NCBI GenBank assembly: GCA_021773055.1
Contig: JAJFKV010000081.1
Location: 1-64,000, forward strand
DNA: 64,000 nucleotides
Direction: 5' to 3'
Source of the DNA: Woeseiaceae bacterium
GTDB taxonomy: Bacteria; Pseudomonadota; Gammaproteobacteria; Steroidobacterales; Woeseiaceae
In this document: in pieces, positions 1-64,000 of the stretch
How the letters are laid out: each line of letters starts with the position of its first letter
Position numbering within the stretch: the first letter of the stretch is position 1
Notes under the pieces: model-generated
The model's input: the letters and a program-made list of their open reading frames with translations, nothing else
Databases searched by the model: none
What the model was told of the DNA's origin: nothing
Made by a program: the position numbers and the translations under genes

Positions 1-226
1 GCGGTGAAGTATAAGCGCCAACTCGATAGCCTGCTGCTAAGTAAATAGATTCTAAAAGTTTAATGCAAGAGCCTTTACCATTGGTGCCCGCAACCATAAT
101 GACCGGGCAATCAAATTGCGTTAGCTGTAGCGATTGCGCGACCAATTGAAGGCGCTCAAGCCCAAGATCAATACGCGAGACATGCAGCTTTGCAATATAA
201 TCCAACCAAGCCGCAATAGTCTGCAT
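1..226 (-). CDS. folC: Dihydrofolate/folylpolyglutamate synthase (5' part)
   Basis: Only the first 75 codons lie in the window; the rest runs off the left edge. FolC ligates glutamate to dihydropteroate and to reduced folates, using ATP, in the cytoplasm. The visible N-terminus carries the family signature: a W-L-D-Y-I start, a LGLERL stretch and the P-loop GTNGKGS near residue 49, followed by a YTSPH-type run (YTSP visible). The ATG overlaps the stop of the upstream Cys-rich gene by one base (TAATG), so translation is probably coupled. accD upstream of folC is the usual gammaproteobacterial order. Confidence 0.95.
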   Translation of the reverse strand, partial: MQTIAAWLDYIAKLHVSRIDLGLERLQLVAQSLQLTQFDCPVIMVAGTNGKGSCIKLLESIYLAAGYRVGAYTSP

Positions 227-702
227 TATTGATCACACACCACAGTGCACGTCTTAGCACCGCCGATACAATAATGACTGCCTTTAGCATTGGTTTGCGC
301 ATTAGAAAGGTGACATTTCCCAGGCAGTGGACCCCATTGCAATGAACCACCGTTATAGCAATTACCAGGCGATGCACAGAATTTTTGACGCGCCTGATAG
401 GCGCAAATCATCAGACTAGTTGATCGAACGTATTGAACAAACATCAAACGTTGTGGCTTGTAGGGTAATTTTAAGCTAGCCGCAGTTAAAAAGCGCTGGG
501 TTGCGGGCGTTGATTTTAGCGGTGGATTAACATTAAGCTTTGCCTGCCACATACAACCAATATTATTTTTACTTCCAACAGCACGACACTTTGGCAATTG
601 AATTTTGCCGGCTGCCGGACAACTATAAACTACCGTTTTCGCAAAAGCTTGAAAGCTTACTGCCAACAAACCTGCCATTAAAAAACACATTATTTTTTTC
701 AT
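226..702 (-). CDS. Cys-rich secreted protein of unknown function
   Basis: 158 residues with a clear signal peptide: basic MKK, a hydrophobic core, and a likely cut after AFA near residue 21. The mature part has ten cysteines, an even number that suggests five disulfides and an extracytoplasmic home; no known domain is recognised. It sits between accD and folC, which are normally adjacent, and its TAA overlaps the folC ATG. Since a DsbA-like/DsbB-like pair is encoded 3-4 kb away, it may be a substrate of that oxidative folding route (inference). Low GC like its neighbours. Confidence 0.7.
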   Translation of the reverse strand: MKKIMCFLMAGLLAVSFQAFAKTVVYSCPAAGKIQLPKCRAVGSKNNIGCMWQAKLNVNPPLKSTPATQRFLTAASLKLPYKPQRLMFVQYVRSTSLMICAYQARQKFCASPGNCYNGGSLQWGPLPGKCHLSNAQTNAKGSHYCIGGAKTCTVVCDQ

Positions 703-743
703 CTAAAACACCCCATTAATAACTTAAGTTCCACCAAGCTAAT

Positions 744-1631
744 CTATCCCTTAGCCTGAGTGCCGTTACGTTTTTTCTTCTCAACTGCACCCAAATTTAA
801 AAATTTATTCAACAACCGATGTACCGTGCCCTTTAAATGGCGGCGATCCGAAATCATATCAATCGCACCATGCTCCAATAAAAATTCACTTCGCTGAAAA
901 CCTTCCGGCAAAGTTTGACGAATGGTTTGCTCAATGACACGTGGTCCTGAAAAACCAATCAAGGCTTTTGGCTCTGCAATAATAATATCTCCTAGCATAG
1001 CCAGTGAAGCGGATACACCCCCCATCGTAGGATCCGTTAAAATTGAAATAAACGGTAAATTTGCCTTTGCAAATCGAGCCAATGCCACTGACGTGCGCGC
1101 CATTTGAAACAAAGAAAATAAACCTTCTTGCATGCGCGCGCCACCACTTGTAGAAAAGCAGACAAACGGTAATTTATTTTCAAGCGCCGCTTGCACTCCG
1201 ATAATAAAACGCTCACCAACACCCGCACTCATCGAGCCGCCGACAAAGTTGAAATCAAAGGCAACTGCCACAATCGGCAAACCGTTAATCTTGCCTTTCA
1301 TCACAATTAAGGCTTCTTTTTCTTGTGTTTTTTTCTGCGCCGCTGAAATGCGATCTTTATATTTTTTAGAATCACGGAATTTCAAACGATCAGCTGGCTC
1401 AATATCCTGACCCAACTCTTCGCGATCATTCTCATCTAAAAAAATCTCTAATCGAGCACGACCTGATACACGCATGTGATGATCGCACTTAGGACACACT
1501 TGTAAGTTTTGATCGAGCTCAGCACGATATAAAATTGCCATGCAAGCATCGCACTTGCTCCAAATGCCTTCTGGCACACCCTTTTTAGTGGAGCTTGAAA
1601 TTTTTGGTAATAGTTTTGTAAACCAACTCAT
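744..1631 (-). CDS. accD: Acetyl-CoA carboxylase carboxyltransferase subunit beta
   Basis: 295 residues, the normal AccD length. AccD and AccA form the carboxyltransferase that moves CO2 from carboxybiotin to acetyl-CoA, making malonyl-CoA for fatty acid synthesis. The N-terminal zinc ribbon is intact: two CxxC pairs, in [12 protein letters not shown] and [10 protein letters not shown]. The crotonase-like core shows [12 protein letters not shown] and [11 protein letters not shown]. It lies 19 bases downstream of truA. In many gammaproteobacteria trpF lies between truA and accD; it is missing here. Confidence 0.97.
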
Positions 1632-1650
1632 TTGTTTTCCTTATCTACCA

Positions 1651-2442
1651 TTAGGGTAGAAAAAATGGACCAAGCGGGTTGCTTGGCAACTCAAATTCTG
1701 GTGGATAATCCACTTCAACAAGATACAATCCATTTGGCGATATCGTCACCCCAGCTTGGCGTCGATCACGCGCCTCTAACACGTCTTGTAGCCACTTAGG
1801 ATCTTTGCGGCCGGTACCAATTTCAATTAATGATCCAGCGATATTACGTACCATATGCATTAAAAAAGCATTGGCTTTTACTTCAATAATAATCATTCTG
1901 CGCTGACGATGCACATCGAGTTGAGTCATCATGCGCACAGCTGTTTTAGCCTGACAGTTCGCACCTCGAAACGAGCTAAAATCATGCCGGCCCAACAAAT
2001 ACAAAGCCGCCTCTTGCATGCGTTTTTCATCTAATGGTCGATAATACCAACCGACGGCATGACGCAAAATGCCCGGGCGCACATCGTAGTTATATAAGAC
2101 GTAACGATAGCGACGCGCTGTTGCTGAAAATCGTGCATGAAATTCACGCCCAACTTCTTTAGCCCATAATACGCTAATATCTGCGGGTAAATTACTGTTG
2201 GCACCAAACACCCAGGAGCAATCATCGCGCTCAGCATCTGTATCAAAATGTACAATTTGACCGGTGGCATGCACACCCGCATCGGTGCGACCAGCACACG
2301 TTACCACAACAGAATGATTGGCAACGCGCGACAACGCAAGCTGTAATCGTAATTGAACTGTTTGTAAATCATCTTGGCTTTGCCAGCCGTGATAGTTTGC
2401 ACCATCATAGCGAACACCCAAGGCTATCCGTTTTGATGTCAT
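1651..2442 (-). CDS. truA: tRNA pseudouridine(38-40) synthase
   Basis: 263 residues. TruA converts uridines 38-40 of the tRNA anticodon arm to pseudouridine. The catalytic aspartate is D54 in the motif GRTDAGVHATGQ; RYDGANYHGWQ at the N-terminus and the MVRNIAGSLIEIG run are also typical. The start ATG overlaps the stop of the FimV-like gene by four bases (ATGA), matching the common fimV-truA pair. Confidence 0.96.
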   Translation of the reverse strand: MTSKRIALGVRYDGANYHGWQSQDDLQTVQLRLQLALSRVANHSVVVTCAGRTDAGVHATGQIVHFDTDAERDDCSWVFGANSNLPADISVLWAKEVGREFHARFSATARRYRYVLYNYDVRPGILRHAVGWYYRPLDEKRMQEAALYLLGRHDFSSFRGANCQAKTAVRMMTQLDVHRQRRMIIIEVKANAFLMHMVRNIAGSLIEIGTGRKDPKWLQDVLEARDRRQAGVTISPNGLYLVEVDYPPEFELPSNPLGPFFLP

Positions 2443-3377
2443 GGCTTTTGTGGAATCTTACTTAACAATTGTTGTGCTTGTTGCTGTTGCTCAGCATCGC
2501 CCGTGGTTAATACTTGCCCGAGCACTTGTCGCGCTCCTGCATAGTCTTCCATTTCAATATAGGCACGTGCTAAATCAAGTTTAGCTGGAGTCGCCTCACG
2601 CGTGCTCATATAATCAAATTCAGATCGGGTGTCATCATCAACGTCATTACTGTTAGTGGGCAATATCGCCGTTGCAGCTGAAACGCTGCTAGCAACATCT
2701 GTTTTTAATTTTGCAATTTGACGACGGCGTGGAATAAATAAAGCAATAAATACTAACAATACAACAATGAATGCATATAAAACGTATTTTAAAGCACTAC
2801 CGTATTTGCTTTCAATACGTTGTAATTCGGATGTGGCTTTTGCTGGGAGCGAAACCTGTGTTGGCAACTCTGTTTTAATGCCCGCTTTGTTGACTTGTTG
2901 ATTAAGGCTATTAATCTCTTGGTTCAATAACATCAACGCTTGCGTCATACGTGCAAGCTCGCCTTTTAATGCCGTATTTTTAGTGGCTAATTGCTCAAAA
3001 CGTTGGTCTGTTTGTTGTTGAAATAAAATATTGGCTTGATTTATTTGAGATAGTTGCGCCTTCAATTCGCTCGCTTGATTATGAGCTGCGGCTTTGGGTG
3101 CCACTCCTCCCGCTACGGTTTGCGCACCATCGGCAGCTTCACTGTTTCGGGTAACCGTGGCTTGAGTGAGCACTCTGTGCTGGCGTACTTCACGCTTAGC
3201 GGCGGCCATAATGGCCTTCACTTTTGTCATTGGCAAAGCCTTGGATTTAGGCTTGGCGGTCGCTGCCTGCTGAAAAGATTGCTTTACAGCCGGCCCACTG
3301 TCAAAAAGGCTGGTTGCAAAGGCGCTGAGCGGACCAACAAAAATCCCTATAAAAACAATAGCTAATAGCTTTTTCAC
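2439..3377 (-). CDS. Short FimV-like inner-membrane protein
   Basis: 312 residues. It has a signal peptide or anchor at 1-21, a Gln-rich coiled-coil segment (about 100-170), one membrane span near 197-216 (YVLYAFIVVLLVFIALFIP) followed by arginines, and a C-terminal TPR-like FimV domain (KLDLARAYIEMEDYAGARQVLGQVL). There is no LysM domain, so it is much shorter than typical FimV. FimV proteins organise polar type IV pili and c-di-GMP/cAMP signalling. Its place between asd and truA is the standard fimV position. A second, fuller FimV is encoded at 15037-16992, in DNA of different composition. Confidence 0.75.
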   Translation of the reverse strand: MKKLLAIVFIGIFVGPLSAFATSLFDSGPAVKQSFQQAATAKPKSKALPMTKVKAIMAAAKREVRQHRVLTQATVTRNSEAADGAQTVAGGVAPKAAAHNQASELKAQLSQINQANILFQQQTDQRFEQLATKNTALKGELARMTQALMLLNQEINSLNQQVNKAGIKTELPTQVSLPAKATSELQRIESKYGSALKYVLYAFIVVLLVFIALFIPRRRQIAKLKTDVASSVSAATAILPTNSNDVDDDTRSEFDYMSTREATPAKLDLARAYIEMEDYAGARQVLGQVLTTGDAEQQQQAQQLLSKIPQKP

Positions 3378-3489
3378 CGAGTTCCCCCTGAAGTTTCATT
3401 AAGCGTGCCTTAAGATACCAAATTTTGGCGCAAAAGTCAGCTTTTTTGGGGATAATATTAGCCCTTAATCGGCCCAAATTTTACCCACC

Positions 3490-3521
3490 CTGACAGAATA
3501 GCGGGTTCGCGCGGGTGTCAG
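3490..3521. promoter_or_regulatory. Small inverted repeat upstream of the persulfide dioxygenase gene
   Basis: CTGACA at 3490-3495 is matched by TGTCAG at 3516-3521 with a 20-base spacer. It lies in the divergent gap between the FimV-like gene and the plus-strand hydrolase gene, 45 bases before its ATG. It could be an operator or a chance dyad; no regulator is known. Confidence 0.25.
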
Positions 3522-3565
3522 TTCGTGCTAAACTTAAGCCTTCAGTCACTAAAAAGGAATTTAGC

Positions 3566-4264
3566 ATGTTTCGACAATTGTTCGATCCGGTAAGCTGCAC
3601 CTACACGTACTTGCTCGCAGATGAGCGCAGCCGTGAAGCCATTATTATTGACCCTGTCCTTGAGAAAATAGAACTTTATGGTCAGCTAATTAATGAGCTT
3701 GGAATTAAACTTTTATATACCTTAGACACCCATACTCACGCCGACCATGTCACCGCTTCAGGCAAGTTGGGTCAACAATTTCATTGTGAAGTAACTACCG
3801 GTGAGCGCTCCAAGGCCTTGCATGTAACTTTGCGCTTAAAAGATGGCGAAACCTTAAAGTTAGGTGAACTCACTTTAACCTCGATGTACACTCCAGGCCA
3901 TACCGATGATTGCTACTCCTACCTTTGCAATGATCGTGTTTTTACCGGTGATACTTTATTAATTCGCGGAACAGGTCGCACTGATTTTCAATCCGGTGAC
4001 TCCATTGCACAATACGATAGCCTGTTTAATAAATTATTAAAATTACCCGAACACACTTATGTTTATCCAGCACATGATTATAAAGGCATGACAATGAGCA
4101 CAATTGGCGAAGAAATTCGTTATAATCCACGTCTGCAAGTGAGCTCACCAGAAGAGTACGCCGAGATTATGGATAATTTAAATTTAGCGCGTCCTAAAAT
4201 GATGGACGTTGCGGTGCCTGCTAACTTACAATCAGGCTTAATCAATGAAACCCATGAAGCATAA
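3566..4264 (+). CDS. ETHE1-type persulfide dioxygenase (metallo-beta-lactamase fold)
   Basis: 232 residues from the ATG at 3566, chosen over an upstream ATG at 3515 because AAGGAA sits 7-12 bases before it and family similarity begins there (MFRQLFD). The enzyme oxidises glutathione persulfide to sulfite and thiol with a single iron. Visible signs are THTHADHVTASG (metal ligands), PGHTDDCYSY, FTGDTLLIRGTGRTDFQ and the ETHE1-typical C-terminus YPAHDYKGMTMSTIGEEIRYNPRL. The DsbA-like gene starts 12 bases later, so they are probably co-transcribed: sulfur detoxification beside thiol oxidation. Confidence 0.88.
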   Translation: MFRQLFDPVSCTYTYLLADERSREAIIIDPVLEKIELYGQLINELGIKLLYTLDTHTHADHVTASGKLGQQFHCEVTTGERSKALHVTLRLKDGETLKLGELTLTSMYTPGHTDDCYSYLCNDRVFTGDTLLIRGTGRTDFQSGDSIAQYDSLFNKLLKLPEHTYVYPAHDYKGMTMSTIGEEIRYNPRLQVSSPEEYAEIMDNLNLARPKMMDVAVPANLQSGLINETHEA

Positions 4265-4276
4265 TAGGAGCTTTAG

Positions 4277-4921
4277 ATGTCACAATCAAAAATAAAATCA
4301 CTCATCATTGCGGTTATTGCTATTGCCGTGGTCGTTGTCGCCGCTGCAATTTTCTTTAAACCTTCGACCAAATTACCCAAACAAGTCCGTATTGACACTA
4401 CCGGTCAACCTACTATGGGTAACGCCAACGCCAAAGTACACATCATCGCTTTTGAAGATTTAAAGTGCCCCAACTGCATGCGCTTTAATACAACACTGCT
4501 ACCAAAAGTGAAAAAGAAATTTGTTGATAGCGGGATTGCTAAATACACCATGATTACCTTAGCGTTTATTCCAGGCTCAATGCCAGCAGCTAATGCCGCG
4601 CGTTGTCTGTATAAGCAAAATAAAAAATTGTATTTTCCTTTTGTGAAATATATTTATTTCCATCAGCCTTCTGAAGAGCAAAATTGGGCAACCGTACCCA
4701 CTCTATTGCAATTTGCCAGCAAAATAAAAGGCGTTAATAAACCAGCGCTGGAGCAATGTTTGGTAAAAAGTCCTTACACTGGATTCATTAATAAAAACCT
4801 ACAAATAGCGAACAAGGTGATGGGCGGTCAAGTCGCCACGCCGACTTTATTTGTAAATGGCCGCATTGTGCGTCCGTTAACCATGAAGCGCTTGCAAACT
4901 TTAATAGATGCAGCAAAATAA
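4277..4921 (+). CDS. DsbA-family thiol:disulfide oxidoreductase
   Basis: 214 residues with an N-terminal membrane anchor (about 8-28), followed by a thioredoxin-like DsbA fold. The active site is C64-P-N-C67 in EDLKCPNCMRF, and the cis-proline loop is VATPTLFVNGR. CPNC differs from the CPHC of E. coli DsbA and is closer to BdbD/Com1-like enzymes. A strong ribosome site (TAGGAG) precedes the ATG. The downstream DsbB-like protein is the likely re-oxidising partner. Probable role: disulfide formation in periplasmic proteins. Confidence 0.87.
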   Translation: MSQSKIKSLIIAVIAIAVVVVAAAIFFKPSTKLPKQVRIDTTGQPTMGNANAKVHIIAFEDLKCPNCMRFNTTLLPKVKKKFVDSGIAKYTMITLAFIPGSMPAANAARCLYKQNKKLYFPFVKYIYFHQPSEEQNWATVPTLLQFASKIKGVNKPALEQCLVKSPYTGFINKNLQIANKVMGGQVATPTLFVNGRIVRPLTMKRLQTLIDAAK

Positions 4922-4934
4922 TAAGATTGATACG

Positions 4935-4963
4935 GGGGTGGACCCACTCGCTTGATCCACCCC
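4935..4963 (+). other. Stem-loop between the dsbA-like and dsbB-like genes
   Basis: An 8-bp perfect stem (GGGGTGGA at 4935-4942, TCCACCCC at 4956-4963) with a 13-base loop, starting 14 bases after the dsbA-like stop. It has no following T-run, so it is not a standard intrinsic terminator; it could attenuate transcription or protect the upstream mRNA end. Confidence 0.5.
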
Positions 4964-4982
4964 GCATTCGATAGGTGCTTAA

Positions 4983-5390
4983 ATGAAGCAATTAAAACAA
5001 TATAATTTATTTTTTGCTTGGTTAATTGCTTTAATCGCACTATTGGCTACTTTATACAGCAGTGAAATCTTAAGCTTACCCGTGTGCCATTTATGCTGGT
5101 ACCAACGCACCGCAATGTATCCCCTTGCCATTATTCTAGGCATTGCCGCTTATCGAAATGATAATGGCATTAAGTTGTATGCTATACCCTTAACCCTTAT
5201 CGGAGCCCTCTTTGCCCTTTACCAATACCTCGAACAAATGATTCCCGGCTTTGCGCCGATTGGTTTATGCGGTAGCGGTCCTGATTGCAGCAATATTCAT
5301 CTGCAGTTATGGGGCTTTATTACGTTTCCATTTCTAAGCCTCATTGCCTTCTTGGTCATCCTGTTTTTGCTGGTAACAAATAAAACGTGA
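4983..5390 (+). CDS. DsbB/BdbC-type disulfide bond formation protein
   Basis: 135 residues, four predicted membrane spans. It carries the DsbB redox pairs: C35-HL-C38 in VCHLCWYQR, and C96/C102 in GLCGSGPDC. It should transfer electrons from the DsbA-like partner to quinone. The length fits the compact BdbC form rather than the ~176-residue E. coli DsbB. No strong ribosome site is seen before the ATG, so expression may depend on readthrough from the dsbA-like gene. AT-rich. Confidence 0.9.
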   Translation: MKQLKQYNLFFAWLIALIALLATLYSSEILSLPVCHLCWYQRTAMYPLAIILGIAAYRNDNGIKLYAIPLTLIGALFALYQYLEQMIPGFAPIGLCGSGPDCSNIHLQLWGFITFPFLSLIAFLVILFLLVTNKT

Positions 5391-5540
5391 ACCGGATGGA
5401 TTCATCACCCAGGCTATTTCATTTAATCGATTTACACAAAAAACAAAAAAACCGATGTCATCCTGGCCTTGAACCGTCTCTTATACTCGCCGCAGTTGAT
5501 GCTTGATCGGTGCATCTTGAATCGTTGATCGCCTACGATA

Positions 5541-6560
5541 TCAATGCCGATAAAAACTTTGCGAGACAACCGCTTCTGCGATTTGGATTGCATTGAGTGC
5601 CGCGCCCTTGCGCACATTATCAGAAACAACCCACAAATCTAATCCATTTGGATGCGAGATATCATCGCGAATACGGCCAACAAAAACGGCATCTTGGCTG
5701 GCGCCTTCAGTGATAGGGGTTGGGTAATCATCTTCTATTAAGACCACACCTGGCGCATTTTTTAGCGCCTCTTTTGTTTGCTCGGCCGTAAAGGGAAGTT
5801 TGGTTTCAATGTGTATTGCTTCTGAATGACCGTAAAATACTGGCACACGCACTGCGGTTGGATTAACCATTACATCGGGGTCATTTAAAATTTTGCGTGT
5901 TTCCCATACCATTTTCATCTCTTCACGGGTATAACCGTTATCTAAAAAGGTATCAATTTGTGGCAATACATTAAACGCAATTTGTTTTGGGAAAACACTC
6001 ACGCCAGCAGGCTGTGCGTTTAATAGTTCTGCCGTTTGGCGCGCCAATTCTTCAACTGCTTTGCGCCCCGCACCGGATACCGCCTGATAAGTGCACACAT
6101 TAATTCGATCAATGCCTGCCGCATCGTAAATGGGTTTTAGCGCTACCATCATTTGAATGGTAGAACAGTTTGGATTGGAAATAATATTGCGGCTTTCATA
6201 CCCTTGCATCGCTTCTAAATTAACTTCTGGCACAATTAAGGGAATATCCGGATCATAACGAAATTGCGAGGTGTTATCGATAACGACACAACCTGCTGCC
6301 GCAGCCTGCGGTGCAAACTCTTCAGAGATAGAACCACCAGCCGAAAACAGACCAATCTGCACTTTGGAGAAATCAAAATCGGCGAGATCTTCAACATTTA
6401 GCTGCCTGTTGCCGAAATCGACTTGCTTGCCGACAGAACGCTCGCTTGCGAGTGGGTAAATCTCGCCAACGGGAAAATTACGCTCGCTGAGAATTTCCAG
6501 TATTGATTCGCCAACGACACCTGTCGCGCCAACTACCGCTATATTGAATTTTTCGCTCAT
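5541..6560 (-). CDS. asd: Aspartate-semialdehyde dehydrogenase (compositional joint inside the gene)
   Basis: 339 residues. It reduces aspartyl phosphate to the semialdehyde with NADPH, in the lysine, threonine, methionine and diaminopimelate pathway. Visible: the GATGVVGESI nucleotide-binding loop and the catalytic cysteine C132 in SNPNCSTIQMM. Sampled 60-base lines rise from 37-42 % GC at 6121-6240 to 47-55 % from 6241 upward, so roughly the first 107 codons look like the GC-rich side and the rest intermediate or AT-rich. The reading frame is intact. asd next to aroC on one side and fimV on the other is a known arrangement. Confidence 0.93.
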   Translation of the reverse strand: MSEKFNIAVVGATGVVGESILEILSERNFPVGEIYPLASERSVGKQVDFGNRQLNVEDLADFDFSKVQIGLFSAGGSISEEFAPQAAAAGCVVIDNTSQFRYDPDIPLIVPEVNLEAMQGYESRNIISNPNCSTIQMMVALKPIYDAAGIDRINVCTYQAVSGAGRKAVEELARQTAELLNAQPAGVSVFPKQIAFNVLPQIDTFLDNGYTREEMKMVWETRKILNDPDVMVNPTAVRVPVFYGHSEAIHIETKLPFTAEQTKEALKNAPGVVLIEDDYPTPITEGASQDAVFVGRIRDDISHPNGLDLWVVSDNVRKGAALNAIQIAEAVVSQSFYRH

Positions 6561-6579
6561 TGCTTGTACTTGATGAATT

Positions 6580-6604
6580 CGCGCGCGAGGCGCGCTCCTA
6601 CAGG
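6580..6604. repeat. GTAGGAGCGCGCC repeat, copy 1
   Basis: The complement reads TGTAGGAGCGCGCCT and lies between asd and aroC. Two more copies of the 13-base core are at 16994-17007 and 23951-23967. Each sits at a gene end and can form a short G+C hairpin. This resembles REP-type extragenic palindromes of gammaproteobacteria. All three copies are in the GC-rich part. Confidence 0.55.
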
Positions 6605-7683
6605 GTTGGGGTTTCCGACGTCACGTCAGCATTTTGAGCGCGGTTGCGCAGGTAGTGATCCATAATGACCAGCGCGACCATTGCCTCGGCAATAGGGGTC
6701 GCTCGAAGTCCGACGCATGGGTCATGGCGTCCTTTGGTCACAATTTCAGTATTCTTGCCGGCCTTGTCTATGGTCTTTCCTGGCACGGCGACACTCGATG
6801 TCGGTTTGAGCGCAATGCTGGCCAGTAAATCCTGGCCCGACGAAATACCGCCGAGCGTGCCGCCCGCGTCGTTCTTGCTAAAGCCGTCCGCTGACATTTC
6901 GTCGCGATGCTCGCTGCCACGCTGGGTAATTGCGGCAAAACCCGCACCGATCTCTATGCCTTTCACCGCGTTGATGCTCATAAGTCCGTGCGCGATGTCC
7001 GCCCCAAGTTTGTCGAACACCGGCTCGCCAAGTCCGGGCGGCATGTTGCTTGCCAGCACGCTGATTTTTGCGCCAATCGAGTCGCCCTGCTCCCTGAGCT
7101 CATCCATGAACTTGTCGAGTTCTGCGACGCGCTCCGGGTCGGCACAGAAAAACGCATTATCGTCAATTATTGCGAAGTCTTTCGCGCCGAGCTCAATCGG
7201 ACCCAGCTGCGATAGGTAACCGCGCACCTCGATGCCCAGTCTTGAAAAAAGATACTTCCTGGCGATAGCGCCCGCCGCAACGCGCATCGTCGTCTCGCGT
7301 GCCGACGATCGACCACCACCCCGGTAGTCCCGGATGCCGTATTTCTGTTGATACGTGTAATCGGCGTGGCCGGGCCGAAACTTATCTTTTATATCGCCGT
7401 AGTCCTTCGAACGCTGGTCCTTGTTTTCGACCAACAGCCCTATCGGCGTACCTGTCGTTTTGCCTTCAAACACGCCGGAAAGTATCTGCACCTGATCAGG
7501 CTCATTGCGCTGCGTCGTGTGACGATTGCGCCCCGGCCTGCGGCGATCGAGGTCACCCTGAATATCCGCCTCCGACAGCTCCATCCCGGGAGGACAACCG
7601 TCGACGACGCAACCCAGCGCCCGCCCATGACTCTCGCCGAAAGTCGTTAGTGTAAAAATTCGCCCAAATGTATTACCAGACAC
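6598..7683 (-). CDS. aroC: Chorismate synthase
   Basis: 361 residues, standard length. It makes chorismate from EPSP using reduced FMN, the last step of the shikimate pathway. Family signatures are visible: [18 protein letters not shown] at the N-terminus, [14 protein letters not shown] and [14 protein letters not shown] in the middle, [18 protein letters not shown] near the end. The start is two bases after the prmB stop, so the two genes form an operon. Confidence 0.98.
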
Positions 7684-7685
7684 CG

Positions 7686-8555
7686 CTATAGATCCTGTAA
7701 ATCATTCTTATTTAGCAGGAATACACCTGCCCCGCCGTCCGCAAATTCCAGCCAGACAAAGGTCGCATCGGGGTACGCCGCTTCCAGCGCGCTCTGACTG
7801 TTGCCGACCTCGCACACGAGTATTCCATTGTCTGTAAGGAATCGCGAGGCATCATTTAGTATCTTTTGAACCGATTCCAGCCCATCATTTCCAGCGGCGA
7901 GCCCGAGCTCCGGCTCGTGGCGATACTCGCTGGGCATCGAATCCATGTCTTGCTTATCTACATACGGTGGATTGCTGACGATAAGGTCGTACTGCTTGCC
8001 CTCAAGCGAGGCGAAAAAGTCCGACTGCACTGGTGTGACACGGTCGATGAGGCCATGCCGCTCAATATTTATCGCGGTCACCGCAAGCGCATCCGGTGAG
8101 ATATCGACAGCATCGACGCTGGCGTCTGCAAAAGCGTGCGCGATCGCAATTGCGATACAGCCGCTGCCGGTGCCAAGATCCACAGCGGCATGCACCGAAT
8201 CCGCGTCGATCCAGGGTGCAAACTGCGCATGGATCATCTCGGCTAAGGGGCTACGTGGCACCAGGACTCGCTCGTCGATATAGAACTCATGGCCCGCGAA
8301 GAACGCCTGGTTCAGCAGGTATGCCAGAGGAATTCGTTCATTGATACGACGCTCGGCCAGATCCGTCGCCGTCGTGACCTGCCCGGCCGCGACTTCGTTC
8401 GAGTAGACGGCCGGCGCGTTGTCATGCGCCAGCTTCAGATGAGCGAAAACCAGCCAGGCGGCCTCATCCAGCGGATTGTCGGTACCGTGTCCATAGGACA
8501 GCTCGGCGCCTTCAAAGCGCTCGGCGATCGTGCGAATAAGTTGTTCAACATTCAT
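7686..8555 (-). CDS. prmB: Ribosomal protein L3 glutamine N5-methyltransferase
   Basis: 289 residues from the ATG at 8555; an upstream ATG at 8627 would add 24 residues outside the family start ([19 protein letters not shown]). SAM-dependent methylation of a glutamine of L3 is the known role. The core shows [14 protein letters not shown] (SAM loop) and [10 protein letters not shown] (the NPPY catalytic motif). The N-terminal [17 protein letters not shown] run separates PrmB from its paralogue PrmC. prmB directly before aroC is widespread in gammaproteobacteria. Confidence 0.93.
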
Positions 8556-8647
8556 ATGCGATCGCGAATCTATCACGCTCTCGACCCAACTGCCTGTAGA
8601 ATTGCCGGCTCGACAATTAATGTGCAAACAACCGAAGAAAGAGGACC

Positions 8648-9259
8648 ATGAGACTCAAGAACCTGATCTTTGCAATCGTGCTCGGCGGCGCGCTCGCTAC
8701 CGGCATTTTCGTCGCAACCAAAATGAACCAGCCGGCAGAACCCCTGGCAGCATTCATCGTTCCGCTCCCCGGAGAAATACCTGACTTTTCGCTGCTGGAC
8801 CAAACAGGTAGTGAAGTTAATGCCGATACTTTTCGCGGCCAGTGGGACCTCGTTTTTTTCGGCTTCACCAACTGTCCGGACATCTGCCCCACGACGCTGC
8901 AAACACTTGCCAACGTCAGGCGAGAACTCGCCGCTACCGGAACAGAACCGCTGCCTCGTATCGTACTCGTTAGTGTCGACCCGGAGCGTGATACTCCGCA
9001 GCTATTGGGCCAATACGTCGATTATTTCGGTGCCGACAATCTTGCGGTTACGGGTAAGCTCGAGGAAGTCATCAAGCTAACCGGCGGTCTGGGTATCTAC
9101 TTCGAGAAAGCCCCAACGGAAGATGGCAGCTACGGCGTTGATCACTCGGCGGCCGTTCTGGTCATTGATCCGAACGGCGATTTTTCCGCACTGTTCAGCG
9201 CACCGCATGTTGTCGCCAACTACTTGCACGACCTCCCGCTCATCATAGCTGCTCAATAA
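8648..9259 (+). CDS. Sco1/SenC-type copper chaperone
   Basis: 203 residues: one N-terminal membrane anchor, then a thioredoxin-fold domain facing the periplasm. The copper ligands are C76 and C80 ([12 protein letters not shown]) and H166 ([12 protein letters not shown]). Sco proteins help assemble the CuA centre of cytochrome oxidase. Its stop TAA overlaps the ATG of the PCuAC lipoprotein, a second copper chaperone of the same pathway. Oxidase genes are not in this window. Confidence 0.93.
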
Positions 9260-9678
9260 TGCGCGCAATCGCTTTGATTACCTGCCTGTTTCTCTCTGCC
9301 TGTGGCGATGACACCCGGCCGCCGCTGATTGCAAACGAAATCGTCATTGCAGCACCCATGCCGGGAAGCCGCATCAGCGCGGGTTACATGTCTTTCAGCA
9401 ACAGCACCGACGTGCCGATCAGCATTACTCGAGTCACCAGCCCTGATTTCGGGGCAGTTGAAATTCATGAGTCATTACTTGAAGACGGCGTTGCAAAAAT
9501 GCGTCGGGTTGAGAAATTAACAGTCCCTGCCAATTCGAGTGTGTCGTTACAGCGTGGCGGTAAACACCTGATGTTAATGCGGCCCAGTGACGCGCTGGAT
9601 ATGGTTTCCTTGAGCTTTTACAGTGACCACACCTTACTCCTGAGCGTGAATACACCGATCACAAAGGCAGGCGACTGA
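9259..9678 (+). CDS. PCuAC-type periplasmic copper chaperone lipoprotein
   Basis: 139 residues with a lipobox LSAC (C15). The copper motif is complete with exact spacing: H70-x10-M81-x21-H103-x-M105. PCuAC proteins deliver Cu(I) to CuA or CuB oxidase sites together with Sco1, encoded immediately upstream with a one-base overlap (TAATG). Its own stop overlaps the psd ATG (TGATG), so the three genes form a coupled run. Confidence 0.92.
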   Translation: MRAIALITCLFLSACGDDTRPPLIANEIVIAAPMPGSRISAGYMSFSNSTDVPISITRVTSPDFGAVEIHESLLEDGVAKMRRVEKLTVPANSSVSLQRGGKHLMLMRPSDALDMVSLSFYSDHTLLLSVNTPITKAGD

Positions 9679-10541
9679 TGCTCGCTCAACTCTTCGTCGC
9701 ACTGCAGTATCTGTTGCCAAAGCATCTGTTAACCGCCTTGATCTGGCGCATCGCACGAATCAGACACGTCGCGACAAAAGACTTTCTGATAACGCGCTTC
9801 GCCGGACTCTACGATGTTGACATCGAAGATGTGAAGCTGAGTGTGCCCGGAGATTTTGCAACATTTAACGACTTCTTCGTGCGCGAACTACATGCAGGAT
9901 CCCGGCCTATCGAAGAGGGTGACAACAGCATCGTCTCGCCGGTCGATGGCACGCTGAGTAGCGCTGCCAGCATTCGTGACGACAGCATCATCCAGGCAAA
10001 GGGCCTCAACTATTCACTCAGCGATCTACTGGCAACCGATCTCGAGCAGGCCAGGTCTTATATCAACGGCACCTTCGCGACCATTTATCTCGCTCCGTAC
10101 AACTATCATCGCGTACATGCACCATTGGCTGGCGAGCTGATTGCCGCAAGATACGTTCCTGGTGATCTGTTCAGTGTTAATGCGGCTACGGTCTCGCGCG
10201 TTGACGGTTTATTTCGGCGCAACGAACGACTCATCATGCACTTTGAGACCGACCATGGTCCGGCCGTTGTAATTTTCGTCGGCGCGCTCAATGTGGGCAG
10301 TATCTCGACACCGTGGACTGGCGAATTGCGGCCTCGAAAACATGGCGTCGTCGAGGTACCCGATCTCTCGGGTCATACAACCACAGTCGGAAAAGGAGAC
10401 TTGCTAGGCTGGTTCAACATGGGCTCTACGGTGATCCTGTTGTTGCCAAAGGGAGCCTCTGAATGGGACACCGACATGCAGCCGGGTGAGACATTGCGTG
10501 TAGGAGAGGCGATAGGCCAAATGCTGGGCTCTGCAGAATGA
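9678..10541 (+). CDS. psd: Phosphatidylserine decarboxylase proenzyme
   Basis: 287 residues. It makes phosphatidylethanolamine from phosphatidylserine at the inner membrane. The self-cleavage site that creates the pyruvoyl group is the GST motif, G249-S250-T251 (FNMGSTVILLLP). The triad partners are in place: D90 (SPVDG) and H147 (NYHRVHAP). In E. coli psd lies near epmA as well; here epmA follows with a 4-base overlap. Confidence 0.96.
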   Translation: MLAQLFVALQYLLPKHLLTALIWRIARIRHVATKDFLITRFAGLYDVDIEDVKLSVPGDFATFNDFFVRELHAGSRPIEEGDNSIVSPVDGTLSSAASIRDDSIIQAKGLNYSLSDLLATDLEQARSYINGTFATIYLAPYNYHRVHAPLAGELIAARYVPGDLFSVNAATVSRVDGLFRRNERLIMHFETDHGPAVVIFVGALNVGSISTPWTGELRPRKHGVVEVPDLSGHTTTVGKGDLLGWFNMGSTVILLLPKGASEWDTDMQPGETLRVGEAIGQMLGSAE

Positions 10542-11506
10542 CGGACTGGCAGCCGGCATCCGGGCCGGGAGTTGCGCTGCAAAGAGCTGCGTTGCTGCAA
10601 CGCCTGCGTTTACGCTTTGCCGCCGAGTCGGTTCTTGAGGTTAGCACCCCGGCGTTGAGTGAAGCGGCGACCAGTGATGTACAGATAGAGAGCCTTGAGG
10701 TCAGCAGCGCCCGGAGTTCTACTTCGCTCTACCTGCATACGTCGCCTGAATTTCACATGAAGCGCCTGCTCGCGTCGGGGTACCCGGATATCTACTCGAT
10801 ATGCCGTGTTTATCGCGATGGCGAGCTGGGCCGAAATCATCAGCCGGAATTTACGATGATCGAATGGTATCGACTCGGATTCGGACTTGGCGACATCATC
10901 ACCGATACGCTGCAGACAATTGCAACCGCGCTGGACGACGCAAGTATCGCGGACAATGTCACAGTAATCGACTATGGAAGTGCATTCATAGATGTGTGCG
11001 GAGTTGATCCGACGCGCGCACCAATCGACGATCTCTCCAGTGCAGCTAATGCTGATGACGATTTGAAATCAATGCTCGGCGATGATCGCGACGCATGGCT
11101 CGATCTGATTTTGTCGATCAGGGTTGCACCATCGTTCAATCCAGGCCGGCTTACCGTATTGCAGCACTACCCTGCCAGCCAGGCGGCGCTTGCCCAGACC
11201 TGTCCGGGCAACTCGTCCGTCGCTGATCGCTTCGAAGTATTCATGGGGCCGCTGGAACTCGCCAATGGCTATGTCGAACTGACCGATGCCAGTATCCAGG
11301 CAAAACGCATCGCGAATGATCAAGCGATACGCAAACGCCGCGGTCAGCCGGTACGACCGCACGACAAGTCCTTGCTCGCAGCACTTGAATCAGGACTACC
11401 GTCCTGTGCCGGCGTAGCAATGGGCCTGGAACGCTTGCAAATGATGCACAATAAGACCGACGATATTCGTAACGTCGTAACGTTTCATTTCGAGGCAAAG
11501 GAATGA
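10538..11506 (+). CDS. epmA: EF-P beta-lysylation ligase (GenX/PoxA)
   Basis: 322 residues, a class II lysyl-tRNA-synthetase-like core without the anticodon domain. EpmA attaches (R)-beta-lysine to a lysine of elongation factor P. Visible: FRxE-like motif 2 (CRVYRDGELGRNHQPEFTMIEWY) and motif 3 (GVAMGLERLQMM). efp lies 460 bases away on the other strand and has the target lysine, so substrate and enzyme are paired. The aminomutase EpmB, which supplies beta-lysine, is not in the window. Confidence 0.95.
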   Translation: MTDWQPASGPGVALQRAALLQRLRLRFAAESVLEVSTPALSEAATSDVQIESLEVSSARSSTSLYLHTSPEFHMKRLLASGYPDIYSICRVYRDGELGRNHQPEFTMIEWYRLGFGLGDIITDTLQTIATALDDASIADNVTVIDYGSAFIDVCGVDPTRAPIDDLSSAANADDDLKSMLGDDRDAWLDLILSIRVAPSFNPGRLTVLQHYPASQAALAQTCPGNSSVADRFEVFMGPLELANGYVELTDASIQAKRIANDQAIRKRRGQPVRPHDKSLLAALESGLPSCAGVAMGLERLQMMHNKTDDIRNVVTFHFEAKE

Positions 11507-11976
11507 GTGACCCGGATTACAAGCTGCTCGACTCACAACTGCACGTCTTGCTCGGGGACGAATCGGACCCGCTTGCCAACGCCAGTAATTTCGTCGCGCT
11601 TCTATTCAATGCGATGCATGACGTCAACTGGTTGGGCATCTATGTGTTACGTGGGGACGAACTGGTACTTGGGCCGTTTCAGGGAAAACCGGCCTGCGTC
11701 CGCATCAGGATCGGATCCGGTGTTTGCGGTACAGCGGTTGCAACTCTCAAATCACAGCGCGTTACAGACGTACACAACTTCGAAGGCCACATCGCCTGCG
11801 ATCCCGATTCACGGTCCGAGCTTGTCGTGCCATTGTTCAACAAAAACGAACTTATCGGCGTACTTGATATCGACAGCGCATCGACAGACCGTTTCAGCGA
11901 AACCGATCAGTCAGGCGTGGAAAAATTATGTAAATCGTATTGTGAAATACAGCAACGCGGCACTCGTTTTATTTAA
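11503..11976 (+). CDS. Free methionine-(R)-sulfoxide reductase (GAF domain)
   Basis: 157 residues forming a single GAF fold. The three redox cysteines of fRMsr are present as C65, C75 and C99; the 10 and 24 residue spacings match the E. coli enzyme. It reduces free Met-R-sulfoxide in the cytoplasm. The start overlaps the epmA stop by four bases. The 3' end overlaps the 3' end of efp by eight bases on the other strand. Confidence 0.92.
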
Positions 11977-12535
11977 CGCGCGACACATACTCGCGCGACC
12001 GCGTGTCGACTTTGATGGTTTCGTTCTGGTCGACAAACAAAGGCACACGTACTACGGCGCCCGTCGATAAGGTTGCAGGTTTTACACCACCGCTCGCCGT
12101 ATCTCCCTTAACACCCGGATCCGTCTCGACAATTTCGAGCTCGACAAAATTGGGTGCGGTAACAATCAAAGGCGCGTCATTCCAGAGCGTTATGCCGCAG
12201 ACATCGCCATCAGAAATCCAGTCCTTTGCATCGCCGACCGCCGAAGCATCGGCTGCATATTGCTCAAACGTATCCGCCACCATGAAATGCCAGAACTCAT
12301 CGTCCGAATACAAGTACTGCATGCTGATGTCCATAACATCGGCGGCCTCTACCGACTCGCCCGATTTGAAGGTCTTGTCGATAGTTTTTCCCGTCTTGAG
12401 ATTCTTGATCCGGACACGGTTAAACGCCTGCCCTTTGCCTGGTTTGACGAACTCGTTCTCGACGATAATGCAGGGATTGCCGTCCATAATGATGCGGAGT
12501 CCCGATTTGAACTCGCTGGTACTGTAATTGGCCAT
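11969..12535 (-). CDS. efp: Elongation factor P
   Basis: 188 residues, the standard three-domain length. EF-P relieves ribosomes stalled at proline runs. The modified lysine is K34 in [11 protein letters not shown], the sequence type modified by EpmA, encoded just downstream on the opposite strand. C-terminal signature [12 protein letters not shown] is intact. Confidence 0.98.
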
Positions 12536-12772
12536 AAAAATCGCTCGATGAAAGGATCTGTCAGTCTGTGGCGAGGCGCCATGATACTAGAGTCCGCGTG
12601 CTTCGCCAGCCGTATTTTCGGTCCGTATCGGACCTGATTAGCTCCGAAACTAGATACAGGTCACGGTTTTGACCTCCCGACCGCGACGCCAGCAGCGGCA
12701 GTAGCTAAACTGCTCCATCGGTTAACAAAATATGGAAATCAGCGGAAGACCGCCGTTGCCAGGGAAAGGGAT
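12536..12772. other. Divergent intergenic region efp / FimX-like gene
   Basis: 237 bases without a credible gene. It holds the promoters of two divergent genes and one small dyad, GGTCA-N6-TGACC, near 12659-12674. An AGGGAAAGGG purine run at 12761-12770 lies just before the TTG used as start of the plus-strand gene. No RNA gene was recognised. Confidence 0.5.
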
Positions 12773-14881
12773 TTGAACGGGCGCCAGAGCATCTCTATTG
12801 CCGTGCTGACAGAAGTTCAGGACGACGTCGAAACCATCAATCGCACGCTGCGAGACGCGGGTCTTGCAGCGCATTGTCACTGGATTTCGACCCCCAACAG
12901 GCTGGCCGATACGCTCTCGGCTGAGAACGTCGAATTGCTCATTCTCCTTTGTGATCATTACAAAGATTCGATCCGGCAGGTCATCAAACAAAAGGATCGT
13001 TACAACCCCGAAGTTCCCGTTATCGCTACGCAGGAAACTGCCGACGAGGCGAGCATACAAAAGGCGATGCAAGCGGGCGCCTGCGACCTGGTTTCAATTT
13101 CACTGAAGACACGTCTGCAGTCTGTCGTCTCAAGAGAGTTGCGAGCATTGCGCGTCGAACGAGCACTCAACTCAACACTACAATCAGCAACCGAATACAA
13201 ACGCCAGCTCAACGACCACATGAACTCGTCCAGCAGCTCAATTGCGCTGGTTCAGGAAGGTATCTTCACCAATGTCAACGATGCCTGGATGGCTCAGTTC
13301 AAGGTCAAGGACAAGGACGAACTGATCGGCATGCCGGTGATGGATACGTTTGATCCTGAAAGTCAGGCTGCACTAAAAGGCGCGCTGATTGCGACGATCG
13401 AAGACAAGTGGCAGGCGGACGAAAAACTTATCGTCAAATCACGTAGCAACCGTGCTGAGGACGAGGAAATACATCTCGAGTTCCGCAAGTTCGACCTGGA
13501 TGATGGGCCGCTGGTTCAAATTCGAATCGCGCCGCAACTAACGGTTGCAGAAGAGCCGACCAAGCTCGTGCATAAAGCATTGCAACGAGATCCGACAACC
13601 CTGTTTTTTCACCGCGCCCAGTTCATCGAGAGAATCACCAAACACCTCCGCAAGAAACCCGCGCAGGGCACACACTGTCTGGTGTACATCAAACCTGATG
13701 ATTTCGGCAAGGCAATCGAAAAGGTCGGCATCCTGCGGTCGGAAGAAATTCTTGCGCAGCTCGCCGAGGAGATACGCAAGCGCCTGCATCCTCGTGACGT
13801 CGCTGGTCGTTTCGAAGGCACGTCCATTATGGTGCTGCTGGAGCGTGGATCTGCCCGGGATGCACAAGCATGGGGCAAACAGTTTTGCGATTTCATTTCG
13901 AAGTTCACATTCGAAGTCGACGACACGTCGACGCACCTGACCTGCACCGTGGGCGCCTGTGCAGTCAATGAGGTATTCAACAGCCTCGAAGACTTCATCG
14001 CGGCAACGGTCAGCGCTCACGAAGTCGGAAAACAGGCTGGCGGCAACACCTCGTTCCTGGACGAGAGTGCTGAAGAGGACACCAAGCAACGTGAATTCGA
14101 TGCGATTTGGGTGAAACACCTGAAGGCCGCATTGATGGACGATCGTTTTCGACTTGCGCAGTTGCCAATTGCGGGACTTCGCAGTGACACGGTCAAGATG
14201 TACGACCTGCTGGTACGCATGATTGACGAGCAAGGTAACTCTGTACTGCCGTCCGAATTCCTGCCAGCAGCAGAACGTAACAACATGATGAAAAACATTG
14301 ATCGCTGGATGCTGCAATCGGCGGTCGATTTTTGTAACAAAGGCAGTGCGGATCGCGTCTTTGTCCGCCTGTCCAGACAATCGATCACTGACTCGACGAC
14401 GGCGTCATGGATGGAACAGAAACTCGATGCAGAAGGGTTTGATTGCTCGCGACTGGTTGTACAAATACCCGAACGCGATGCGGCCAAGCACATCAAGCAA
14501 ACACGCGCTCTGGTCGAGCATGCGCGCAAGCTCGGTATTGGCTTCGCGCTCGAACACTATGGCATCAATCAGGAGCGCTTCCAGATTCTGGACATACTGA
14601 AACCTGATTACATAAAACTCGACGGCGAACTGATGCACACATTGATGACAGACGCGAGTATGCAGGGCGCCGTCAGCAAAATCGTCAAGGCAGCGCAGGA
14701 ACGAAAGATCAAGACCATTGCAGAGCGCGTCGAAAATGCGAACGCGATGGCGGTTCTGTTCCAGCTCGGCCTCGACTTCATGCAAGGACATTATGTTCAC
14801 GAGCCGGAAGTTGTGCTGCAAGAGGCAGAAAACGTTGCAAGCAACACGCTGGCTGACCTGGCGGCCGCCAACGGGAATTAA
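12773..14881 (+). CDS. FimX-like protein: receiver-PAS-degenerate GGDEF-degenerate EAL
   Basis: 702 residues from a TTG with a good purine-rich site; no in-frame ATG is better placed. Domains: pseudo-receiver (about 8-125), PAS (about 150-250), GGDEF (about 280-430), EAL (about 450-690). The GGDEF signature is replaced by FEGTSIM and the EAL by YDLL; DDFG reads EHYG. Both enzymatic sites therefore look dead. This matches Pseudomonas FimX (GDSIF/EVL), which binds c-di-GMP and promotes type IV pilus assembly. The FimV gene downstream supports a polar pilus or twitching role. Confidence 0.8.
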   Translation: MNGRQSISIAVLTEVQDDVETINRTLRDAGLAAHCHWISTPNRLADTLSAENVELLILLCDHYKDSIRQVIKQKDRYNPEVPVIATQETADEASIQKAMQAGACDLVSISLKTRLQSVVSRELRALRVERALNSTLQSATEYKRQLNDHMNSSSSSIALVQEGIFTNVNDAWMAQFKVKDKDELIGMPVMDTFDPESQAALKGALIATIEDKWQADEKLIVKSRSNRAEDEEIHLEFRKFDLDDGPLVQIRIAPQLTVAEEPTKLVHKALQRDPTTLFFHRAQFIERITKHLRKKPAQGTHCLVYIKPDDFGKAIEKVGILRSEEILAQLAEEIRKRLHPRDVAGRFEGTSIMVLLERGSARDAQAWGKQFCDFISKFTFEVDDTSTHLTCTVGACAVNEVFNSLEDFIAATVSAHEVGKQAGGNTSFLDESAEEDTKQREFDAIWVKHLKAALMDDRFRLAQLPIAGLRSDTVKMYDLLVRMIDEQGNSVLPSEFLPAAERNNMMKNIDRWMLQSAVDFCNKGSADRVFVRLSRQSITDSTTASWMEQKLDAEGFDCSRLVVQIPERDAAKHIKQTRALVEHARKLGIGFALEHYGINQERFQILDILKPDYIKLDGELMHTLMTDASMQGAVSKIVKAAQERKIKTIAERVENANAMAVLFQLGLDFMQGHYVHEPEVVLQEAENVASNTLADLAAANGN

Positions 14882-14901
14882 CCGAATTTGGTGGGAATCA
14901 A

Positions 14902-14921
14902 AGTGTGACGTACTTCACACT
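14902..14921. promoter_or_regulatory. CRP/Vfr-type binding site upstream of fimV
   Basis: AGTGTGA-N6-TCACACT is a perfect dyad containing the TGTGA-N6-TCACA core (14904-14919) of cAMP-receptor-protein sites. It lies 21 bases after the FimX-like stop and 116 bases before the fimV GTG. No T-run follows, which argues against a terminator. Inference: cAMP control of fimV, consistent with Vfr control of pilus genes in Pseudomonas. Confidence 0.6.
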
Positions 14922-15036
14922 CTGCTCTACCGACCACCCGCTAACGACTACCTGCTGTCAAATCGTAATATAGAGCACCAGCCAGCGGTGCATATTTTAA
15001 TCAGGCTGGCTATCGAGTTTCGCGGAGTGGCTGAAA

Positions 15037-16992
15037 GTGAAGAATGTAATAAACAGAACGAACTTTAGGAATCGTAGTATTCCCGCAATCGTTGCGGTCA
15101 GCAGCGGCCTTGCTGCATTACCAGCAGGTGCTCTGGAACTTGGCGAACTAACTGTCCAGTCACGATTAGGTCAACCACTGCGCGCCAGCATCGCGTATGC
15201 ACTCGCTCCCAACGAACAGCTGTCGAACTACTGCGTCACGATGCGACCAGGTCCATCTGTAAGTGGTCTGCCCTCCATTGGTCCCGCTACAGTCAGCGTG
15301 GCGAACGGCGTCATCATGCTGGCCGGCAGCACACCGGTCCGCGAGCCGATGGTTTCCGCACACGTCGTCGTGAACTGCCCTTATTCCGCAAATCTGAGTC
15401 GTGAATACATGTTATTCATCGACCCACTGAGCCCTGCTTACGACCAGGCGACAGTAACCCAGCAGGCAGATCCTGCAGCTGCGCCCGTTGCCGTCGCACC
15501 AGCGGCTATTCAACGCCCTGTAGCCTCCATCAAGTCGCAGCCAGTTGCCAGGGACATCGCGCCGACAACAACTTATCAGGTTCAAGCGGGTGATACGCTG
15601 TCTGATATTGCGTCACGGATTCAGAATCGAACTGTCGGTTTGTGGCCCGCCGTAAACGCGATCTTTGCTGCCAATCCGGATGCGTTCCTGAACGACGATC
15701 CAAACCGGCTCAAAGCCGGAAGCAGACTTTCCATTCCTTCTTTCAACGCTGAAGCCGCCGTTGTCGCGAAAGCTGAAATCCTTGCTGAACCCGTTACCGA
15801 AGCTGCCGAAGCTGTGATCGCAAGTTCTGCAGCTTACGAACCTGCGGCTGTTGTGGAAGCGGCCCCTGCGGAATCGCCGGTTGAAGATTTGACAGTCATT
15901 GAACCAGTGGCTATTGAAGAGCCAGCAGTTACCGAAGAAGCGATCGCTGACATGACCAGAGATCTGCAGCCTGGCGACATCATTCTGGACACTGAGCTGG
16001 AGGGCCCGACTACCACAGCGACCTCGCCCAATGTCCCAACTGCCGTTATTACGACAACAAGTACTGGCACGAACGGAGCGGCATCATCTTCATGGCTGTT
16101 CTGGCTCGGTGGCGGTGGTATCGCACTTATTTTCGGGCTGTTGATGTTCGGCCGGCGTTTACGCGGCCCATCCGATAGCACGCCGGCAGAATCACCACTG
16201 GCAGAGCAAGCTCATGGTCGCCGCTACAGCGACACGCAGGCAACCGATACGGAGAATGTCGAGGCGCTTGGTGTTGATTATGATCTTACCGACGATTCAC
16301 CAACGGAAGAGAATCTCGCGCTGGACGCAGATCTCGTTATCGGCACAGGCCTTCAGCAAGGCACGACACCTGGCGCTACCGAGGACTTCGGCTTCGCTGC
16401 GACATCTGAAATCGATATAGAACTGCCGTTCGAACCGGTTGCAGAGATATCTGATGAGACGGATATGATGCCGCCGATTCGTATTGACGAGGATTCCATT
16501 CTGGAGAGCGAAGTGCTGCCGGAAGAAAGTGAAGACGATTACGACATGTCAGTAATTATCGACGCCACCAAGATACCGCAGCCCGAGGACGCTCCAGAAC
16601 GTGACTTGAAAGCCGTAGAAGTGGTGCCTGATGACGATACTCTGGTCGCGCAGAATTACACGATCAGCAAAGAGGTCGACTACCAGGTTCTTGAGCAGGA
16701 CTATGAAGACGAGATGACCGCTACGCAGGTGTTGAACGCCGAGATTGCACGAGCTGCCGCCGATCTCGCTGTCCATATGGAAGAGGATGGCGACGAGACT
16801 AGTGATGATAATGCGACAGCAGCATTACCCCTGGCATCGGTGACCGAGCTCGACATTACGGCGCAGATGCCGGCACAAAATGACGCAGTCTCGGACCTGG
16901 ATGATACCGGCATCAACGAAGAGATAACGGTAAACACCAGACCCGAAGACGAAACTGTCGAGATGCCCGTCGAGTCCGAAAAAGCAAGCTAG
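15037..16992 (+). CDS. fimV: FimV-like polar hub protein with LysM domain
   Basis: 651 residues from a GTG with GGAG nine bases upstream. Order: signal peptide, the FimV N-terminal domain beginning ALELGELTVQSRLGQPL, a LysM peptidoglycan-binding domain (about 180-234, YQVQAGDTLSDIA), an Ala/Pro/Glu-rich linker, one membrane span (about 350-368) and a very acidic cytoplasmic tail. The TPR-like C-terminal FimV domain is not obvious. Role by family: polar scaffold linking peptidoglycan to the type IV pilus and cAMP/c-di-GMP signalling. Confidence 0.85.
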   Translation: MKNVINRTNFRNRSIPAIVAVSSGLAALPAGALELGELTVQSRLGQPLRASIAYALAPNEQLSNYCVTMRPGPSVSGLPSIGPATVSVANGVIMLAGSTPVREPMVSAHVVVNCPYSANLSREYMLFIDPLSPAYDQATVTQQADPAAAPVAVAPAAIQRPVASIKSQPVARDIAPTTTYQVQAGDTLSDIASRIQNRTVGLWPAVNAIFAANPDAFLNDDPNRLKAGSRLSIPSFNAEAAVVAKAEILAEPVTEAAEAVIASSAAYEPAAVVEAAPAESPVEDLTVIEPVAIEEPAVTEEAIADMTRDLQPGDIILDTELEGPTTTATSPNVPTAVITTTSTGTNGAASSSWLFWLGGGGIALIFGLLMFGRRLRGPSDSTPAESPLAEQAHGRRYSDTQATDTENVEALGVDYDLTDDSPTEENLALDADLVIGTGLQQGTTPGATEDFGFAATSEIDIELPFEPVAEISDETDMMPPIRIDEDSILESEVLPEESEDDYDMSVIIDATKIPQPEDAPERDLKAVEVVPDDDTLVAQNYTISKEVDYQVLEQDYEDEMTATQVLNAEIARAAADLAVHMEEDGDETSDDNATAALPLASVTELDITAQMPAQNDAVSDLDDTGINEEITVNTRPEDETVEMPVESEKAS

Positions 16993-16993
16993 T

Positions 16994-17011
16994 AGGAGCG
17001 CGCCCCTACGA
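16994..17011. repeat. GTAGGAGCGCGCC repeat, copy 2
   Basis: GTAGGAGCGCGCCCCTAC folds on itself with GTAGG/CCTAC arms. It begins right after the fimV stop and runs into the end of the convergent parC, so it may act as a shared 3'-end hairpin. Confidence 0.55.
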
Positions 17012-19258
17012 TACTCCAATCAGGCGTTCGACCTTGCGCCAGCCCTTCGGCAGCATGCTGCCGCGCAGCGCACGATCACCGTAATAGTCGTCCAGGTCAT
17101 TCCATTTAATGGTCATCATGCGGGTGCCTGTGTGCACCTGCAATGAACCATCTTCCGGCACCACTGTGGCTGCCACCATTGTTTCGTCGCCACTCTTGTA
17201 CTTCGCTCCCGGAATATTGATCAGCTTATTGCCCTTGCCTTTCGCAAGCTCCGGCAACTCTTCCATCTCAAACAACAGCAACCGCCCGATCGAACTGACG
17301 GCAGCAATTAGACACTCGGCCTCAGCCGGTACCGGCGCTGGCACCACTACCTTGCCCCCCTGCGGTACACGAAGAATCGACTTACCGGCTTTGTTGCGTG
17401 AAACAAGATCACTGAGCGTGGCGATGAATCCGTATCCGGCATCACTCGCCAGCAGGTATTTCTGTTCGTTAGATCCGATCATCGCGCCACAGAATGCCGC
17501 CCCATCGGGTGGCTTGAAGCGGCTGGACAGTGGTTCGCCCTGCCCACGCGCGGACGGCAACGTACCGGCCATCACGCTGTAGACACGCCCGGTACTGTCG
17601 ATAAACATAGCCAGCTGATTGCTGCGGCCCTGTGCGGCCGCAAGATACGTGTCGCCAGACCGATAATTCAGTGTTCCCGGATCGATCTCATGTCCTTTGG
17701 CCGCACGAGCGTAGCCTGCTTGTGACAGCACGACGGTCACGGGCTCGCTTGCGACCAATTGCGTCTCGTCAAGCGCCTGCGCCGCATCACGTTCTACGAT
17801 CTCGGTGCGACGCTCGTCACCGTATGCCTCAGCGTCCTCAAGAATTTCTTTCTTGATCAGCGTTTTTAGTCGCGCAGTACTCTTTAGAGTTTTTTCCAGC
17901 AAACCACGTTCCGCACTTAACTCGTCCTGCTCGCCCCGGATCTTCATTTCTTCCAGTTTGGCAAGATTGCGCAGACGCAAATTCAGGATTGCCTCGGCCT
18001 GAATATCGGAAAGCTTGAAGGTTTTCATGAGGACTGGCTTGGGTTCGTCCTCCTCGCGAATGATCGCGATTACCTCGTCGATACTTAAATAGGCGACCAG
18101 CAAACCATCGAGAATGTGCAATCGGTCGAGTACGATCTGCAGTCGATGTCCGAGACGATTAGTGACGGTCGCCTTGCGGAATTTGAGCCACTCTTTGAGA
18201 ATCTCGAGCAGGTTGAACAGGCGTGGACGCCCATCCAGCCCGATGATGTTCATGTTGACGCGTACCGTGCGCTCCAACGAAGTCGTGGAAAACAAATGCG
18301 ACATCAATCGCTCTACATCGACGCCACGTTTTTTGCTGATTACCAGGCGAGTCGGGTCCTCATGATCCGATTCGTCCCGCAGGTCGTCGACTTGCGGCAG
18401 TTTTTTTGCCCGCATTTGTGCCGCGATCTGTTCTTGCAGTTTCGCGCCGGAAATCTGGTGCGGCAATGACGTGACGACAATGTCGCTGCCTTCCATCTTA
18501 TAGGAAGCGCGCAGGCGTAATGTGCCACTGCCGGTCTCATATATTTCCCTGATATCGGCGGCTGACGAAACCAGTTCGCCACCGGTCGGATAGTCCGGGC
18601 CTTTGATGTGCTTCATCAAATTTGCGACGCTTGCTTTCGGATTATCGATCAGGTGAATCAATGCGCTCGCCACTTCGTTTAGATTGTGCGGCGGTACGTC
18701 CGTCGACATTCCCACGGCGATGCCCACTGTGCCGTTAAGCAACAGGTTCGGCAGGCGCGCCGGCAATACGACGGGTTCTTTGAGTGTACCGTCAAAGTTG
18801 GGTGACCAGTCAACAGTGCCATGTCCGAGTTCCTGCAGCAGGCTCTTTGCATACGGTGCCAGTCGTGATTCCGTATAACGCATCGCAGCGAATGATTTGG
18901 GATCGTCAGTAGAGCCCCAGTTGCCCTGACCGATAACGATGGGATAGCGATAGGAAAAGCCCTGCGCCATCAATACCATCGCCTCATAACAAGCCGAGTC
19001 ACCGTGCGGGTGAAACTTGCCGATGACATCTCCGACTGTACGTGCCGACTTCTTGGGCTTGGACGTCGCTGACAGCCCCAGCTCGCTCATCGCATAAATG
19101 ATGCGTCGCTGCACCGGCTTCAGACCGTCACCAATCTGTGGCAGCGCTCTATCGAGGATGACGTACATCGAATAGTCGAGATACGCCTGTTCCGTGTAAT
19201 CCTTGAGCGCTTGTTGTTCGACGCCCTCAAGATTCAGACTGTTTTGCATGTCACTCAT
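17006..19258 (-). CDS. parC: DNA topoisomerase IV subunit A
   Basis: 750 residues. ParC is the DNA-cutting subunit of topoisomerase IV, which unlinks daughter chromosomes. The [10 protein letters not shown] run, the [21 protein letters not shown] block and the catalytic-tyrosine stretch [14 protein letters not shown] are all visible. The quinolone-determining positions read D-S-A-C-Y-E, with S and E in the usual sensitive states. The start overlaps the parE stop by four bases. Confidence 0.97.
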
Positions 19259-21141
19259 ACCTCGGCCAGGTTGCCTTTGGTTTCCAGCCAGCTGCGACGA
19301 TCCTTGGAGCGCTTCTTCGCCAGCAGCATGTCCATCATCTGATCCGTTTTGTCACGTGCACTTATCGTCAACTGCACGAGACGTCGTGTGTCGCGGTGCA
19401 TGGTCGTTTCGCGCAGCTGCTCCGGGTCCATTTCACCGAGACCCTTGAAGCGCGTCACAGTGACTTTGCCCTTCTTTTTCTCCGCCTCAATGCGATCGAG
19501 GATGCCTTTTCGCTCACCCTCATCCAGTGCGTAATAGACTTCCTTGCCAACATCGACGCGATAAAGCGGTGGCATCGCGGCGTAAATATGGCCGGCCAAT
19601 ACCAGTTCGCGAAAATGTCTCAGGAACAAGGCACACAGCAATGTCGCGATGTGCAGGCCGTCCGAATCTGCATCGGCCAATATGCAGATCTTGTGGTAAC
19701 GCAATCCGCTGATGTCATCACTGCCCGGATCAACGCCAATAGCAACCGCAATATCATGAACCTCGGCCGATGCCAGAATTTCTGCTGTCTCGACCTCCCA
19801 GGTGTTCAGAATCTTGCCTCGCAACGGCATGATCGCTTGTGTTAGACGATCACGCGCTTGTTTTGCCGAACCGCCGGCAGAGTCGCCCTCTACCAGAAAC
19901 AGCTCGCATAGCTCCGGCTCCTGCGAGCGACAATCGGCCAGTTTTCCGGGCAATGCCGGCCCCGACACGATTTTCTTACGAACAACCTTCTTGGCCGCTT
20001 TAAGACGCCGCTGTGCCTTGCCAATCGCCAGTTGCGCGATCAGGTCGCCGGTTTCCGGATATTGATTCAGCCACACCGAAAAATTGTCTTTGATGATTCC
20101 GGCAACAAACGCTGCCGACTCACGAGACGACAACCGCTCTTTCGTCTGCCCGGAGAACTGCGGATCTTCGAGTTTCGTGCTCAGTACAAAATTCAAGCCG
20201 TCCCAAACATCCTCCGGCGCGATTGCTACACCACGCGGCAACAAGCTGCGAAACTCGCAAAATTCCCGCAGCGAATTCGTCAACCCGGTGCGCAGTCCGT
20301 TAACGTGCGTGCCGCCCTGTGGGGTTGGAATCAGATTGACGTAACTTTCCGTGACACTCTGGCCGCCGTCTGTTGTCCAGACCAGCGCCCAATCGACCGT
20401 TTCGTTATTGCCGCTGACGCTGCCAGCGAACGGTTCTGCCGGCAATGTCTCGCCGCCACCGATCTCTTCAAGCAAGTATTCCTCCAGGCCACCGGAATAA
20501 CACCACTCGATCTTTTCTTTGGGCTGCTCAACTTTCAGACGAACGGTAATGCCAGGACAAAGTACTGCCTTGGCTCGTAATACGTGTTTAAGTTTATTGA
20601 CAGAAAATTTCGCAGAATCGAAATATTGCTCGTCGGGCCAGAAACGAATCGTTGTACCCGTGTTCGCCTTGCCAACGGTGCCAACGACCTCGAGCTTGCC
20701 GCGCTTCTTGCCGCCGACGAAGCTCATGTTGTATTCCTTGCCACCGCGACGAATCCAGACCTCAAGATTCTTCGACAAGGCGTTTACCACCGACACGCCA
20801 ACGCCGTGCAGACCACCGGAATACTGGTAGTTATCGTGATTAAATTTACCGCCAGCGTGCAGGCGCGTGAGGATTAACTCAACACCCGGAATCTTCTCTT
20901 TTGGATGTTTGTCGACAGGCATGCCACGGCCATCGTCCGAAACCTCAAACGAGCCGTCTTTGTAAATTGTAACGTCGAGTTTCTTACAGTGACCCACAAG
21001 TGCTTCATCGATGCTGTTATCGATGACCTCATGGGCCAGGTGATTTGGCCGCGTGGTGTCGGTATACATGCCTGGCCGGCGCCGTACAGGCTCCAGCCCG
21101 CTAAGGACTTCGATGTCCGCAGCGTCGTATCGTTTGCTCAT
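19255..21141 (-). CDS. parE: DNA topoisomerase IV subunit B
   Basis: 628 residues, typical for ParE. GHKL ATPase motifs: [20 protein letters not shown] and [14 protein letters not shown]. The TOPRIM domain carries [17 protein letters not shown] and DADSDGLHI. The N-terminal [15 protein letters not shown] sequence is ParE-like and separates it from GyrB (GMYIGDT). It forms the ATPase/TOPRIM half of topoisomerase IV with ParC. Confidence 0.97.
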
Positions 21142-21223
21142 CTTGATTAAATACTAACCAGAAAAATGCCCGGCGGCAGTTTAGCTTGAATGGCTAAACT
21201 GTGCACCCGCTATATCCCGCCAA

Positions 21224-21817
21224 TCAAGGCTGATTGTCGAGGTCGTTTAGCAAAGACTCGCGAATATTTCGTGCAACGGGCCGAATTTCGACTGAATAAT
21301 TTTCATGATCGATACCCGCTATCAAGGATGCTCCTGATCGCAATGCTGCTGACTGCTCAGGTGGAAACTCAAAGCGCATGAAGTGCACAGCGGACGTCTT
21401 GTGCTCATCGGCACGTTCCAGATCCTCATCGGAAATAGCGTATACACGGTCGAAATCCACGACCTGAACGTAAACCCGATTTTCGATGCCTACCAACTGC
21501 TCAAGCATTTCCTGGCGCTCGACAGCCTCTGGGAACTCGATCATGAAGGTCGCCTTCCAGTTTGAGCCATCGGGGATCAGCGGATTGTAGGCTTCTAGCT
21601 CATCGTTGATGCCGTCCGCCTCAAAGATGCGTTCGATACGCAGCATCTCCTGCACCTGGTACTGCATAGTCAGGCGATCCTCGAAATACAATGCCGCATT
21701 GGTGCCGAGATCAAGGTGCCGATTTTTCTTGTGCGCCATCACCCGGTCGCGAAATGCCGGGCGCTCCTCGGCATATTGTTCAAGACTCATAAGATCGTCA
21801 CGTGTCAGTTTTTGCAT
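21224..21817 (-). CDS. DUF3501 family protein
   Basis: 197 residues, soluble, no signal peptide. It matches DUF3501 (start MQKLTRDDLMSLEQYAEERPAFR, KNRHLDLGTNAALYFEDRLTMQYQVQEMLRIERI). The function is unknown. It is the third gene of a conserved trio with rubrerythrin and a GlpC-like Fe-S protein, which suggests a shared role in peroxide or redox defence. The gap to the Fe-S gene is 15 bases; parE follows 82 bases after its stop. Confidence 0.85.
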   Translation of the reverse strand: MQKLTRDDLMSLEQYAEERPAFRDRVMAHKKNRHLDLGTNAALYFEDRLTMQYQVQEMLRIERIFEADGINDELEAYNPLIPDGSNWKATFMIEFPEAVERQEMLEQLVGIENRVYVQVVDFDRVYAISDEDLERADEHKTSAVHFMRFEFPPEQSAALRSGASLIAGIDHENYSVEIRPVARNIRESLLNDLDNQP

Positions 21818-21832
21818 GTCGACTCTTTCATT

Positions 21833-23170
21833 TCAAATACCGTATGCACTGCGTAACAAACTCATTGGATTCTTTGCGTCTACGTTGTCGACTTCCTGAG
21901 CGATCTGCTCGGCGGCCATAGGGCAGTCGCTAACGAAGTGGTCCGCCTCACCGCGTTTCACTTTATTGACCACAGGTCGTGCGATCTTCCTGGAAATCTC
22001 GTGAAACTCTTTCTTTACCGCGTAAGTACCATCGTGTCCCGAGCAGCGCTCTATCACTTCGACTTGTGTGTCGGGAACCAGCTGCAACATATCGCGCGTC
22101 TTGAGACCGATATTCTGGACTCTCAGGTGGCACGGCACCTGGTAGGAAATCTTGCCCAGAGATTTCTTAAACCCGGTATTTAGCTCGCCGTCCTTGTGGC
22201 GCAGCATCAAGTATTCGAACGGGTCATACATTGCATCGCGAACTTTCGCGACCTCTGGATCATCCGGAAACATAAGCGGCAATTCCTGCTTAAACATTAA
22301 AGTGCAGGACGGAATCGGCGTCACTATATCCCAACCGTCATCGACCATCGCGGCGAGAATCGGGATATTGATTTCCTTGGCCTTCGCCACCGCCTCCAGA
22401 TCGCCAAGTTCGAGTTTCGGCATACCGCAGCAGGTTTCTCTCTCCGCCAGTGTCAAGGGAATACCATTGTGTTCGTACACAGCAACCAGATCTTCGTCGA
22501 TCGAGGGGTGATTGCGATTGCCGTAGCAGCTTGTGTACAGCACGACTTTGCCACGCGTATTTTCGCTCGGCTTCACATCGACAGGATTCGCCCCCACGAG
22601 TCGCGCCAGACGCTTGCGCGCTGTTTTTGAGTGGTATTCCGGCACAGGTGCGTTGCGGTGTACACCAAGAGTTGCCTCAAGTAGCTTGCGCCCGGTCTTG
22701 CTGCGGTTGATTCCGTTTACGGCTTTGACCACCACTGGAATACCAGCGAGTTTTCCGACCCTGTCCGTGGCGCTCAGAATCTTGTCGCGGGTAGATGCGC
22801 CTTCTTTCTTGAAACGCACCGCCTTGGCGCGCAGCATCAGATGTGGAAAATCAACGTTCCATTCGTGCGGCGGTACGTAAGGGCACTTGGACATGTAGCA
22901 CATGTCACAGAGGTAGCAGTGATCGACGACGTCCCAGTAGACCTCTTTGGGAACGCCATCGACTTCCATCGTCTCCGATTCGTCGACGGCGTCGAACAAT
23001 GTCGGGAAGGAATTGCAAAGATTGAAGCAGCGACGACAGCCGTGGCAAATGTCGAAGACACGTTCAAGCTCCTCAAAAAGAGGAGCTTCATCGTAGAATT
23101 CTGCAGACCGCCAGTCGAGCGTGTGCCGGGTAGGCGCCTCAAGACTGCCTTCGCGTCTTCCGCCAGACAA
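21833..23170 (-). CDS. GlpC/heterodisulfide-reductase-like Fe-S oxidoreductase
   Basis: 445 residues. The N-terminal part has two 4Fe-4S sites, CHGCRRCFNLC and CYLCDMCYMSKCP. The C-terminal part has two CCG-type domains, with TCCGMPKLELGD in the first and the PCHLRVQ/ERCSGHDGTY pair in the second. Such proteins pass electrons between quinone or thiol donors and a partner. The rubrerythrin starts five bases upstream, so this may be its electron donor (inference). No membrane span. Confidence 0.85.
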   Translation of the reverse strand: MSGGRREGSLEAPTRHTLDWRSAEFYDEAPLFEELERVFDICHGCRRCFNLCNSFPTLFDAVDESETMEVDGVPKEVYWDVVDHCYLCDMCYMSKCPYVPPHEWNVDFPHLMLRAKAVRFKKEGASTRDKILSATDRVGKLAGIPVVVKAVNGINRSKTGRKLLEATLGVHRNAPVPEYHSKTARKRLARLVGANPVDVKPSENTRGKVVLYTSCYGNRNHPSIDEDLVAVYEHNGIPLTLAERETCCGMPKLELGDLEAVAKAKEINIPILAAMVDDGWDIVTPIPSCTLMFKQELPLMFPDDPEVAKVRDAMYDPFEYLMLRHKDGELNTGFKKSLGKISYQVPCHLRVQNIGLKTRDMLQLVPDTQVEVIERCSGHDGTYAVKKEFHEISRKIARPVVNKVKRGEADHFVSDCPMAAEQIAQEVDNVDAKNPMSLLRSAYGI

Positions 23171-23175
23171 GCGAC

Positions 23176-23595
23176 TTAGTCGTCGAGCGAATCGAGTGCT
23201 TTCTGGAAGCGGTTGGCGTGTGAGCGCTCTGCTTTGGCAAGCGTCTCAAACCAGTCTGCAATCTCGTCAAAGCCTTCGTCGCGTGCGGTCTTGGCCATGC
23301 CCGGGTACATATCGGTGTACTCGTGGGTCTCACCTGCAATAGCAGCAGCGAGGTTTGCTGAGGTCGGGCCGATCGGCAGGCCTGTCGCCGGATCACCGGT
23401 CTCTTCGAGGTACTCAAGATGGCCGTGTGCGTGGCCGGTCTCTCCTTCCGCGGTGGAGCGGAAAACAGCAGCTACATCGTTGTAGCCTTCAACATCAGCC
23501 TTTGCTGCGAAATAAAGGTAACGACGATTTGCTTGCGACTCGCCCGCAAATGCATCTTTGAGATTTTGTTCTGTTTTGCTGTCTTTTAGTGACAT
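23176..23595 (-). CDS. Rubrerythrin without rubredoxin domain
   Basis: 139 residues, only the four-helix diiron domain. The carboxylate and histidine ligands appear in [32 protein letters not shown] and [11 protein letters not shown]. Rubrerythrins reduce hydrogen peroxide; this short form lacks the C-terminal rubredoxin, so it needs an external electron donor, perhaps the Fe-S oxidoreductase encoded just downstream. Two Fur/PerR-like boxes lie 19-48 bases before the ATG. Confidence 0.9.
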
Positions 23596-23613
23596 TTTTG
23601 CGATCCTCTCAAG

Positions 23614-23643
23614 TGAGAATGATTCTTATTAGAATGATTCTAA
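23614..23643. promoter_or_regulatory. Two abutting 7-1-7 Fur/PerR-like boxes
   Basis: TGAGAATGATTCTTA (23614-23628) is followed directly by TTAGAATGATTCTAA (23629-23643). The second is a perfect 7-1-7 inverted repeat; the first fits TGATAAT-N-ATTATCA with few changes. Fur-family repressors bind this form. The pair sits just upstream of rubrerythrin and about 60 bases before xseB on the other strand. Iron or peroxide control of the rubrerythrin operon is inferred. Confidence 0.65.
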
Positions 23644-23704
23644 GGAGCGACCACTCTAGTGTGCGACTATAATCCTGTCAACCGCGAAAATACTGGACAG
23701 ATAC

Positions 23705-23941
23705 ATGGCTGCAGCAAAGAAAATTAATCTCGAAAAATCGCTGGTGGATCTTGAGGAACTGGTTGCAGAACTCGAGTCAGGCGACCTGCCACTGGAGACG
23801 GCAATGAAGAAATTCGAGGAAGGCATCAAGCTCACGCGCGGTTGCCAGGCAGCGCTAAAAGAGGCCGAGCAAAAGGTCCAGATACTCCTAAAGAGTGCGG
23901 GTGGTGAAGACCTTGAGGACTTTGAAGTAAGCGACCCGTAG
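23705..23941 (+). CDS. xseB: Exodeoxyribonuclease VII small subunit
   Basis: 78 residues, the usual size. XseB binds XseA to form exonuclease VII, which degrades single-stranded DNA. Signature: SLVDLEELVAELESGDLPLETAMKKFEEGIKLTRGCQAAL. In most relatives ispA and dxs follow; here the next gene is an unrelated convergent amidohydrolase, so xseB stands alone. Confidence 0.95.
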   Translation: MAAAKKINLEKSLVDLEELVAELESGDLPLETAMKKFEEGIKLTRGCQAALKEAEQKVQILLKSAGGEDLEDFEVSDP

Positions 23942-23942
23942 C

Positions 23943-23967
23943 GTCGCGCGCAGGGCGCGCTCCTACA
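23943..23967. repeat. GTAGGAGCGCGCC repeat, copy 3
   Basis: The complement of the 23951-23967 segment reads TGTAGGAGCGCGCCC. It starts right after the xseB stop and touches the 3' end of the convergent M20 gene, the same convergent-end position as copy 2. Confidence 0.55.
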
Positions 23968-25276
23968 TGGACATCAGCGCCATTAGCGCAACTACCGTTG
24001 ACTCAACGCCTGCCGTTACTGACGGCTCCGGTAAAACCTTAAATAAGGGAGAGTGATGGCTTGGCACAGGTTCGCCCCCCGCAGCCTGCCGATCAAAATC
24101 TTCTTGCGCTGTACCACCTACCTGCCAATAAACTGAGACAATATCCGGGTCTGTGGTGAAGAAGGGAAAGTCCTCTGCACCCATTCCTTTGGTGGGATTG
24201 AAAACCACCCGCTCTGCGCCGAGTTCGTCGTTCCAGGCCGCTTTCAATCTTAGCGTCAACCCTCGGTTGTTGATCGTCGGCGGCACGCTTTCGTTGGAAA
24301 CGATCACTTCGGGAAGCTTGTCCTCGGGAAGGCCCGCAACCCGACCCATGTTCTCTGCAATTCGCTTGATGCCGTCGAGAAGAATCTGGCGAGTTTCGAG
24401 ACTTGTGTTACGTACCGTCAATTGCAGATGAGCGCGATCGGAAATGATGTTGTGTTTTGTTCCCGAGTGGAATGAACCTACCGTTACGACGCCCGCAGCA
24501 CGCGGAGACAATTCTCTCGAAACCAGGGTCTGCAATGCGAGCACAATCTGACTACCCAGCACTATTGGGTCTTTGCCCGCATACGGGTGCGCGCCATGCG
24601 CACCGACACCGTGAATAATTATGTCGACCGTATCAGCACCGGCAAACGGGCTGCCCTCGGTGATATTGACCTTGCCCGCGACGTCGAGAGAGTTCACATG
24701 AAAAGCTAAAGCGTAGTCGGGTTTGCCGAAGCGACTCCAGATATCGTCGTCTCTCATCGCCCGGGCACCGAGCACACGTTCTTCAGCAGGCTGCACAACG
24801 AACATCAAAGTGCCCTTCCATTCGTCCTTGTGGGCGGCCATGTGGCGGGCGGTTCCAACCAGACTAGTGATGTGCACGTCGTGGCCGCAAGCGTGCATGG
24901 TGTAAACCGTATTGCCCGTGATCGGGTCCTTTTGCTGTGCGCGGGAGGCATTTTCAAGCCCGGACTTCTCTTCCACCGGAAGACCATCCATATCAGCACG
25001 CATCATGACCAGCGGCCCATCGCCATTTTTGAGCATGGCGACTACGCCCGTGCCGCCAACACCTTCAGTAACATCGAAGCCCGCGAGGCTGAGCTCCAGC
25101 GCCATACGGCGCGCCGTTTCATTTTCAACGGTAGATAGTTCGGGATTGCGATGAAAGTGATCGAAAAGGCCGGCAAGGTAGCCATCATAGTCCACCTTTA
25201 CGGAGTCGCTGAGCTCCCCGCCAAACGCGGTGTTAGATAATAGGATGGCGGCAAGGCCAACAACACGCTTAAACAT
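23963..25276 (-). CDS. Secreted M20-family amidohydrolase
   Basis: 437 residues with a signal peptide (about 1-19, cut after AFG). It belongs to the M20D group (IAA-amino acid/hippurate hydrolase, AbgA-like). Metal-binding blocks are visible: MHACGHDVHITSLVGTARHMA, QPAEERVLGARAM and a late GAEDFPFF. It should release an amino acid from N-acylated substrates in the periplasm; the exact substrate cannot be told. Convergent with xseB. Confidence 0.88.
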   Translation of the reverse strand: MFKRVVGLAAILLSNTAFGGELSDSVKVDYDGYLAGLFDHFHRNPELSTVENETARRMALELSLAGFDVTEGVGGTGVVAMLKNGDGPLVMMRADMDGLPVEEKSGLENASRAQQKDPITGNTVYTMHACGHDVHITSLVGTARHMAAHKDEWKGTLMFVVQPAEERVLGARAMRDDDIWSRFGKPDYALAFHVNSLDVAGKVNITEGSPFAGADTVDIIIHGVGAHGAHPYAGKDPIVLGSQIVLALQTLVSRELSPRAAGVVTVGSFHSGTKHNIISDRAHLQLTVRNTSLETRQILLDGIKRIAENMGRVAGLPEDKLPEVIVSNESVPPTINNRGLTLRLKAAWNDELGAERVVFNPTKGMGAEDFPFFTTDPDIVSVYWQVGGTAQEDFDRQAAGGEPVPSHHSPLFKVLPEPSVTAGVESTVVALMALMSM

Positions 25277-25331
25277 GGGACACCCCTGAGTAGACCAGTG
25301 GGTCAGTTTAGCGATAATTGATGCGGCTTGG

Positions 25332-26636
25332 CTAGGTGTTGCCGCCGCCGCTGCCTTGCAGGCGATTGATCAGAGACCTCAGGAAGACCTTGTTGAAGCG
25401 CAGTTGACAGGCTGAAGACACCTGCTCCATGAGTGTCGAACTCACTCGTAATATCGTAACCTGGCCATCCGCCTGAATGGATGCCTGGCGGCGTGCGCCC
25501 CGAACGTAACTCGTCTCGCCGAAACATTCACCGTTGGATAATCTGCCTACATTAATGCTGTTGGCCTGTACCTGAACGGAACCGGCGACAATAATGTAAA
25601 AGCGATCGTCGACTTCGCCTTCGCGAACAATGTCCTCGCCGTCCTGATATTCATGCCAGTCCGATGCTCTCAGCACTTCCCAGATCTCCGCGTGCGAAAA
25701 CTCGTGGAAGAACGTTAGTGTTCTGAGCAGGTCGAAATGTTCCTGATTATCGAGGCTGTCGTATTTTTGCCGCAGGTCTTTATAGACTCGCGTCAGCTCA
25801 GCCGCCATCGCGTTACCAGTGACGAGACGCTTGTTCGGTTCCTTTTGCATCGTTGTCATCACAACGTGCTCAAGTTCCTCGGGAAGATCTTCACGGTAAG
25901 TATGTATGGGTGGTGGCGTTGCATAAACGATCTGGTGCAACAGCTTAGACAAGTTGTCGGCGCGGAACGGACGGAAGCCCGTCAACAGTTCGTACATGAC
26001 AGCGCCGAGTGAGTACAGATCAGATCGCGGCGTCAATTCTTCAGATTGCACCTGCTCGGGCGACATATAGCTCGGTGAGCCCGCTATGCCCTCGATCCGC
26101 GAAACGTCGGAGTCACGAACGATCGCAATTCCGAAGTCGATAATGCGGACATCATTGTCGATCGTCAGCATCACATTGGAAGGTTTGATATCACGGTGGA
26201 TAACACCGCGACCGTGTGCGTAGTGCAGAGCCTTCGCACACTTGTAAATAATTTCTACGACATCGTCGACGCGCAGCAGATTGTCCGGGCGACAGTACGC
26301 GGCCAGTGTGCGTGCACCCTGGATATGTTCGGTAACGACGTAGTAGGCACCGTCTTCTTCGCCCGCGTCATAGATGGGCATGATGTTCGGATGCTGCAAC
26401 ATGCCGACCATGTGCGCTTCGTTAAAGAACATCTTGCGAGCAACGCGAGCCTTTTCGGCATCGGCATCTTCTTCGGTGTTGTAGACCTTGATAGCGACAT
26501 CGCGGCGATAATACGGATCGTGAGACAGATAGACCATGCCGGTACTGCCCTTACCAATCTTATTGATAATGACGTACTTGCCGATTTTCTCAGGTACATC
26601 AGCGGCACGCTGAATTTCCGTTACCTTACTGGCCAT
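25332..26636 (-). CDS. Ser/Thr protein kinase fused to a cyclic-nucleotide-binding domain
   Basis: 434 residues, no membrane span. Kinase domain about 20-280: glycine loop GKGSTG (28-33), K50 in VAIK, H147-R148-D149 in HRDIKPSN, DFG in IIDFGIA and SPEQ in place of APE. The C-terminal cNMP-binding domain (about 315-425) has EGEVDDRFYIIVAGSV and a phosphate-cassette-like GETSYVRGARRQAS with the arginine. Expected: a soluble kinase gated by cAMP or cGMP. It sits 15 bases downstream of pgpA, at the end of the nusB-thiL-pgpA run. Its targets are unknown. Confidence 0.88.
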   Translation of the reverse strand: MASKVTEIQRAADVPEKIGKYVIINKIGKGSTGMVYLSHDPYYRRDVAIKVYNTEEDADAEKARVARKMFFNEAHMVGMLQHPNIMPIYDAGEEDGAYYVVTEHIQGARTLAAYCRPDNLLRVDDVVEIIYKCAKALHYAHGRGVIHRDIKPSNVMLTIDNDVRIIDFGIAIVRDSDVSRIEGIAGSPSYMSPEQVQSEELTPRSDLYSLGAVMYELLTGFRPFRADNLSKLLHQIVYATPPPIHTYREDLPEELEHVVMTTMQKEPNKRLVTGNAMAAELTRVYKDLRQKYDSLDNQEHFDLLRTLTFFHEFSHAEIWEVLRASDWHEYQDGEDIVREGEVDDRFYIIVAGSVQVQANSINVGRLSNGECFGETSYVRGARRQASIQADGQVTILRVSSTLMEQVSSACQLRFNKVFLRSLINRLQGSGGGNT

Positions 26637-26651
26637 TTCTTGCTCGACTAC

Positions 26652-27140
26652 TTAATTAAGGAACCAGCTGTACAAACCCAGTAAAATGGCGGCGTACAGC
26701 GCAGCTCCGAGGTCGTCCAGCATAATTCCGACCCCTCCACCGAGTCTGTGATCCACGTCTCTAATCGGCCACGGTTTTACAATATCCATGATGCGGAAAA
26801 GGACGAACGCAAGCGTCCAGCCAATGACCGAAACCGGTGCCGCCAGCAGCGTGACGTACATGCCAACAATCTCGTCCCACACGATACCGCCGTGATCGTG
26901 GACACCTATGCGCCGGGCGCTTTCACCACAAATCCAGATGCCCGCAAGCGTGATCGCAACTGCGATTCCCAATTGAACATAAAGTCCGAAACTCATGGTG
27001 AGCCAGAACAGCAATATTCCAGGTAATGAGCCAAATGTGCCTGGCGCCACGGGTGCGAGGCCCGTACCAAATCCAAATGCCAGGATATGGACCGGGTCCT
27101 TCATTACGGTGCGCGCTAGATTATCGGGTGGCTGATTCAT
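26652..27140 (-). CDS. pgpA: Phosphatidylglycerophosphatase A
   Basis: 162 residues, several membrane spans. It dephosphorylates phosphatidylglycerophosphate. Motifs: GFGTGLAPVAPGTFGSLPG at the start, then WDEIVGMYVTL, RIMDIVKPWPIRDVDHRLGGGVGIMLDDLGAALYA. The ATG overlaps the thiL stop by four bases. Confidence 0.95.
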   Translation of the reverse strand: MNQPPDNLARTVMKDPVHILAFGFGTGLAPVAPGTFGSLPGILLFWLTMSFGLYVQLGIAVAITLAGIWICGESARRIGVHDHGGIVWDEIVGMYVTLLAAPVSVIGWTLAFVLFRIMDIVKPWPIRDVDHRLGGGVGIMLDDLGAALYAAILLGLYSWFLN

Positions 27141-28057
27141 TTAAAGTGACGGTAACCGCTGTCGGTCACTTCCACAATATCGCCGTCCCGCCGACATGTC
27201 AGTCCGGTTGCAGCCGTCACCACTCCGATCTCGGTGATCCCTGCAATATCCTGTACGGCTTCGGTCGCCGCGGTAAAACACAACTCATAGTCATCGCCGC
27301 CGCTTAGTGCGAGATTTTGTTGCTCTTCACAAGAGAAATTATTACTCAGGGCCTCTGACAGCGGCAGTCTGTCGATATCAATTTCACCACCGACACCGCT
27401 CGCCGCCAGCAATTTCCTGAGGTCGCCGGCCAGTCCGTCCGAAACATCTATGGCAGCACTTGCCTTGCCGGTCAGTTCTCGACCAGTACTTATTCGTGGC
27501 GTCGGTCGCAGAAAGCGCCGCGAGAGATCGTCATTCGGTTCTCCGCGTTGCAGCAGTTTGAGCCCCGCCGCCGCGTCACCCAATGTACCGGTCACAAATA
27601 TCGTATCGCCGTTCTTCGCGCCACTTCGCAACAGCGCCATGTCTTTCTCGATCTCACCGGTTACGGTCACTGTCGCCGTAACTGTTGGGCCGCTGGTGGT
27701 ATCGCCGCCAATCAATGCGAGCTCGAATTCGTCTGCTGCGGCAAAAAGACCAGCGGAGAATGCCTTGACCCATTGGGCGCTCGGATCATTCAGGGTCAGT
27801 GCCAGCGACATCCAGCGCGGAATTGCGCCCATAGCTGCGATATCTGAAAGGTTGACGGCTACCGTTCGATACGCGATGTCGGCCGGGTTTGTGTGCGGTG
27901 GGAAATGCACACCGGCAACGAGTGTGTCGATCACCTGAACTTGCTGCATTGCGGGGTCAGGCGTCAGAACGGCGCCATCATCACCGATACCGACTGTCAC
28001 ACCGTGCTTCTCGCCCTTGCGATCGAAGTAATCGCGAATTAGCTCGAATTCGTCCAT
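27137..28057 (-). CDS. thiL: Thiamine-monophosphate kinase
   Basis: 306 residues. It phosphorylates thiamine phosphate to the coenzyme thiamine diphosphate. Signatures: GIGDDGAVLTPDP, VNLSDIAAMGAIPRW, GGDTTSGP and AIDVSDGLAGDLRKLL. It starts eight bases after the nusB stop, in the common nusB-thiL-pgpA order. Confidence 0.95.
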   Translation of the reverse strand: MDEFELIRDYFDRKGEKHGVTVGIGDDGAVLTPDPAMQQVQVIDTLVAGVHFPPHTNPADIAYRTVAVNLSDIAAMGAIPRWMSLALTLNDPSAQWVKAFSAGLFAAADEFELALIGGDTTSGPTVTATVTVTGEIEKDMALLRSGAKNGDTIFVTGTLGDAAAGLKLLQRGEPNDDLSRRFLRPTPRISTGRELTGKASAAIDVSDGLAGDLRKLLAASGVGGEIDIDRLPLSEALSNNFSCEEQQNLALSGGDDYELCFTAATEAVQDIAGITEIGVVTAATGLTCRRDGDIVEVTDSGYRHFK

Positions 28058-28065
28058 GGTCTGAC

Positions 28066-28515
28066 TTAAGTTTGCGCCTGAATCTCAATCTCTCGAAGGG
28101 ACTTCGCGGCTAGGTCCAGACAGGCGTTGACATACTTGTGACCTTCGATCGAGCCGAAACGTTTCGCGAGATTCACGCATTCATTGATGACAACGCGATA
28201 CGGAATATCAAGACGCGACTCGAGCTCATAAACACCAATCAGCAAGATGGCCAGCTCAACCGGATCCAGTTGCTTCAGCGGGCGATCGATTAAAGTGTCA
28301 ATTTTGGTCTCAAGCTCGTCCTGCGAATTGCTGATCGCCGGAAATTGCTCGTCGAAAAACATCTGATCCACGCGCTCATACGCCACCTGCTCGTGAAACT
28401 GGGTGATGAGCTCAGCGGTATCGTGGCCGGCGATTTGTTTCTGATACAGCGCCTGCACCATCAACTCACGCGCGCGTGTGCGGGCACCGGCCCCCTTTGA
28501 ACTGGACTTACTCAT
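28066..28515 (-). CDS. nusB: Transcription antitermination factor NusB
   Basis: 149 residues. NusB with NusE binds boxA of rRNA leaders. Signatures: RTRARELMVQALYQKQIAG at the start and IPYRVVINECVNLAKRFGSIEGHKYVNACLDLAAK near the end. ribH normally lies directly before nusB; here the 23-base gap leads straight to ribB. Confidence 0.95.
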   Translation of the reverse strand: MSKSSSKGAGARTRARELMVQALYQKQIAGHDTAELITQFHEQVAYERVDQMFFDEQFPAISNSQDELETKIDTLIDRPLKQLDPVELAILLIGVYELESRLDIPYRVVINECVNLAKRFGSIEGHKYVNACLDLAAKSLREIEIQAQT

Positions 28516-28538
28516 TGGCTTGCAGACTCATCGTATAA

Positions 28539-29195
28539 TTAGGCGGAGACGCGCTGGCTGGATAATACATCGCGCTCCGATTCCAGGCGATAGCGAATCA
28601 GATCGGCAATAGTGCCGATCTTGATGTCGTGTGTTTTCGCGAACTGCTCGAGATCCGGTCTGCGCGCCATGCTGCCGTCTTCATTCAGGACTTCAACAAT
28701 AGCCGCTGCGGGCTCAAGCCCAGCCAGAGCGACGAGATCACAGCCAGCCTCGGTATGACCCGCGCGCGTCAGTACGCCACCTGGCTGCGCCATGATCGGA
28801 AACACATGTCCGGGCTGACTCAAATGTTCAGGTTTTGCATCATTAGCGACAGCTGCACGTATCGTTCGCGCGCGATCGTGTACTGAAGTTCCGGTCGCAA
28901 CCCCCTCAATCGCGTCGATCGAAATGGTGAAGTTGGTTGCGAGTTGCTGTTCAGTCGTACTGACCATCAGCTGCAGACGCAGCTGTTCACAACGCTTTTT
29001 CGACAAGGTCAGGCAAAGCAGGCCACGCCCGTGCGTCACCATAAAGTTGATATCTTCCGGGCGAACTTTTTCGGCCGCGATCATCAGATCGCCTTCGTTC
29101 TCACGTTGCTCGTCGTCGACCATGATAATCATTCTGCCGTCCCGCAGGTCGGCGATGACATCTTCGATACTGGATAATGCGTTGCTCTCGGGCAT
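28539..29195 (-). CDS. ribB: 3,4-dihydroxy-2-butanone 4-phosphate synthase
   Basis: 218 residues, the length of stand-alone RibB; there is no GTP cyclohydrolase II domain. It makes the four-carbon riboflavin precursor from ribulose 5-phosphate. Visible: [25 protein letters not shown] and [16 protein letters not shown]. It lies where ribD-ribE-ribBA-ribH usually sit between nrdR and nusB, but the other three are absent. No FMN riboswitch space exists: nrdR ends five bases upstream. Confidence 0.95.
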
Positions 29196-29200
29196 GGTTT

Positions 29201-29716
29201 TTATTTCTTCTTGCCAAGCATTTCGGGCAGCAAGGACATCTGCTCACGACTGGCCGCTGTTTCTGATATTTTTTGCAGCCGCTTGATCTCATCCTCGAAC
29301 TCAGTGATGTCCTGAAAACGACGATACACGGAGGCAAATCGAACGTAGGCAACCTCATCAAGATCGTGAAGTTCCTCCATCACCAGCTCACCGACAAGCC
29401 TCGACGGTACCTCTCGTTCACCCATCGTTCGCAACTTGTGAATAAGGCGACCGATCGCCTGCTCCAGCTCATCACTGGGCACCGGCCGCTTTTCGAGGGC
29501 ACGTACCATGCTGTAGCGAATCTTGGCCTCATCAAATGGCTGCCGGCTGTTGTCGTTCTTAATAAGCCTGGGCATGACCAGTTCGGCTGACTCGAATGTC
29601 GTAAAGCGCTCGTTACAAGCCAGGCACTGACGGCGCCGACGAATCTGTCGGCCATCACCCGCGAGACGCGAGTCGATTACCTTGGTTTCTTCGTGGGCGC
29701 AGAACGGACAATGCAT
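29201..29716 (-). CDS. nrdR: Ribonucleotide reductase repressor NrdR
   Basis: 171 residues. NrdR represses ribonucleotide reductase genes in response to dATP/ATP. The zinc ribbon is complete: [17 protein letters not shown] and [15 protein letters not shown], followed by the ATP-cone domain (about 49-139). It follows glyA by five bases; glyA-nrdR is a common pair. Confidence 0.97.
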
Positions 29717-29721
29717 TAGTG

Positions 29722-30972
29722 TTAGCTATAAACCGGGAACCGCTGGCAAAGATCCAGCACCTGGCTTCTGACCCGATCGATAATTTCCTCGTTTTCGACG
29801 TCATCCAGTATATCCGCTATCCAGCCTGTGAGCTGGCGGGTTTCATCAACGCCAAAGCCACGTGTAGTGATCGCTGGAGTCCCGAGACGCAATCCGCTGG
29901 TCACAAACGGTGACTGCGGGTCATTCGGTACTGAATTTTTGTTCACCGTAATGTAGGCGCGGCCCAATGAAGCGTCTGCCACCTTGCCAGTGATGCCGCG
30001 CTCAATAAGGCTGACGAGCATGAGGTGGTTTTCCGTACCACCCGAGATAATCGGGTAGCCCCGGTCGGCCAGTACCGCGGCCATTACCTTGGCGTTTTCA
30101 CAAACCTTGGCCTGGTACTCCTTGAAACCGGGTTCCAGTGCCTCTTTCAGAGCTACCGCTTTCGCCGCAATTACGTGCATGAGGGGACCGCCCTGCGTGC
30201 CCGGGAAGACCAGTGAGTTGAATTTTTTCGCGAGTTCATCGTTAGCACGCGCCAGAATTAGTCCACCACGGGGTCCGCGCAGTGTCTTGTGCGTCGTGGT
30301 CGTGCAAACATCGGCGTGCGGAATCGGGCTCGGGTAGTGGCCCGCCGCAACGAGACCGGCAACGTGCGCCATATCGACGAAGAGGTATGCATCCACACTG
30401 TCTGCAATCTCACGAAAGCGTGCCCAGTCCACCACCTGTGAATAAGCGGAGAAGCCCGCGATGATCATTTTGGGTTTGTGCTCGGTTGCGAGTGCCTGCA
30501 CTTCTTCGTAATTGATCAGGCCGGAGTCGTTTTCCAGTCCATAAGGAATGATATTGAACAACTTGCCCGAAAAATTGACCGGCGAACCGTGGGTCAGGTG
30601 TCCACCGGCATTGAGGTCCATGCCCATGATCGTGTCACCGGGCTCAACCAGCGCATGATAAACCGCAGCATTTGCCTGCGATCCCGAATGCGGCTGCACA
30701 TTGGCGTAGTCAGCACCGAATAATTCCTTGGCGCGTTCGATCGCCAGCGTCTCGACATCGTCAACAAATTCGCAGCCACCGTAATAGCGTTTGCCAGGAT
30801 AGCCCTCAGCGTATTTGTTGGTCAGTTTCGACCCCTGTGCGGCCATAACCCGCGGGCTGGCGTAGTTTTCTGACGCGATCAGTTCGATGTGCTCTTCCTG
30901 ACGCTGGCTCTCCTGTGCAAGGGCTTTGGCTACTTCGGGATCGAAATCTTCGATCGTCGTTGAGTCGAACAT
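29722..30972 (-). CDS. glyA: Serine hydroxymethyltransferase
   Basis: 416 residues from the ATG at 30972, preceded by GCGGAG; an ATG 36 bases upstream is less likely. It interconverts serine and glycine with tetrahydrofolate and PLP. Seen: [30 protein letters not shown], the PLP lysine in [13 protein letters not shown]. No glycine or THF riboswitch was recognised in the short upstream gap. Confidence 0.97.
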
Positions 30973-31062
30973 GGATTCTCCGCTTGGGTGGTCGGCGAGG
31001 GGGCGCAAAGGACCGCGATATTACCTGTTATAGGCCGCTTTTGGCAGCTTGAGTTAACTCTG

Positions 31063-32010
31063 TCAGGTTTCTACCAGTGACTGCACAACCCGGGTCCAGG
31101 CGCGTGCCACATTGTGACGGTTGTAACCGCCACCGCCGGTGCCAATGATACGGCCATCGCAGTATTTATCCGCCAGGCGGCAGAGGCTTGCTGCTGCTGC
31201 TGCGTGCGCTTCTTCGGTCCAGCACAAATGCGTGATCGGATCGCCTTCGAGACTGTCCGCGCCGCACTGCATCAATATGAATTCCGGTCTGGCAGCTTCG
31301 AGGTAGGCTTCCACCTGCTCCCATCCGCGATGAAAATCATTGTCGTCCGCGCCCGGAGCGAGCGGAATATTCAGCTTGGTGCCGCGCGCTTTGCCCTTGC
31401 CGGTTTCTTCTGCCGCACCGGTGCCCGGATACAGGTTGCGACCGTCCTCATGGAGGTCCGCAAAAATCAGATCCGGATCTTCTTCAAAACCATAAAACAC
31501 GCCATCGCCGTGGTGGGCATCGATATCGACATAGGCGATTCGACGCAAACCGAACTTTTTGCGCAAATACTCGACCGCGATGCCACAGTCGTTGAACACG
31601 CAAAAACCGGCGGCCCGATCACGCGCCGCATGATGTAGTCCGGCAATGGGAATGAAAGCGCGCTTGTAATTACCGTGCATGACTTCGTCTACCGCACACA
31701 AAACGGCACCCACTACGGCCGATGCCGCATCATAAATTCCCGGGACAGCCGGTGTGTCACCTTCGTCAAGCCAGCCTTTGCCCTCGGCCGACAGTCTCGA
31801 GACTTTGTCGATGTACTCGGGTGTATGAAATAGCGCCAGCTCGTCGACCAACGCGGGACGTGGATGTCCGTAGTCGATGAAATCAGCGAGTCCGGCCTTG
31901 TCGAGCTCGGCATGAAACACGTCGTGGCGGTCGGTTCCAAACGGGTGCGGGTCGCCAAAGCCGTAAGCCGCGATCTCCGCCCCTCTGTAAACAAGCACGG
32001 TGTCGCTCAT
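31063..32010 (-). CDS. Histone-deacetylase-family (AcuC/acetylpolyamine-type) hydrolase
   Basis: 315 residues. The zinc hydrolase core is intact: the catalytic His pair in [19 protein letters not shown] and the metal-binding [12 protein letters not shown], plus a late [14 protein letters not shown]. Such bacterial enzymes remove acetyl groups from small molecules (polyamines) or proteins, e.g. AcuC acting on acetyl-CoA synthetase. An acs gene lies 10 kb away in this window, so a link is possible but not shown. Divergent from ettA, sharing a 72-base gap. Confidence 0.88.
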
Positions 32011-32082
32011 GGACGCCTTATGGTTGTTTTAATGCGTTGCAGCATACCGGATAATGCCGGCTCGTTAATAATTGGTCTGAAC

Positions 32083-33756
32083 ATGGCACAGTACATCTAC
32101 ACAATGAACCGCGTCGCGAAAGTTGTAGCCCCCAAGCGGCACATCCTGCGAGACATTTCCCTGTCCTTTTTTCCGGGCGCCAAAATCGGCGTACTGGGGC
32201 TTAACGGCTCAGGTAAGTCGACCCTTATGCGCATCATGGCCGGTCTCGATACGGAAATTGATGGCGAAGCCCGACCACAACCGGGAATCAACATCGGCTA
32301 TTTGCCGCAGGAACCTGAGCTTGACCCTGAAAAAGACGTGCGTGGCAATGTCGAGGAAGGCGTTGCCCAAACGAAAGCTCTGCTCGACCGCTTCAACGCT
32401 ATCAGCGACAAGTTTGCCGAACCCATGAGCGATGACGAGATGAACTCCTTACTCGAGGAACAGGGCAAGCTACAGGACGCCATCGACTCGGTAGGCGCCT
32501 GGGAACTGGAAAGAAAACTCGAAATAGCGGCCGATGCTTTGCGCTTGCCGTCGTGGGATGCGGATGTCACGAAATTGTCCGGTGGTGAACGCCGCCGGGT
32601 CGCATTGTGCCGTCTGCTGCTCTCGGAACCGGACATGTTGTTGCTCGACGAACCTACCAACCATCTGGATGCCGAATCCGTAGCATGGCTGGAACGCTTC
32701 CTGGATGAATATCCCAGTACGGTGATCGCCGTAACTCATGATCGTTACTTCCTCGATAATGTTGCCGGCTGGATTCTCGAACTTGATCGCGGCCACGGTA
32801 TCCCCTGGGAGGGCAACTACTCGTCTTGGCTGGAGCAAAAGGAAGACCGGCTGAAGAACGAAGAGTCTTCCGAGAAGGCGCGCCAGAAAGCTATGGCAGC
32901 CGAGCTCGAATGGGTGCGCAGCAATCCAAAGGGCCGACAGGCGAAATCCAAAGCGCGTTTGCGCCAGTTCGATGAAATCTCGTCAGCGCAATATCAAAAG
33001 CGCAATGAGACCAATGAAATCTACATTCCGCCGGGACCGCGCCTCGGCGATGTTGTTCTGGAAGTGAATGAGCTGAAAAAGGGGTTTGGCGACAAACTGC
33101 TGATCGACGGCCTCAGTTTTCAACTACCACCCGGCGGCATCGTCGGCGTGATCGGGCCGAATGGTGCGGGCAAGACGACCATGTTCCGCATGATTACCGG
33201 CGAGGAACAAGCAGACACGGGCAGCTTGCGACTTGGCGAAACAGTGCAACTCGCGAGCGTTGATCAATCACGTGACAGCCTCAATGATGACAAAACTGTT
33301 TGGGAGGAAATTTCAGACGGTCTGGACGTTATTCAAGTTGGTAACTACGAAACCGCATCACGCGCCTACGTCGGTCGATTTAATTTCCGAGGCCAGGACC
33401 AGCAAAAGAAAATCGGCTTGTTGTCCGGTGGTGAGCGCAATCGCGTGCATCTCGCGAAGATGCTCAGAGCCGGCGGCAATCTGTTGCTGCTTGATGAGCC
33501 CACCAACGATCTCGATGTGGAGACATTGCGGGCACTGGAGGAGGCTCTGCTTGAGTTCCCCGGCTCAGCCATTGTGATATCACATGATCGCTGGTTTCTT
33601 GACCGTATTGCGACCCACATTCTCGCGTTCGAAGGCAACAGTGAGGTGGTCTTTTTCGCCGGCAACTACGCCGACTATGAAGAAGATCGGAAACGTCGGC
33701 TGGGGGCTGATGCGGCAAATCCGCATCGAATCAAGTATAAAAGACTGACTACGTAG
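32083..33756 (+). CDS. ettA: Energy-dependent translational throttle EttA (ABC-F)
   Basis: 557 residues from the ATG at 32083 ([15 protein letters not shown]), the family start and length; in-frame codons upstream to 31864 lie over the divergent gene and are discounted. Two ABC domains without membrane parts: Walker [10 protein letters not shown] and GPNGAGKTT, signatures LSGGERRRV and LSGGERNRV, the linker rich in charged residues between. EttA binds the ribosomal E site and gates elongation by ATP/ADP level. Confidence 0.96.
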
Positions 33757-33776
33757 GCCGATACGGAGAATCAAAA

Positions 33777-34433
33777 GTGAATCTGTTGCTGACAATCAGT
33801 GCGGTTTTCAGTTGCTTCGTTTTGTATTTCCTGTTCTCCATGACGCGCCACGCACGCCGCCGACGCCCGGTCCGGGCGACACGCTCACTCGCTGGCGGCG
33901 TCGTTTCGGGCGCACTGGGCAGCGCCAGCATTTTGCTGGCTTTCAGTTATTACGGCTACGGACGCCTCGTTGAAGAGCAACGCGTCAGTCAGATCGAATT
34001 CACTCAATCAGCACCTGGCGAATACACGGCAAGGGTCATGATCGATGGCGAAATAGATCGCGTGCTCGCGTTGCGAGGTGATGAATGGCAAATGGATGCG
34101 CGAGTCATTAGTTGGAAACCACCCGCAACCTTGCTCGGGCTCGATCCGATTTATCAACTGGACCGACTGAGTGGTCGCTACTCGGATATTGATGATGAGA
34201 TGACCGAGAAGCGAACGGTGCATGCATTGTCAGAAGAGTTGACACTCGACGTGTGGCGCGTGGCCAGAAAATTTCCGGTACTGCTGCCGGGCGTCGACGC
34301 CTACTACGGAACTGCCACCTATCTACCAATGGCTGACGGTGCGCGATTCGAAGTTACGTTGAGCAGAACAGCATTGTTGGCGCGGCCCGTTAACGATGCT
34401 GCTCGGGCGGCCGTTGGCGACTGGGATCGCTAA
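33777..34433 (+). CDS. Membrane protein of unknown function
   Basis: 218 residues from a GTG with GGAG about ten bases upstream. Two hydrophobic spans (about 1-21 and 44-62) flank an Arg-rich cytoplasmic loop; the remaining ~150 residues should be periplasmic. No catalytic motif was recognised. It follows ettA by 20 bases and may be co-transcribed. Codon use matches the GC-rich neighbours. Confidence 0.7.
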   Translation: MNLLLTISAVFSCFVLYFLFSMTRHARRRRPVRATRSLAGGVVSGALGSASILLAFSYYGYGRLVEEQRVSQIEFTQSAPGEYTARVMIDGEIDRVLALRGDEWQMDARVISWKPPATLLGLDPIYQLDRLSGRYSDIDDEMTEKRTVHALSEELTLDVWRVARKFPVLLPGVDAYYGTATYLPMADGARFEVTLSRTALLARPVNDAARAAVGDWDR

Positions 34434-34560
34434 GTTTTTCCAGATTATGTAAAGCTGGCGAGGTGAGTGCAGATTCTTGGTGCATACTGGAAGTCGCTGA
34501 TTAAACTAGAGAAAACCGTCGCCAATGAGCGACGGATCAGAACAGCGGAATTAGGGTGAA

Positions 34561-35250
34561 ATGACGATTGTTTTAGACAAGGATCAGGGGATTGAGAGCG
34601 AGCTCGAGGAGCGCATAGGCCTTGAGTGTCCGTATTGCGGTGTGTACGCGCACATGAGTCCGCAATCCGTTCCGGACGCCGCTGCTCTCGTTCGAGATAA
34701 GCCAAAGCACGTTGGTCTCGTTTACCAGTGCGATGCATGTCATGCACCGGTTTTCCTGCGGTTTGCGGTTCGTGAATACTCCGACAACCGGGTTGAACTG
34801 CTACGAAACTTCGTCGAGCTTGAAAGACCCAAAGAGCGCTTCGCTTTTTCCTACTTGCCGAAGCACACCGAGGTCATGTTCCGGGAAGCGCTCAACTGCT
34901 ATTCAAACAATAGTTTCAATGCGTTCGCATCGATGTGCCGACGAGCTGCAAGAAGTTCGTTCGCCGCTATGGGCGAAGGCGGCAAACTGCGAGCATTCGA
35001 GGAAGTGCTGGTCGCCCAGGATATTGCGGGCATTGATGATGACGCTTTCGCGCCCATCAAGACTGTCTTGTTTGGCACGGGCCAGGAGGAGAACCTGCCA
35101 CTACTCAATCGGGCGCAGGCCGGCATTTTGCTGGAAATACTCAAAGACCTGTTCTACCAGAGTTTTGTACGACACGGAAAACTGACCCGAGCGATCAAAG
35201 TAAGACGCTTCTTCGTCTCCGAAGAAAACAACAATCGTCAATCTGCATAG
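34561..35250 (+). CDS. Zinc-ribbon / DUF4145-like protein
   Basis: 229 residues. It has an N-terminal zinc ribbon (CPYC near residue 23 and CDAC near 58) and a helical DUF4145-like domain ([30 protein letters not shown]). Soluble. DUF4145 domains occur in defence and nucleic-acid proteins, but the function here is unknown. A 127-base gap precedes it; its 3' end overlaps convergent purL by 13 bases. Confidence 0.72.
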
Positions 35251-38200
35251 GAACGCGCGTTACGGAACATGCGCATCCACGGACCGTCATCGCCCCAGTC
35301 GTCCGGGTGCCAGGAATTCTGCCGAGTCATAGCAACGCGTTCAGGATGCGGCATCATGATGGTCACCCGACCATCTTCATTGCTCAATCCGCAAATGCCG
35401 TCGGTTGAACCATTCGGGTTAGCCGGATAGGTATCAGCGACGTCACCATAATTATCAACATAGCGAAGTGCTACCGTGTACGACGATGTGTAGCGCGCAG
35501 TGTCGTCTGCGAAAACGGCCCTGCCCTCGCCATGAGATGTCGCGATCGGCATTATTGATCCCGCCATTCCCTGCAGGAACATCGACGGACTTTCGACCAC
35601 CTCGACAAGACTCAGCCGAGCTTCAAACTGTTCTGACTTGTTGCAGAGGAAACGCGGCCAGTTCTCGGCTCCCGGAATTAGCTCGCGGAGATGCGACATC
35701 ATCTGGCAACCATTGCAAACACCCAGTGCGAAGGTATCGCTGCGGTCGAAAAACGCAGCAAACTGATCCCGCGTTCTGGAGTGGTATAAAACGGATTTAG
35801 CCCAACCACCGCCGGCACCGAGAACGTCACCAAATGAAAAACCACCGCAGGCTACCATGCCGTGATAGTTGTCCAGCGTGTCCCGACCACTGAGCAGGTC
35901 ACTCATGTGCACATCGACTGCCGAAAACCCCGCCCGCATGAACGCGGCTGCCATCTCGTACTGACTGTTGACGCCTTGCTCGCGGAGAATTGCCACGCGC
36001 GGCTTGGCGTTGCCACGGACCGTACGAATGATTTCGTTTGACGGATCAAAGCTTAGGGCCGCACCGAGCCCAGGGTCTTTGCTGTCGAGGATACGATCGA
36101 ATTCTTCTTTTGCAGTCGTCGGGTTATCACGCAATGCCTGAATGCGATAACTCATCTCTGACCATTCGCGTTGCATCTCAACACGATCAAGTTCGAGCAC
36201 GACCTTGTCATCACCCGAGGCATCGGAGTGAATACTTAGTTTCGCCTCACCACCGACCCGGCCGATCGCCGTCGCAGTCACATCGTGCCGATCCAGCACC
36301 ATCTGAACTTGGGTCAACTTGCTTTTCTCGACCTGTACTACCGCACCCAACTCTTCGCTGAACAACTGTCGGAGCAAGTCAACACGCGAGCCACTCAGCG
36401 TTAGAGATGCGCCTATTCGGCTGGCGAAGATCATCTCGGCGACGGTTGCGAACAGGCCACCGTCACTGCGATCGTGATAAGCCAGCAACATGCCGCGAGA
36501 AATCATTTCCTGTATGGCCGCGAAGAACCCCTTTAGCTGTTTCGCATCATCAAGGTCCGGTGTTCGACCGCCAGTACGCCGAAAAGACTGCAACAGGCAG
36601 GAACCGCCCATGCGATTGGCACCGTTGCCAAGATCGAAGAGCAACAGGTAACTCGAGTCTTGTGTTTCTCGTAGCTGTGGCGTCAGATGCTGCGTAACAT
36701 CGGTCACCGGTGCAAAAGCCGATACGATAAGTGATACCGGCGCGACGACCTGATGTTCACCGTCATCATCTTCCCAACGAGTCCGCATCGACATCGAATC
36801 CTTGCCGACCGGAATGGCAACGCCGATCTCGCGGCAAAGCTCGTCACCGACAGCTTTTACAGTGTCGAAAAGATTCGCATCCTCACCCGGGTGGCCTGCG
36901 GCGGCCATCCAGTTCGCGGACAGACGAATTTTGCTCAGGTTCTCTATTGGGGCAGCGGCGATATTGGTGATCGACTCAGCTACGGCCATGCGACCGGATG
37001 CCGGCGCATTGGTCACGGCCAGTGGCGTGCGCTCACCCATGGCCATCGCCTCGCCCGTCTTGCTGCTAAAACCCGACGACGTAATGGCAACATCGCTGAC
37101 TGGAACCTGCCACGGACCGACCAGTTGGTCTCGGACACTCAGCCCACCAACGGTTCGATCGCCGATGTGAATCAGGAAGGATTTATCGGCAACAGCGGGA
37201 AAACGCAGGACGCGCATGGCGGCGTCAGCCAACTCGATACCGTCGAGATTGAGCTTGTCGTCTGGCCGCGGAGCGCGAGTAACGTCGCGTTCCATTTTTG
37301 GTGGGTTACCCAGCAACATCTGCATCGACATATCGACCACGCGATTACCGAAATCGCGATCATTGACGACGAGATTTCCGTCCCCGGTTAAGGTGCCGAT
37401 CACCGAGGCCGGGCAACGCTCACGCTCGCACAGCGATTGGAACTCATCAATTCGATCATCACCGATCAGCAACACGTAGCGTTCCTGTGCTTCGTTGCAC
37501 CAGATACCCATGGGCGACATTCCCGGTTCTGCATTGGCGACTTCGCGGAGTTCTATTTCTGCCCCGTGCTTGCTGTGATCGACAGCTTCGGGAACTGCAT
37601 TTGACAAGCCGCCGGCACCAACGTCGTGTATGAGCAGAATTGGATTGTCGCTACCCATCGCCCAGCAACGATCGATCACCTCCTGGGCACGGCGCTCTAT
37701 TTCAGGATTGCCACGCTGCACAGAGGCAAAATCGAGATCTTCGCTTGAAGTGCCGCTCGCCAGTGATGACGCGGCACCACCACCCAACCCGATCAGCATC
37801 GCAGGGCCACCAATGATGACGACCTTGGCACCCACAGGCACATCGATCTTTTTGGCGTGCTCGCTACGAACATTGCCAAGACCGCCCGCAATCATTATGG
37901 GCTTGTGGTAACCACGAATTTCATTGTCCGCGAGGCCGGGCACATAGCTTTCGAAAGTGCGAAAGTAGCCTGCCAGGTTTGGCCGGCCGAATTCATTATT
38001 AAATGCGGCACCGCCAATCGGTCCGTCGATCATGATCTCCAGCGGTGTCGCCATACGATCCGGGTGCGGGAAATCATCTTCCCAGGGTTGTGCATACCCG
38101 GGAATTCGAAGGTGAGATACGGTGAAGCCAGACAGTCCCGCTTTGGGCTTGGCGCCGAGGCCGGTCGCGCCTTCGTCACGAATCTCACCGCCGGAACCCG

Positions 38201-39128
38201 TGGCCGCACCGGGGAATGGAGAAATCGCCGTCGGGTGATTATGCGTTTCTACTTTGATCAGAACGTGGATCGGCTCATCGACGTAGCTGAATTCGCGATC
38301 ATCGGTCGCGGGCATTAGACGCGCGCCTTCCCACCCCTCAATAACAGCGGCGTTGTCGCTGTAAGCCGAAATCACACCGCCCGGGGTCTTTTCGGTCGTT
38401 GACTTGATCATGCCGAACAGGCGTTTGTCCTGTGGTTCACCGTCGATGATCCAGCTCGCGTTGAATATCTTGTGACGACAATGCTCGGAATTCGCTTGCG
38501 CGAACATCATTAGTTCAGCGTCCGTCGGATCACGATCCAGGTCTGTATAGCTGGCGACGAGATAATCAATCTCATCATCGCTTAATGCCAGACCCATATC
38601 CGTGTTTGCAGCCACCAGCGCATCACGCCCTTCTCTTCCAAGCGGAACAATAACGACGGGCGCCGGATCATGCGCCTCAAACAAGGCAGAAACTCCTGCC
38701 GCCTCATCAAACACAGCCTCAGTCATACGATCAAAAAGCATAGGGGCCAGAGCCCTTTTGGCATCAGCCTCAACTTTTCCTGCAAATTTGACTGCATAAC
38801 AGATGCCGCGTTCCACTCGCTCGACCGCATCGATATCACAGGCTTTGACGATATCGGTGGCTTTGGACGACCACGGTGAGATTGTCCCCGGCCGCGGCAC
38901 AACGAACAGGGTCTGGGCCGCCTTCTTTGACTTGACTGGCTTGTCACCGGATAACAGCAGTGCATCCAGTCGCGTATGATCTTCACGCGACAAATCTTGA
39001 CTGGTAGCGACGAAATAAACGTAACAAGCCTGCAGCGAATCAACCCGTGCGTCGACGCGTTTCAGCGCGCGAGTCAGCTTGGCAACACGAAAGTCCGAGA
39101 GAGCCGGTTGCCCTGGCAGTTCAAGCAT
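35238..39128 (-). CDS. purL: Phosphoribosylformylglycinamidine synthase (long form)
   Basis: 1296 residues, the single-chain PurL of gammaproteobacteria. Two synthetase halves ([29 protein letters not shown], the [17 protein letters not shown] run) are followed by a glutaminase domain (about 1040 on): [30 protein letters not shown] with the catalytic Cys, and PHPERV. It converts FGAR to FGAM in purine synthesis. It appears monocistronic. Confidence 0.97.
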
Positions 39129-39163
39129 GGTGGATGAGAATCCCGAATGAAAACGGGATGATA

Positions 39164-39493
39164 CTAGCCCTTGTCCCCCGGCGTATACATCGGCATTGGA
39201 AACTGGGTGATGTTGCCACTTTCGAGCTTGCTGATCTTGCTGATGCCCTGCTTGTCGACTTCGTCGATACGGATGATGGCGTGCATCGGAAGGTAAGTTC
39301 GTTTTACGTTTTCGAACTCTGATTTGATCTTTTCTTCCGACGGATCGACGACCACCGTCGTGCGCTCCCCGAAAACCAACTCCTCAATCTCGACAAATCC
39401 GAATAGCTCACCGTGTCCGACACTGCGGGCGTAGATCTCGTAAACCTGTCCATGGCTCATGAAAATAACTTTAAAGAGGTTCTTCTTGCTCAT
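39164..39493 (-). CDS. DUF1820 family protein
   Basis: 109 residues, soluble. It matches DUF1820 (start [52 protein letters not shown]). Members are small conserved gammaproteobacterial proteins of unknown function. It lies 35 bases upstream of purL on the same strand and is divergent from the TagH gene. Confidence 0.88.
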
Positions 39494-39701
39494 GTTTCGG
39501 AATGCTGGCTATGGCGGGCGCGTAGTTTACCCAAAACCGGCGCGAAGGGCGTGATTTTGGATGCTCAATCCGACAAATCCGTATATGGGATATTTTTCAC
39601 AAATTTGATTTTCGCAAATCGCCCGATTATGTGAACTATTCGGCATCCCATCTCTTTGTTTCAATGCAAAATTTGTCCAATTCACCGAATCGGAATCTGC
39701 A
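39494..39701. promoter_or_regulatory. Divergent promoter region, DUF1820 / TagH-type gene
   Basis: 208 bases that become AT-rich after 39590. A sigma-70-like plus-strand promoter can be read as TTGATT (39605-39610), 17-base spacer, TATGTG (39628-39633), about 70 bases before the ATG at 39702. No operator dyad stands out. Confidence 0.35.
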
Positions 39702-41096
39702 ATGCCGCTCGAACTAAGAATCGTTAGTGAACACGCCGATCTCGTGGGCGATGATGCCGTACGCGAATATCACGAGGGTGGCGGCACTATTGGGCGCTCA
39801 CTTCACAACGACTGGATTCTTCCGGATCCGGATCGCTTTATCTCTGGCCGCCACGCCACTATCGACTACCAGGGCGGTATTTATTACCTCGCCGACATTA
39901 GTAGCAACGGTGTGTACGTCAATGAGGAAGTGGAGCCAATTGGCAAAGGCAACCCACGACGACTTTTCGACGGTGACCGTTTGCGTTTGGGCGATTTTGA
40001 AATTGAGGTGTCCATCGATTCCGGCGAGAGCCTGGTCATGCCAATGGAAGAAGAATCTTCTGTTGCACCAGACAACATCGAACAATTTGTGGATGAGGTT
40101 TCTCTGCGCACCGGCATGACGATGCTTGCAGAAGATGAAATCACCGGCGACGACGAGTTTCAGTCAGTGCTATTTGGCGGCAGTTCCAAAAAAGAGCAGC
40201 CCGCACCGAAACCAGAAATCGATATCGAAGTTGACGTACCCGGTAAGGGCGCAGAATCAAAATCAGTCGACGTGACGGCAGAGGATCTGTTCGACTCATT
40301 TCTCGACGGTCTGGGCGTTAGTCGAGTCGAGTTGCATCCATCTGTCAACCGGCCCGAGATGATGCTCACTGCAGGTCAGGTACTGCGCGAGTTCGTCAAC
40401 GGTGCAACCAAGCTACTCTCGAGCCGGGCCAATTTGAAAAATACATTTCGTCTGGACCAGACGACTGTCTTGCCAAGACACAACAATCCGATGAAGTTCT
40501 CGGAAAACACCAACGATCTGCTGAAGCAGCTATTGGTAGGCGGCGAAGGCGAATATCTTGGCGCGCAGGACTCGATTCGAGAAGTGTGCCGCGACCTGAT
40601 CAATCATCAAAACGCGTTTCTCGATGCTATGAACAGCGCATTTATCGAATTCGCTGACCGCTTTGATCCGGACGAATTGCAGGAAGGCTTTGACCGGACC
40701 ATGGGCAAGAAGTTGTTTGGATTCGCAAACAAGACGAAATACTGGCAGTTGTATTGCGATCTGTATCCGATCATCACCCAAAAAGGTGGCGGCCGGTTCC
40801 CGCAAATGTTTGGCGAGGAATTTGTCAAAGCCTACGAACGCCAAGTCGCCGAATATCAGCGACACGACCGCGACGGCACAGCCAATGACGCCGCCTGCCA
40901 GGCAAACGAGCCGGGGCTGATGGAAACGCAGAAACTGGACCGCCGCCCGGTAGCGCCAGAGGAAACAGCCTTTGAGGCGGACGATGTCGTTGACGCTCTA
41001 TCCGAGTCAGGTGCCAGCGAAATCGATCATAGCTTTATAGACGAACTCGACAACTCAATGTCGGAAGCCGTATCTGAAGATCAGCTAAAGGCCTGA
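39702..41096 (+). CDS. TagH/Fha-type FHA-domain protein (orphan type VI secretion regulator)
   Basis: 464 residues. The N-terminal FHA domain (about 5-105) has the phosphothreonine-binding residues in TIGRSLHND, SGRHATI and ISSNGVYVN. The C-terminal helical domain (about 190-390) resembles the TagH domain of type VI secretion (LREFVNGATKLLSSRANLKNTFRLDQT, NPMKFSENTNDLLKQLL, KYWQLYCDLYP). Fha1/TagH proteins are activated by Ser/Thr kinases of the system. No other type VI gene is in the window. The only kinase is the cNMP-linked one 13 kb away. Confidence 0.85.
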   Translation: MPLELRIVSEHADLVGDDAVREYHEGGGTIGRSLHNDWILPDPDRFISGRHATIDYQGGIYYLADISSNGVYVNEEVEPIGKGNPRRLFDGDRLRLGDFEIEVSIDSGESLVMPMEEESSVAPDNIEQFVDEVSLRTGMTMLAEDEITGDDEFQSVLFGGSSKKEQPAPKPEIDIEVDVPGKGAESKSVDVTAEDLFDSFLDGLGVSRVELHPSVNRPEMMLTAGQVLREFVNGATKLLSSRANLKNTFRLDQTTVLPRHNNPMKFSENTNDLLKQLLVGGEGEYLGAQDSIREVCRDLINHQNAFLDAMNSAFIEFADRFDPDELQEGFDRTMGKKLFGFANKTKYWQLYCDLYPIITQKGGGRFPQMFGEEFVKAYERQVAEYQRHDRDGTANDAACQANEPGLMETQKLDRRPVAPEETAFEADDVVDALSESGASEIDHSFIDELDNSMSEAVSEDQLKA

Positions 41097-41182
41097 ACCT
41101 GCGGCGATCCAGAAAAGTCGTCACCTAATCTGACAACCACTTTCGGAAGAGAAGGGTGAACGCTGAGCGCGCAGCGCAGGGC

Positions 41183-41246
41183 TGCGGCTGGTACGCCAAT
41201 GGCTTCTCCACGACCCACAGTCGAATTCATTGGCGTACCAGCCGCA
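41183..41246. repeat. Hairpin 1 of the composite palindrome
   Basis: A 19-bp perfect stem (41183-41201 with 41228-41246) and a 26-base loop. The loop contains CTCCACGACCCACAGTC at 41206-41222, which reappears in inverted orientation in the loop of hairpin 2. The stem sequence itself is not shared with hairpin 2. Confidence 0.88.
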
Positions 41247-41294
41247 TCTCGTCAGTCGGTCACGTATTTCACCTAACCGTCACAGCATTGAACA

Positions 41295-41368
41295 GGTGTC
41301 GGTCCGGGATGGTCGAAGCTGGTGACTGTTGGTCGTGGAGCCGGCGTCGACCATCCCGGACCGACGCC
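41295..41368. repeat. Hairpin 2 of the composite palindrome
   Basis: A 22-position stem (41295-41316 with 41347-41368), all paired with one T-G wobble at 41297/41366, and a 30-base loop. The loop carries GACTGTTGGTCGTGGAG at 41324-41340, complementary to the hairpin 1 loop motif at 16 of 17 positions. Confidence 0.88.
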
Positions 41369-41427
41369 GGATTAAGAACTCGGATTAGTCCAAAAGTGGT
41401 TGTCCAATCCGGTGACGGCTATAACAC

Positions 41428-43377
41428 CTAGCCAACTTTGTTCTGCCGGTTGTCAATCAGGTCATCAACCACAGCCGGATCGGCCAATGTCGATGTGTCA
41501 CCGAGATTAGCAAAATCATCGGCAGCGACTTTTCTCAAAATTCGACGCATAATTTTTCCGGAACGAGTCTTTGGCAGCCCTGGTGCCCATTGCAACAAAT
41601 CGGGTTTGGCAATCGGTCCGATTTCCTTGCGAACCCACTGTTGCAGCTCCGCCTTTAACTCGTCGCTGGACTCCACGCCGCCCATCAATGTGACGTACGC
41701 GTATATGCCCTGCCCTTTAATTTCGTGGGGATAACCAACGACAGCCGCTTCGGCGACATCTTTATGAGCGACGAGGGCGCTTTCCACTTCTGCGGTGCCC
41801 ATGCGATGTCCCGAAACATTCAGAACATCATCCACGCGCCCCGTGATCCAGTAGTACCCGTCTTCATCACGACGTGCGCCATCGCCCGTAAAGTAGTTGC
41901 CTTCGAAGGTGGAAAAGTAGGTTTCAATAAAGCGCTGATGGTCACCGTAAATGGTGCGCATTTGTCCCGGCCAGCTGTCGGTAATTATCAGGATTCCTTC
42001 TGCAGCACCGTCTTGTATATTGCCCTCGCCGTCAACGATCTCCGGCATGATTCCGAACAGAGGCTTGGTCGCCGAACCCGGTTTGAGCGCGGTTGCGCCG
42101 GGTAACGGGCTGATCAGGATACCGCCGGTTTCAGTCTGCCACCAGGTATCAACGATGGGGCAGCGCTCTTCGCCAACCACTCTGTAGTACCACTGCCAGG
42201 CCTCAGGGTTGATGGGTTCGCCCACCGAGCCCAAAAGACGCAGACTCTTTCGAGAGGTTTTCTTGACGGGCTCATCGCCATCGCGCATCAGCGCACGAAT
42301 CGCGGTCGGCGCCGTATAGCAAATATTGACGTTGTGCTTGTCGCAAACCTCCCAGAACCGTGACGAATCCGGATAGTTCGGCACGCCTTCAAACATCAGT
42401 GAGATAGCACCATTGGCCAGCGGGCCGTAGACGATATAGCTGTGGCCCGTCACCCAGCCCACATCAGCTGTGCACCAGTAGACGTCGCCGGGTTGATAGT
42501 CGAATACATACTCGTGCGTCATCGCCGCGTAAACCAGGTAGCCACCGGTGGTGTGCAGCACACCTTTGGGTTTACCTGTCGAACCTGATGTGTAGAGGAT
42601 GAACAGCGGGTCTTCGGCGCCCATCTCTTCGCAAGGGCATTCGGCATCAACTTGTTGTTCGATTTCATGCAGCCATACATCGCGGCCTTCGACCCAACCG
42701 ATATCCGATCCAGTGTTTCTGACGACGAGCACTTTCTCGAGCGTTGTCACTTCATCGCGCTCGGCAGCAGCATCAACATTCGCTTTGAGCGGAATACCTT
42801 TGCCGCCGCGCAGACCTTCGTCCGCCGTGATGACAATATTGGATTCGCAGTCGTGAATACGACCGGCCAACGCATCGGGCGAAAAGCCGCCAAATACGAC
42901 GGAGTGCACAGCCCCGATACGCGCACACGCAAGCATCGAAACTGCTGCATCCGGAATCATCGGCATATAAATCGTTATGCGGTCGCCCTTCTTCGCACCC
43001 AGCGCTTTAAGCGCATTGGCAAATTTGCACACGCGTTCGTGCAGCTCGCCATAGGTTATCTTCAGATCACGGTTCGGGTCATCACCTTCCCAGATAATCG
43101 CGATGTCGTCGGCATTTCCGTCGAGATGACGATCGACACAGTTGTAGCAGGCGTTGAGCGTGCCGTCTTCATACCAGCGAATGTGCAAATCGTCTTTCGC
43201 GTAGCTGACATCCTTTACCTTGCTAAAAGGCTTGATCCAGTCGACACGCTGTGCCTGTTCGGCCCAAAACCCCTCGTTGTCCTGCAACGATCGGGCGTAC
43301 ATTTCTTCGTACTTGGCTGTGGTAATCAGTGTGCGTTCCTTTGTGGCTTCTGGAACGGGGTAGGTCTTCGTGTCCAT
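41428..43377 (-). CDS. acs: Acetyl-coenzyme A synthetase
   Basis: 649 residues, standard Acs. It activates acetate to acetyl-CoA via acetyl-AMP. Motifs: [22 protein letters not shown] (AMP loop), [16 protein letters not shown], and the C-terminal [15 protein letters not shown], whose lysine is the known acetylation switch. It begins 11 bases after the CoA-lyase stop, so acs is the last gene of a maoC-lyase-acs operon. Confidence 0.97.
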
Positions 43378-43388
43378 GTTTTCTGCCT

Positions 43389-44252
43389 TTATGTTTCCTG
43401 ATTCTTTGCCGATTCAAGTAGCCGTCTGGCCTGGACCAGATGCGGCCGGTCAATCATCTTGCCGTCCATGCCGATCGTGCCAGCACCGGGATTCGCCGCA
43501 AACAATTCGACGATTCGAGCCGCACGCTGCATTTCTTCCGCGCTTGGCACAAAGGCCGCGTTGATCACTTCGACTTGTGCCGGGTGAATCGCCAGCATTC
43601 CGGAAAAGCCGTCGCGTCTCGCATTAGAAGCGTATCGTCGCAAGCCCTGATTATCTTTGTAATCAGTGAATACCGTATCAATCGCAGCAACTTCCGCGGC
43701 CGCGGCCGCGAGCAGACACAAGGAGCGCGCCATCTCGTAAGTCGGCAACCAATTGCCGTTCTCATCACGATGGGTTGTTGCGCCTACTGCAGCACTAAGA
43801 TCCTCTGCCCCCCACGTCAATCCGGCAAGGCGTTGCGTTGCCCCAACGTAAGCATTAAGCGTAAACAGTGCCTCCGGATGCTCGGTACATAGTGGCAAGA
43901 TACGAGTACTACCGGTCTCGATGCCGTGTTTCGACTCGAGCACCAACAGCTTCTCATCCAGTTCTATCGCGGCCGCAGCACTTCTTGGCTTCGGCAACAC
44001 AATGCCTGTCGGTGCAGACGGCATAACGCCTTCAAGATCCGCTTCGGCGTCATCGGAATCGATGGGATTGATGCGAACCCAGACGTTCTTCTTGCCAGCA
44101 AGATACTCGCACGCAAGCACACGCGCATCCGGGCGAGCGTCAGCCGCCACCGAGTCCTCGAGATCGACGATTAATGCATCTGCACCGGCACTGCCCGCTT
44201 TTCGTAGCTTGCGTTCGCTGTCTGCCGGAACGAACAGGAAACTGCGGCTCAT
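43389..44252 (-). CDS. CitE-like CoA-ester lyase (HpcH/HpaI family)
   Basis: 287 residues from the ATG at 44252 ([16 protein letters not shown]), which overlaps the maoC stop by four bases; an ATG 36 bases upstream is less likely. TIM-barrel lyase of the CitE/malyl-CoA/citramalyl-CoA lyase type: [23 protein letters not shown], the [11 protein letters not shown] run, [15 protein letters not shown]. It splits a 3-hydroxyacyl-CoA diacid into acetyl-CoA and an oxo acid, e.g. citramalyl-CoA to pyruvate. Its substrate is not determined. Confidence 0.88.
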
Positions 44253-44701
44253 GATGATTGACGCATCATCAAGGCGCTGCGCTTGCATTCACCTACGAGT
44301 TCATTGTTTTGATTGAATGCACGATGAGCAAAAATTACGATACCGTTGTTTGGGCGAGACTTGCTCTCGCGCAATTCGAGCACTTCTGTTTCGACGCGGA
44401 TCGTATCTCCGCAAAAAAGCGGTTTCGGAAATCGAACCTCGTCCCAGCCCAGGTTTGCGACGGTTGTCCCGTGTGTCGTATCGCCGACGGATATTCCCAC
44501 CATGAAGCTCAAGGTCAAACAACTGTTGACCAGTGGTTGGCCAAACTCTGTGCCCTTCATGTACTCCGCATCAAGATGTAGCGCGGCGGGATTGTGCGTC
44601 ATGGTTGTTAGCAGCACATTATCCGTCTCGGTTATTGTGCGACGTATCGGGTGATCGAACGTCTGACCGACGGAGAACTCTTCGAAATACAGTCCAGACA
44701 T
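44249..44701 (-). CDS. MaoC-family hydratase (mesaconyl-CoA hydratase-like)
   Basis: 150 residues from the ATG at 44701, with GAGGCG before it; upstream ATGs exist at 44734 and 44788 but fit the family less well. Hot-dog fold: the [30 protein letters not shown] run carries the hydratase D/H pair. Partnered with a CoA lyase, it likely hydrates an unsaturated diacyl-CoA (mesaconyl-CoA type) before cleavage (inference). First gene of the operon ending in acs, divergent from the aldo/keto reductase. Confidence 0.85.
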
Positions 44702-44781
44702 GATCGCCTCAGGTTCCGCTTCAAGTGTCGCCATTGTGCCAGCGTCGTGCACATCATTACAGCGCCGGGTATCATCAATGG

Positions 44782-45693
44782 ATGCCAATGGATCGACGGG
44801 AATTCACAAAAGCCAGTCTGGGGGCCGTATCGCTCGCGGCATTGCGTCCGTCTTTTGCCGGCCCCGAACATTTGATTCGCAAGGCTATTCCGTCAACGGG
44901 TGAACTGATCCCGATTATCGGTCTTGGCACCAATCGTTATGGCGTCGACAATCTGGAAGCATCACGTGCACCGTTGCGAGCAGTGATCGGGCGATTCCAC
45001 GCCCTGGGAGGCACACTCATCGATACAGCGCCGCAATATCGAACATCGGAATCTGTGCTGGGCGACCTTATCGCCGAGCTCGGTATCCGCGACGACCTGT
45101 TCGTGGCAACAAAGACGGACAAACCGAGCGCTACCGAGACCGAAGCGCAAATGCAAGGCTCAACCCACAAGCTCAAGATTAAGAAGCTTGACCTGATGCA
45201 GGTCCACAACCTGCGCGGCTGGAAGACAGCGTTTCCCGTGATGCGAGACTGGCAGCAACAAGGCCGTATTCGCTACATCGGCATGTCTACGTCCCGGGCC
45301 AGCCAATATGCGGATTTTGAGGCGGTCATGCGAAAGGAAGAACTGGACTTCATACAGATCAACTATTCACTTGAGCAAAGAGAAGCTGCGCAGCGAATTC
45401 TGCCATTGGCCGCAGACAATGGCGTTGCCGTCATTATCAACCGGGCATTTGGTGGCGGTCGAATTTTCAAGACTATGGGAAACAAGCCCGTACCCGGTTG
45501 GGCCAAGGAGTTTGGCTGCGAGAGCTGGGCCCAGTTCCTGCTTAAGTTTACCTGTGGCCATCCGGCGGCGACTCTGGCGATTCCGGGTATGACGAAACTG
45601 CATCACGTCGACGACAACTTCGGCGCAGCGCACGGCCGCCTGCCCGATGCCAGCGAGCGACTGCAGCAGGAAGCGTTTTACGATTCCCTTTGA
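44782..45693 (+). CDS. Tat-exported aldo/keto reductase
   Basis: 303 residues from 44782 (an ATG six bases later is equally possible). The N-terminus [18 protein letters not shown] is a twin-arginine signal. Barrel with the AKR tetrad region: [22 protein letters not shown] (D, Y), [10 protein letters not shown] (K), LDLMQVHNL (H). A Tat signal means cofactor is bound before export. Substrate unknown. The 3' end overlaps ppa by 16 bases. Confidence 0.82.
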
Positions 45694-46223
45694 TCGCTGC
45701 GCTTGGCGCGCTCGATTGACTCTACAATTAGCTGCCCGGCTTTCTCGGCTCCATACCAGTCACCGATGCGCACCCACTTACCTGGTTCCAGGTCCTTGTA
45801 GTGCTCAAAAAAATGTTCCACCTGTTGCATGGTGATATCCGGCAGATCGGTATGGTCCACCACGTGGTCATAGCGCTTCGTCAATTGATGTGACGGAACG
45901 GCGATCACCTTCTCGTCCTGACCGGCATTATCTTCCATGATAAGTACGCCAACCGGCCGTACATTAATCACACAACCCGGAACCAGCTCACGAGTATTAA
46001 CGACCAGCACATCGATGGGGTCACCGTCTTCCGACAGGGTATGCGGTACAAAACCGTAATTACCGGGATAAGACATCGGCGTATACAAGAAACGGTCAAC
46101 AACCAGCGTGCCCGCTTCCTTATCCATCTCGTACTTGATCGGTTGTCCGCCGAGCGGCACTTCGATAATGACGTTGATGTCTTCCGGGGGATTGTTGCCG
46201 ATGGTAATTGCGTCAATGCGCAT
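45678..46223 (-). CDS. ppa: Inorganic pyrophosphatase
   Basis: 181 residues from the ATG at 46223 ([23 protein letters not shown]), the normal family-I start and length; longer upstream frames run into the araC-type gene. Signature [11 protein letters not shown] with the metal-binding aspartates, [19 protein letters not shown] and [12 protein letters not shown] are clear. It drives biosynthesis by removing pyrophosphate. Confidence 0.97.
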
Positions 46224-46254
46224 CGCTGTAGCCTCATTATGGAAACGCGATACG

Positions 46255-47049
46255 TTATAGCAGATCGCGCTGACTACGGCATCGATAAGTGGCTGGCGGC
46301 ATACCGAAATAGTGGCGAAACTGTTTGCACAAATGACTTTGGTCGGAAAAACCATGACGATGTGCCAGCTCGACCACGGTCTTGCGTCCGGATCCTAGTT
46401 CGCCGGCGATAGTCTGCAGTCGTATGCGTCTCTGATACTGTCCCAACGAGCAACCGACCTGCGCCTTAAAAGCGCGCGCCAGATGTGCCGGGTGCATGCC
46501 AATATCGGCTGCGACACCACTTAGTGACACAGGACCAAGGTTGTTGGAGTGCAATTGATCCAGAACCAAAGACAACCAAGGGCCACGACGAATTCTTCGC
46601 GCCGGCCGAACAAGGCCGGCGTCCCACAGCAAGTCGATGACAAGCTCTTCTGTGTGATCACGAGAAAATAGAATATCTGCTTTTGCTTTGGCATAGAAAT
46701 GCATTGCGCGCAGCCAGGCACCACCTCGCCGTATTAGCAGCGTCCGGGGGGATTGGCGCTCAACCCAGTCGCGCCATTCTGGGCTGCAACGAATCCAGAA
46801 AAACTGATTGTCGGCTGCCTGAAAATCGACTGCAGCTTCTTGTCCGGGTGTGTAGATAATGACTGCGGGACCTTCGTAGCGAGCTCCACACGACTGCAGT
46901 GGGTCTTCATAAGCCCCTTTCGCGAGCAGTCCTATCGCCGGCGCGTCGAATTGCTGCGGCGGTAGGCTGGAAGTCATCGTTGCGTGATACAGGCCGGCAC
47001 GCCCAAGATCGCCTACGTCTGCCGCCTGCTGAAGTGCTGGTTCGGGCAT
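46255..47049 (-). CDS. AraC-family transcriptional regulator
   Basis: 264 residues from the ATG at 47049 with AAGGCG upstream. An N-terminal cupin-like sensing part (about 1-130) precedes two helix-turn-helix motifs (about 165-260): [36 protein letters not shown] and the conserved [32 protein letters not shown]. The regulon is unknown. It is followed by ppa and divergent from a small membrane protein gene. Confidence 0.9.
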
Positions 47050-47214
47050 GTTTCGCCTTTTGTCCGTACTCAGAGTCCGACCACGGACGGACCCGATAGT
47101 TTGATCAGTTCTTTTTATCAAAGACTTAGGCTCGAAAAACGCAATTCCCGTACAAGCCACCGGCCAGTGGGTTTACGATAATTCATCCCGTCTAATCATA
47201 CAGGAACATGAAAA

Positions 47215-47745
47215 ATGCCTGAGCTGAAAGCATTTCGCGGCCGCGTGCTGGCCGGAACCATTATCGCGACCCTTATGATCACTTACGCTGTGCTGCTGAT
47301 AATGGCCGGAGCGGATTCCGGCGCTACAATTATCGGTTATTATCTGATTTTCGCGGGCAGTATTCTTGAATTGGCGCGTCGGCACAATATCGCATGTGAC
47401 TCTAGAAATACGCCTTACGACCAGTTCAAATTCGCAAGCTGGGCCGCAGCCATTGCCGCAGCCTTTTATTCCTTATGGGTAGTATTTAACTCGCGCGTAC
47501 TGATTGGCGGACCAATTCCAACTCTTATCGAACAACGGGATGCTCTCCAGTCCAGCGCAGCAGCCGGCAACAATGTTTCTGAGCAACTGGTGGCTGTACA
47601 AAGCTACATCGATTCGCCAGAGCGCTTCGCTGCTAACGTTTGGGTAACTCTCGTGATCTTCGGCGTTTTGCTTGCAGTCATTCTTGCGCTCGTGCACAAG
47701 GTTCGTCTCACCTTGGGCTTGCGGAAAAACACATTGAAAACATAG
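47215..47745 (+). CDS. Membrane protein of unknown function
   Basis: 176 residues with about four hydrophobic spans (10-32, 36-52, 74-92, 140-162). No recognised domain. Divergent from the araC-type gene and 53 bases before the multiheme cytochrome gene, so it may be regulated by the former or linked to the latter. A GGAACATGAAAA stretch precedes the start. Confidence 0.7.
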   Translation: MPELKAFRGRVLAGTIIATLMITYAVLLIMAGADSGATIIGYYLIFAGSILELARRHNIACDSRNTPYDQFKFASWAAAIAAAFYSLWVVFNSRVLIGGPIPTLIEQRDALQSSAAAGNNVSEQLVAVQSYIDSPERFAANVWVTLVIFGVLLAVILALVHKVRLTLGLRKNTLKT

Positions 47746-47798
47746 CCGGTGATCTAAACTCTGTACCTGGACAATGAGTTTGATAAAATACGCCGCCT

Positions 47799-49424
47799 AT
47801 GTCGCAGCGCTTAGCACTCACACTCATTCTGATAGCCGGCGTAGTCCTGATCCGGCCGCTCGACTCCGTGGCGCAAAGTAGCACCTGCACGCAGTGCCAT
47901 GCGAGCAAGCAAGTCGGGTTTAGCGATGCGCATGCATTTGCGGCTGGAAGTTGCGTCACCTGCCATGCCGGCGACAATACATCACCTCTCATCGATGATG
48001 CTCACAGTGGGCTGATTGGATTTCCGGGCGATCTCGGTAACGCCGAGCGTGCCTGCGGCACGTGTCATGCCGACAGGGTGACCTCCGTTGCGCAAAACCT
48101 CATGCACCTGGGCCGAGGCATGGTTCAGGTTACGCGAGAGACTCTCGATGAGTCAGTCGGAACAAAGCACATCGGCAATCTGCAGTCCCTCGGGCACAGC
48201 GTTGCAGACTCGATGCTGCGCAAACAATGCGCCAGCTGCCATATTGGTCAAAAAAAGACCGAGCATCGTCACGATGTCATGTGGGATCGCGGCGGTGGTT
48301 GCCTGGCTTGCCATATCAATGACTATCCGGCGGATGCGCATCCCGCTTTGACTGCCCGCGTATCGGACGAGCGTTGTTTTGGCTGTCACGCCCGCTCTGC
48401 GCGCATTTCATTGAGCTATCCCGGACTCGCAGAAGTCGACGCCTCGGATGACCCGGACGAACCCGGTTTGCGCTTGCCGGATGGCCGACATGTAGCTCGT
48501 ATGGCCGCCGACGTCCACTATCAAGCCGGTATGAGTTGTATCGACTGTCATACGAGCGTAGGCCTGATGGGCAGTGCCGGTGAGGCAAATCATCAACGTG
48601 AAGCCGTCGATATCTCTTGCGAGGATTGTCACGACAACCGGACCCCAATGCTCAGTTTATCCGCCTGGCCGAACTCTCTTATTGGCGCCTTCAGGCGGTT
48701 ACCATTTGCTGCGAGCGAAGATACTGATTTCCTGACAACCACAAGACACGGCACGCCGTTATGGCACATAGAATTACGGAGTGACGGCGCCTGGTTGCAC
48801 ACCAAGAACACCGGCAGGGTGTTGAAGATTCCGCCAGCGAATCGCATTGATCATGAACAAAATGAAGACCACGAACGCCTGACCTGCTCCAGTTGCCACA
48901 GCCAGTGGGCACCACAATGTTTCGGCTGCCATATGGACTATGATCCCGACGGCGAGCAATGGGACCACATTGATCGTGAATTAACGCCCGGTCGATGGAG
49001 TGACAAGCGCTGGCATGTGGACAACACGCTGCCTGCGCTCGGCGTCAACGGCGACAACAAGATCGAATCGTTCGTACCGGGAATGATTATGACCGTCGCT
49101 CACCCGGACTGGGAGGACGATAAGTTCGTACGCATGTTCGCGCCGTTGTCGCCCCACACGACCGGCAAGTCACGATCCTGTCAGTCGTGCCACGATTCGA
49201 GTAGAGCGTTGGGGCTCGGCCGGGGGACGCTCAAGACCACTGCCGATGGCATGGAATTCCAGCCGGCATACAAACTACTCGGTGACGGCCTACCCGCAGA
49301 TGCATGGACAAATATCGGTAATTCGCTGGGCGGTCGCGCGCCCGTCGCAGGGCAGCGACCGCTCAACCTGTCCGAGATGGAAGCCATTCAGAACGCTGAC
49401 GTTGCGGCAACCGATGGTCGTTAG
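47799..49424 (+). CDS. Periplasmic 11-heme cytochrome c
   Basis: 541 residues with a signal peptide (cut near SVAQ, about 26). Eleven CxxCH heme sites can be counted: CTQCH, CVTCH, CGTCH, CASCH, CLACH, CFGCH, CIDCH, CEDCH, CSSCH, CFGCH, CQSCH. It is not a recognised OTR or hydroxylamine-oxidoreductase type, and no lysine-ligated CxxCK is seen. Its 3' end overlaps the rhodanese gene by four bases. Likely role: electron carrier or terminal reductase working with the adjacent molybdenum enzyme (inference). Confidence 0.88.
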   Translation: MSQRLALTLILIAGVVLIRPLDSVAQSSTCTQCHASKQVGFSDAHAFAAGSCVTCHAGDNTSPLIDDAHSGLIGFPGDLGNAERACGTCHADRVTSVAQNLMHLGRGMVQVTRETLDESVGTKHIGNLQSLGHSVADSMLRKQCASCHIGQKKTEHRHDVMWDRGGGCLACHINDYPADAHPALTARVSDERCFGCHARSARISLSYPGLAEVDASDDPDEPGLRLPDGRHVARMAADVHYQAGMSCIDCHTSVGLMGSAGEANHQREAVDISCEDCHDNRTPMLSLSAWPNSLIGAFRRLPFAASEDTDFLTTTRHGTPLWHIELRSDGAWLHTKNTGRVLKIPPANRIDHEQNEDHERLTCSSCHSQWAPQCFGCHMDYDPDGEQWDHIDRELTPGRWSDKRWHVDNTLPALGVNGDNKIESFVPGMIMTVAHPDWEDDKFVRMFAPLSPHTTGKSRSCQSCHDSSRALGLGRGTLKTTADGMEFQPAYKLLGDGLPADAWTNIGNSLGGRAPVAGQRPLNLSEMEAIQNADVAATDGR

Positions 49425-50056
49425 CAGGATTCCTCACCGGATGACGGCGGCGGTGTCGCAAGTTCGTCTTCTTCCACAAATACCGGCGGCACGAAGGGCT
49501 CGCTGTCCTTAGCGGCTCGTCTGTCAGCTTCTCCGGAGCGCTCGCCGACGAAATAGCAGCTCAATGCGCGCTGTGCAGAAACCTGCAAGCTCTCGCCATC
49601 AAGTTCATCCGCTGAAATATCGGGATTGAGAATGCGCTGTTGCCAGGCATTGTAACCACCAGCAAGAAGATGCGCATCAAAACCCGCAAGTCGCAGCATG
49701 ACTTCACCTTTGGCCGCATTTTCTGAACCGTTCGAGTACAACACGATCTTGCGATCCTGCGGCAAACTCTCAAGCGATGTGGCGCCAACAAGTTCGGCGA
49801 TCGGAATGTTCTGCGCCGTGTTGATCTGCCCCTTTTCGAAATCGAGCGATGAGCGCACATCGATGAGCACAAAGTCCTGCTTCTCTTCAACCAGCCACGC
49901 AGCCAGTTGTTCAACCGTCACACGATCTTCCCGACGTGCAGCCGCCTGGGCGACGTCGGTAAGCGATACCTGGCTACCGGGTGCAGACGATCCGCCGCAG
50001 GATGCGAGCATGGCGCTTATCGTGATTAGCAAAGTTGCTGTTGAAAGTTTGTTCAT
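49421..50056 (-). CDS. Rhodanese-like lipoprotein without the catalytic cysteine
   Basis: 211 residues, lipobox LASC near residue 20. One rhodanese domain (about 45-145: DFVLIDVRSSLDFEKGQINTAQNIPI, LAGGYNAWQQR). The active-site loop, normally C-R-x-G-x-R, reads YSNGSENA, so the persulfide-forming Cys is absent. It may bind or sense sulfur species rather than transfer them. The protein ends with a cysteine after an acidic, proline-rich tail. Last gene of the sulfur operon, 15 bases after nrfD. Confidence 0.85.
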   Translation of the reverse strand: MNKLSTATLLITISAMLASCGGSSAPGSQVSLTDVAQAAARREDRVTVEQLAAWLVEEKQDFVLIDVRSSLDFEKGQINTAQNIPIAELVGATSLESLPQDRKIVLYSNGSENAAKGEVMLRLAGFDAHLLAGGYNAWQQRILNPDISADELDGESLQVSAQRALSCYFVGERSGEADRRAAKDSEPFVPPVFVEEDELATPPPSSGEESC

Positions 50057-50071
50057 TCAGTTCAGTGTCCT

Positions 50072-51067
50072 TTATTTAAGACGTTCCAATAGTTCGGAAT
50101 TGTATTGCGTCGGGTAATTGGTCCAGGAACTCTCCTGGCCAACATCCAGCATAACCTGCCGTAATACGTAACCGCCAAGCAGCACTAATACCGGCGCCAG
50201 CATGGCAAGTGACTTACCAATCCCTTTGATTTCCAGAAGCTCCAGCAGCAATGGTATCAAGAGACCGATACCGACAAACAGTACCCAAAAAATGAGCGTG
50301 TAGGAACCACCCATGATGCTCTGCAGGGCTTCTATTTGCTGCCCCGACCCGGTAGCCATATTGATGAGGAACAAAGCCACCATCGCTAGTTCTGCGATGA
50401 TCAGTACCAGGTCGATACGGGTGAATAATTTCTTTTCGCTGTGCTGCCGCGCGAACAACGCGACGAGTGCCGCTGCTGTCGACAGCCCCGAAACCAGGAA
50501 CAGTGGGCCGAGCACACCTGAATTCCAGAATGGCCGGGCGCCAAATGCGCTAAGTAATATGCCCGTGTAGATTCCGAGTGCTACAGCAAACGGTATGGCG
50601 ACAAGTGCAATTTCCCGCCTATGCATTTCACACCAGTTCGTGATCAGGCGGCCGAGTGCGACTCGATCAGAAAACGCCGTCACTGTCGGATAGCCGCTGC
50701 GCAATGTTGAAACAATTTGCAAGATCGAAATTGGGTAGATGATCAGGAGTATCCACGCGCCCCATGACATGGGCGACGTGATCTGGAACGCCGTGTAAAA
50801 ACGATACACATACAACTTGTGCTCCAGATCAAGAAACAAGGTCGTCATACCCAGCGATAACAAGACCGGCGCAAGTACAGCCAACTGAGTACTGGTAAAA
50901 GGTGCCTCTTCATCCTTCTTCATGAGCGTCATAACGGCCGCAAAAACCATCACGCCAGCCGTGAGCCCGCCCATGAAGAGGTACATGGCGACCTCCCAGG
51001 TCCAGATATGCAGGCTCGGATCTATCAGCGCATTATCTCGCGCGGTGACCAATAGCTCTTCTTGCAT
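50072..51067 (-). CDS. NrfD/PsrC-type membrane quinone subunit
   Basis: 331 residues, eight to nine membrane spans. NrfD-family proteins exchange electrons between quinones and a partner ferredoxin subunit. It starts with SLHIWTWEVAMYLFMGGLTAGVMVF, the typical first helix. Together with the upstream Fe-S and molybdopterin subunits it forms a CISM-type complex (polysulfide/thiosulfate reductase architecture). Confidence 0.9.
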   Translation of the reverse strand: MQEELLVTARDNALIDPSLHIWTWEVAMYLFMGGLTAGVMVFAAVMTLMKKDEEAPFTSTQLAVLAPVLLSLGMTTLFLDLEHKLYVYRFYTAFQITSPMSWGAWILLIIYPISILQIVSTLRSGYPTVTAFSDRVALGRLITNWCEMHRREIALVAIPFAVALGIYTGILLSAFGARPFWNSGVLGPLFLVSGLSTAAALVALFARQHSEKKLFTRIDLVLIIAELAMVALFLINMATGSGQQIEALQSIMGGSYTLIFWVLFVGIGLLIPLLLELLEIKGIGKSLAMLAPVLVLLGGYVLRQVMLDVGQESSWTNYPTQYNSELLERLK

Positions 51068-51080
51068 GCCTCTCAGCCTC

Positions 51081-51626
51081 TCAGATCAGGTAATAAACGT
51101 TAGGCTCGTTACCCGTTTCAGGGTGCAGAACTTTGTATTTGCGAGTCTTTAGCAAACGACTTACTGCACTGCTCGGGTCGTCAAGCGAACCAAAATGCAT
51201 GCACTTCGTCGGACAACTCGACACGCAGGCCGGGTCCATGCCTTTTTCAACACGATGATGACAAAACGTGCACTTGTCGATGTAGCCATCGGGGTGCATG
51301 ACCAGGCGTGCATCGTACGGGCAAGCGGCAATGCAAGCTTTACAACCCGTGCACTTCTCCGCGTCGACCAGCACAATATTCGAGTCATTCCAGTGATGAC
51401 TCGCGCCGGTCGGACACAGAGTCACGCAGGTCGCGTTGGAGCAATGATTACAACGCTCCGAACGAAACTCGGTTGTCAGGTTCGGGTAGGTACCGTTGGT
51501 TGCCTCGACAACCCAGTCACGGTTAAGACCTTCAGGTACCTTGTTTTCAGTTTTGCAGGCGACAACACAGTCACCGCAGCCTATGCAGGTTTTGGTATCA
51601 ATAACCATCGCATAACGAGTCATCAA
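51081..51626 (-). CDS. Four-cluster ferredoxin subunit (PsrB/NrfC-like)
   Basis: 181 residues. Four 4Fe-4S sites can be read: CIGCGDCVVAC, CNHCSNATCVTLC, CTGCKACIAAC and CTFCHHRVEKGMDPACVSSCPTKC. No signal peptide of its own, as expected for a subunit exported with a Tat partner. It passes electrons between the molybdenum subunit and NrfD. The ATG overlaps the stop of the catalytic gene by four bases. Confidence 0.93.
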   Translation of the reverse strand: MMTRYAMVIDTKTCIGCGDCVVACKTENKVPEGLNRDWVVEATNGTYPNLTTEFRSERCNHCSNATCVTLCPTGASHHWNDSNIVLVDAEKCTGCKACIAACPYDARLVMHPDGYIDKCTFCHHRVEKGMDPACVSSCPTKCMHFGSLDDPSSAVSRLLKTRKYKVLHPETGNEPNVYYLI

Positions 51627-53827
51627 CTATCTCCTCGTGTCTGCGTTTTGACAAAGGTGACAAAACTGCCGCGCATTCCGGTACCGCCCATAATCGGGTC
51701 GACTTTGACGTTGGTCATCAATTCCGAATCATCGGCACCGACGCCGCCTGTTAATCGCAGGCGCTTCGACTTATGCCCAAAACCGTGTGCCATGAAAACG
51801 GAGTCAGGTCCGATCCTTTCCGTCACGCGAACCCTGATCTTGTTGCTAATGACTCCGGTCGGACTGGCCAGGCGCACATACTCCTCGTTCTTGATTGACC
51901 ATTCATTTGCCACCAGCGGGTTAACCCACAACTGATTTTCCGGTGCGAGCTGGAACAAAAGCGGGTTATTGGTGGTCTTGCCAAACGTATGCGCCGGCAT
52001 TCGACCGTAGTTGAGACGGAAGTAACCATTGGGCACAGGATCCGGCGGCGTATAGACCGGCATTGGATCAAATCCCTTGTCGGCCAGCTGTTGTGAATAC
52101 AGCTCAATCTTGCGGCTCGGCGTCCCAAATCGGACTGACTGCCCTTCGCGGAAATACAACGGGTACTTACGCGGGAAGTTCTTCACGCCGATTTTCTGCA
52201 TTTCCTCAAGCGAACTGCCAACTTTCCTAAGTTGCCAGTCAAGTTTTTCCGAAAAGTCCTGCCACGGGAAATACTTGTCCAGACCAAGGCGATTACCTAA
52301 TTGCTTGGCGATCCACCAACCTGGCTTGCTATCGTACTTCGGCTTGAAGGCCGGCATTCGCAATGCAAGCGACGGATGCCGTTCGCCGGAGTTTCGCAGC
52401 TCGTCATAACGCTCAAGGTAAGTGCATTCAGGAAGAATAACGTCCGCATAGCCCGCCATTTCCGATGGCATGGTTTCCACGACGACCACGAGATCCAGAG
52501 AATCGGCGGCGGCTTTCAGGCTGTCGGCGACGCCTGGAATTGTCTGCGGCAGATTGGTGCCGTAAACCAGCCAGCCTTTGAAAAACGCGTCTTCACCGAT
52601 GGAGGCTTCGATAACACCGTTGGTAACACCCTGACTCGCAAACGGCCATTTGCCTGGGTAGGCATCCGCCGTACTCAGTTTCGTTTTCGGGTAGTCGGGC
52701 AATGGGTACGCGGGAAGATCAACTTTCTCCGGGATGTAGAATCCGCCTTTGCGATTCCACGAACCCAGCAATGCATTTAGCATCGCAATCGCCCTGCTTC
52801 TTTGGGTGTCGTCACCGTACCAAACCGCGTGGCGACCCGGATGTACGACCGTCGCCGGCGACGCTTTGGCCATCTCCCGCGCCGTCTCGCGAATGACTTC
52901 CGGACGAATTCCCGTCTCGAGATAGACCCACTCCGGCGTGTAATCGCGAACATGTTCGGCCAGTTGTTCAAAACCTGTCGCGTAGCGCTCGAGATAGTCT
53001 GTGTCGCACAGATCCTCGGTGATCAATACGTTCATCCATGCAAGCAACAGCGCGATATCCGTTCCGGGCTTGATCGGCAGCCAGTGTTTCGATTTGCCGG
53101 CAGGAACCGAGAAACGCGGATCAACCGTGATCAGTGTGACGTCCTTGTTGATCGCCTCGGCCAGCGTTTGAACCTGCGCGTTGTGCAGATTTTCTCCGAT
53201 ATGTGAACCCAGCAACACGATGCATTTCGCGTTGGCCATGTCCGTGCGCTCCGGTGAACTCGCCGATTCGCCGAGTGTCAGTTTGAACCCGACATCACGC
53301 GGCCCGCGGCATTGGGCGAAAGCCGGTTCGGCGTGGCTGTTTGAGCCGTAGGCACGCATCAGGTGTCGAAAATGACTACTGCCCGCGCCGTGATTCAGCA
53401 TCAGCATTTTTTCAGGCCCGGCGGTGTCAGCGATCATCTGCATCTTCTTGCTGATAAAGCCCAGTGCCTCGTCCCATGAAACTTCTTCAAAGGTCTGTTG
53501 ACCATCTTCTTTAGTGACCCTCATTAGCGGCTTTTTCAGCCGATCAGGATCGAGGTAGGCACCTGGGCCACCGGTGCCGCGGGTGCAAAGACGCCCACCG
53601 CTGTGCAGGTCGTCCGCGTTACCTGATATTTTCCAAAGCTCGTTATCTTCTTTGTAAACATCACCCGCACATTTCCAGAAACACATGTCGCAAATCGTCG
53701 GCGTTTTGCTAACCACCCCGGTGCCGGGCAAGGCCTTCGTTGTGCAACCGCCCAACATGAATGTCGGCGACACCACGGCACCTGTACTGAGCAGGCTGGA
53801 TACCTTAATAAATTCACGTCGTTTCAT
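51623..53827 (-). CDS. Molybdopterin oxidoreductase (thiosulfate/polysulfide reductase PhsA/PsrA-like)
   Basis: 734 residues with a twin-arginine signal (KRREFIKVSSLL). A 4Fe-4S site (CDMCFWKC, then a Cys about 27 residues on) is followed by the molybdopterin domains; an AQCRGP cysteine is a candidate Mo ligand. Size and subunit set fit PhsA/PsrA; SoeA and ArrA are longer. Substrate not provable: thiosulfate, polysulfide or tetrathionate are favoured because two YeeE/YedE genes and a rhodanese are in the same operon. Confidence 0.85.
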   Translation of the reverse strand: MKRREFIKVSSLLSTGAVVSPTFMLGGCTTKALPGTGVVSKTPTICDMCFWKCAGDVYKEDNELWKISGNADDLHSGGRLCTRGTGGPGAYLDPDRLKKPLMRVTKEDGQQTFEEVSWDEALGFISKKMQMIADTAGPEKMLMLNHGAGSSHFRHLMRAYGSNSHAEPAFAQCRGPRDVGFKLTLGESASSPERTDMANAKCIVLLGSHIGENLHNAQVQTLAEAINKDVTLITVDPRFSVPAGKSKHWLPIKPGTDIALLLAWMNVLITEDLCDTDYLERYATGFEQLAEHVRDYTPEWVYLETGIRPEVIRETAREMAKASPATVVHPGRHAVWYGDDTQRSRAIAMLNALLGSWNRKGGFYIPEKVDLPAYPLPDYPKTKLSTADAYPGKWPFASQGVTNGVIEASIGEDAFFKGWLVYGTNLPQTIPGVADSLKAAADSLDLVVVVETMPSEMAGYADVILPECTYLERYDELRNSGERHPSLALRMPAFKPKYDSKPGWWIAKQLGNRLGLDKYFPWQDFSEKLDWQLRKVGSSLEEMQKIGVKNFPRKYPLYFREGQSVRFGTPSRKIELYSQQLADKGFDPMPVYTPPDPVPNGYFRLNYGRMPAHTFGKTTNNPLLFQLAPENQLWVNPLVANEWSIKNEEYVRLASPTGVISNKIRVRVTERIGPDSVFMAHGFGHKSKRLRLTGGVGADDSELMTNVKVDPIMGGTGMRGSFVTFVKTQTRGDS

Positions 53828-54636
53828 GTGCCGTTTCCTGAAACAGCAACGGGTTCCAGAGGCAGGATATCCGGACTCGCGTAGCTCACGGTTGTTTTGG
53901 GAACAATGTAAAAAGGCGTCTCGACGCTATCGTCGATGAACGACTCGGTGGGGAAGAATGCGAAAATAAATCCGATCACGACCGCCACGGCTATCAACGC
54001 ACCCTGCAGTTTCGTAATTTTATCCTTTTGTGGGTCGACTTCCGTTGTTGGCCAGACTTTGTTTTGAATGTAGCGCATGCCCAAAGTGCCACCAACCGCG
54101 ATCAAAACTATGATCAGGACTGTAGGTCCCAGTCCGATTCCCAACCACTGATCAAGACGATAAGCGCCCATGTAGTCGCTGTTGTAGAAATCTCCCCATA
54201 TTGGAAAAAAGTCCGCAAAAACCATGCTGCCGATCAGGAACCCAAGAATGAAAACCATCGCATCGACTTTACCGGTCGCAATCGACGCGGCTGCCGTTCC
54301 CGGGCAATAGCCACCTACCACCATACCAATGCCGAAGATCAATCCACCGATCGCCATCGGCAACAGGTAGGTTGGCAGCATGTAGACCAGCGAGATATCA
54401 ATTACACCGATCAGGCTCATCCCCCACAAACCAAGCATGCCGGTTGCGATGGCTGAGAACATGACGACGGGTACGCCGACATCTTTAAAATAAAAGGCCC
54501 ACGCGATGCGGCGGCTATCGGTGAAGCCTGCGTGAAACAAGGCGAAGCCAAAAACAATGCCGATGGGTACGGCCAACCAGAGGTTCAGAGCAGACGAAAT
54601 CGCGCCCGTCTTGGCGAGCGGTACGATCATATCCAT
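53824..54636 (-). CDS. YeeE/YedE family transporter, second half-size protein
   Basis: 270 residues from the ATG at 54636 (MDMIVPLAKTGAIS), overlapping the preceding yeeE-type gene by ten bases. About seven membrane spans and the conserved VGGYCPGTAAASIATGKVDA cysteine motif. YeeE/YedE proteins import thiosulfate or related sulfur compounds. The stop overlaps the start of the molybdenum subunit (ATGA), so supply and turnover of substrate are translationally linked. Confidence 0.88.
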   Translation of the reverse strand: MDMIVPLAKTGAISSALNLWLAVPIGIVFGFALFHAGFTDSRRIAWAFYFKDVGVPVVMFSAIATGMLGLWGMSLIGVIDISLVYMLPTYLLPMAIGGLIFGIGMVVGGYCPGTAAASIATGKVDAMVFILGFLIGSMVFADFFPIWGDFYNSDYMGAYRLDQWLGIGLGPTVLIIVLIAVGGTLGMRYIQNKVWPTTEVDPQKDKITKLQGALIAVAVVIGFIFAFFPTESFIDDSVETPFYIVPKTTVSYASPDILPLEPVAVSGNGT

Positions 54637-55139
54637 TGCTTTCTCACAAACCAGGCAGCCATCCAGCCGCCGGCAAAAATGCACATCAGGAAGACCCAGG
54701 CGCCGACAGAAAGCTCAGCGCCACCGACCAGGCCCTGCCCGCTCGTGCAACCGCGTGCCATGCGCGCAGCAAACCCTGCCAGGACACCGCCTCCCAGTGC
54801 GAGCACAAGGCGGTACGCAACCGAGCTTCTTGGTCCTCGCAGCACTTCTACGCGAAACTCACCGGCCAGTCGGGCAGCAACGAAGCTGCCAATAAGCAAG
54901 CCAACCAGGAGAAACACGACATAGTCGTTCATCGGATGGGCACCATCGGCGAAGTACTTGCCAAAATAGATGCTTTGCTCCGTCGCAGTCGGAAACAGAC
55001 CGTGCTGCACCCAGGCGACGAAGCGGGTCATCGCCCCGCTTGCACCGATCCCTCGGCCCGCCACGACAAAAGCGAGCAACATACTGATTCCTATAAGAAT
55101 TCCAGCTGGTACAGGCGGCCAGCGTGTAGCGAACTTCAT
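54627..55139 (-). CDS. YeeE/YedE family transporter, first half-size protein
   Basis: 170 residues, four to five membrane spans, with the family cysteine motif ARMARGCTSGQGLVGGAELSVGAW. Single-chain YeeE (TsuA) holds both halves; here two separate genes each bring one Cys motif, so a heterodimer is likely. First gene of the six-gene sulfur operon that runs to the rhodanese lipoprotein. Confidence 0.88.
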   Translation of the reverse strand: MKFATRWPPVPAGILIGISMLLAFVVAGRGIGASGAMTRFVAWVQHGLFPTATEQSIYFGKYFADGAHPMNDYVVFLLVGLLIGSFVAARLAGEFRVEVLRGPRSSVAYRLVLALGGGVLAGFAARMARGCTSGQGLVGGAELSVGAWVFLMCIFAGGWMAAWFVRKQWI

Positions 55140-55184
55140 TCCTGTCTCCCGGTGGGCATTGCACTATTCAGAGTCATTCTATTT

Positions 55185-55208
55185 GTATATTAGTTTTCCC
55201 TAATTTAC
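55185..55208. promoter_or_regulatory. AT-rich operator-like dyad upstream of the sulfur operon
   Basis: GTATATTAG (55185-55193), six bases, CTAATTTAC (55200-55208): arms complementary at 8 of 9 positions, within a GC-rich region. It lies 46 bases upstream of the first yeeE-type ATG. ArsR-type sulfur sensors (BigR/SqrR) bind dyads of this kind, but no such regulator is in the window; assignment is inference. Confidence 0.5.
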
Positions 55209-55360
55209 GGTTTCATCCAATAGGTAGTATTACGGCTGCAGCTAGGGATAGCGCCATTTCAGGCTGTGACGCCAAGGTGTAATAAACTCGACGAACTTGC
55301 GGTCCACGTGACGGAGAGGTCTGTCATAGTGGTCCCTACTCACAGGAAGGTCGATTAGCC

Positions 55361-55732
55361 ATGCATTGCTTTAAGCATCAGGAACAGCACGCAATAGGAA
55401 TATGTGCCAACTGCGCTAAGGCGGTATGCGAGCAATGTTGTCGTGAAGACGCACGAAAAATTGCCTGCAGCGATACTTGCGTTCAGGAGCTTTTTGTCGA
55501 GCAGCAAACTACCGATGGCCTGCGTGGGAGTCTGGGGATTGGCATCAAACCTCCAATGCCACCATCGGTCTCCACCTATTTTCTATTCGGTATGATTCTG
55601 CTGCTCACCGGCGTCTATATGTCTTTTCAGCGCGGCGGCTTCGACATTTTGACCTTTGCGATCGCGGCCGCATTCTTCGTGATGTCCGGTATGTCCTACC
55701 GTCAGTATCGAAGCAGGTGTTTGAGCTGCTAG
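55361..55732 (+). CDS. B-box-type zinc-binding membrane protein
   Basis: 123 residues. The first ~45 residues have a B-box-like zinc pattern (CFKHQEQHAIGICANCAKAVCEQCC, then ACSDTC). Two membrane spans follow (about 70-85 and 90-107), ending RSRCLSC. Function unknown. It lies 13 bases before the YiiX-like gene and is probably co-transcribed with it. Divergent from the sulfur operon. Confidence 0.78.
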   Translation: MHCFKHQEQHAIGICANCAKAVCEQCCREDARKIACSDTCVQELFVEQQTTDGLRGSLGIGIKPPMPPSVSTYFLFGMILLLTGVYMSFQRGGFDILTFAIAAAFFVMSGMSYRQYRSRCLSC

Positions 55733-55745
55733 GTCTTCACCAACA

Positions 55746-56504
55746 ATGTGGTTGAAAAGCAAACTAACTAACGCACTGGTTCGTTATCTGACCAGCGAGA
55801 CTCGTAACTACGAGCCGTTCGCCGTCAGCGACCCGGACGTACTCGAATCAGTGTTGAAAACCGGGGATGTATTGCTCGTTGAAGGCAATCAACGATTCAG
55901 TACGGCCGTCAAGTACCTTACCCGGTCCACGTGGTCGCACGCCGCCCTGTACGTTGGCGCGGCACAAGGGCTGGATAACGTGCCGGACGGCGCACCAACA
56001 CTTATAGAGGCCGATCTTGCTAACGGTGTTATCGCTGTGCCGCTGGCGAAGTACGCGAAATTAAACACGCGTATTTGCCGTCCGATGAGCCTGACCGAAG
56101 TCGAGCGCGAAGACGTTGTGCGGTTCATGCGCGACAGCATCGGCATGCAATACGATCTCAAGAACGTTACCGATCTCGCGAGATACCTGATACCGACGCC
56201 GCCTGTTCCAGCCCGCTGGCGTCGATCCCTGTTAGCACTTGGCAGCGGTGATCCGACACGTGCAATCTGTTCAACACGGATCGCCCAGGCCTTTCAGTCG
56301 ATCAGCTACCCGATTCTGCCAAACGTTGAGCAACTCAGCGAGAAGGATTGCGAGGACTGCAGTGAATCGGTTCGAGAAGTTTTGCGCATTCGGCACCACA
56401 GCCTGTTTACGCCGCGCGACTTCGATGTATCGCCCTATTTTGGGATCATAAAACCGACGATCGAGCGTGGCTTTGACCATCACCAGCTAAATTGGCAGAA
56501 ATAG
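55746..56504 (+). CDS. YiiX-like permuted papain-fold hydrolase
   Basis: 252 residues. It resembles the YiiX/NlpC-P60-like superfamily: LKTGDVLLVEGNQRF, then TWSHAALYVG with the catalytic histidine, and later AICSTRIAQAFQSI with the catalytic cysteine (circularly permuted order, His before Cys). Such enzymes act on amide or thioester bonds of peptidoglycan or lipids. No clear signal peptide. Convergent with mlaC. Confidence 0.82.
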   Translation: MWLKSKLTNALVRYLTSETRNYEPFAVSDPDVLESVLKTGDVLLVEGNQRFSTAVKYLTRSTWSHAALYVGAAQGLDNVPDGAPTLIEADLANGVIAVPLAKYAKLNTRICRPMSLTEVEREDVVRFMRDSIGMQYDLKNVTDLARYLIPTPPVPARWRRSLLALGSGDPTRAICSTRIAQAFQSISYPILPNVEQLSEKDCEDCSESVREVLRIRHHSLFTPRDFDVSPYFGIIKPTIERGFDHHQLNWQK

Positions 56505-56558
56505 TCAGGTCTGCGTTGCAGCCGCAGTTTCCCTCTGGATCAGCGCATGGTTCGCCAA

Positions 56559-56606
56559 CCGGTGCCAGGAAAGCGAATGCTTTCAAAATTCGAAAACTGG
56601 CACCGG
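56559..56606. terminator. Nested inverted repeat between convergent genes
   Basis: Outer arms CCGGTGCCAG (56559-56568) and CTGGCACCGG (56597-56606) pair perfectly. Inside the loop a second stem, GAAAGC/GCTTTC (56569-56574, 56579-56584), can form. It lies between the stops of the YiiX-like gene (+) and mlaC (-), so a bidirectional stop or 3'-end structure is likely, though no T-run follows. Confidence 0.5.
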
Positions 56607-56626
56607 ACAGCGAGATCGGTTTGATC

Positions 56627-57229
56627 TTACTCGGTGCTGTTCGCAGGCATCGCCTCAGACTCCAGGCGATTTATGACCGCATCAAGACTGGTCGAGCGTA
56701 TTTCGCTTTCGATTTCCGCCCTGAAATTTCGGACGTATGAAATGCCCTCGACCACCACATCAAAAAAGAGCCAGCCATCAGGACGCGCAATGAGGCTGTA
56801 GTTGACCGGCACGATGGTGCCGTCATCAAGCTGAACCTTTGTCTTCACACTGGTTCGCTTTTTTGTCTCGTCTCCGCGGTAGGGAATAATTTTTAGGCGC
56901 CGTAGGTCGAATTCAAGAATGTTGTCAGCGTAACGTTGCAACAATGTGACGTAAAAAGCCTCAATAAACCTTTCTCTTTGAGATTCGCTCGCGGAGCGCC
57001 AGTGACTTGCGAGAACCAGCTGCGCTGCGAGCCTGCGATCAAAGCGCGGCGACAATACCTCGTCGACCAGAACATACAGGGCCTGTTTGTCACCTGTGAG
57101 TTCTTCTTTCCGGGTGTCGAGTGCCTGCTCAAGTAACTGCAACGCATCGGCCATAAGGTCGTTCGGTGGCGCCGCGAATGCTTGCGCTGTCACAAGGCAC
57201 GCTATCACCAGGAGTGAAAACCGTTTCAA
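56627..57229 (-). CDS. mlaC: MlaC phospholipid-binding periplasmic protein
   Basis: 200 residues, signal peptide ending AFA near residue 19. MlaC shuttles phospholipids between the MlaA and MlaFEDB complexes across the periplasm. Family runs: FDRRLAAQLVLASHWRSASESQRERFIEAFYVTLLQRYADNI and GWLFFDVVVEGISYVRNFRAEI. Last gene of the mla operon, overlapping mlaB by four bases. Confidence 0.93.
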   Translation of the reverse strand: MKRFSLLVIACLVTAQAFAAPPNDLMADALQLLEQALDTRKEELTGDKQALYVLVDEVLSPRFDRRLAAQLVLASHWRSASESQRERFIEAFYVTLLQRYADNILEFDLRRLKIIPYRGDETKKRTSVKTKVQLDDGTIVPVNYSLIARPDGWLFFDVVVEGISYVRNFRAEIESEIRSTSLDAVINRLESEAMPANSTE

Positions 57230-57546
57230 GAAACTCTACCCGAGACCGGGAGCATCATTGCCACCCCATTTAACTCGGCTACGGCTATGGTGTTCGCGTG
57301 AACGCCTTCGAAGACTATTCCAATGTCTCGAATATCACACCAGGAAGCCCACTCCATCATGACCGCAAGCCCGGCAGTACTTGATACTTTAGCCGCGGAT
57401 GTATCCACGATGATCCTGTCGTAGTCGGCGAAGAGCTTTTGTCCCTCAGCCATGACCTGACCTGCATTTTCAAATTTGACCGCGCCAACCAGCGAAAAAC
57501 GCCCGTCACCACGACTTCGGATGTTCGCTCTCATCGCTCCGTTCAT
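57226..57546 (-). CDS. mlaB: MlaB STAS-domain protein
   Basis: 106 residues, a single STAS fold: DRIIVDTSAAKVSSTAGLAVMMEWASWC. MlaB binds the MlaF ATPase and is needed for complex activity. It starts directly after the mlaD stop. Order here is mlaF-E-D-B-C, while E. coli has F-E-D-C-B. Confidence 0.9.
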   Translation of the reverse strand: MNGAMRANIRSRGDGRFSLVGAVKFENAGQVMAEGQKLFADYDRIIVDTSAAKVSSTAGLAVMMEWASWCDIRDIGIVFEGVHANTIAVAELNGVAMMLPVSGRVS

Positions 57547-58008
57547 TTATTCCGCATCTCCTTTCAACATGTACTTGCCGATAAGGTTCTCCAGGGATAT
57601 CGATGACTGAGTGAGCATTATTTCGTCACTGTCCCGCAGCACCTCACTGTCACCACCTGGCTCAAGTGCCACGTGCTTGCCGCCGAGCAATCCGGATGAT
57701 TCGATAATTGCTCCGGTATCGGCGGGCAGGCTATCGAAACTCGCGTCAATTCGCAGCACGACGACCGCCTGGAAATCGACCGGGTCAGCAGCAATCGACT
57801 CAACTCGGCCTATCTTCACGCCAGCCAAACTCACAGGCGCCCGAACTTTCAGATCACCGATATGATCGAACCGGGCCACAACCGAATAGGTCTCACCGGT
57901 ATTCAGCTTGCCCTGACCAATAGTCTGTGCGGCGAGCACCAGCATCGCCGCCAGGCCCAGAATAATGAACAGGCCGACGCTGACATCCATAGCGCGATTT
58001 GATTGCAT
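57547..58008 (-). CDS. mlaD: MlaD MCE-domain protein
   Basis: 153 residues: one N-terminal membrane span and one MCE domain (YSVVARFDHIGDLKVRAPVSLAGVKIGRVESI, SSGLLGGKHVALEPGG). MlaD forms the hexameric ring that moves phospholipid between MlaE and MlaC. Nine bases separate it from mlaE. Confidence 0.95.
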   Translation of the reverse strand: MQSNRAMDVSVGLFIILGLAAMLVLAAQTIGQGKLNTGETYSVVARFDHIGDLKVRAPVSLAGVKIGRVESIAADPVDFQAVVVLRIDASFDSLPADTGAIIESSGLLGGKHVALEPGGDSEVLRDSDEIMLTQSSISLENLIGKYMLKGDAE

Positions 58009-58016
58009 AAATTCCT

Positions 58017-58799
58017 CTACGTCACTGGCATCGTCAGGCTTGTCACTATCAGGTCAAGTAACAAGATCCAGACTGATGAAATAACTACCGTTCGTGTCGC
58101 CGCCCGACTAACTCCTGCCGCATTGGGCTCGGCATGCAAGCCCTCGAATACAGCCATCAGGCTGGCGGACATGCCGAATAGAATGCTCTTGAAAATGCCG
58201 CTGACGACATCTTGAGTCAGATCGACTCGCTCACTGATTTGCCCCCAAAACTCACCACCGTCGACACCGAGCAGAGACGTAGCGACGAAATGCGCACCAA
58301 GAATTCCCATGGCGCTAAAAATGGCGGCCAATAACGGTACGGACACCACGCCGGCAATAACGCGTGGCGCGACAATTCGCTGCATTGGGTCGATGGCCAT
58401 TAGCTCAAGTGCTGCGATCTGCTGGGTCGCGCGCATCAGTCCAACTTCTGATGCGACCGAGGCTCCCGCACGTCCGGCAAACAACAGCGCCGCCACAACC
58501 GGTCCCAGTTCTCGGACCAACGCTTCAGCAGTAAACGCGCCTATGGAGGCCGTTGAGCCAAACTCGGCGAGCGTATTGTACGACTGCAGCGAGAGCACCA
58601 TGCCGACGAACAATCCACCAAACATGGTGAGCACCAGCGATAACGCACCGACGAAATACAATTGCTCAGTGATCAACCGCGGTCGTCGAAGGGCCCTTGG
58701 TATATGCGGCAGGATGCGAAACGAAAACACCTGGAAGCTGCCAAAGGTTTCGGCAAATCTTGCAGCGCCAATCCAGCAATCTCGAATGGCGCTACTCAT
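58017..58799 (-). CDS. mlaE: MlaE permease
   Basis: 260 residues, about five to six membrane spans. Permease of the phospholipid ABC system. Signatures: GGLFVGMVLSLQSYNTLAEFG, ELGPVVAALLFAGRAGASVASEVGLMRATQQIAALELMAIDPM and ALGVDGGEFW-like loop. The start overlaps the mlaF stop (ATGA). Confidence 0.96.
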   Translation of the reverse strand: MSSAIRDCWIGAARFAETFGSFQVFSFRILPHIPRALRRPRLITEQLYFVGALSLVLTMFGGLFVGMVLSLQSYNTLAEFGSTASIGAFTAEALVRELGPVVAALLFAGRAGASVASEVGLMRATQQIAALELMAIDPMQRIVAPRVIAGVVSVPLLAAIFSAMGILGAHFVATSLLGVDGGEFWGQISERVDLTQDVVSGIFKSILFGMSASLMAVFEGLHAEPNAAGVSRAATRTVVISSVWILLLDLIVTSLTMPVT

Positions 58800-59617
58800 G
58801 TATGCCCCATCGCTCGTAGTTGCTCTGGAAATTCCGGACCAGGCCGGTGAAAAGGAACCGGACCGTCTGCCTCACCCCGCATAAATTGCCGTACAAGCCT
58901 TGAATCGTGATCGTGTAATTCAGCCGGTGTGCCGTGCGCCGCAATACGGCCATCGTTGATCAGGTACGCGACGTCAGCGAGCTGCCGAATTTCATCAACG
59001 TCATGTGTAATTACAATGCTCGTTATACCCAAGACCCTGTTGGTCTCCCGGATGAGTCGCACAATGACGCCCATTGCGATTGGATCAAGGCCTGTAAACG
59101 GCTCGTCATAGATAATTAGTTTTGGGTCCATTACCAAAGCACGTGCAAGCGCAACGCGTCGTGCCATGCCTCCGGATAGCTGCGAAGGCATACTGGCCGC
59201 CGCCGTTCGCAGTCCGACTGCATGAAGTTTCGTCAATACGATTTGCCGGATCAGCGAATCTGGCAATTCTGTATGTTCGCGCAATGGCATTGCGACATTT
59301 TCGAAAACGCTCAGGTTCGTTAACAACGCGCCCTCTTGAAACAGGACGCCAATCTGCTTGCGAACCTGATAAAGGTGATGGCGCGAGCAGGGGCAAACAA
59401 TTCGACCATCAAACATCACCGCACCTTTGTCCGGATTTATCTGTCCCGCGATTAGATTGAGAAGCGTTGTTTTTCCGGTACCACTGGGCCCAAGTACTGC
59501 CGTCACCTTGCGGCGCGGAATTCGCATATCCAGGCCACTGAAAATAGCCCTTCCATCGCGGCTGTAATGCAGCCCGTGAACTTCCAACAAGTTTTTCACC
59601 AGATCTTCTACAAACAT
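58796..59617 (-). CDS. mlaF: MlaF ATPase
   Basis: 273 residues. ABC ATPase of the Mla system: Walker A GPSGTGKTTLL, signature LSGGMARRVALARAL, Walker B KLIIYDEPFTGLDPI and the H-loop TSIVITHDVDEI. The FQEGALLTNLSVFENVAMPLRE run is typical of MlaF. First gene of the mla operon; its promoter lies in the 132-base gap shared with the divergent ECF sigma gene. Confidence 0.96.
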   Translation of the reverse strand: MFVEDLVKNLLEVHGLHYSRDGRAIFSGLDMRIPRRKVTAVLGPSGTGKTTLLNLIAGQINPDKGAVMFDGRIVCPCSRHHLYQVRKQIGVLFQEGALLTNLSVFENVAMPLREHTELPDSLIRQIVLTKLHAVGLRTAAASMPSQLSGGMARRVALARALVMDPKLIIYDEPFTGLDPIAMGVIVRLIRETNRVLGITSIVITHDVDEIRQLADVAYLINDGRIAAHGTPAELHDHDSRLVRQFMRGEADGPVPFHRPGPEFPEQLRAMGHT

Positions 59618-59680
59618 TTGATGCTGCTATTCTTGCCGTGATTGCTTGTAGTTGCCGACGGCATCAGAAAGGTTACGCCA

Positions 59681-59728
59681 TCGAAATCAAAGCTTGGCTT
59701 TGAACTTCGAAAGTTGGCACTAGTCTCA
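59681..59728 (+). promoter_or_regulatory. ECF-type promoter with overlapping dyad upstream of the sigma gene
   Basis: GAACTT (59702-59707), exactly 16 bases, TCTCA (59724-59728): the pattern of RpoE-like ECF promoters. A near-perfect hairpin (TCGAA..TCAAAGC at 59681-59693 with GCTTTGA..TTCGA at 59697-59710) covers the -35. It lies just before the ECF sigma gene, which suggests autoregulation, and could be a repressor site or control mlaF as well. Confidence 0.6.
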
Positions 59729-59749
59729 GTATGTCGTTAAGGAGGCGAT

Positions 59750-60427
59750 GTGCCGCACGATACAAATCTAATTTCTGAAAACAATGTACACGGTGATACA
59801 ACCGTCGGGCGCATTGCTACGTCAGCCACGTCTGACAGGGAACTCGTCGATGGTCTTTGTAACGACGAAGATGCCTCTTACGAATTATTGGTTCGGACCT
59901 TCGGACCACAAGTACTGGCCGTCGCCAGGAGATACCTGAAGTCTGAGGCAGACGCGGCGGACTGTTTTCAGGAGACCTTCATTGCCGTATTCAAAAGTAT
60001 CGGCAGCTATGCGGGACAGTCTTCATTGCGACAGTGGGTGCGCGGCGTCGCTGTAAATCAGAGCCTGATGGCGCTTCGAAAACGGAAAAGAACCCGCGAA
60101 GAGAGCATCGAGTACATGATGCCGGTTTTCGATGAATCGGGGAGTCGCGTTGAGTGTGCTGAACAACACAAACGCTCAAGTATCGAAGCTGAGATTGATA
60201 CCGAACAAATGCAAGAATGTGTAAGGCAGAGCATTGACAAGCTGCCCGATAACTACCGCACCATACTGTTGCTGCGCGATATCGACGGGCTCAATACTCG
60301 AGAAACAGCGGCGATTCTGGGAATTGAGATTAATGCGGTGAAGACACGACTCCACCGGGCGCGAACGGCGCTCAGATATATCCTACTACCTGTTTTGGAG
60401 CAGACCGACTGTGATGCTAACGTGTAA
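59750..60427 (+). CDS. ECF RNA polymerase sigma factor
   Basis: 225 residues from a GTG with AAGGAGG four bases before it. Region 2: YELLVRTFGPQVLAVARRYLKSEADAADCFQETFIAVFKSI; region 4: QSIDKLPDNYRTILLLRDIDGLNTRETAAILGIEINAVKTRLHRARTAL. RpoE-like group. The next gene is a zinc anti-sigma factor overlapping its 3' end. The preceding promoter fits its own expected binding pattern. Confidence 0.93.
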   Translation: MPHDTNLISENNVHGDTTVGRIATSATSDRELVDGLCNDEDASYELLVRTFGPQVLAVARRYLKSEADAADCFQETFIAVFKSIGSYAGQSSLRQWVRGVAVNQSLMALRKRKRTREESIEYMMPVFDESGSRVECAEQHKRSSIEAEIDTEQMQECVRQSIDKLPDNYRTILLLRDIDGLNTRETAAILGIEINAVKTRLHRARTALRYILLPVLEQTDCDANV

Positions 60428-60659
60428 GGAATTCGATGACTTTATGGTCGACTATCTGGGAGACGGGCTGCCGGTCTGGCAGAAATTCATGTGCTGGCTG
60501 CACGTGAAAATGTGTCGAGAATGCGCGTACTTTGTTCGTGAATATCAACGTGCTATCGAGCTCGGAAGAACGGCATTTGACGATCTGGACGATCAAGTCC
60601 CCGACTCAGTACCTGAGGAACTGATCAGGGCCGCTCTCGCGCATCGAAGAAAAGGCTAA
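60414..60659 (+). CDS. Zinc-containing (ZAS-type) anti-sigma factor
   Basis: 81 residues from the ATG at 60414 (a GTG three bases earlier is possible), overlapping the sigma gene by 14 bases. The ZAS signature HxxxCxxC is H30-V-K-M-C34-R-E-C37, with C4 as a further ligand. No membrane span, so a soluble regulator that would sense a cytoplasmic redox or thiol signal, as ChrR- or RsrA-like proteins do. Confidence 0.85.
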   Translation: MLTCKEFDDFMVDYLGDGLPVWQKFMCWLHVKMCRECAYFVREYQRAIELGRTAFDDLDDQVPDSVPEELIRAALAHRRKG

Positions 60660-60719
60660 TTTGTCGAAAAACCACCAATTCACTGTAACCAATTGAGTCT
60701 GCGGCGCAACAGTAGTCTA

Positions 60720-61862
60720 ATGTCTGGCAAAGTGCGCGGTGGAAGCAAGATTTTGAATCACGAAAGTAATTATGCCGTTCCAGGCATGCCGGCCCTTTTG
60801 AAAAGCAAGAAAGATGTCTCTTTCTTCGAATTTTGGCCACTGTGGCTCATGTATGTTCCGGTCGCTTTGCAGTGGCTGGTACTTGCGGTCCGAAATCGTT
60901 CCCTGTTCCTGCCACTTATCGCTAATCCAAAGCTCCCGGTTTCAGGGTTTGTGGGTGTCGGCAAGAGCGAGATTATGAAACAGGCCACAGGCCTTTGCGA
61001 CGAAACTATTCTGCCCTGGATATGTTACGTGGTCGACGCCAGCCCGCTCGACCGTCAGGCCGACCAAGTCGTCAATATTGCAGCGGATAAGGACATAGAG
61101 TTCCCATTTGTCTGCAAACCAGATCTTGGCTGCAGAGGCTCGGGAGTCAAGCTTATTGCCGACAGAGAGCAATTGAGCACTTACCTGGGCGCCTATCCGG
61201 ATAGTACCGCAATCATTGTGCAGCGACTGGCCAGCTGGGAGCCGGAAGCCGGGGTTTTTTACGTGCGTATGCCAGGTGCGACCTCCGGAGAAATTGTGTC
61301 GCTGGCACTTAAATACAGCCCATATGTAATTGGCGATGGCGTCAGCACGCTCGAAGAGCTGATCGCCAGGGACTCTCGTGCATCCCACCTACAGCATCTT
61401 TACGCCAAACGACACCGGGATAATCTCGGAAAGGTTATTGAATCGGGCGAGAAGTATCGGCTCGTGTTTTCGATAAGCCACTGCCGTGGTGCCATATTTA
61501 GGGACGGCTCGGAATTCATCACGCCGGAAATGACCGACCAGGTGAATCGCATCATGCGCGGCCTGCCCGAGTTCTACTATGGCCGCCTGGACATCAAGTT
61601 CCAGGATACTGACAGCCTGATGCTGGGGCAGAACCTTGAGATCGTCGAGATCAATGCTGCCAGCTCTGAGTCACTGCACATCTGGGACAGGGACGCCGCC
61701 TTACACGATGCCGTTGGTACTTTGCTGTGGCAGTACCGGACACTGTTTCGAATCGGTCGTGCCAATCGCGAGCGTGGCTTCGTGCCACCGCGAATAAAAG
61801 AATTCCTAAGCCGCTGGCGAGCGGAAAGAAAACTGGCCGACTACTACCCGGCAACGGACTGA
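60720..61862 (+). CDS. ATP-grasp ligase-like protein
   Basis: 380 residues from the ATG at 60720; a TTG at 60693 would add nine residues, and no strong ribosome site decides. One hydrophobic segment near 45-63. ATP-grasp core: FPFVCKPDLGCRGSGVKLI (ATP-binding lysine and glycine loop) and the Mg-binding GRLDIKF with LEIVEINAASSES. These ligases couple a carboxylate to an amine or thiol. Placed between an anti-sigma gene and an OlsF-like acyltransferase, it may modify a lipid head group (inference). Confidence 0.8.
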   Translation: MSGKVRGGSKILNHESNYAVPGMPALLKSKKDVSFFEFWPLWLMYVPVALQWLVLAVRNRSLFLPLIANPKLPVSGFVGVGKSEIMKQATGLCDETILPWICYVVDASPLDRQADQVVNIAADKDIEFPFVCKPDLGCRGSGVKLIADREQLSTYLGAYPDSTAIIVQRLASWEPEAGVFYVRMPGATSGEIVSLALKYSPYVIGDGVSTLEELIARDSRASHLQHLYAKRHRDNLGKVIESGEKYRLVFSISHCRGAIFRDGSEFITPEMTDQVNRIMRGLPEFYYGRLDIKFQDTDSLMLGQNLEIVEINAASSESLHIWDRDAALHDAVGTLLWQYRTLFRIGRANRERGFVPPRIKEFLSRWRAERKLADYYPATD

Positions 61863-63653
61863 ATGATGCCGCAACCGACAAACAGGCATCCCTTGCAATT
61901 GCCAATCAAAAATACGTTGCTGAACAGTATCGTCTCGCGAGTATTGGGAATACGGCCACTGGTTACACTTTACAACTCATGGCTGCGCCGCAACGAGAAC
62001 CAGGACCGGCCTGTCGGAGATCGTTTTCTTGATTTCTCACTGTCCTACCTCGATACGCGCGTGCAATGGACGCATAACGTCGGACTGGAACGAGTGCCGT
62101 CCGAGGGTCCTTTTATCATGGTCTCAAACCACCCGCTGGGCTGTCTTGAGGGTATGTTGCTGTCGCATGAGCTATTGAAAGTTCGCAAGGACACGAAGGT
62201 CCTGGCAAATGAACTGCTGTTACGTTTTCCTGAGTTCAACGAACTGTTCATCGGGCTTGATGTCTTGAGCAACGATGCGGCTCGCAGGAATACTCGGGGA
62301 ATCCGGGCAGCGTGCAAACATCTGGACGAAGGTGGAGCACTACTGATTTTCCCGGCCGGCACCGTCTCCACCATCAATCTCCGGCAAAGACGCATCGAGG
62401 ACCGGCAGTGGAACAAGCTCGTAGGCCGACTGGCGCGCCGCTACCATGCCGCCTGTCTGCCGGTCTACGTCAATGCTCGTAACAGTCTTCCGTTTTATCT
62501 GACCGGCCTCATTCACCCGCGGCTAAGAACGCTGCTGCTCGCCAGGCAACTTGCGAACAAGCGAGGCTGCACGATATCTGCGACAGCAGGAGAATTGCTG
62601 ACACCGAGGGACCTCAATGAGCTGGATAGTGATGCGGCCGTCACCGATTTCCTTCGGCTCAGCAACGATGCGCTAGGACCGGATCATAGTGAGAACCGTG
62701 GTACGACAATCGGCGATCGCTCGATTCAAATCGCCGGCGATATGGCATCAAGCGCACTGCAAGCCAGGCTGGACAAACTCGTTCATTACCGTCTTGTAGA
62801 CGATCAAATATTCTCGGTCTATTGCGCTCCTTACGCGGAGCTCGGCTGCATGATGAATCAGATCGCAATTGAACGGGAGCGATCATTCCGTGCCGTGGGC
62901 GAAGGCACGGGTAGAGAACTCGACAGCGACGACTTCGATCCACATTACTGGCATCTTTGGGCTTGGGACAAACAGCAAAAAAAGATCGTCGGTGCTTACC
63001 GCGTGGGCAAAACGGATGAGATCATTCGAGAACAGGGTGTTGACTGCCTTTACAGTCACTCTTTGTATCAATTCGATTCCAGCTTCGTCGGCAAGCTCGT
63101 CAATTCAATAGAGGTCGGCCGTTCATTTGTTGCGTTGGATTATCAACGCCAACCAAAGGCGCTCGACCTGCTATGGCGAGGCATCGGTTCATTCATCGCC
63201 AAGACGCCCGGCTATCACACTCTATTCGGGTGCGTGAGCATTTCCAGCGAATATTCATCGATGGCGAGAGCGTTTCTGGCCGACGCAATGATGACGAATT
63301 TCGCAGTGGGCCAGGACGTTCGGCAACAGGTACGACCACGCTCACCTTTTCAGGTTTCTGACAAACCATGGTCGGCAGAAATACTGAAGTCACTCAACAG
63401 CATTGCAATAATTAACAAACTGCTCGGTAATCTGGATCAGGGGAAACGCATGCCGATTCTTCTGCGCCACTATCTTGCACTGAACGGGCGTTTCGCATCC
63501 TTCACGGTAAACCGTGGATTCAATGACTCACTCGACGGACTGATATTTGTCGACTTGAGGCAGGCTCCCGATAAATACCTGAATCGCTACCTGGGCAAAG
63601 AAGGCACCGCATTGTTCCTGCAATACTGGAGTGACAATGTCCGCGCTGCGTAG
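61863..63653 (+). CDS. OlsF-like bifunctional acyltransferase (PlsC domain + ornithine-lipid N-acyltransferase domain)
   Basis: 596 residues, ATG right after the ATP-grasp stop. The N-terminal PlsC domain has SNHPLGCLEG (H90) and FPAGTVST; the C-terminal GNAT-like domain (about 300-590) matches OlsB-type N-acyltransferases (YRVGKTDEII, YQFDSSFVGKLVNSIEVGRSFVALDYQ, LLWRGIGSFI, LFGCVSISSEYSSMARAF). OlsF of Serratia makes ornithine lipids alone; this protein probably makes a related aminolipid. The DinB-like gene overlaps its end by 17 bases. Confidence 0.85.
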   Translation: MMPQPTNRHPLQLPIKNTLLNSIVSRVLGIRPLVTLYNSWLRRNENQDRPVGDRFLDFSLSYLDTRVQWTHNVGLERVPSEGPFIMVSNHPLGCLEGMLLSHELLKVRKDTKVLANELLLRFPEFNELFIGLDVLSNDAARRNTRGIRAACKHLDEGGALLIFPAGTVSTINLRQRRIEDRQWNKLVGRLARRYHAACLPVYVNARNSLPFYLTGLIHPRLRTLLLARQLANKRGCTISATAGELLTPRDLNELDSDAAVTDFLRLSNDALGPDHSENRGTTIGDRSIQIAGDMASSALQARLDKLVHYRLVDDQIFSVYCAPYAELGCMMNQIAIERERSFRAVGEGTGRELDSDDFDPHYWHLWAWDKQQKKIVGAYRVGKTDEIIREQGVDCLYSHSLYQFDSSFVGKLVNSIEVGRSFVALDYQRQPKALDLLWRGIGSFIAKTPGYHTLFGCVSISSEYSSMARAFLADAMMTNFAVGQDVRQQVRPRSPFQVSDKPWSAEILKSLNSIAIINKLLGNLDQGKRMPILLRHYLALNGRFASFTVNRGFNDSLDGLIFVDLRQAPDKYLNRYLGKEGTALFLQYWSDNVRAA

Positions 63654-64000
63654 TGCCGCGATAGAAGCGCTGGATCAAATGAACTCGCTGATCCATACGA
63701 CGAGGCAGGCTTCCGGGCCAGCGGAGAATTTCTATGCCGACAGCGGTATCGGCGGTCACGTACGCCATGTTGCCGATCATTTCCGGGCTTTTGAAAAAGG
63801 ATTGATGAGGGGCGTTATCAATTACAACACGCGACGACGAGAATCTGCGTTGGAACGTGATGCAGACCTAGGGCTCGCGGAAATACGGGATCTGCGGGAG
63901 AAATTGCAATATGTCGATGTGAGCTTTCAATCAGTAACTGTTGAGTCTGAAGTTTCGTGTCTACAACAAGACAGCCGTCGCTGTGAAAGCACTTTCGACA
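63637..64000 (+). CDS. DinB-like four-helix protein (cut by window edge)
   Basis: 121 codons are visible from an ATG overlapping the acyltransferase by 17 bases; the frame stays open to the window end. The run IGGHVRHVADHFRAFEKGL followed by VINYNTRRRESALERD looks like the DinB/YfiT metal-binding helical fold, with histidines as ligands. Such proteins are often metal-dependent thiol transferases. Fifth gene of the ECF-led cluster. Confidence 0.7.
   Translation, partial: MSALRSAAIEALDQMNSLIHTTRQASGPAENFYADSGIGGHVRHVADHFRAFEKGLMRGVINYNTRRRESALERDADLGLAEIRDLREKLQYVDVSFQSVTVESEVSCLQQDSRRCESTFD

Follow-up and report, generated by a model that had tools for sequence, protein, structure and literature searches.

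A clade-restricted family of palindromic repeats with conserved hairpin loops and free but paired stems in a genus of Woeseiaceae

Introduction

What is the palindrome of about 300 bp that fills the gap between two convergent genes in a Woeseiaceae bacterium? The locus lies within a stretch of 64,000 nucleotides (GenBank assembly GCA_021773055.1, contig JAJFKV010000081.1, positions 1 to 64,000), hereafter the window, to which all coordinates given without a contig refer. The original prediction, made from the letters of the window, offered three possibilities: a non-autonomous mobile element with terminal inverted repeats (TIRs), an RNA pair or a strong two-way transcription stop. We analyzed the palindrome itself, its copies in other genomes of the genus and the way in which their sequences vary.

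Results

Structure of the window copy

The palindrome occupies positions 41116-41420. Imperfect inverted arms form its ends and enclose two inverted hairpins, the loops of which lie 118 bp from each other. Its parts and neighbours are listed below, R1 being a covariance model of one hairpin.

39702..41096, plus strand: left neighbour, FHA-domain type VI secretion protein (PF20232, 4.4e-46; PF00498, 3.8e-17)
41116..41147, plus strand: left outer arm, TIR-like, 81% complementary to 41389-41420
41183..41246, loop sense on the minus strand: hairpin A, 24-bp stem and 16-nt loop (R1 match, E 1.6e-15)
41207..41222, minus strand: conserved loop of hairpin A, GACTGTGGGTCGTGGA
41247..41299, no strand assigned: spacer between hairpins A and B
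41300..41363, loop sense on the plus strand: hairpin B (R1 match, E 5.2e-14)
41324..41339, plus strand: conserved loop of hairpin B, GACTGTTGGTCGTGGA
41389..41420, plus strand: right outer arm, TIR-like; 7 nt separate its end from that of the convergent acs gene at the stop codon
41428..43377, minus strand: right convergent neighbour, acetyl-CoA synthetase, acs (PF00501, PF13193, PF16177)

The inverted outer arms, first described as identical at 25 of 31 positions, were recovered as 41116-41147 and 41389-41420 (81% over 32 nt), and so was the long hairpin announced for each half. The arms of hairpin A (41183-41206 and 41223-41246) pair at 92% of 24 positions and those of hairpin B (41288-41322 and 41341-41375) at 83% of 35, the pairing of hairpin B going a few bp beyond 41300..41363 on both sides. 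Ends akin to the left outer arm, like TGTGATAGTCGTCA, were observed on other copies, and the spacer is also alike between copies, as judged by BLAST and by the listing of copies. Loop A (41206-41222) is complementary to loop B (41324-41340) at 94% of 17 positions, and the stems of the two hairpins have unrelated sequences. The palindrome can thus be read as two inverted copies of a unit of about 150 bp as regards its arms, loops and layout, but not as regards its stems.

As a single strand, the window copy folds at -175.7 kcal/mol (z -12.25) and the other strand reaches a z of -8.88; for either strand, none of 100 shuffles was as stable. A search of Rfam 15 with 801 bases returned no family at the gathering score, the best match, to a microRNA family, scoring 29.8 bits where the cut-off is 100. 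A scan of 41050-41480 for terminators returned a single, weak candidate against a shuffle mean of 0.4; it lies at 41417-41433 and is part of neither hairpin. No intrinsic terminator (GC-rich stem, then T-run) was found at either hairpin of the window copy; since the loop limit of the scan (8 nt) would miss a 16-nt loop, the absence of a T-run was also read from the sequence. No promoter-like site was found in the window copy either. As to the proposed strong two-way transcription stop, the scan showed no terminator at the stems.

Copies in the genus

BLAST of 41105-41430 (326 bases) matched the own genome 34 times at E≤10, on many contigs, some of these matches being the palindrome against itself. 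At E≤0.001, matches were obtained in 3 of 60 genomes, namely the own genome and two of the same genus. Further copies therefore exist, and the case foreseen in the original prediction in which no second copy of either half occurs anywhere did not arise. When up to one mismatch was allowed, the 17-base loop was present in 6 of the 73 genus genomes and in up to 24 places in one genome; as a control, the reversed loop pattern was found in 4 places across all 73. An exact-match loop search of 396 genomes of the order returned the same 6 genomes only.

The covariance search proposed for the half-unit was carried out with R1. At E≤0.01, it yielded 144 matches in 9 of the 73 genus genomes (57 in G060, 27 in G016, 24 in G080, 16 in G000, 10 in G069, 4 in G010, 3 in G008, 2 in G015 and 1 in G002), of which 6 are the second strand of an already counted hairpin, several run off the end of a contig and one, G016:C153, showed no stem on inspection. 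The 396-genome sample of the order, which includes the genus, gave the same 9 genomes only, R1 searches of more than 40 genomes being run with stricter filters that lose weak matches. New loop variants stayed mostly within the frame GMCTGTNNNYYGKGRA. Several of the G060 matches lie at contig ends, and in one G060 element (L360, G060:C46:27205-27522) the sequence turns into G/C homopolymers at the end of the contig, still within the element, which is a fault of assembly or of read quality.

A loop-pattern scan of the whole GTDB returned 62 stretches, 37 from this genus and 25 from other records; the membership of the 37 in genus genomes was inferred, and the own genome was possibly absent from the scan. 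The 37 stretches belong to the metagenome-assembled genomes Woeseiaceae OFTM126, OFTM48, OFTM62 and PFL54, Gammaproteobacteria bin.87 and P_S1_bin.8, and Proteobacteria B33T1B5. Among them, 33 had 15-20 of 20 stem pairs (G-T counted) and the other 4 were cut by the stretch end. By comparison, none of the 25 stretches from other records exceeded 11 of 20 stem pairs, one of these being cut. In the open-licence literature, we found no described family of this kind and nothing on 'palindromic' in Woeseiaceae. The window palindrome belongs to a family of palindromic repeats that is restricted to one clade of marine bacteria. The unit of the family, a conserved 16-nt loop on a long stem of at least 24 bp, occurs as inverted doubles and singly at gene 3' ends.

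Double hairpins and their outer arms

The doubles consist of two inverted hairpins with related outer ends. Their loops are 116-118 bp apart in most copies and 149-159 bp apart in three doubles of G060, and about 300-370 bp separate the ends of the five complete doubles. Convergent genes flank 31 of 46 doubles or other non-solo copies, as judged from mechanical ORF calls around the elements. For the outer arms, 17 doubles were submitted and 13 passed the script filter: a double's own arms were each other's best match in 5 (one tie) and second best in 3, including the window copy, while the remaining 5 had no matching arms, their own arms ranking 7th-9th. The end pattern GTGATAGTCGTCACCTGATC, with at most three mismatches, was found in 7 places in G000, 6 in G016 and 4 in G060 (control 2), and in none in G069, G080, G027 or G014.

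No larger element with the same ends was observed at the 6 of these 17 places that were viewed, with a span of at most 600 bases per place. Neither a transposase nor any other gene cognate to the hairpin family was found. Nine loci were given to the target-duplication test, and six had both TIR ends in a usable pair; L133 (fold-back), the window copy and L054 (no valid end pair) were left out. A direct repeat flanks two of the six elements (TAGA at L132, GATTAGA at L135), and no direct repeat longer than 2 bp was present at L134, L361, L052 and L050. The non-autonomous mobile element with TIRs of the original prediction is supported by the multiple copies, the TIR-like ends and the convergent position of 31 of 46 non-solo copies; the direct repeats at two of six elements are at most candidate target-site duplications.

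Some copies appear to be rearranged. In single-hairpin forms of G080 (L098, L100, L101, L105, L107), G016 (L111) and G000 (L130), the outer arms of A and B meet at the loop; this was judged by eye and is what a deletion between the loops would produce. L361 (G000:C33:75637-75768) is a short element with both TIR-like ends and neither hairpin, probably an internal deletion derivative. At L133 (G000:C57:110593-110961), the contig ends in a fold-back, the sequence that follows the element being the preceding flank in reverse complement; this most likely reflects faulty assembly at the palindrome.

Single hairpins at gene 3' ends

Twenty-two hairpins were placed at gene 3' ends as solos, two of which (L196 and L201) are actually one of a pair. 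Their stems measure 26-40 bp in 21 cases and 14 bp in L125. At five orthologous sites, the same gene 3' ends carry hairpins in different species, mostly with unrelated stems, the gene identities being taken from Pfam on one member per group:

after clpB, before a zinc-ribbon gene: G000, G016, G010, G015, G069, G080
after an M20 peptidase gene: G002, G060, G010, G016, G080
after pgk: G000, G016, G069, and a double in G060
after a Methyltransf_9 gene, before a MarR-like gene: G015, G069
after a TldD/PmbA gene: G069, G080

A clpB match was obtained in 64 of the 73 genomes. Thirty loci were viewed, one of which (G092) had just 82 bases downstream; 6 carried the hairpin and 24 did not, the family carriers G002 and G060 being among the latter. 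For pgk, 30 loci were likewise viewed and the other 26 had no hairpin, the pgk region of G010 (L232) being used for the tree alone. In G015 and G069, two inverted hairpins are present at clpB; the second ones are not among the R1 matches, and that of G015 pairs over 7 bp without gaps. By eye, the inner 17 bp of the clpB hairpin are recognisably homologous in G015, G016 and G000, and the outer stem has changed yet is still paired.

The third codon positions of pgk are only 34-52% identical among the carriers (0.34-0.52), a divergence at which an unselected hairpin should have decayed. Since hairpins were kept at fixed sites while third codon positions diverged almost fully, some of those at clpB, pgk and other fixed sites are probably under selection, and some copies look domesticated. 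In a pgk tree of 31 genomes (midpoint root, supports not read), the carriers fall outside one large non-carrier clade, and G027, G079, G004, G073 and G011, which have no matches, lie among the carriers. One gain of the pgk hairpin with later losses is plausible.

Other inverted repeats occur at these sites in non-carrier species (L284 in G003 after clpB, L161 in G035 after pgk), and the two gene ends may attract repeats of several kinds.

Fixed loops on free but paired stems

Throughout the family, the 16-nt loop and its TTC/GAA closure are conserved, and the stems are near-free in sequence yet paired. Covariation was analyzed on 28 of 55 listed hairpins, in a gapless alignment with a 24-bp stem. 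Changes on both sides were observed at 22 of the 24 stem pairs. Overall, 95.8% of 672 stem cells were paired versus 60.0% in shuffles, and the covariation score was 0.950 versus 0.245 (sd 0.018) in shuffled and at most 0.169 in slid alignments; related copies among the 28 hairpins may explain part of the excess over the shuffles, but the slid control retains this kinship.

Some stem positions are nevertheless constrained in the 24 gene-end hairpins, that is, the 22 solos and the second clpB hairpins of G015 (7 bp counted) and G069. Of the 24, 23 have G at position 17 of the 5' arm, and at position 7 of this arm T was observed in 20 and C in the other 4; position 16 is G in 16 and position 14 is A in 17, while most other stem positions beyond the TTC closure carry less than 0.5 bit. 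A larger set of 80 hairpins of all kinds was selected for a loop pattern and for Watson-Crick pairing at 17 or more of 24 stem pairs; in 22 of these, an A-G mismatch recurs at stem pair 4. In the same set, loop positions 2 and 15 change jointly (A/G 49, C/A 30, C/G 1). This non-Watson-Crick covariation, A/G or C/A in 79 of 80, possibly marks two recognition classes.

Asymmetry between the strands

On the GMCTGT strand of the 24 gene-end hairpins, we counted 19 G-T mismatches against 2 A-C, with 12 other mismatches (p 2.2e-4). The 80 hairpins gave 29 G-T, 8 A-C and 34 others. The 80 include many related copies and the 24 some orthologues, so that neither count is fully independent. Damage acting alike on both DNA strands should leave equal numbers of G-T and A-C. 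The 19:2 excess, together with the G at position 17, indicates that one strand of the hairpin seems to be read, and the conserved positions look like protein contacts with a folded strand.

Regarding the nature of this strand, a hand count at the five orthologous sites gave 9 hairpins in sense and 9 in antisense to the upstream gene. Moreover, in G000 and G016 the genes on either side of the clpB hairpin run in the same direction and the hairpin is antisense to both of them, yet it attains 32 bp in G000 and 29 bp in G016. The read strand is therefore not usually mRNA, which favours folded DNA over RNA. For the RNA pair of the original prediction, these orientations speak against an element of the mRNA and leave room for RNA of another kind. 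Flipping of the loop in situ, considered as an explanation for the random orientation, is not needed, because a double reads antisense first and sense second from either side and because G015 and G069 keep two clpB hairpins.

Discussion

The combination of a fixed loop with a free stem is the key to recognising this family beyond a single palindrome, and it suggests that some protein reads the hairpins. The layout is best read as that of a double-hairpin repeat resembling REPIN or MITE elements. We lean towards an old, non-autonomous mobile double-hairpin repeat, whose hairpin would be read by a putative binding protein and some copies of which would have been domesticated. The doubles would be, or would once have been, the mobile element. 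The hairpin of the GMCTGT strand would be exposed as single-stranded DNA or as an extruded cruciform, and the putative protein would read the loop with its TTC/GAA closure and, 14-17 bp down the stem, one further contact. The solos would mostly be single hairpins left from old doubles.

A bolder version, which we advance tentatively and with more doubt than confidence, would make the hairpin a new class of DNA signal. A putative protein would then read the 16-nt apical loop and, on one strand, contacts spaced by roughly one helical turn (5' arm position 7 and positions 14-17), the remaining stem being free; the signal would have spread as a mobile double-hairpin repeat and undergone domestication at core-gene 3' ends, for example those of clpB and pgk, in one bacterial genus. 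If a protein does read the hairpin, more than 100 natural copies are at hand from which its contacts could be inferred before the protein itself is identified. Because the stems drift, plain sequence searches see such repeats poorly, and relatives in other genomes may be missed.

Three other readings were weighed. The copies could be passive palindromes, old functionless repeat debris with arms kept complementary by intrastrand template switching (quasi-palindrome correction). Palindrome correction produces matched changes in both arms, and the copies are indeed clade-specific; however, both strands should then fare alike, against the ratio of 19:2 in favour of G-T, and neither the loop, nor position 17, nor the A-G mismatch at stem pair 4 would be preserved, so that this reading appears very improbable to us. 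The main rival to folded DNA is an RNA element, in which a transcript hairpin would act as a bidirectional terminator, a 3'-end stabiliser or a protein-bound RNA, with the loop as an RNA-protein or loop-loop contact. It would explain why the hairpins lie just 3' of stop codons, often between convergent genes, why the window copy gives strong RNA folds and has complementary loops, and why G-U exceeds A-C, a classical RNA signature. We nevertheless regard it as unlikely in view of the 9:9 orientation, the long antisense clpB hairpins, the window copy's want of a promoter-like site and of an intrinsic terminator inside its hairpins, and the lack of an Rfam family at the gathering score.

A strict REPIN or BIME, that is, REP hairpins moved by a TnpA-REP (RAYT) transposase, would share with the family the inverted hairpin pairs and the intergenic, convergent location, and Y1_Tnp genes are present in the genus. 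Strand-specific recognition of single-stranded DNA hairpins is also the mode of TnpA-REP, according to the portions consulted of two papers (PMC8266576, PMC3733652). The REP tags are mostly absent, GTAG/GGAG standing at the 5' foot of 3 of 22 solos and CGTC/TGTC in 1 of 22, and the stems of 24-40 bp contrast with the 5-13 bp given for GTAG REPs in the portion consulted of PMC3733652. RAYT (PF01797, E≤1e-5) was detected in 48 of the 73 genus genomes; it was not found in the carriers G010 and G008 (the latter 64% complete), and none of the 10 PF01797 genes in carriers was on a contig with an R1 match, many contigs being short. RAYT was rejected as a partner, since its distribution does not track that of the hairpins, and we consider a strict REPIN or BIME quite improbable.

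Comparison with known systems

With its multiple copies of about 300-370 bp and TIR-like ends, the preferred mobile double-hairpin repeat is similar to the MITEs of bacterial IS elements. Terminal inverted repeats are present in the window copy (outer arms at 81%) and missing as matching arms in 5 of 13 doubles. Unlike those MITEs, the family has two internal covarying hairpins with fixed loops, and no partner IS was found at the 6 of 17 end-pattern places viewed. Double-hairpin elements of fungal mitochondrial DNA reportedly also carry two hairpins per mobile unit (Paquin 2000); they are organelle DNA and said to be much shorter, and the likeness is one of description.

Integron attC sites are strand-specific folded hairpins of variable stem sequence that directly follow stop codons, with the core boxes GTTRRRY and RYYYAAC at the stem base. 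The hairpins described here share the variable stem, the position just 3' of stop codons and, probably, the strand-specific fold. In contrast to attC, their conserved part is the loop end, and none of the 22 solos had the attC boxes at the stem foot.

Further parallels lie with REP, REPIN and BIME sequences, as far as they are described in the portions of the literature consulted: intergenic hairpins, often in inverted pairs (here doubles with loops mostly 116-118 bp apart, 31 of 46 convergent), a preference for convergent genes and a hairpin that is here probably strand-specific. The family differs in its long free stems, its conserved 16-nt loop and the scarcity of the GTAG/CGTC tag. REP families, in the same sources, are defined by their stems and end tags, whereas the present family keeps its loop while the stem drifts with pairing as its sole constraint. 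What remains is a likely resemblance in working principle to REP and TnpA-REP, namely the strand-specific reading of a hairpin.
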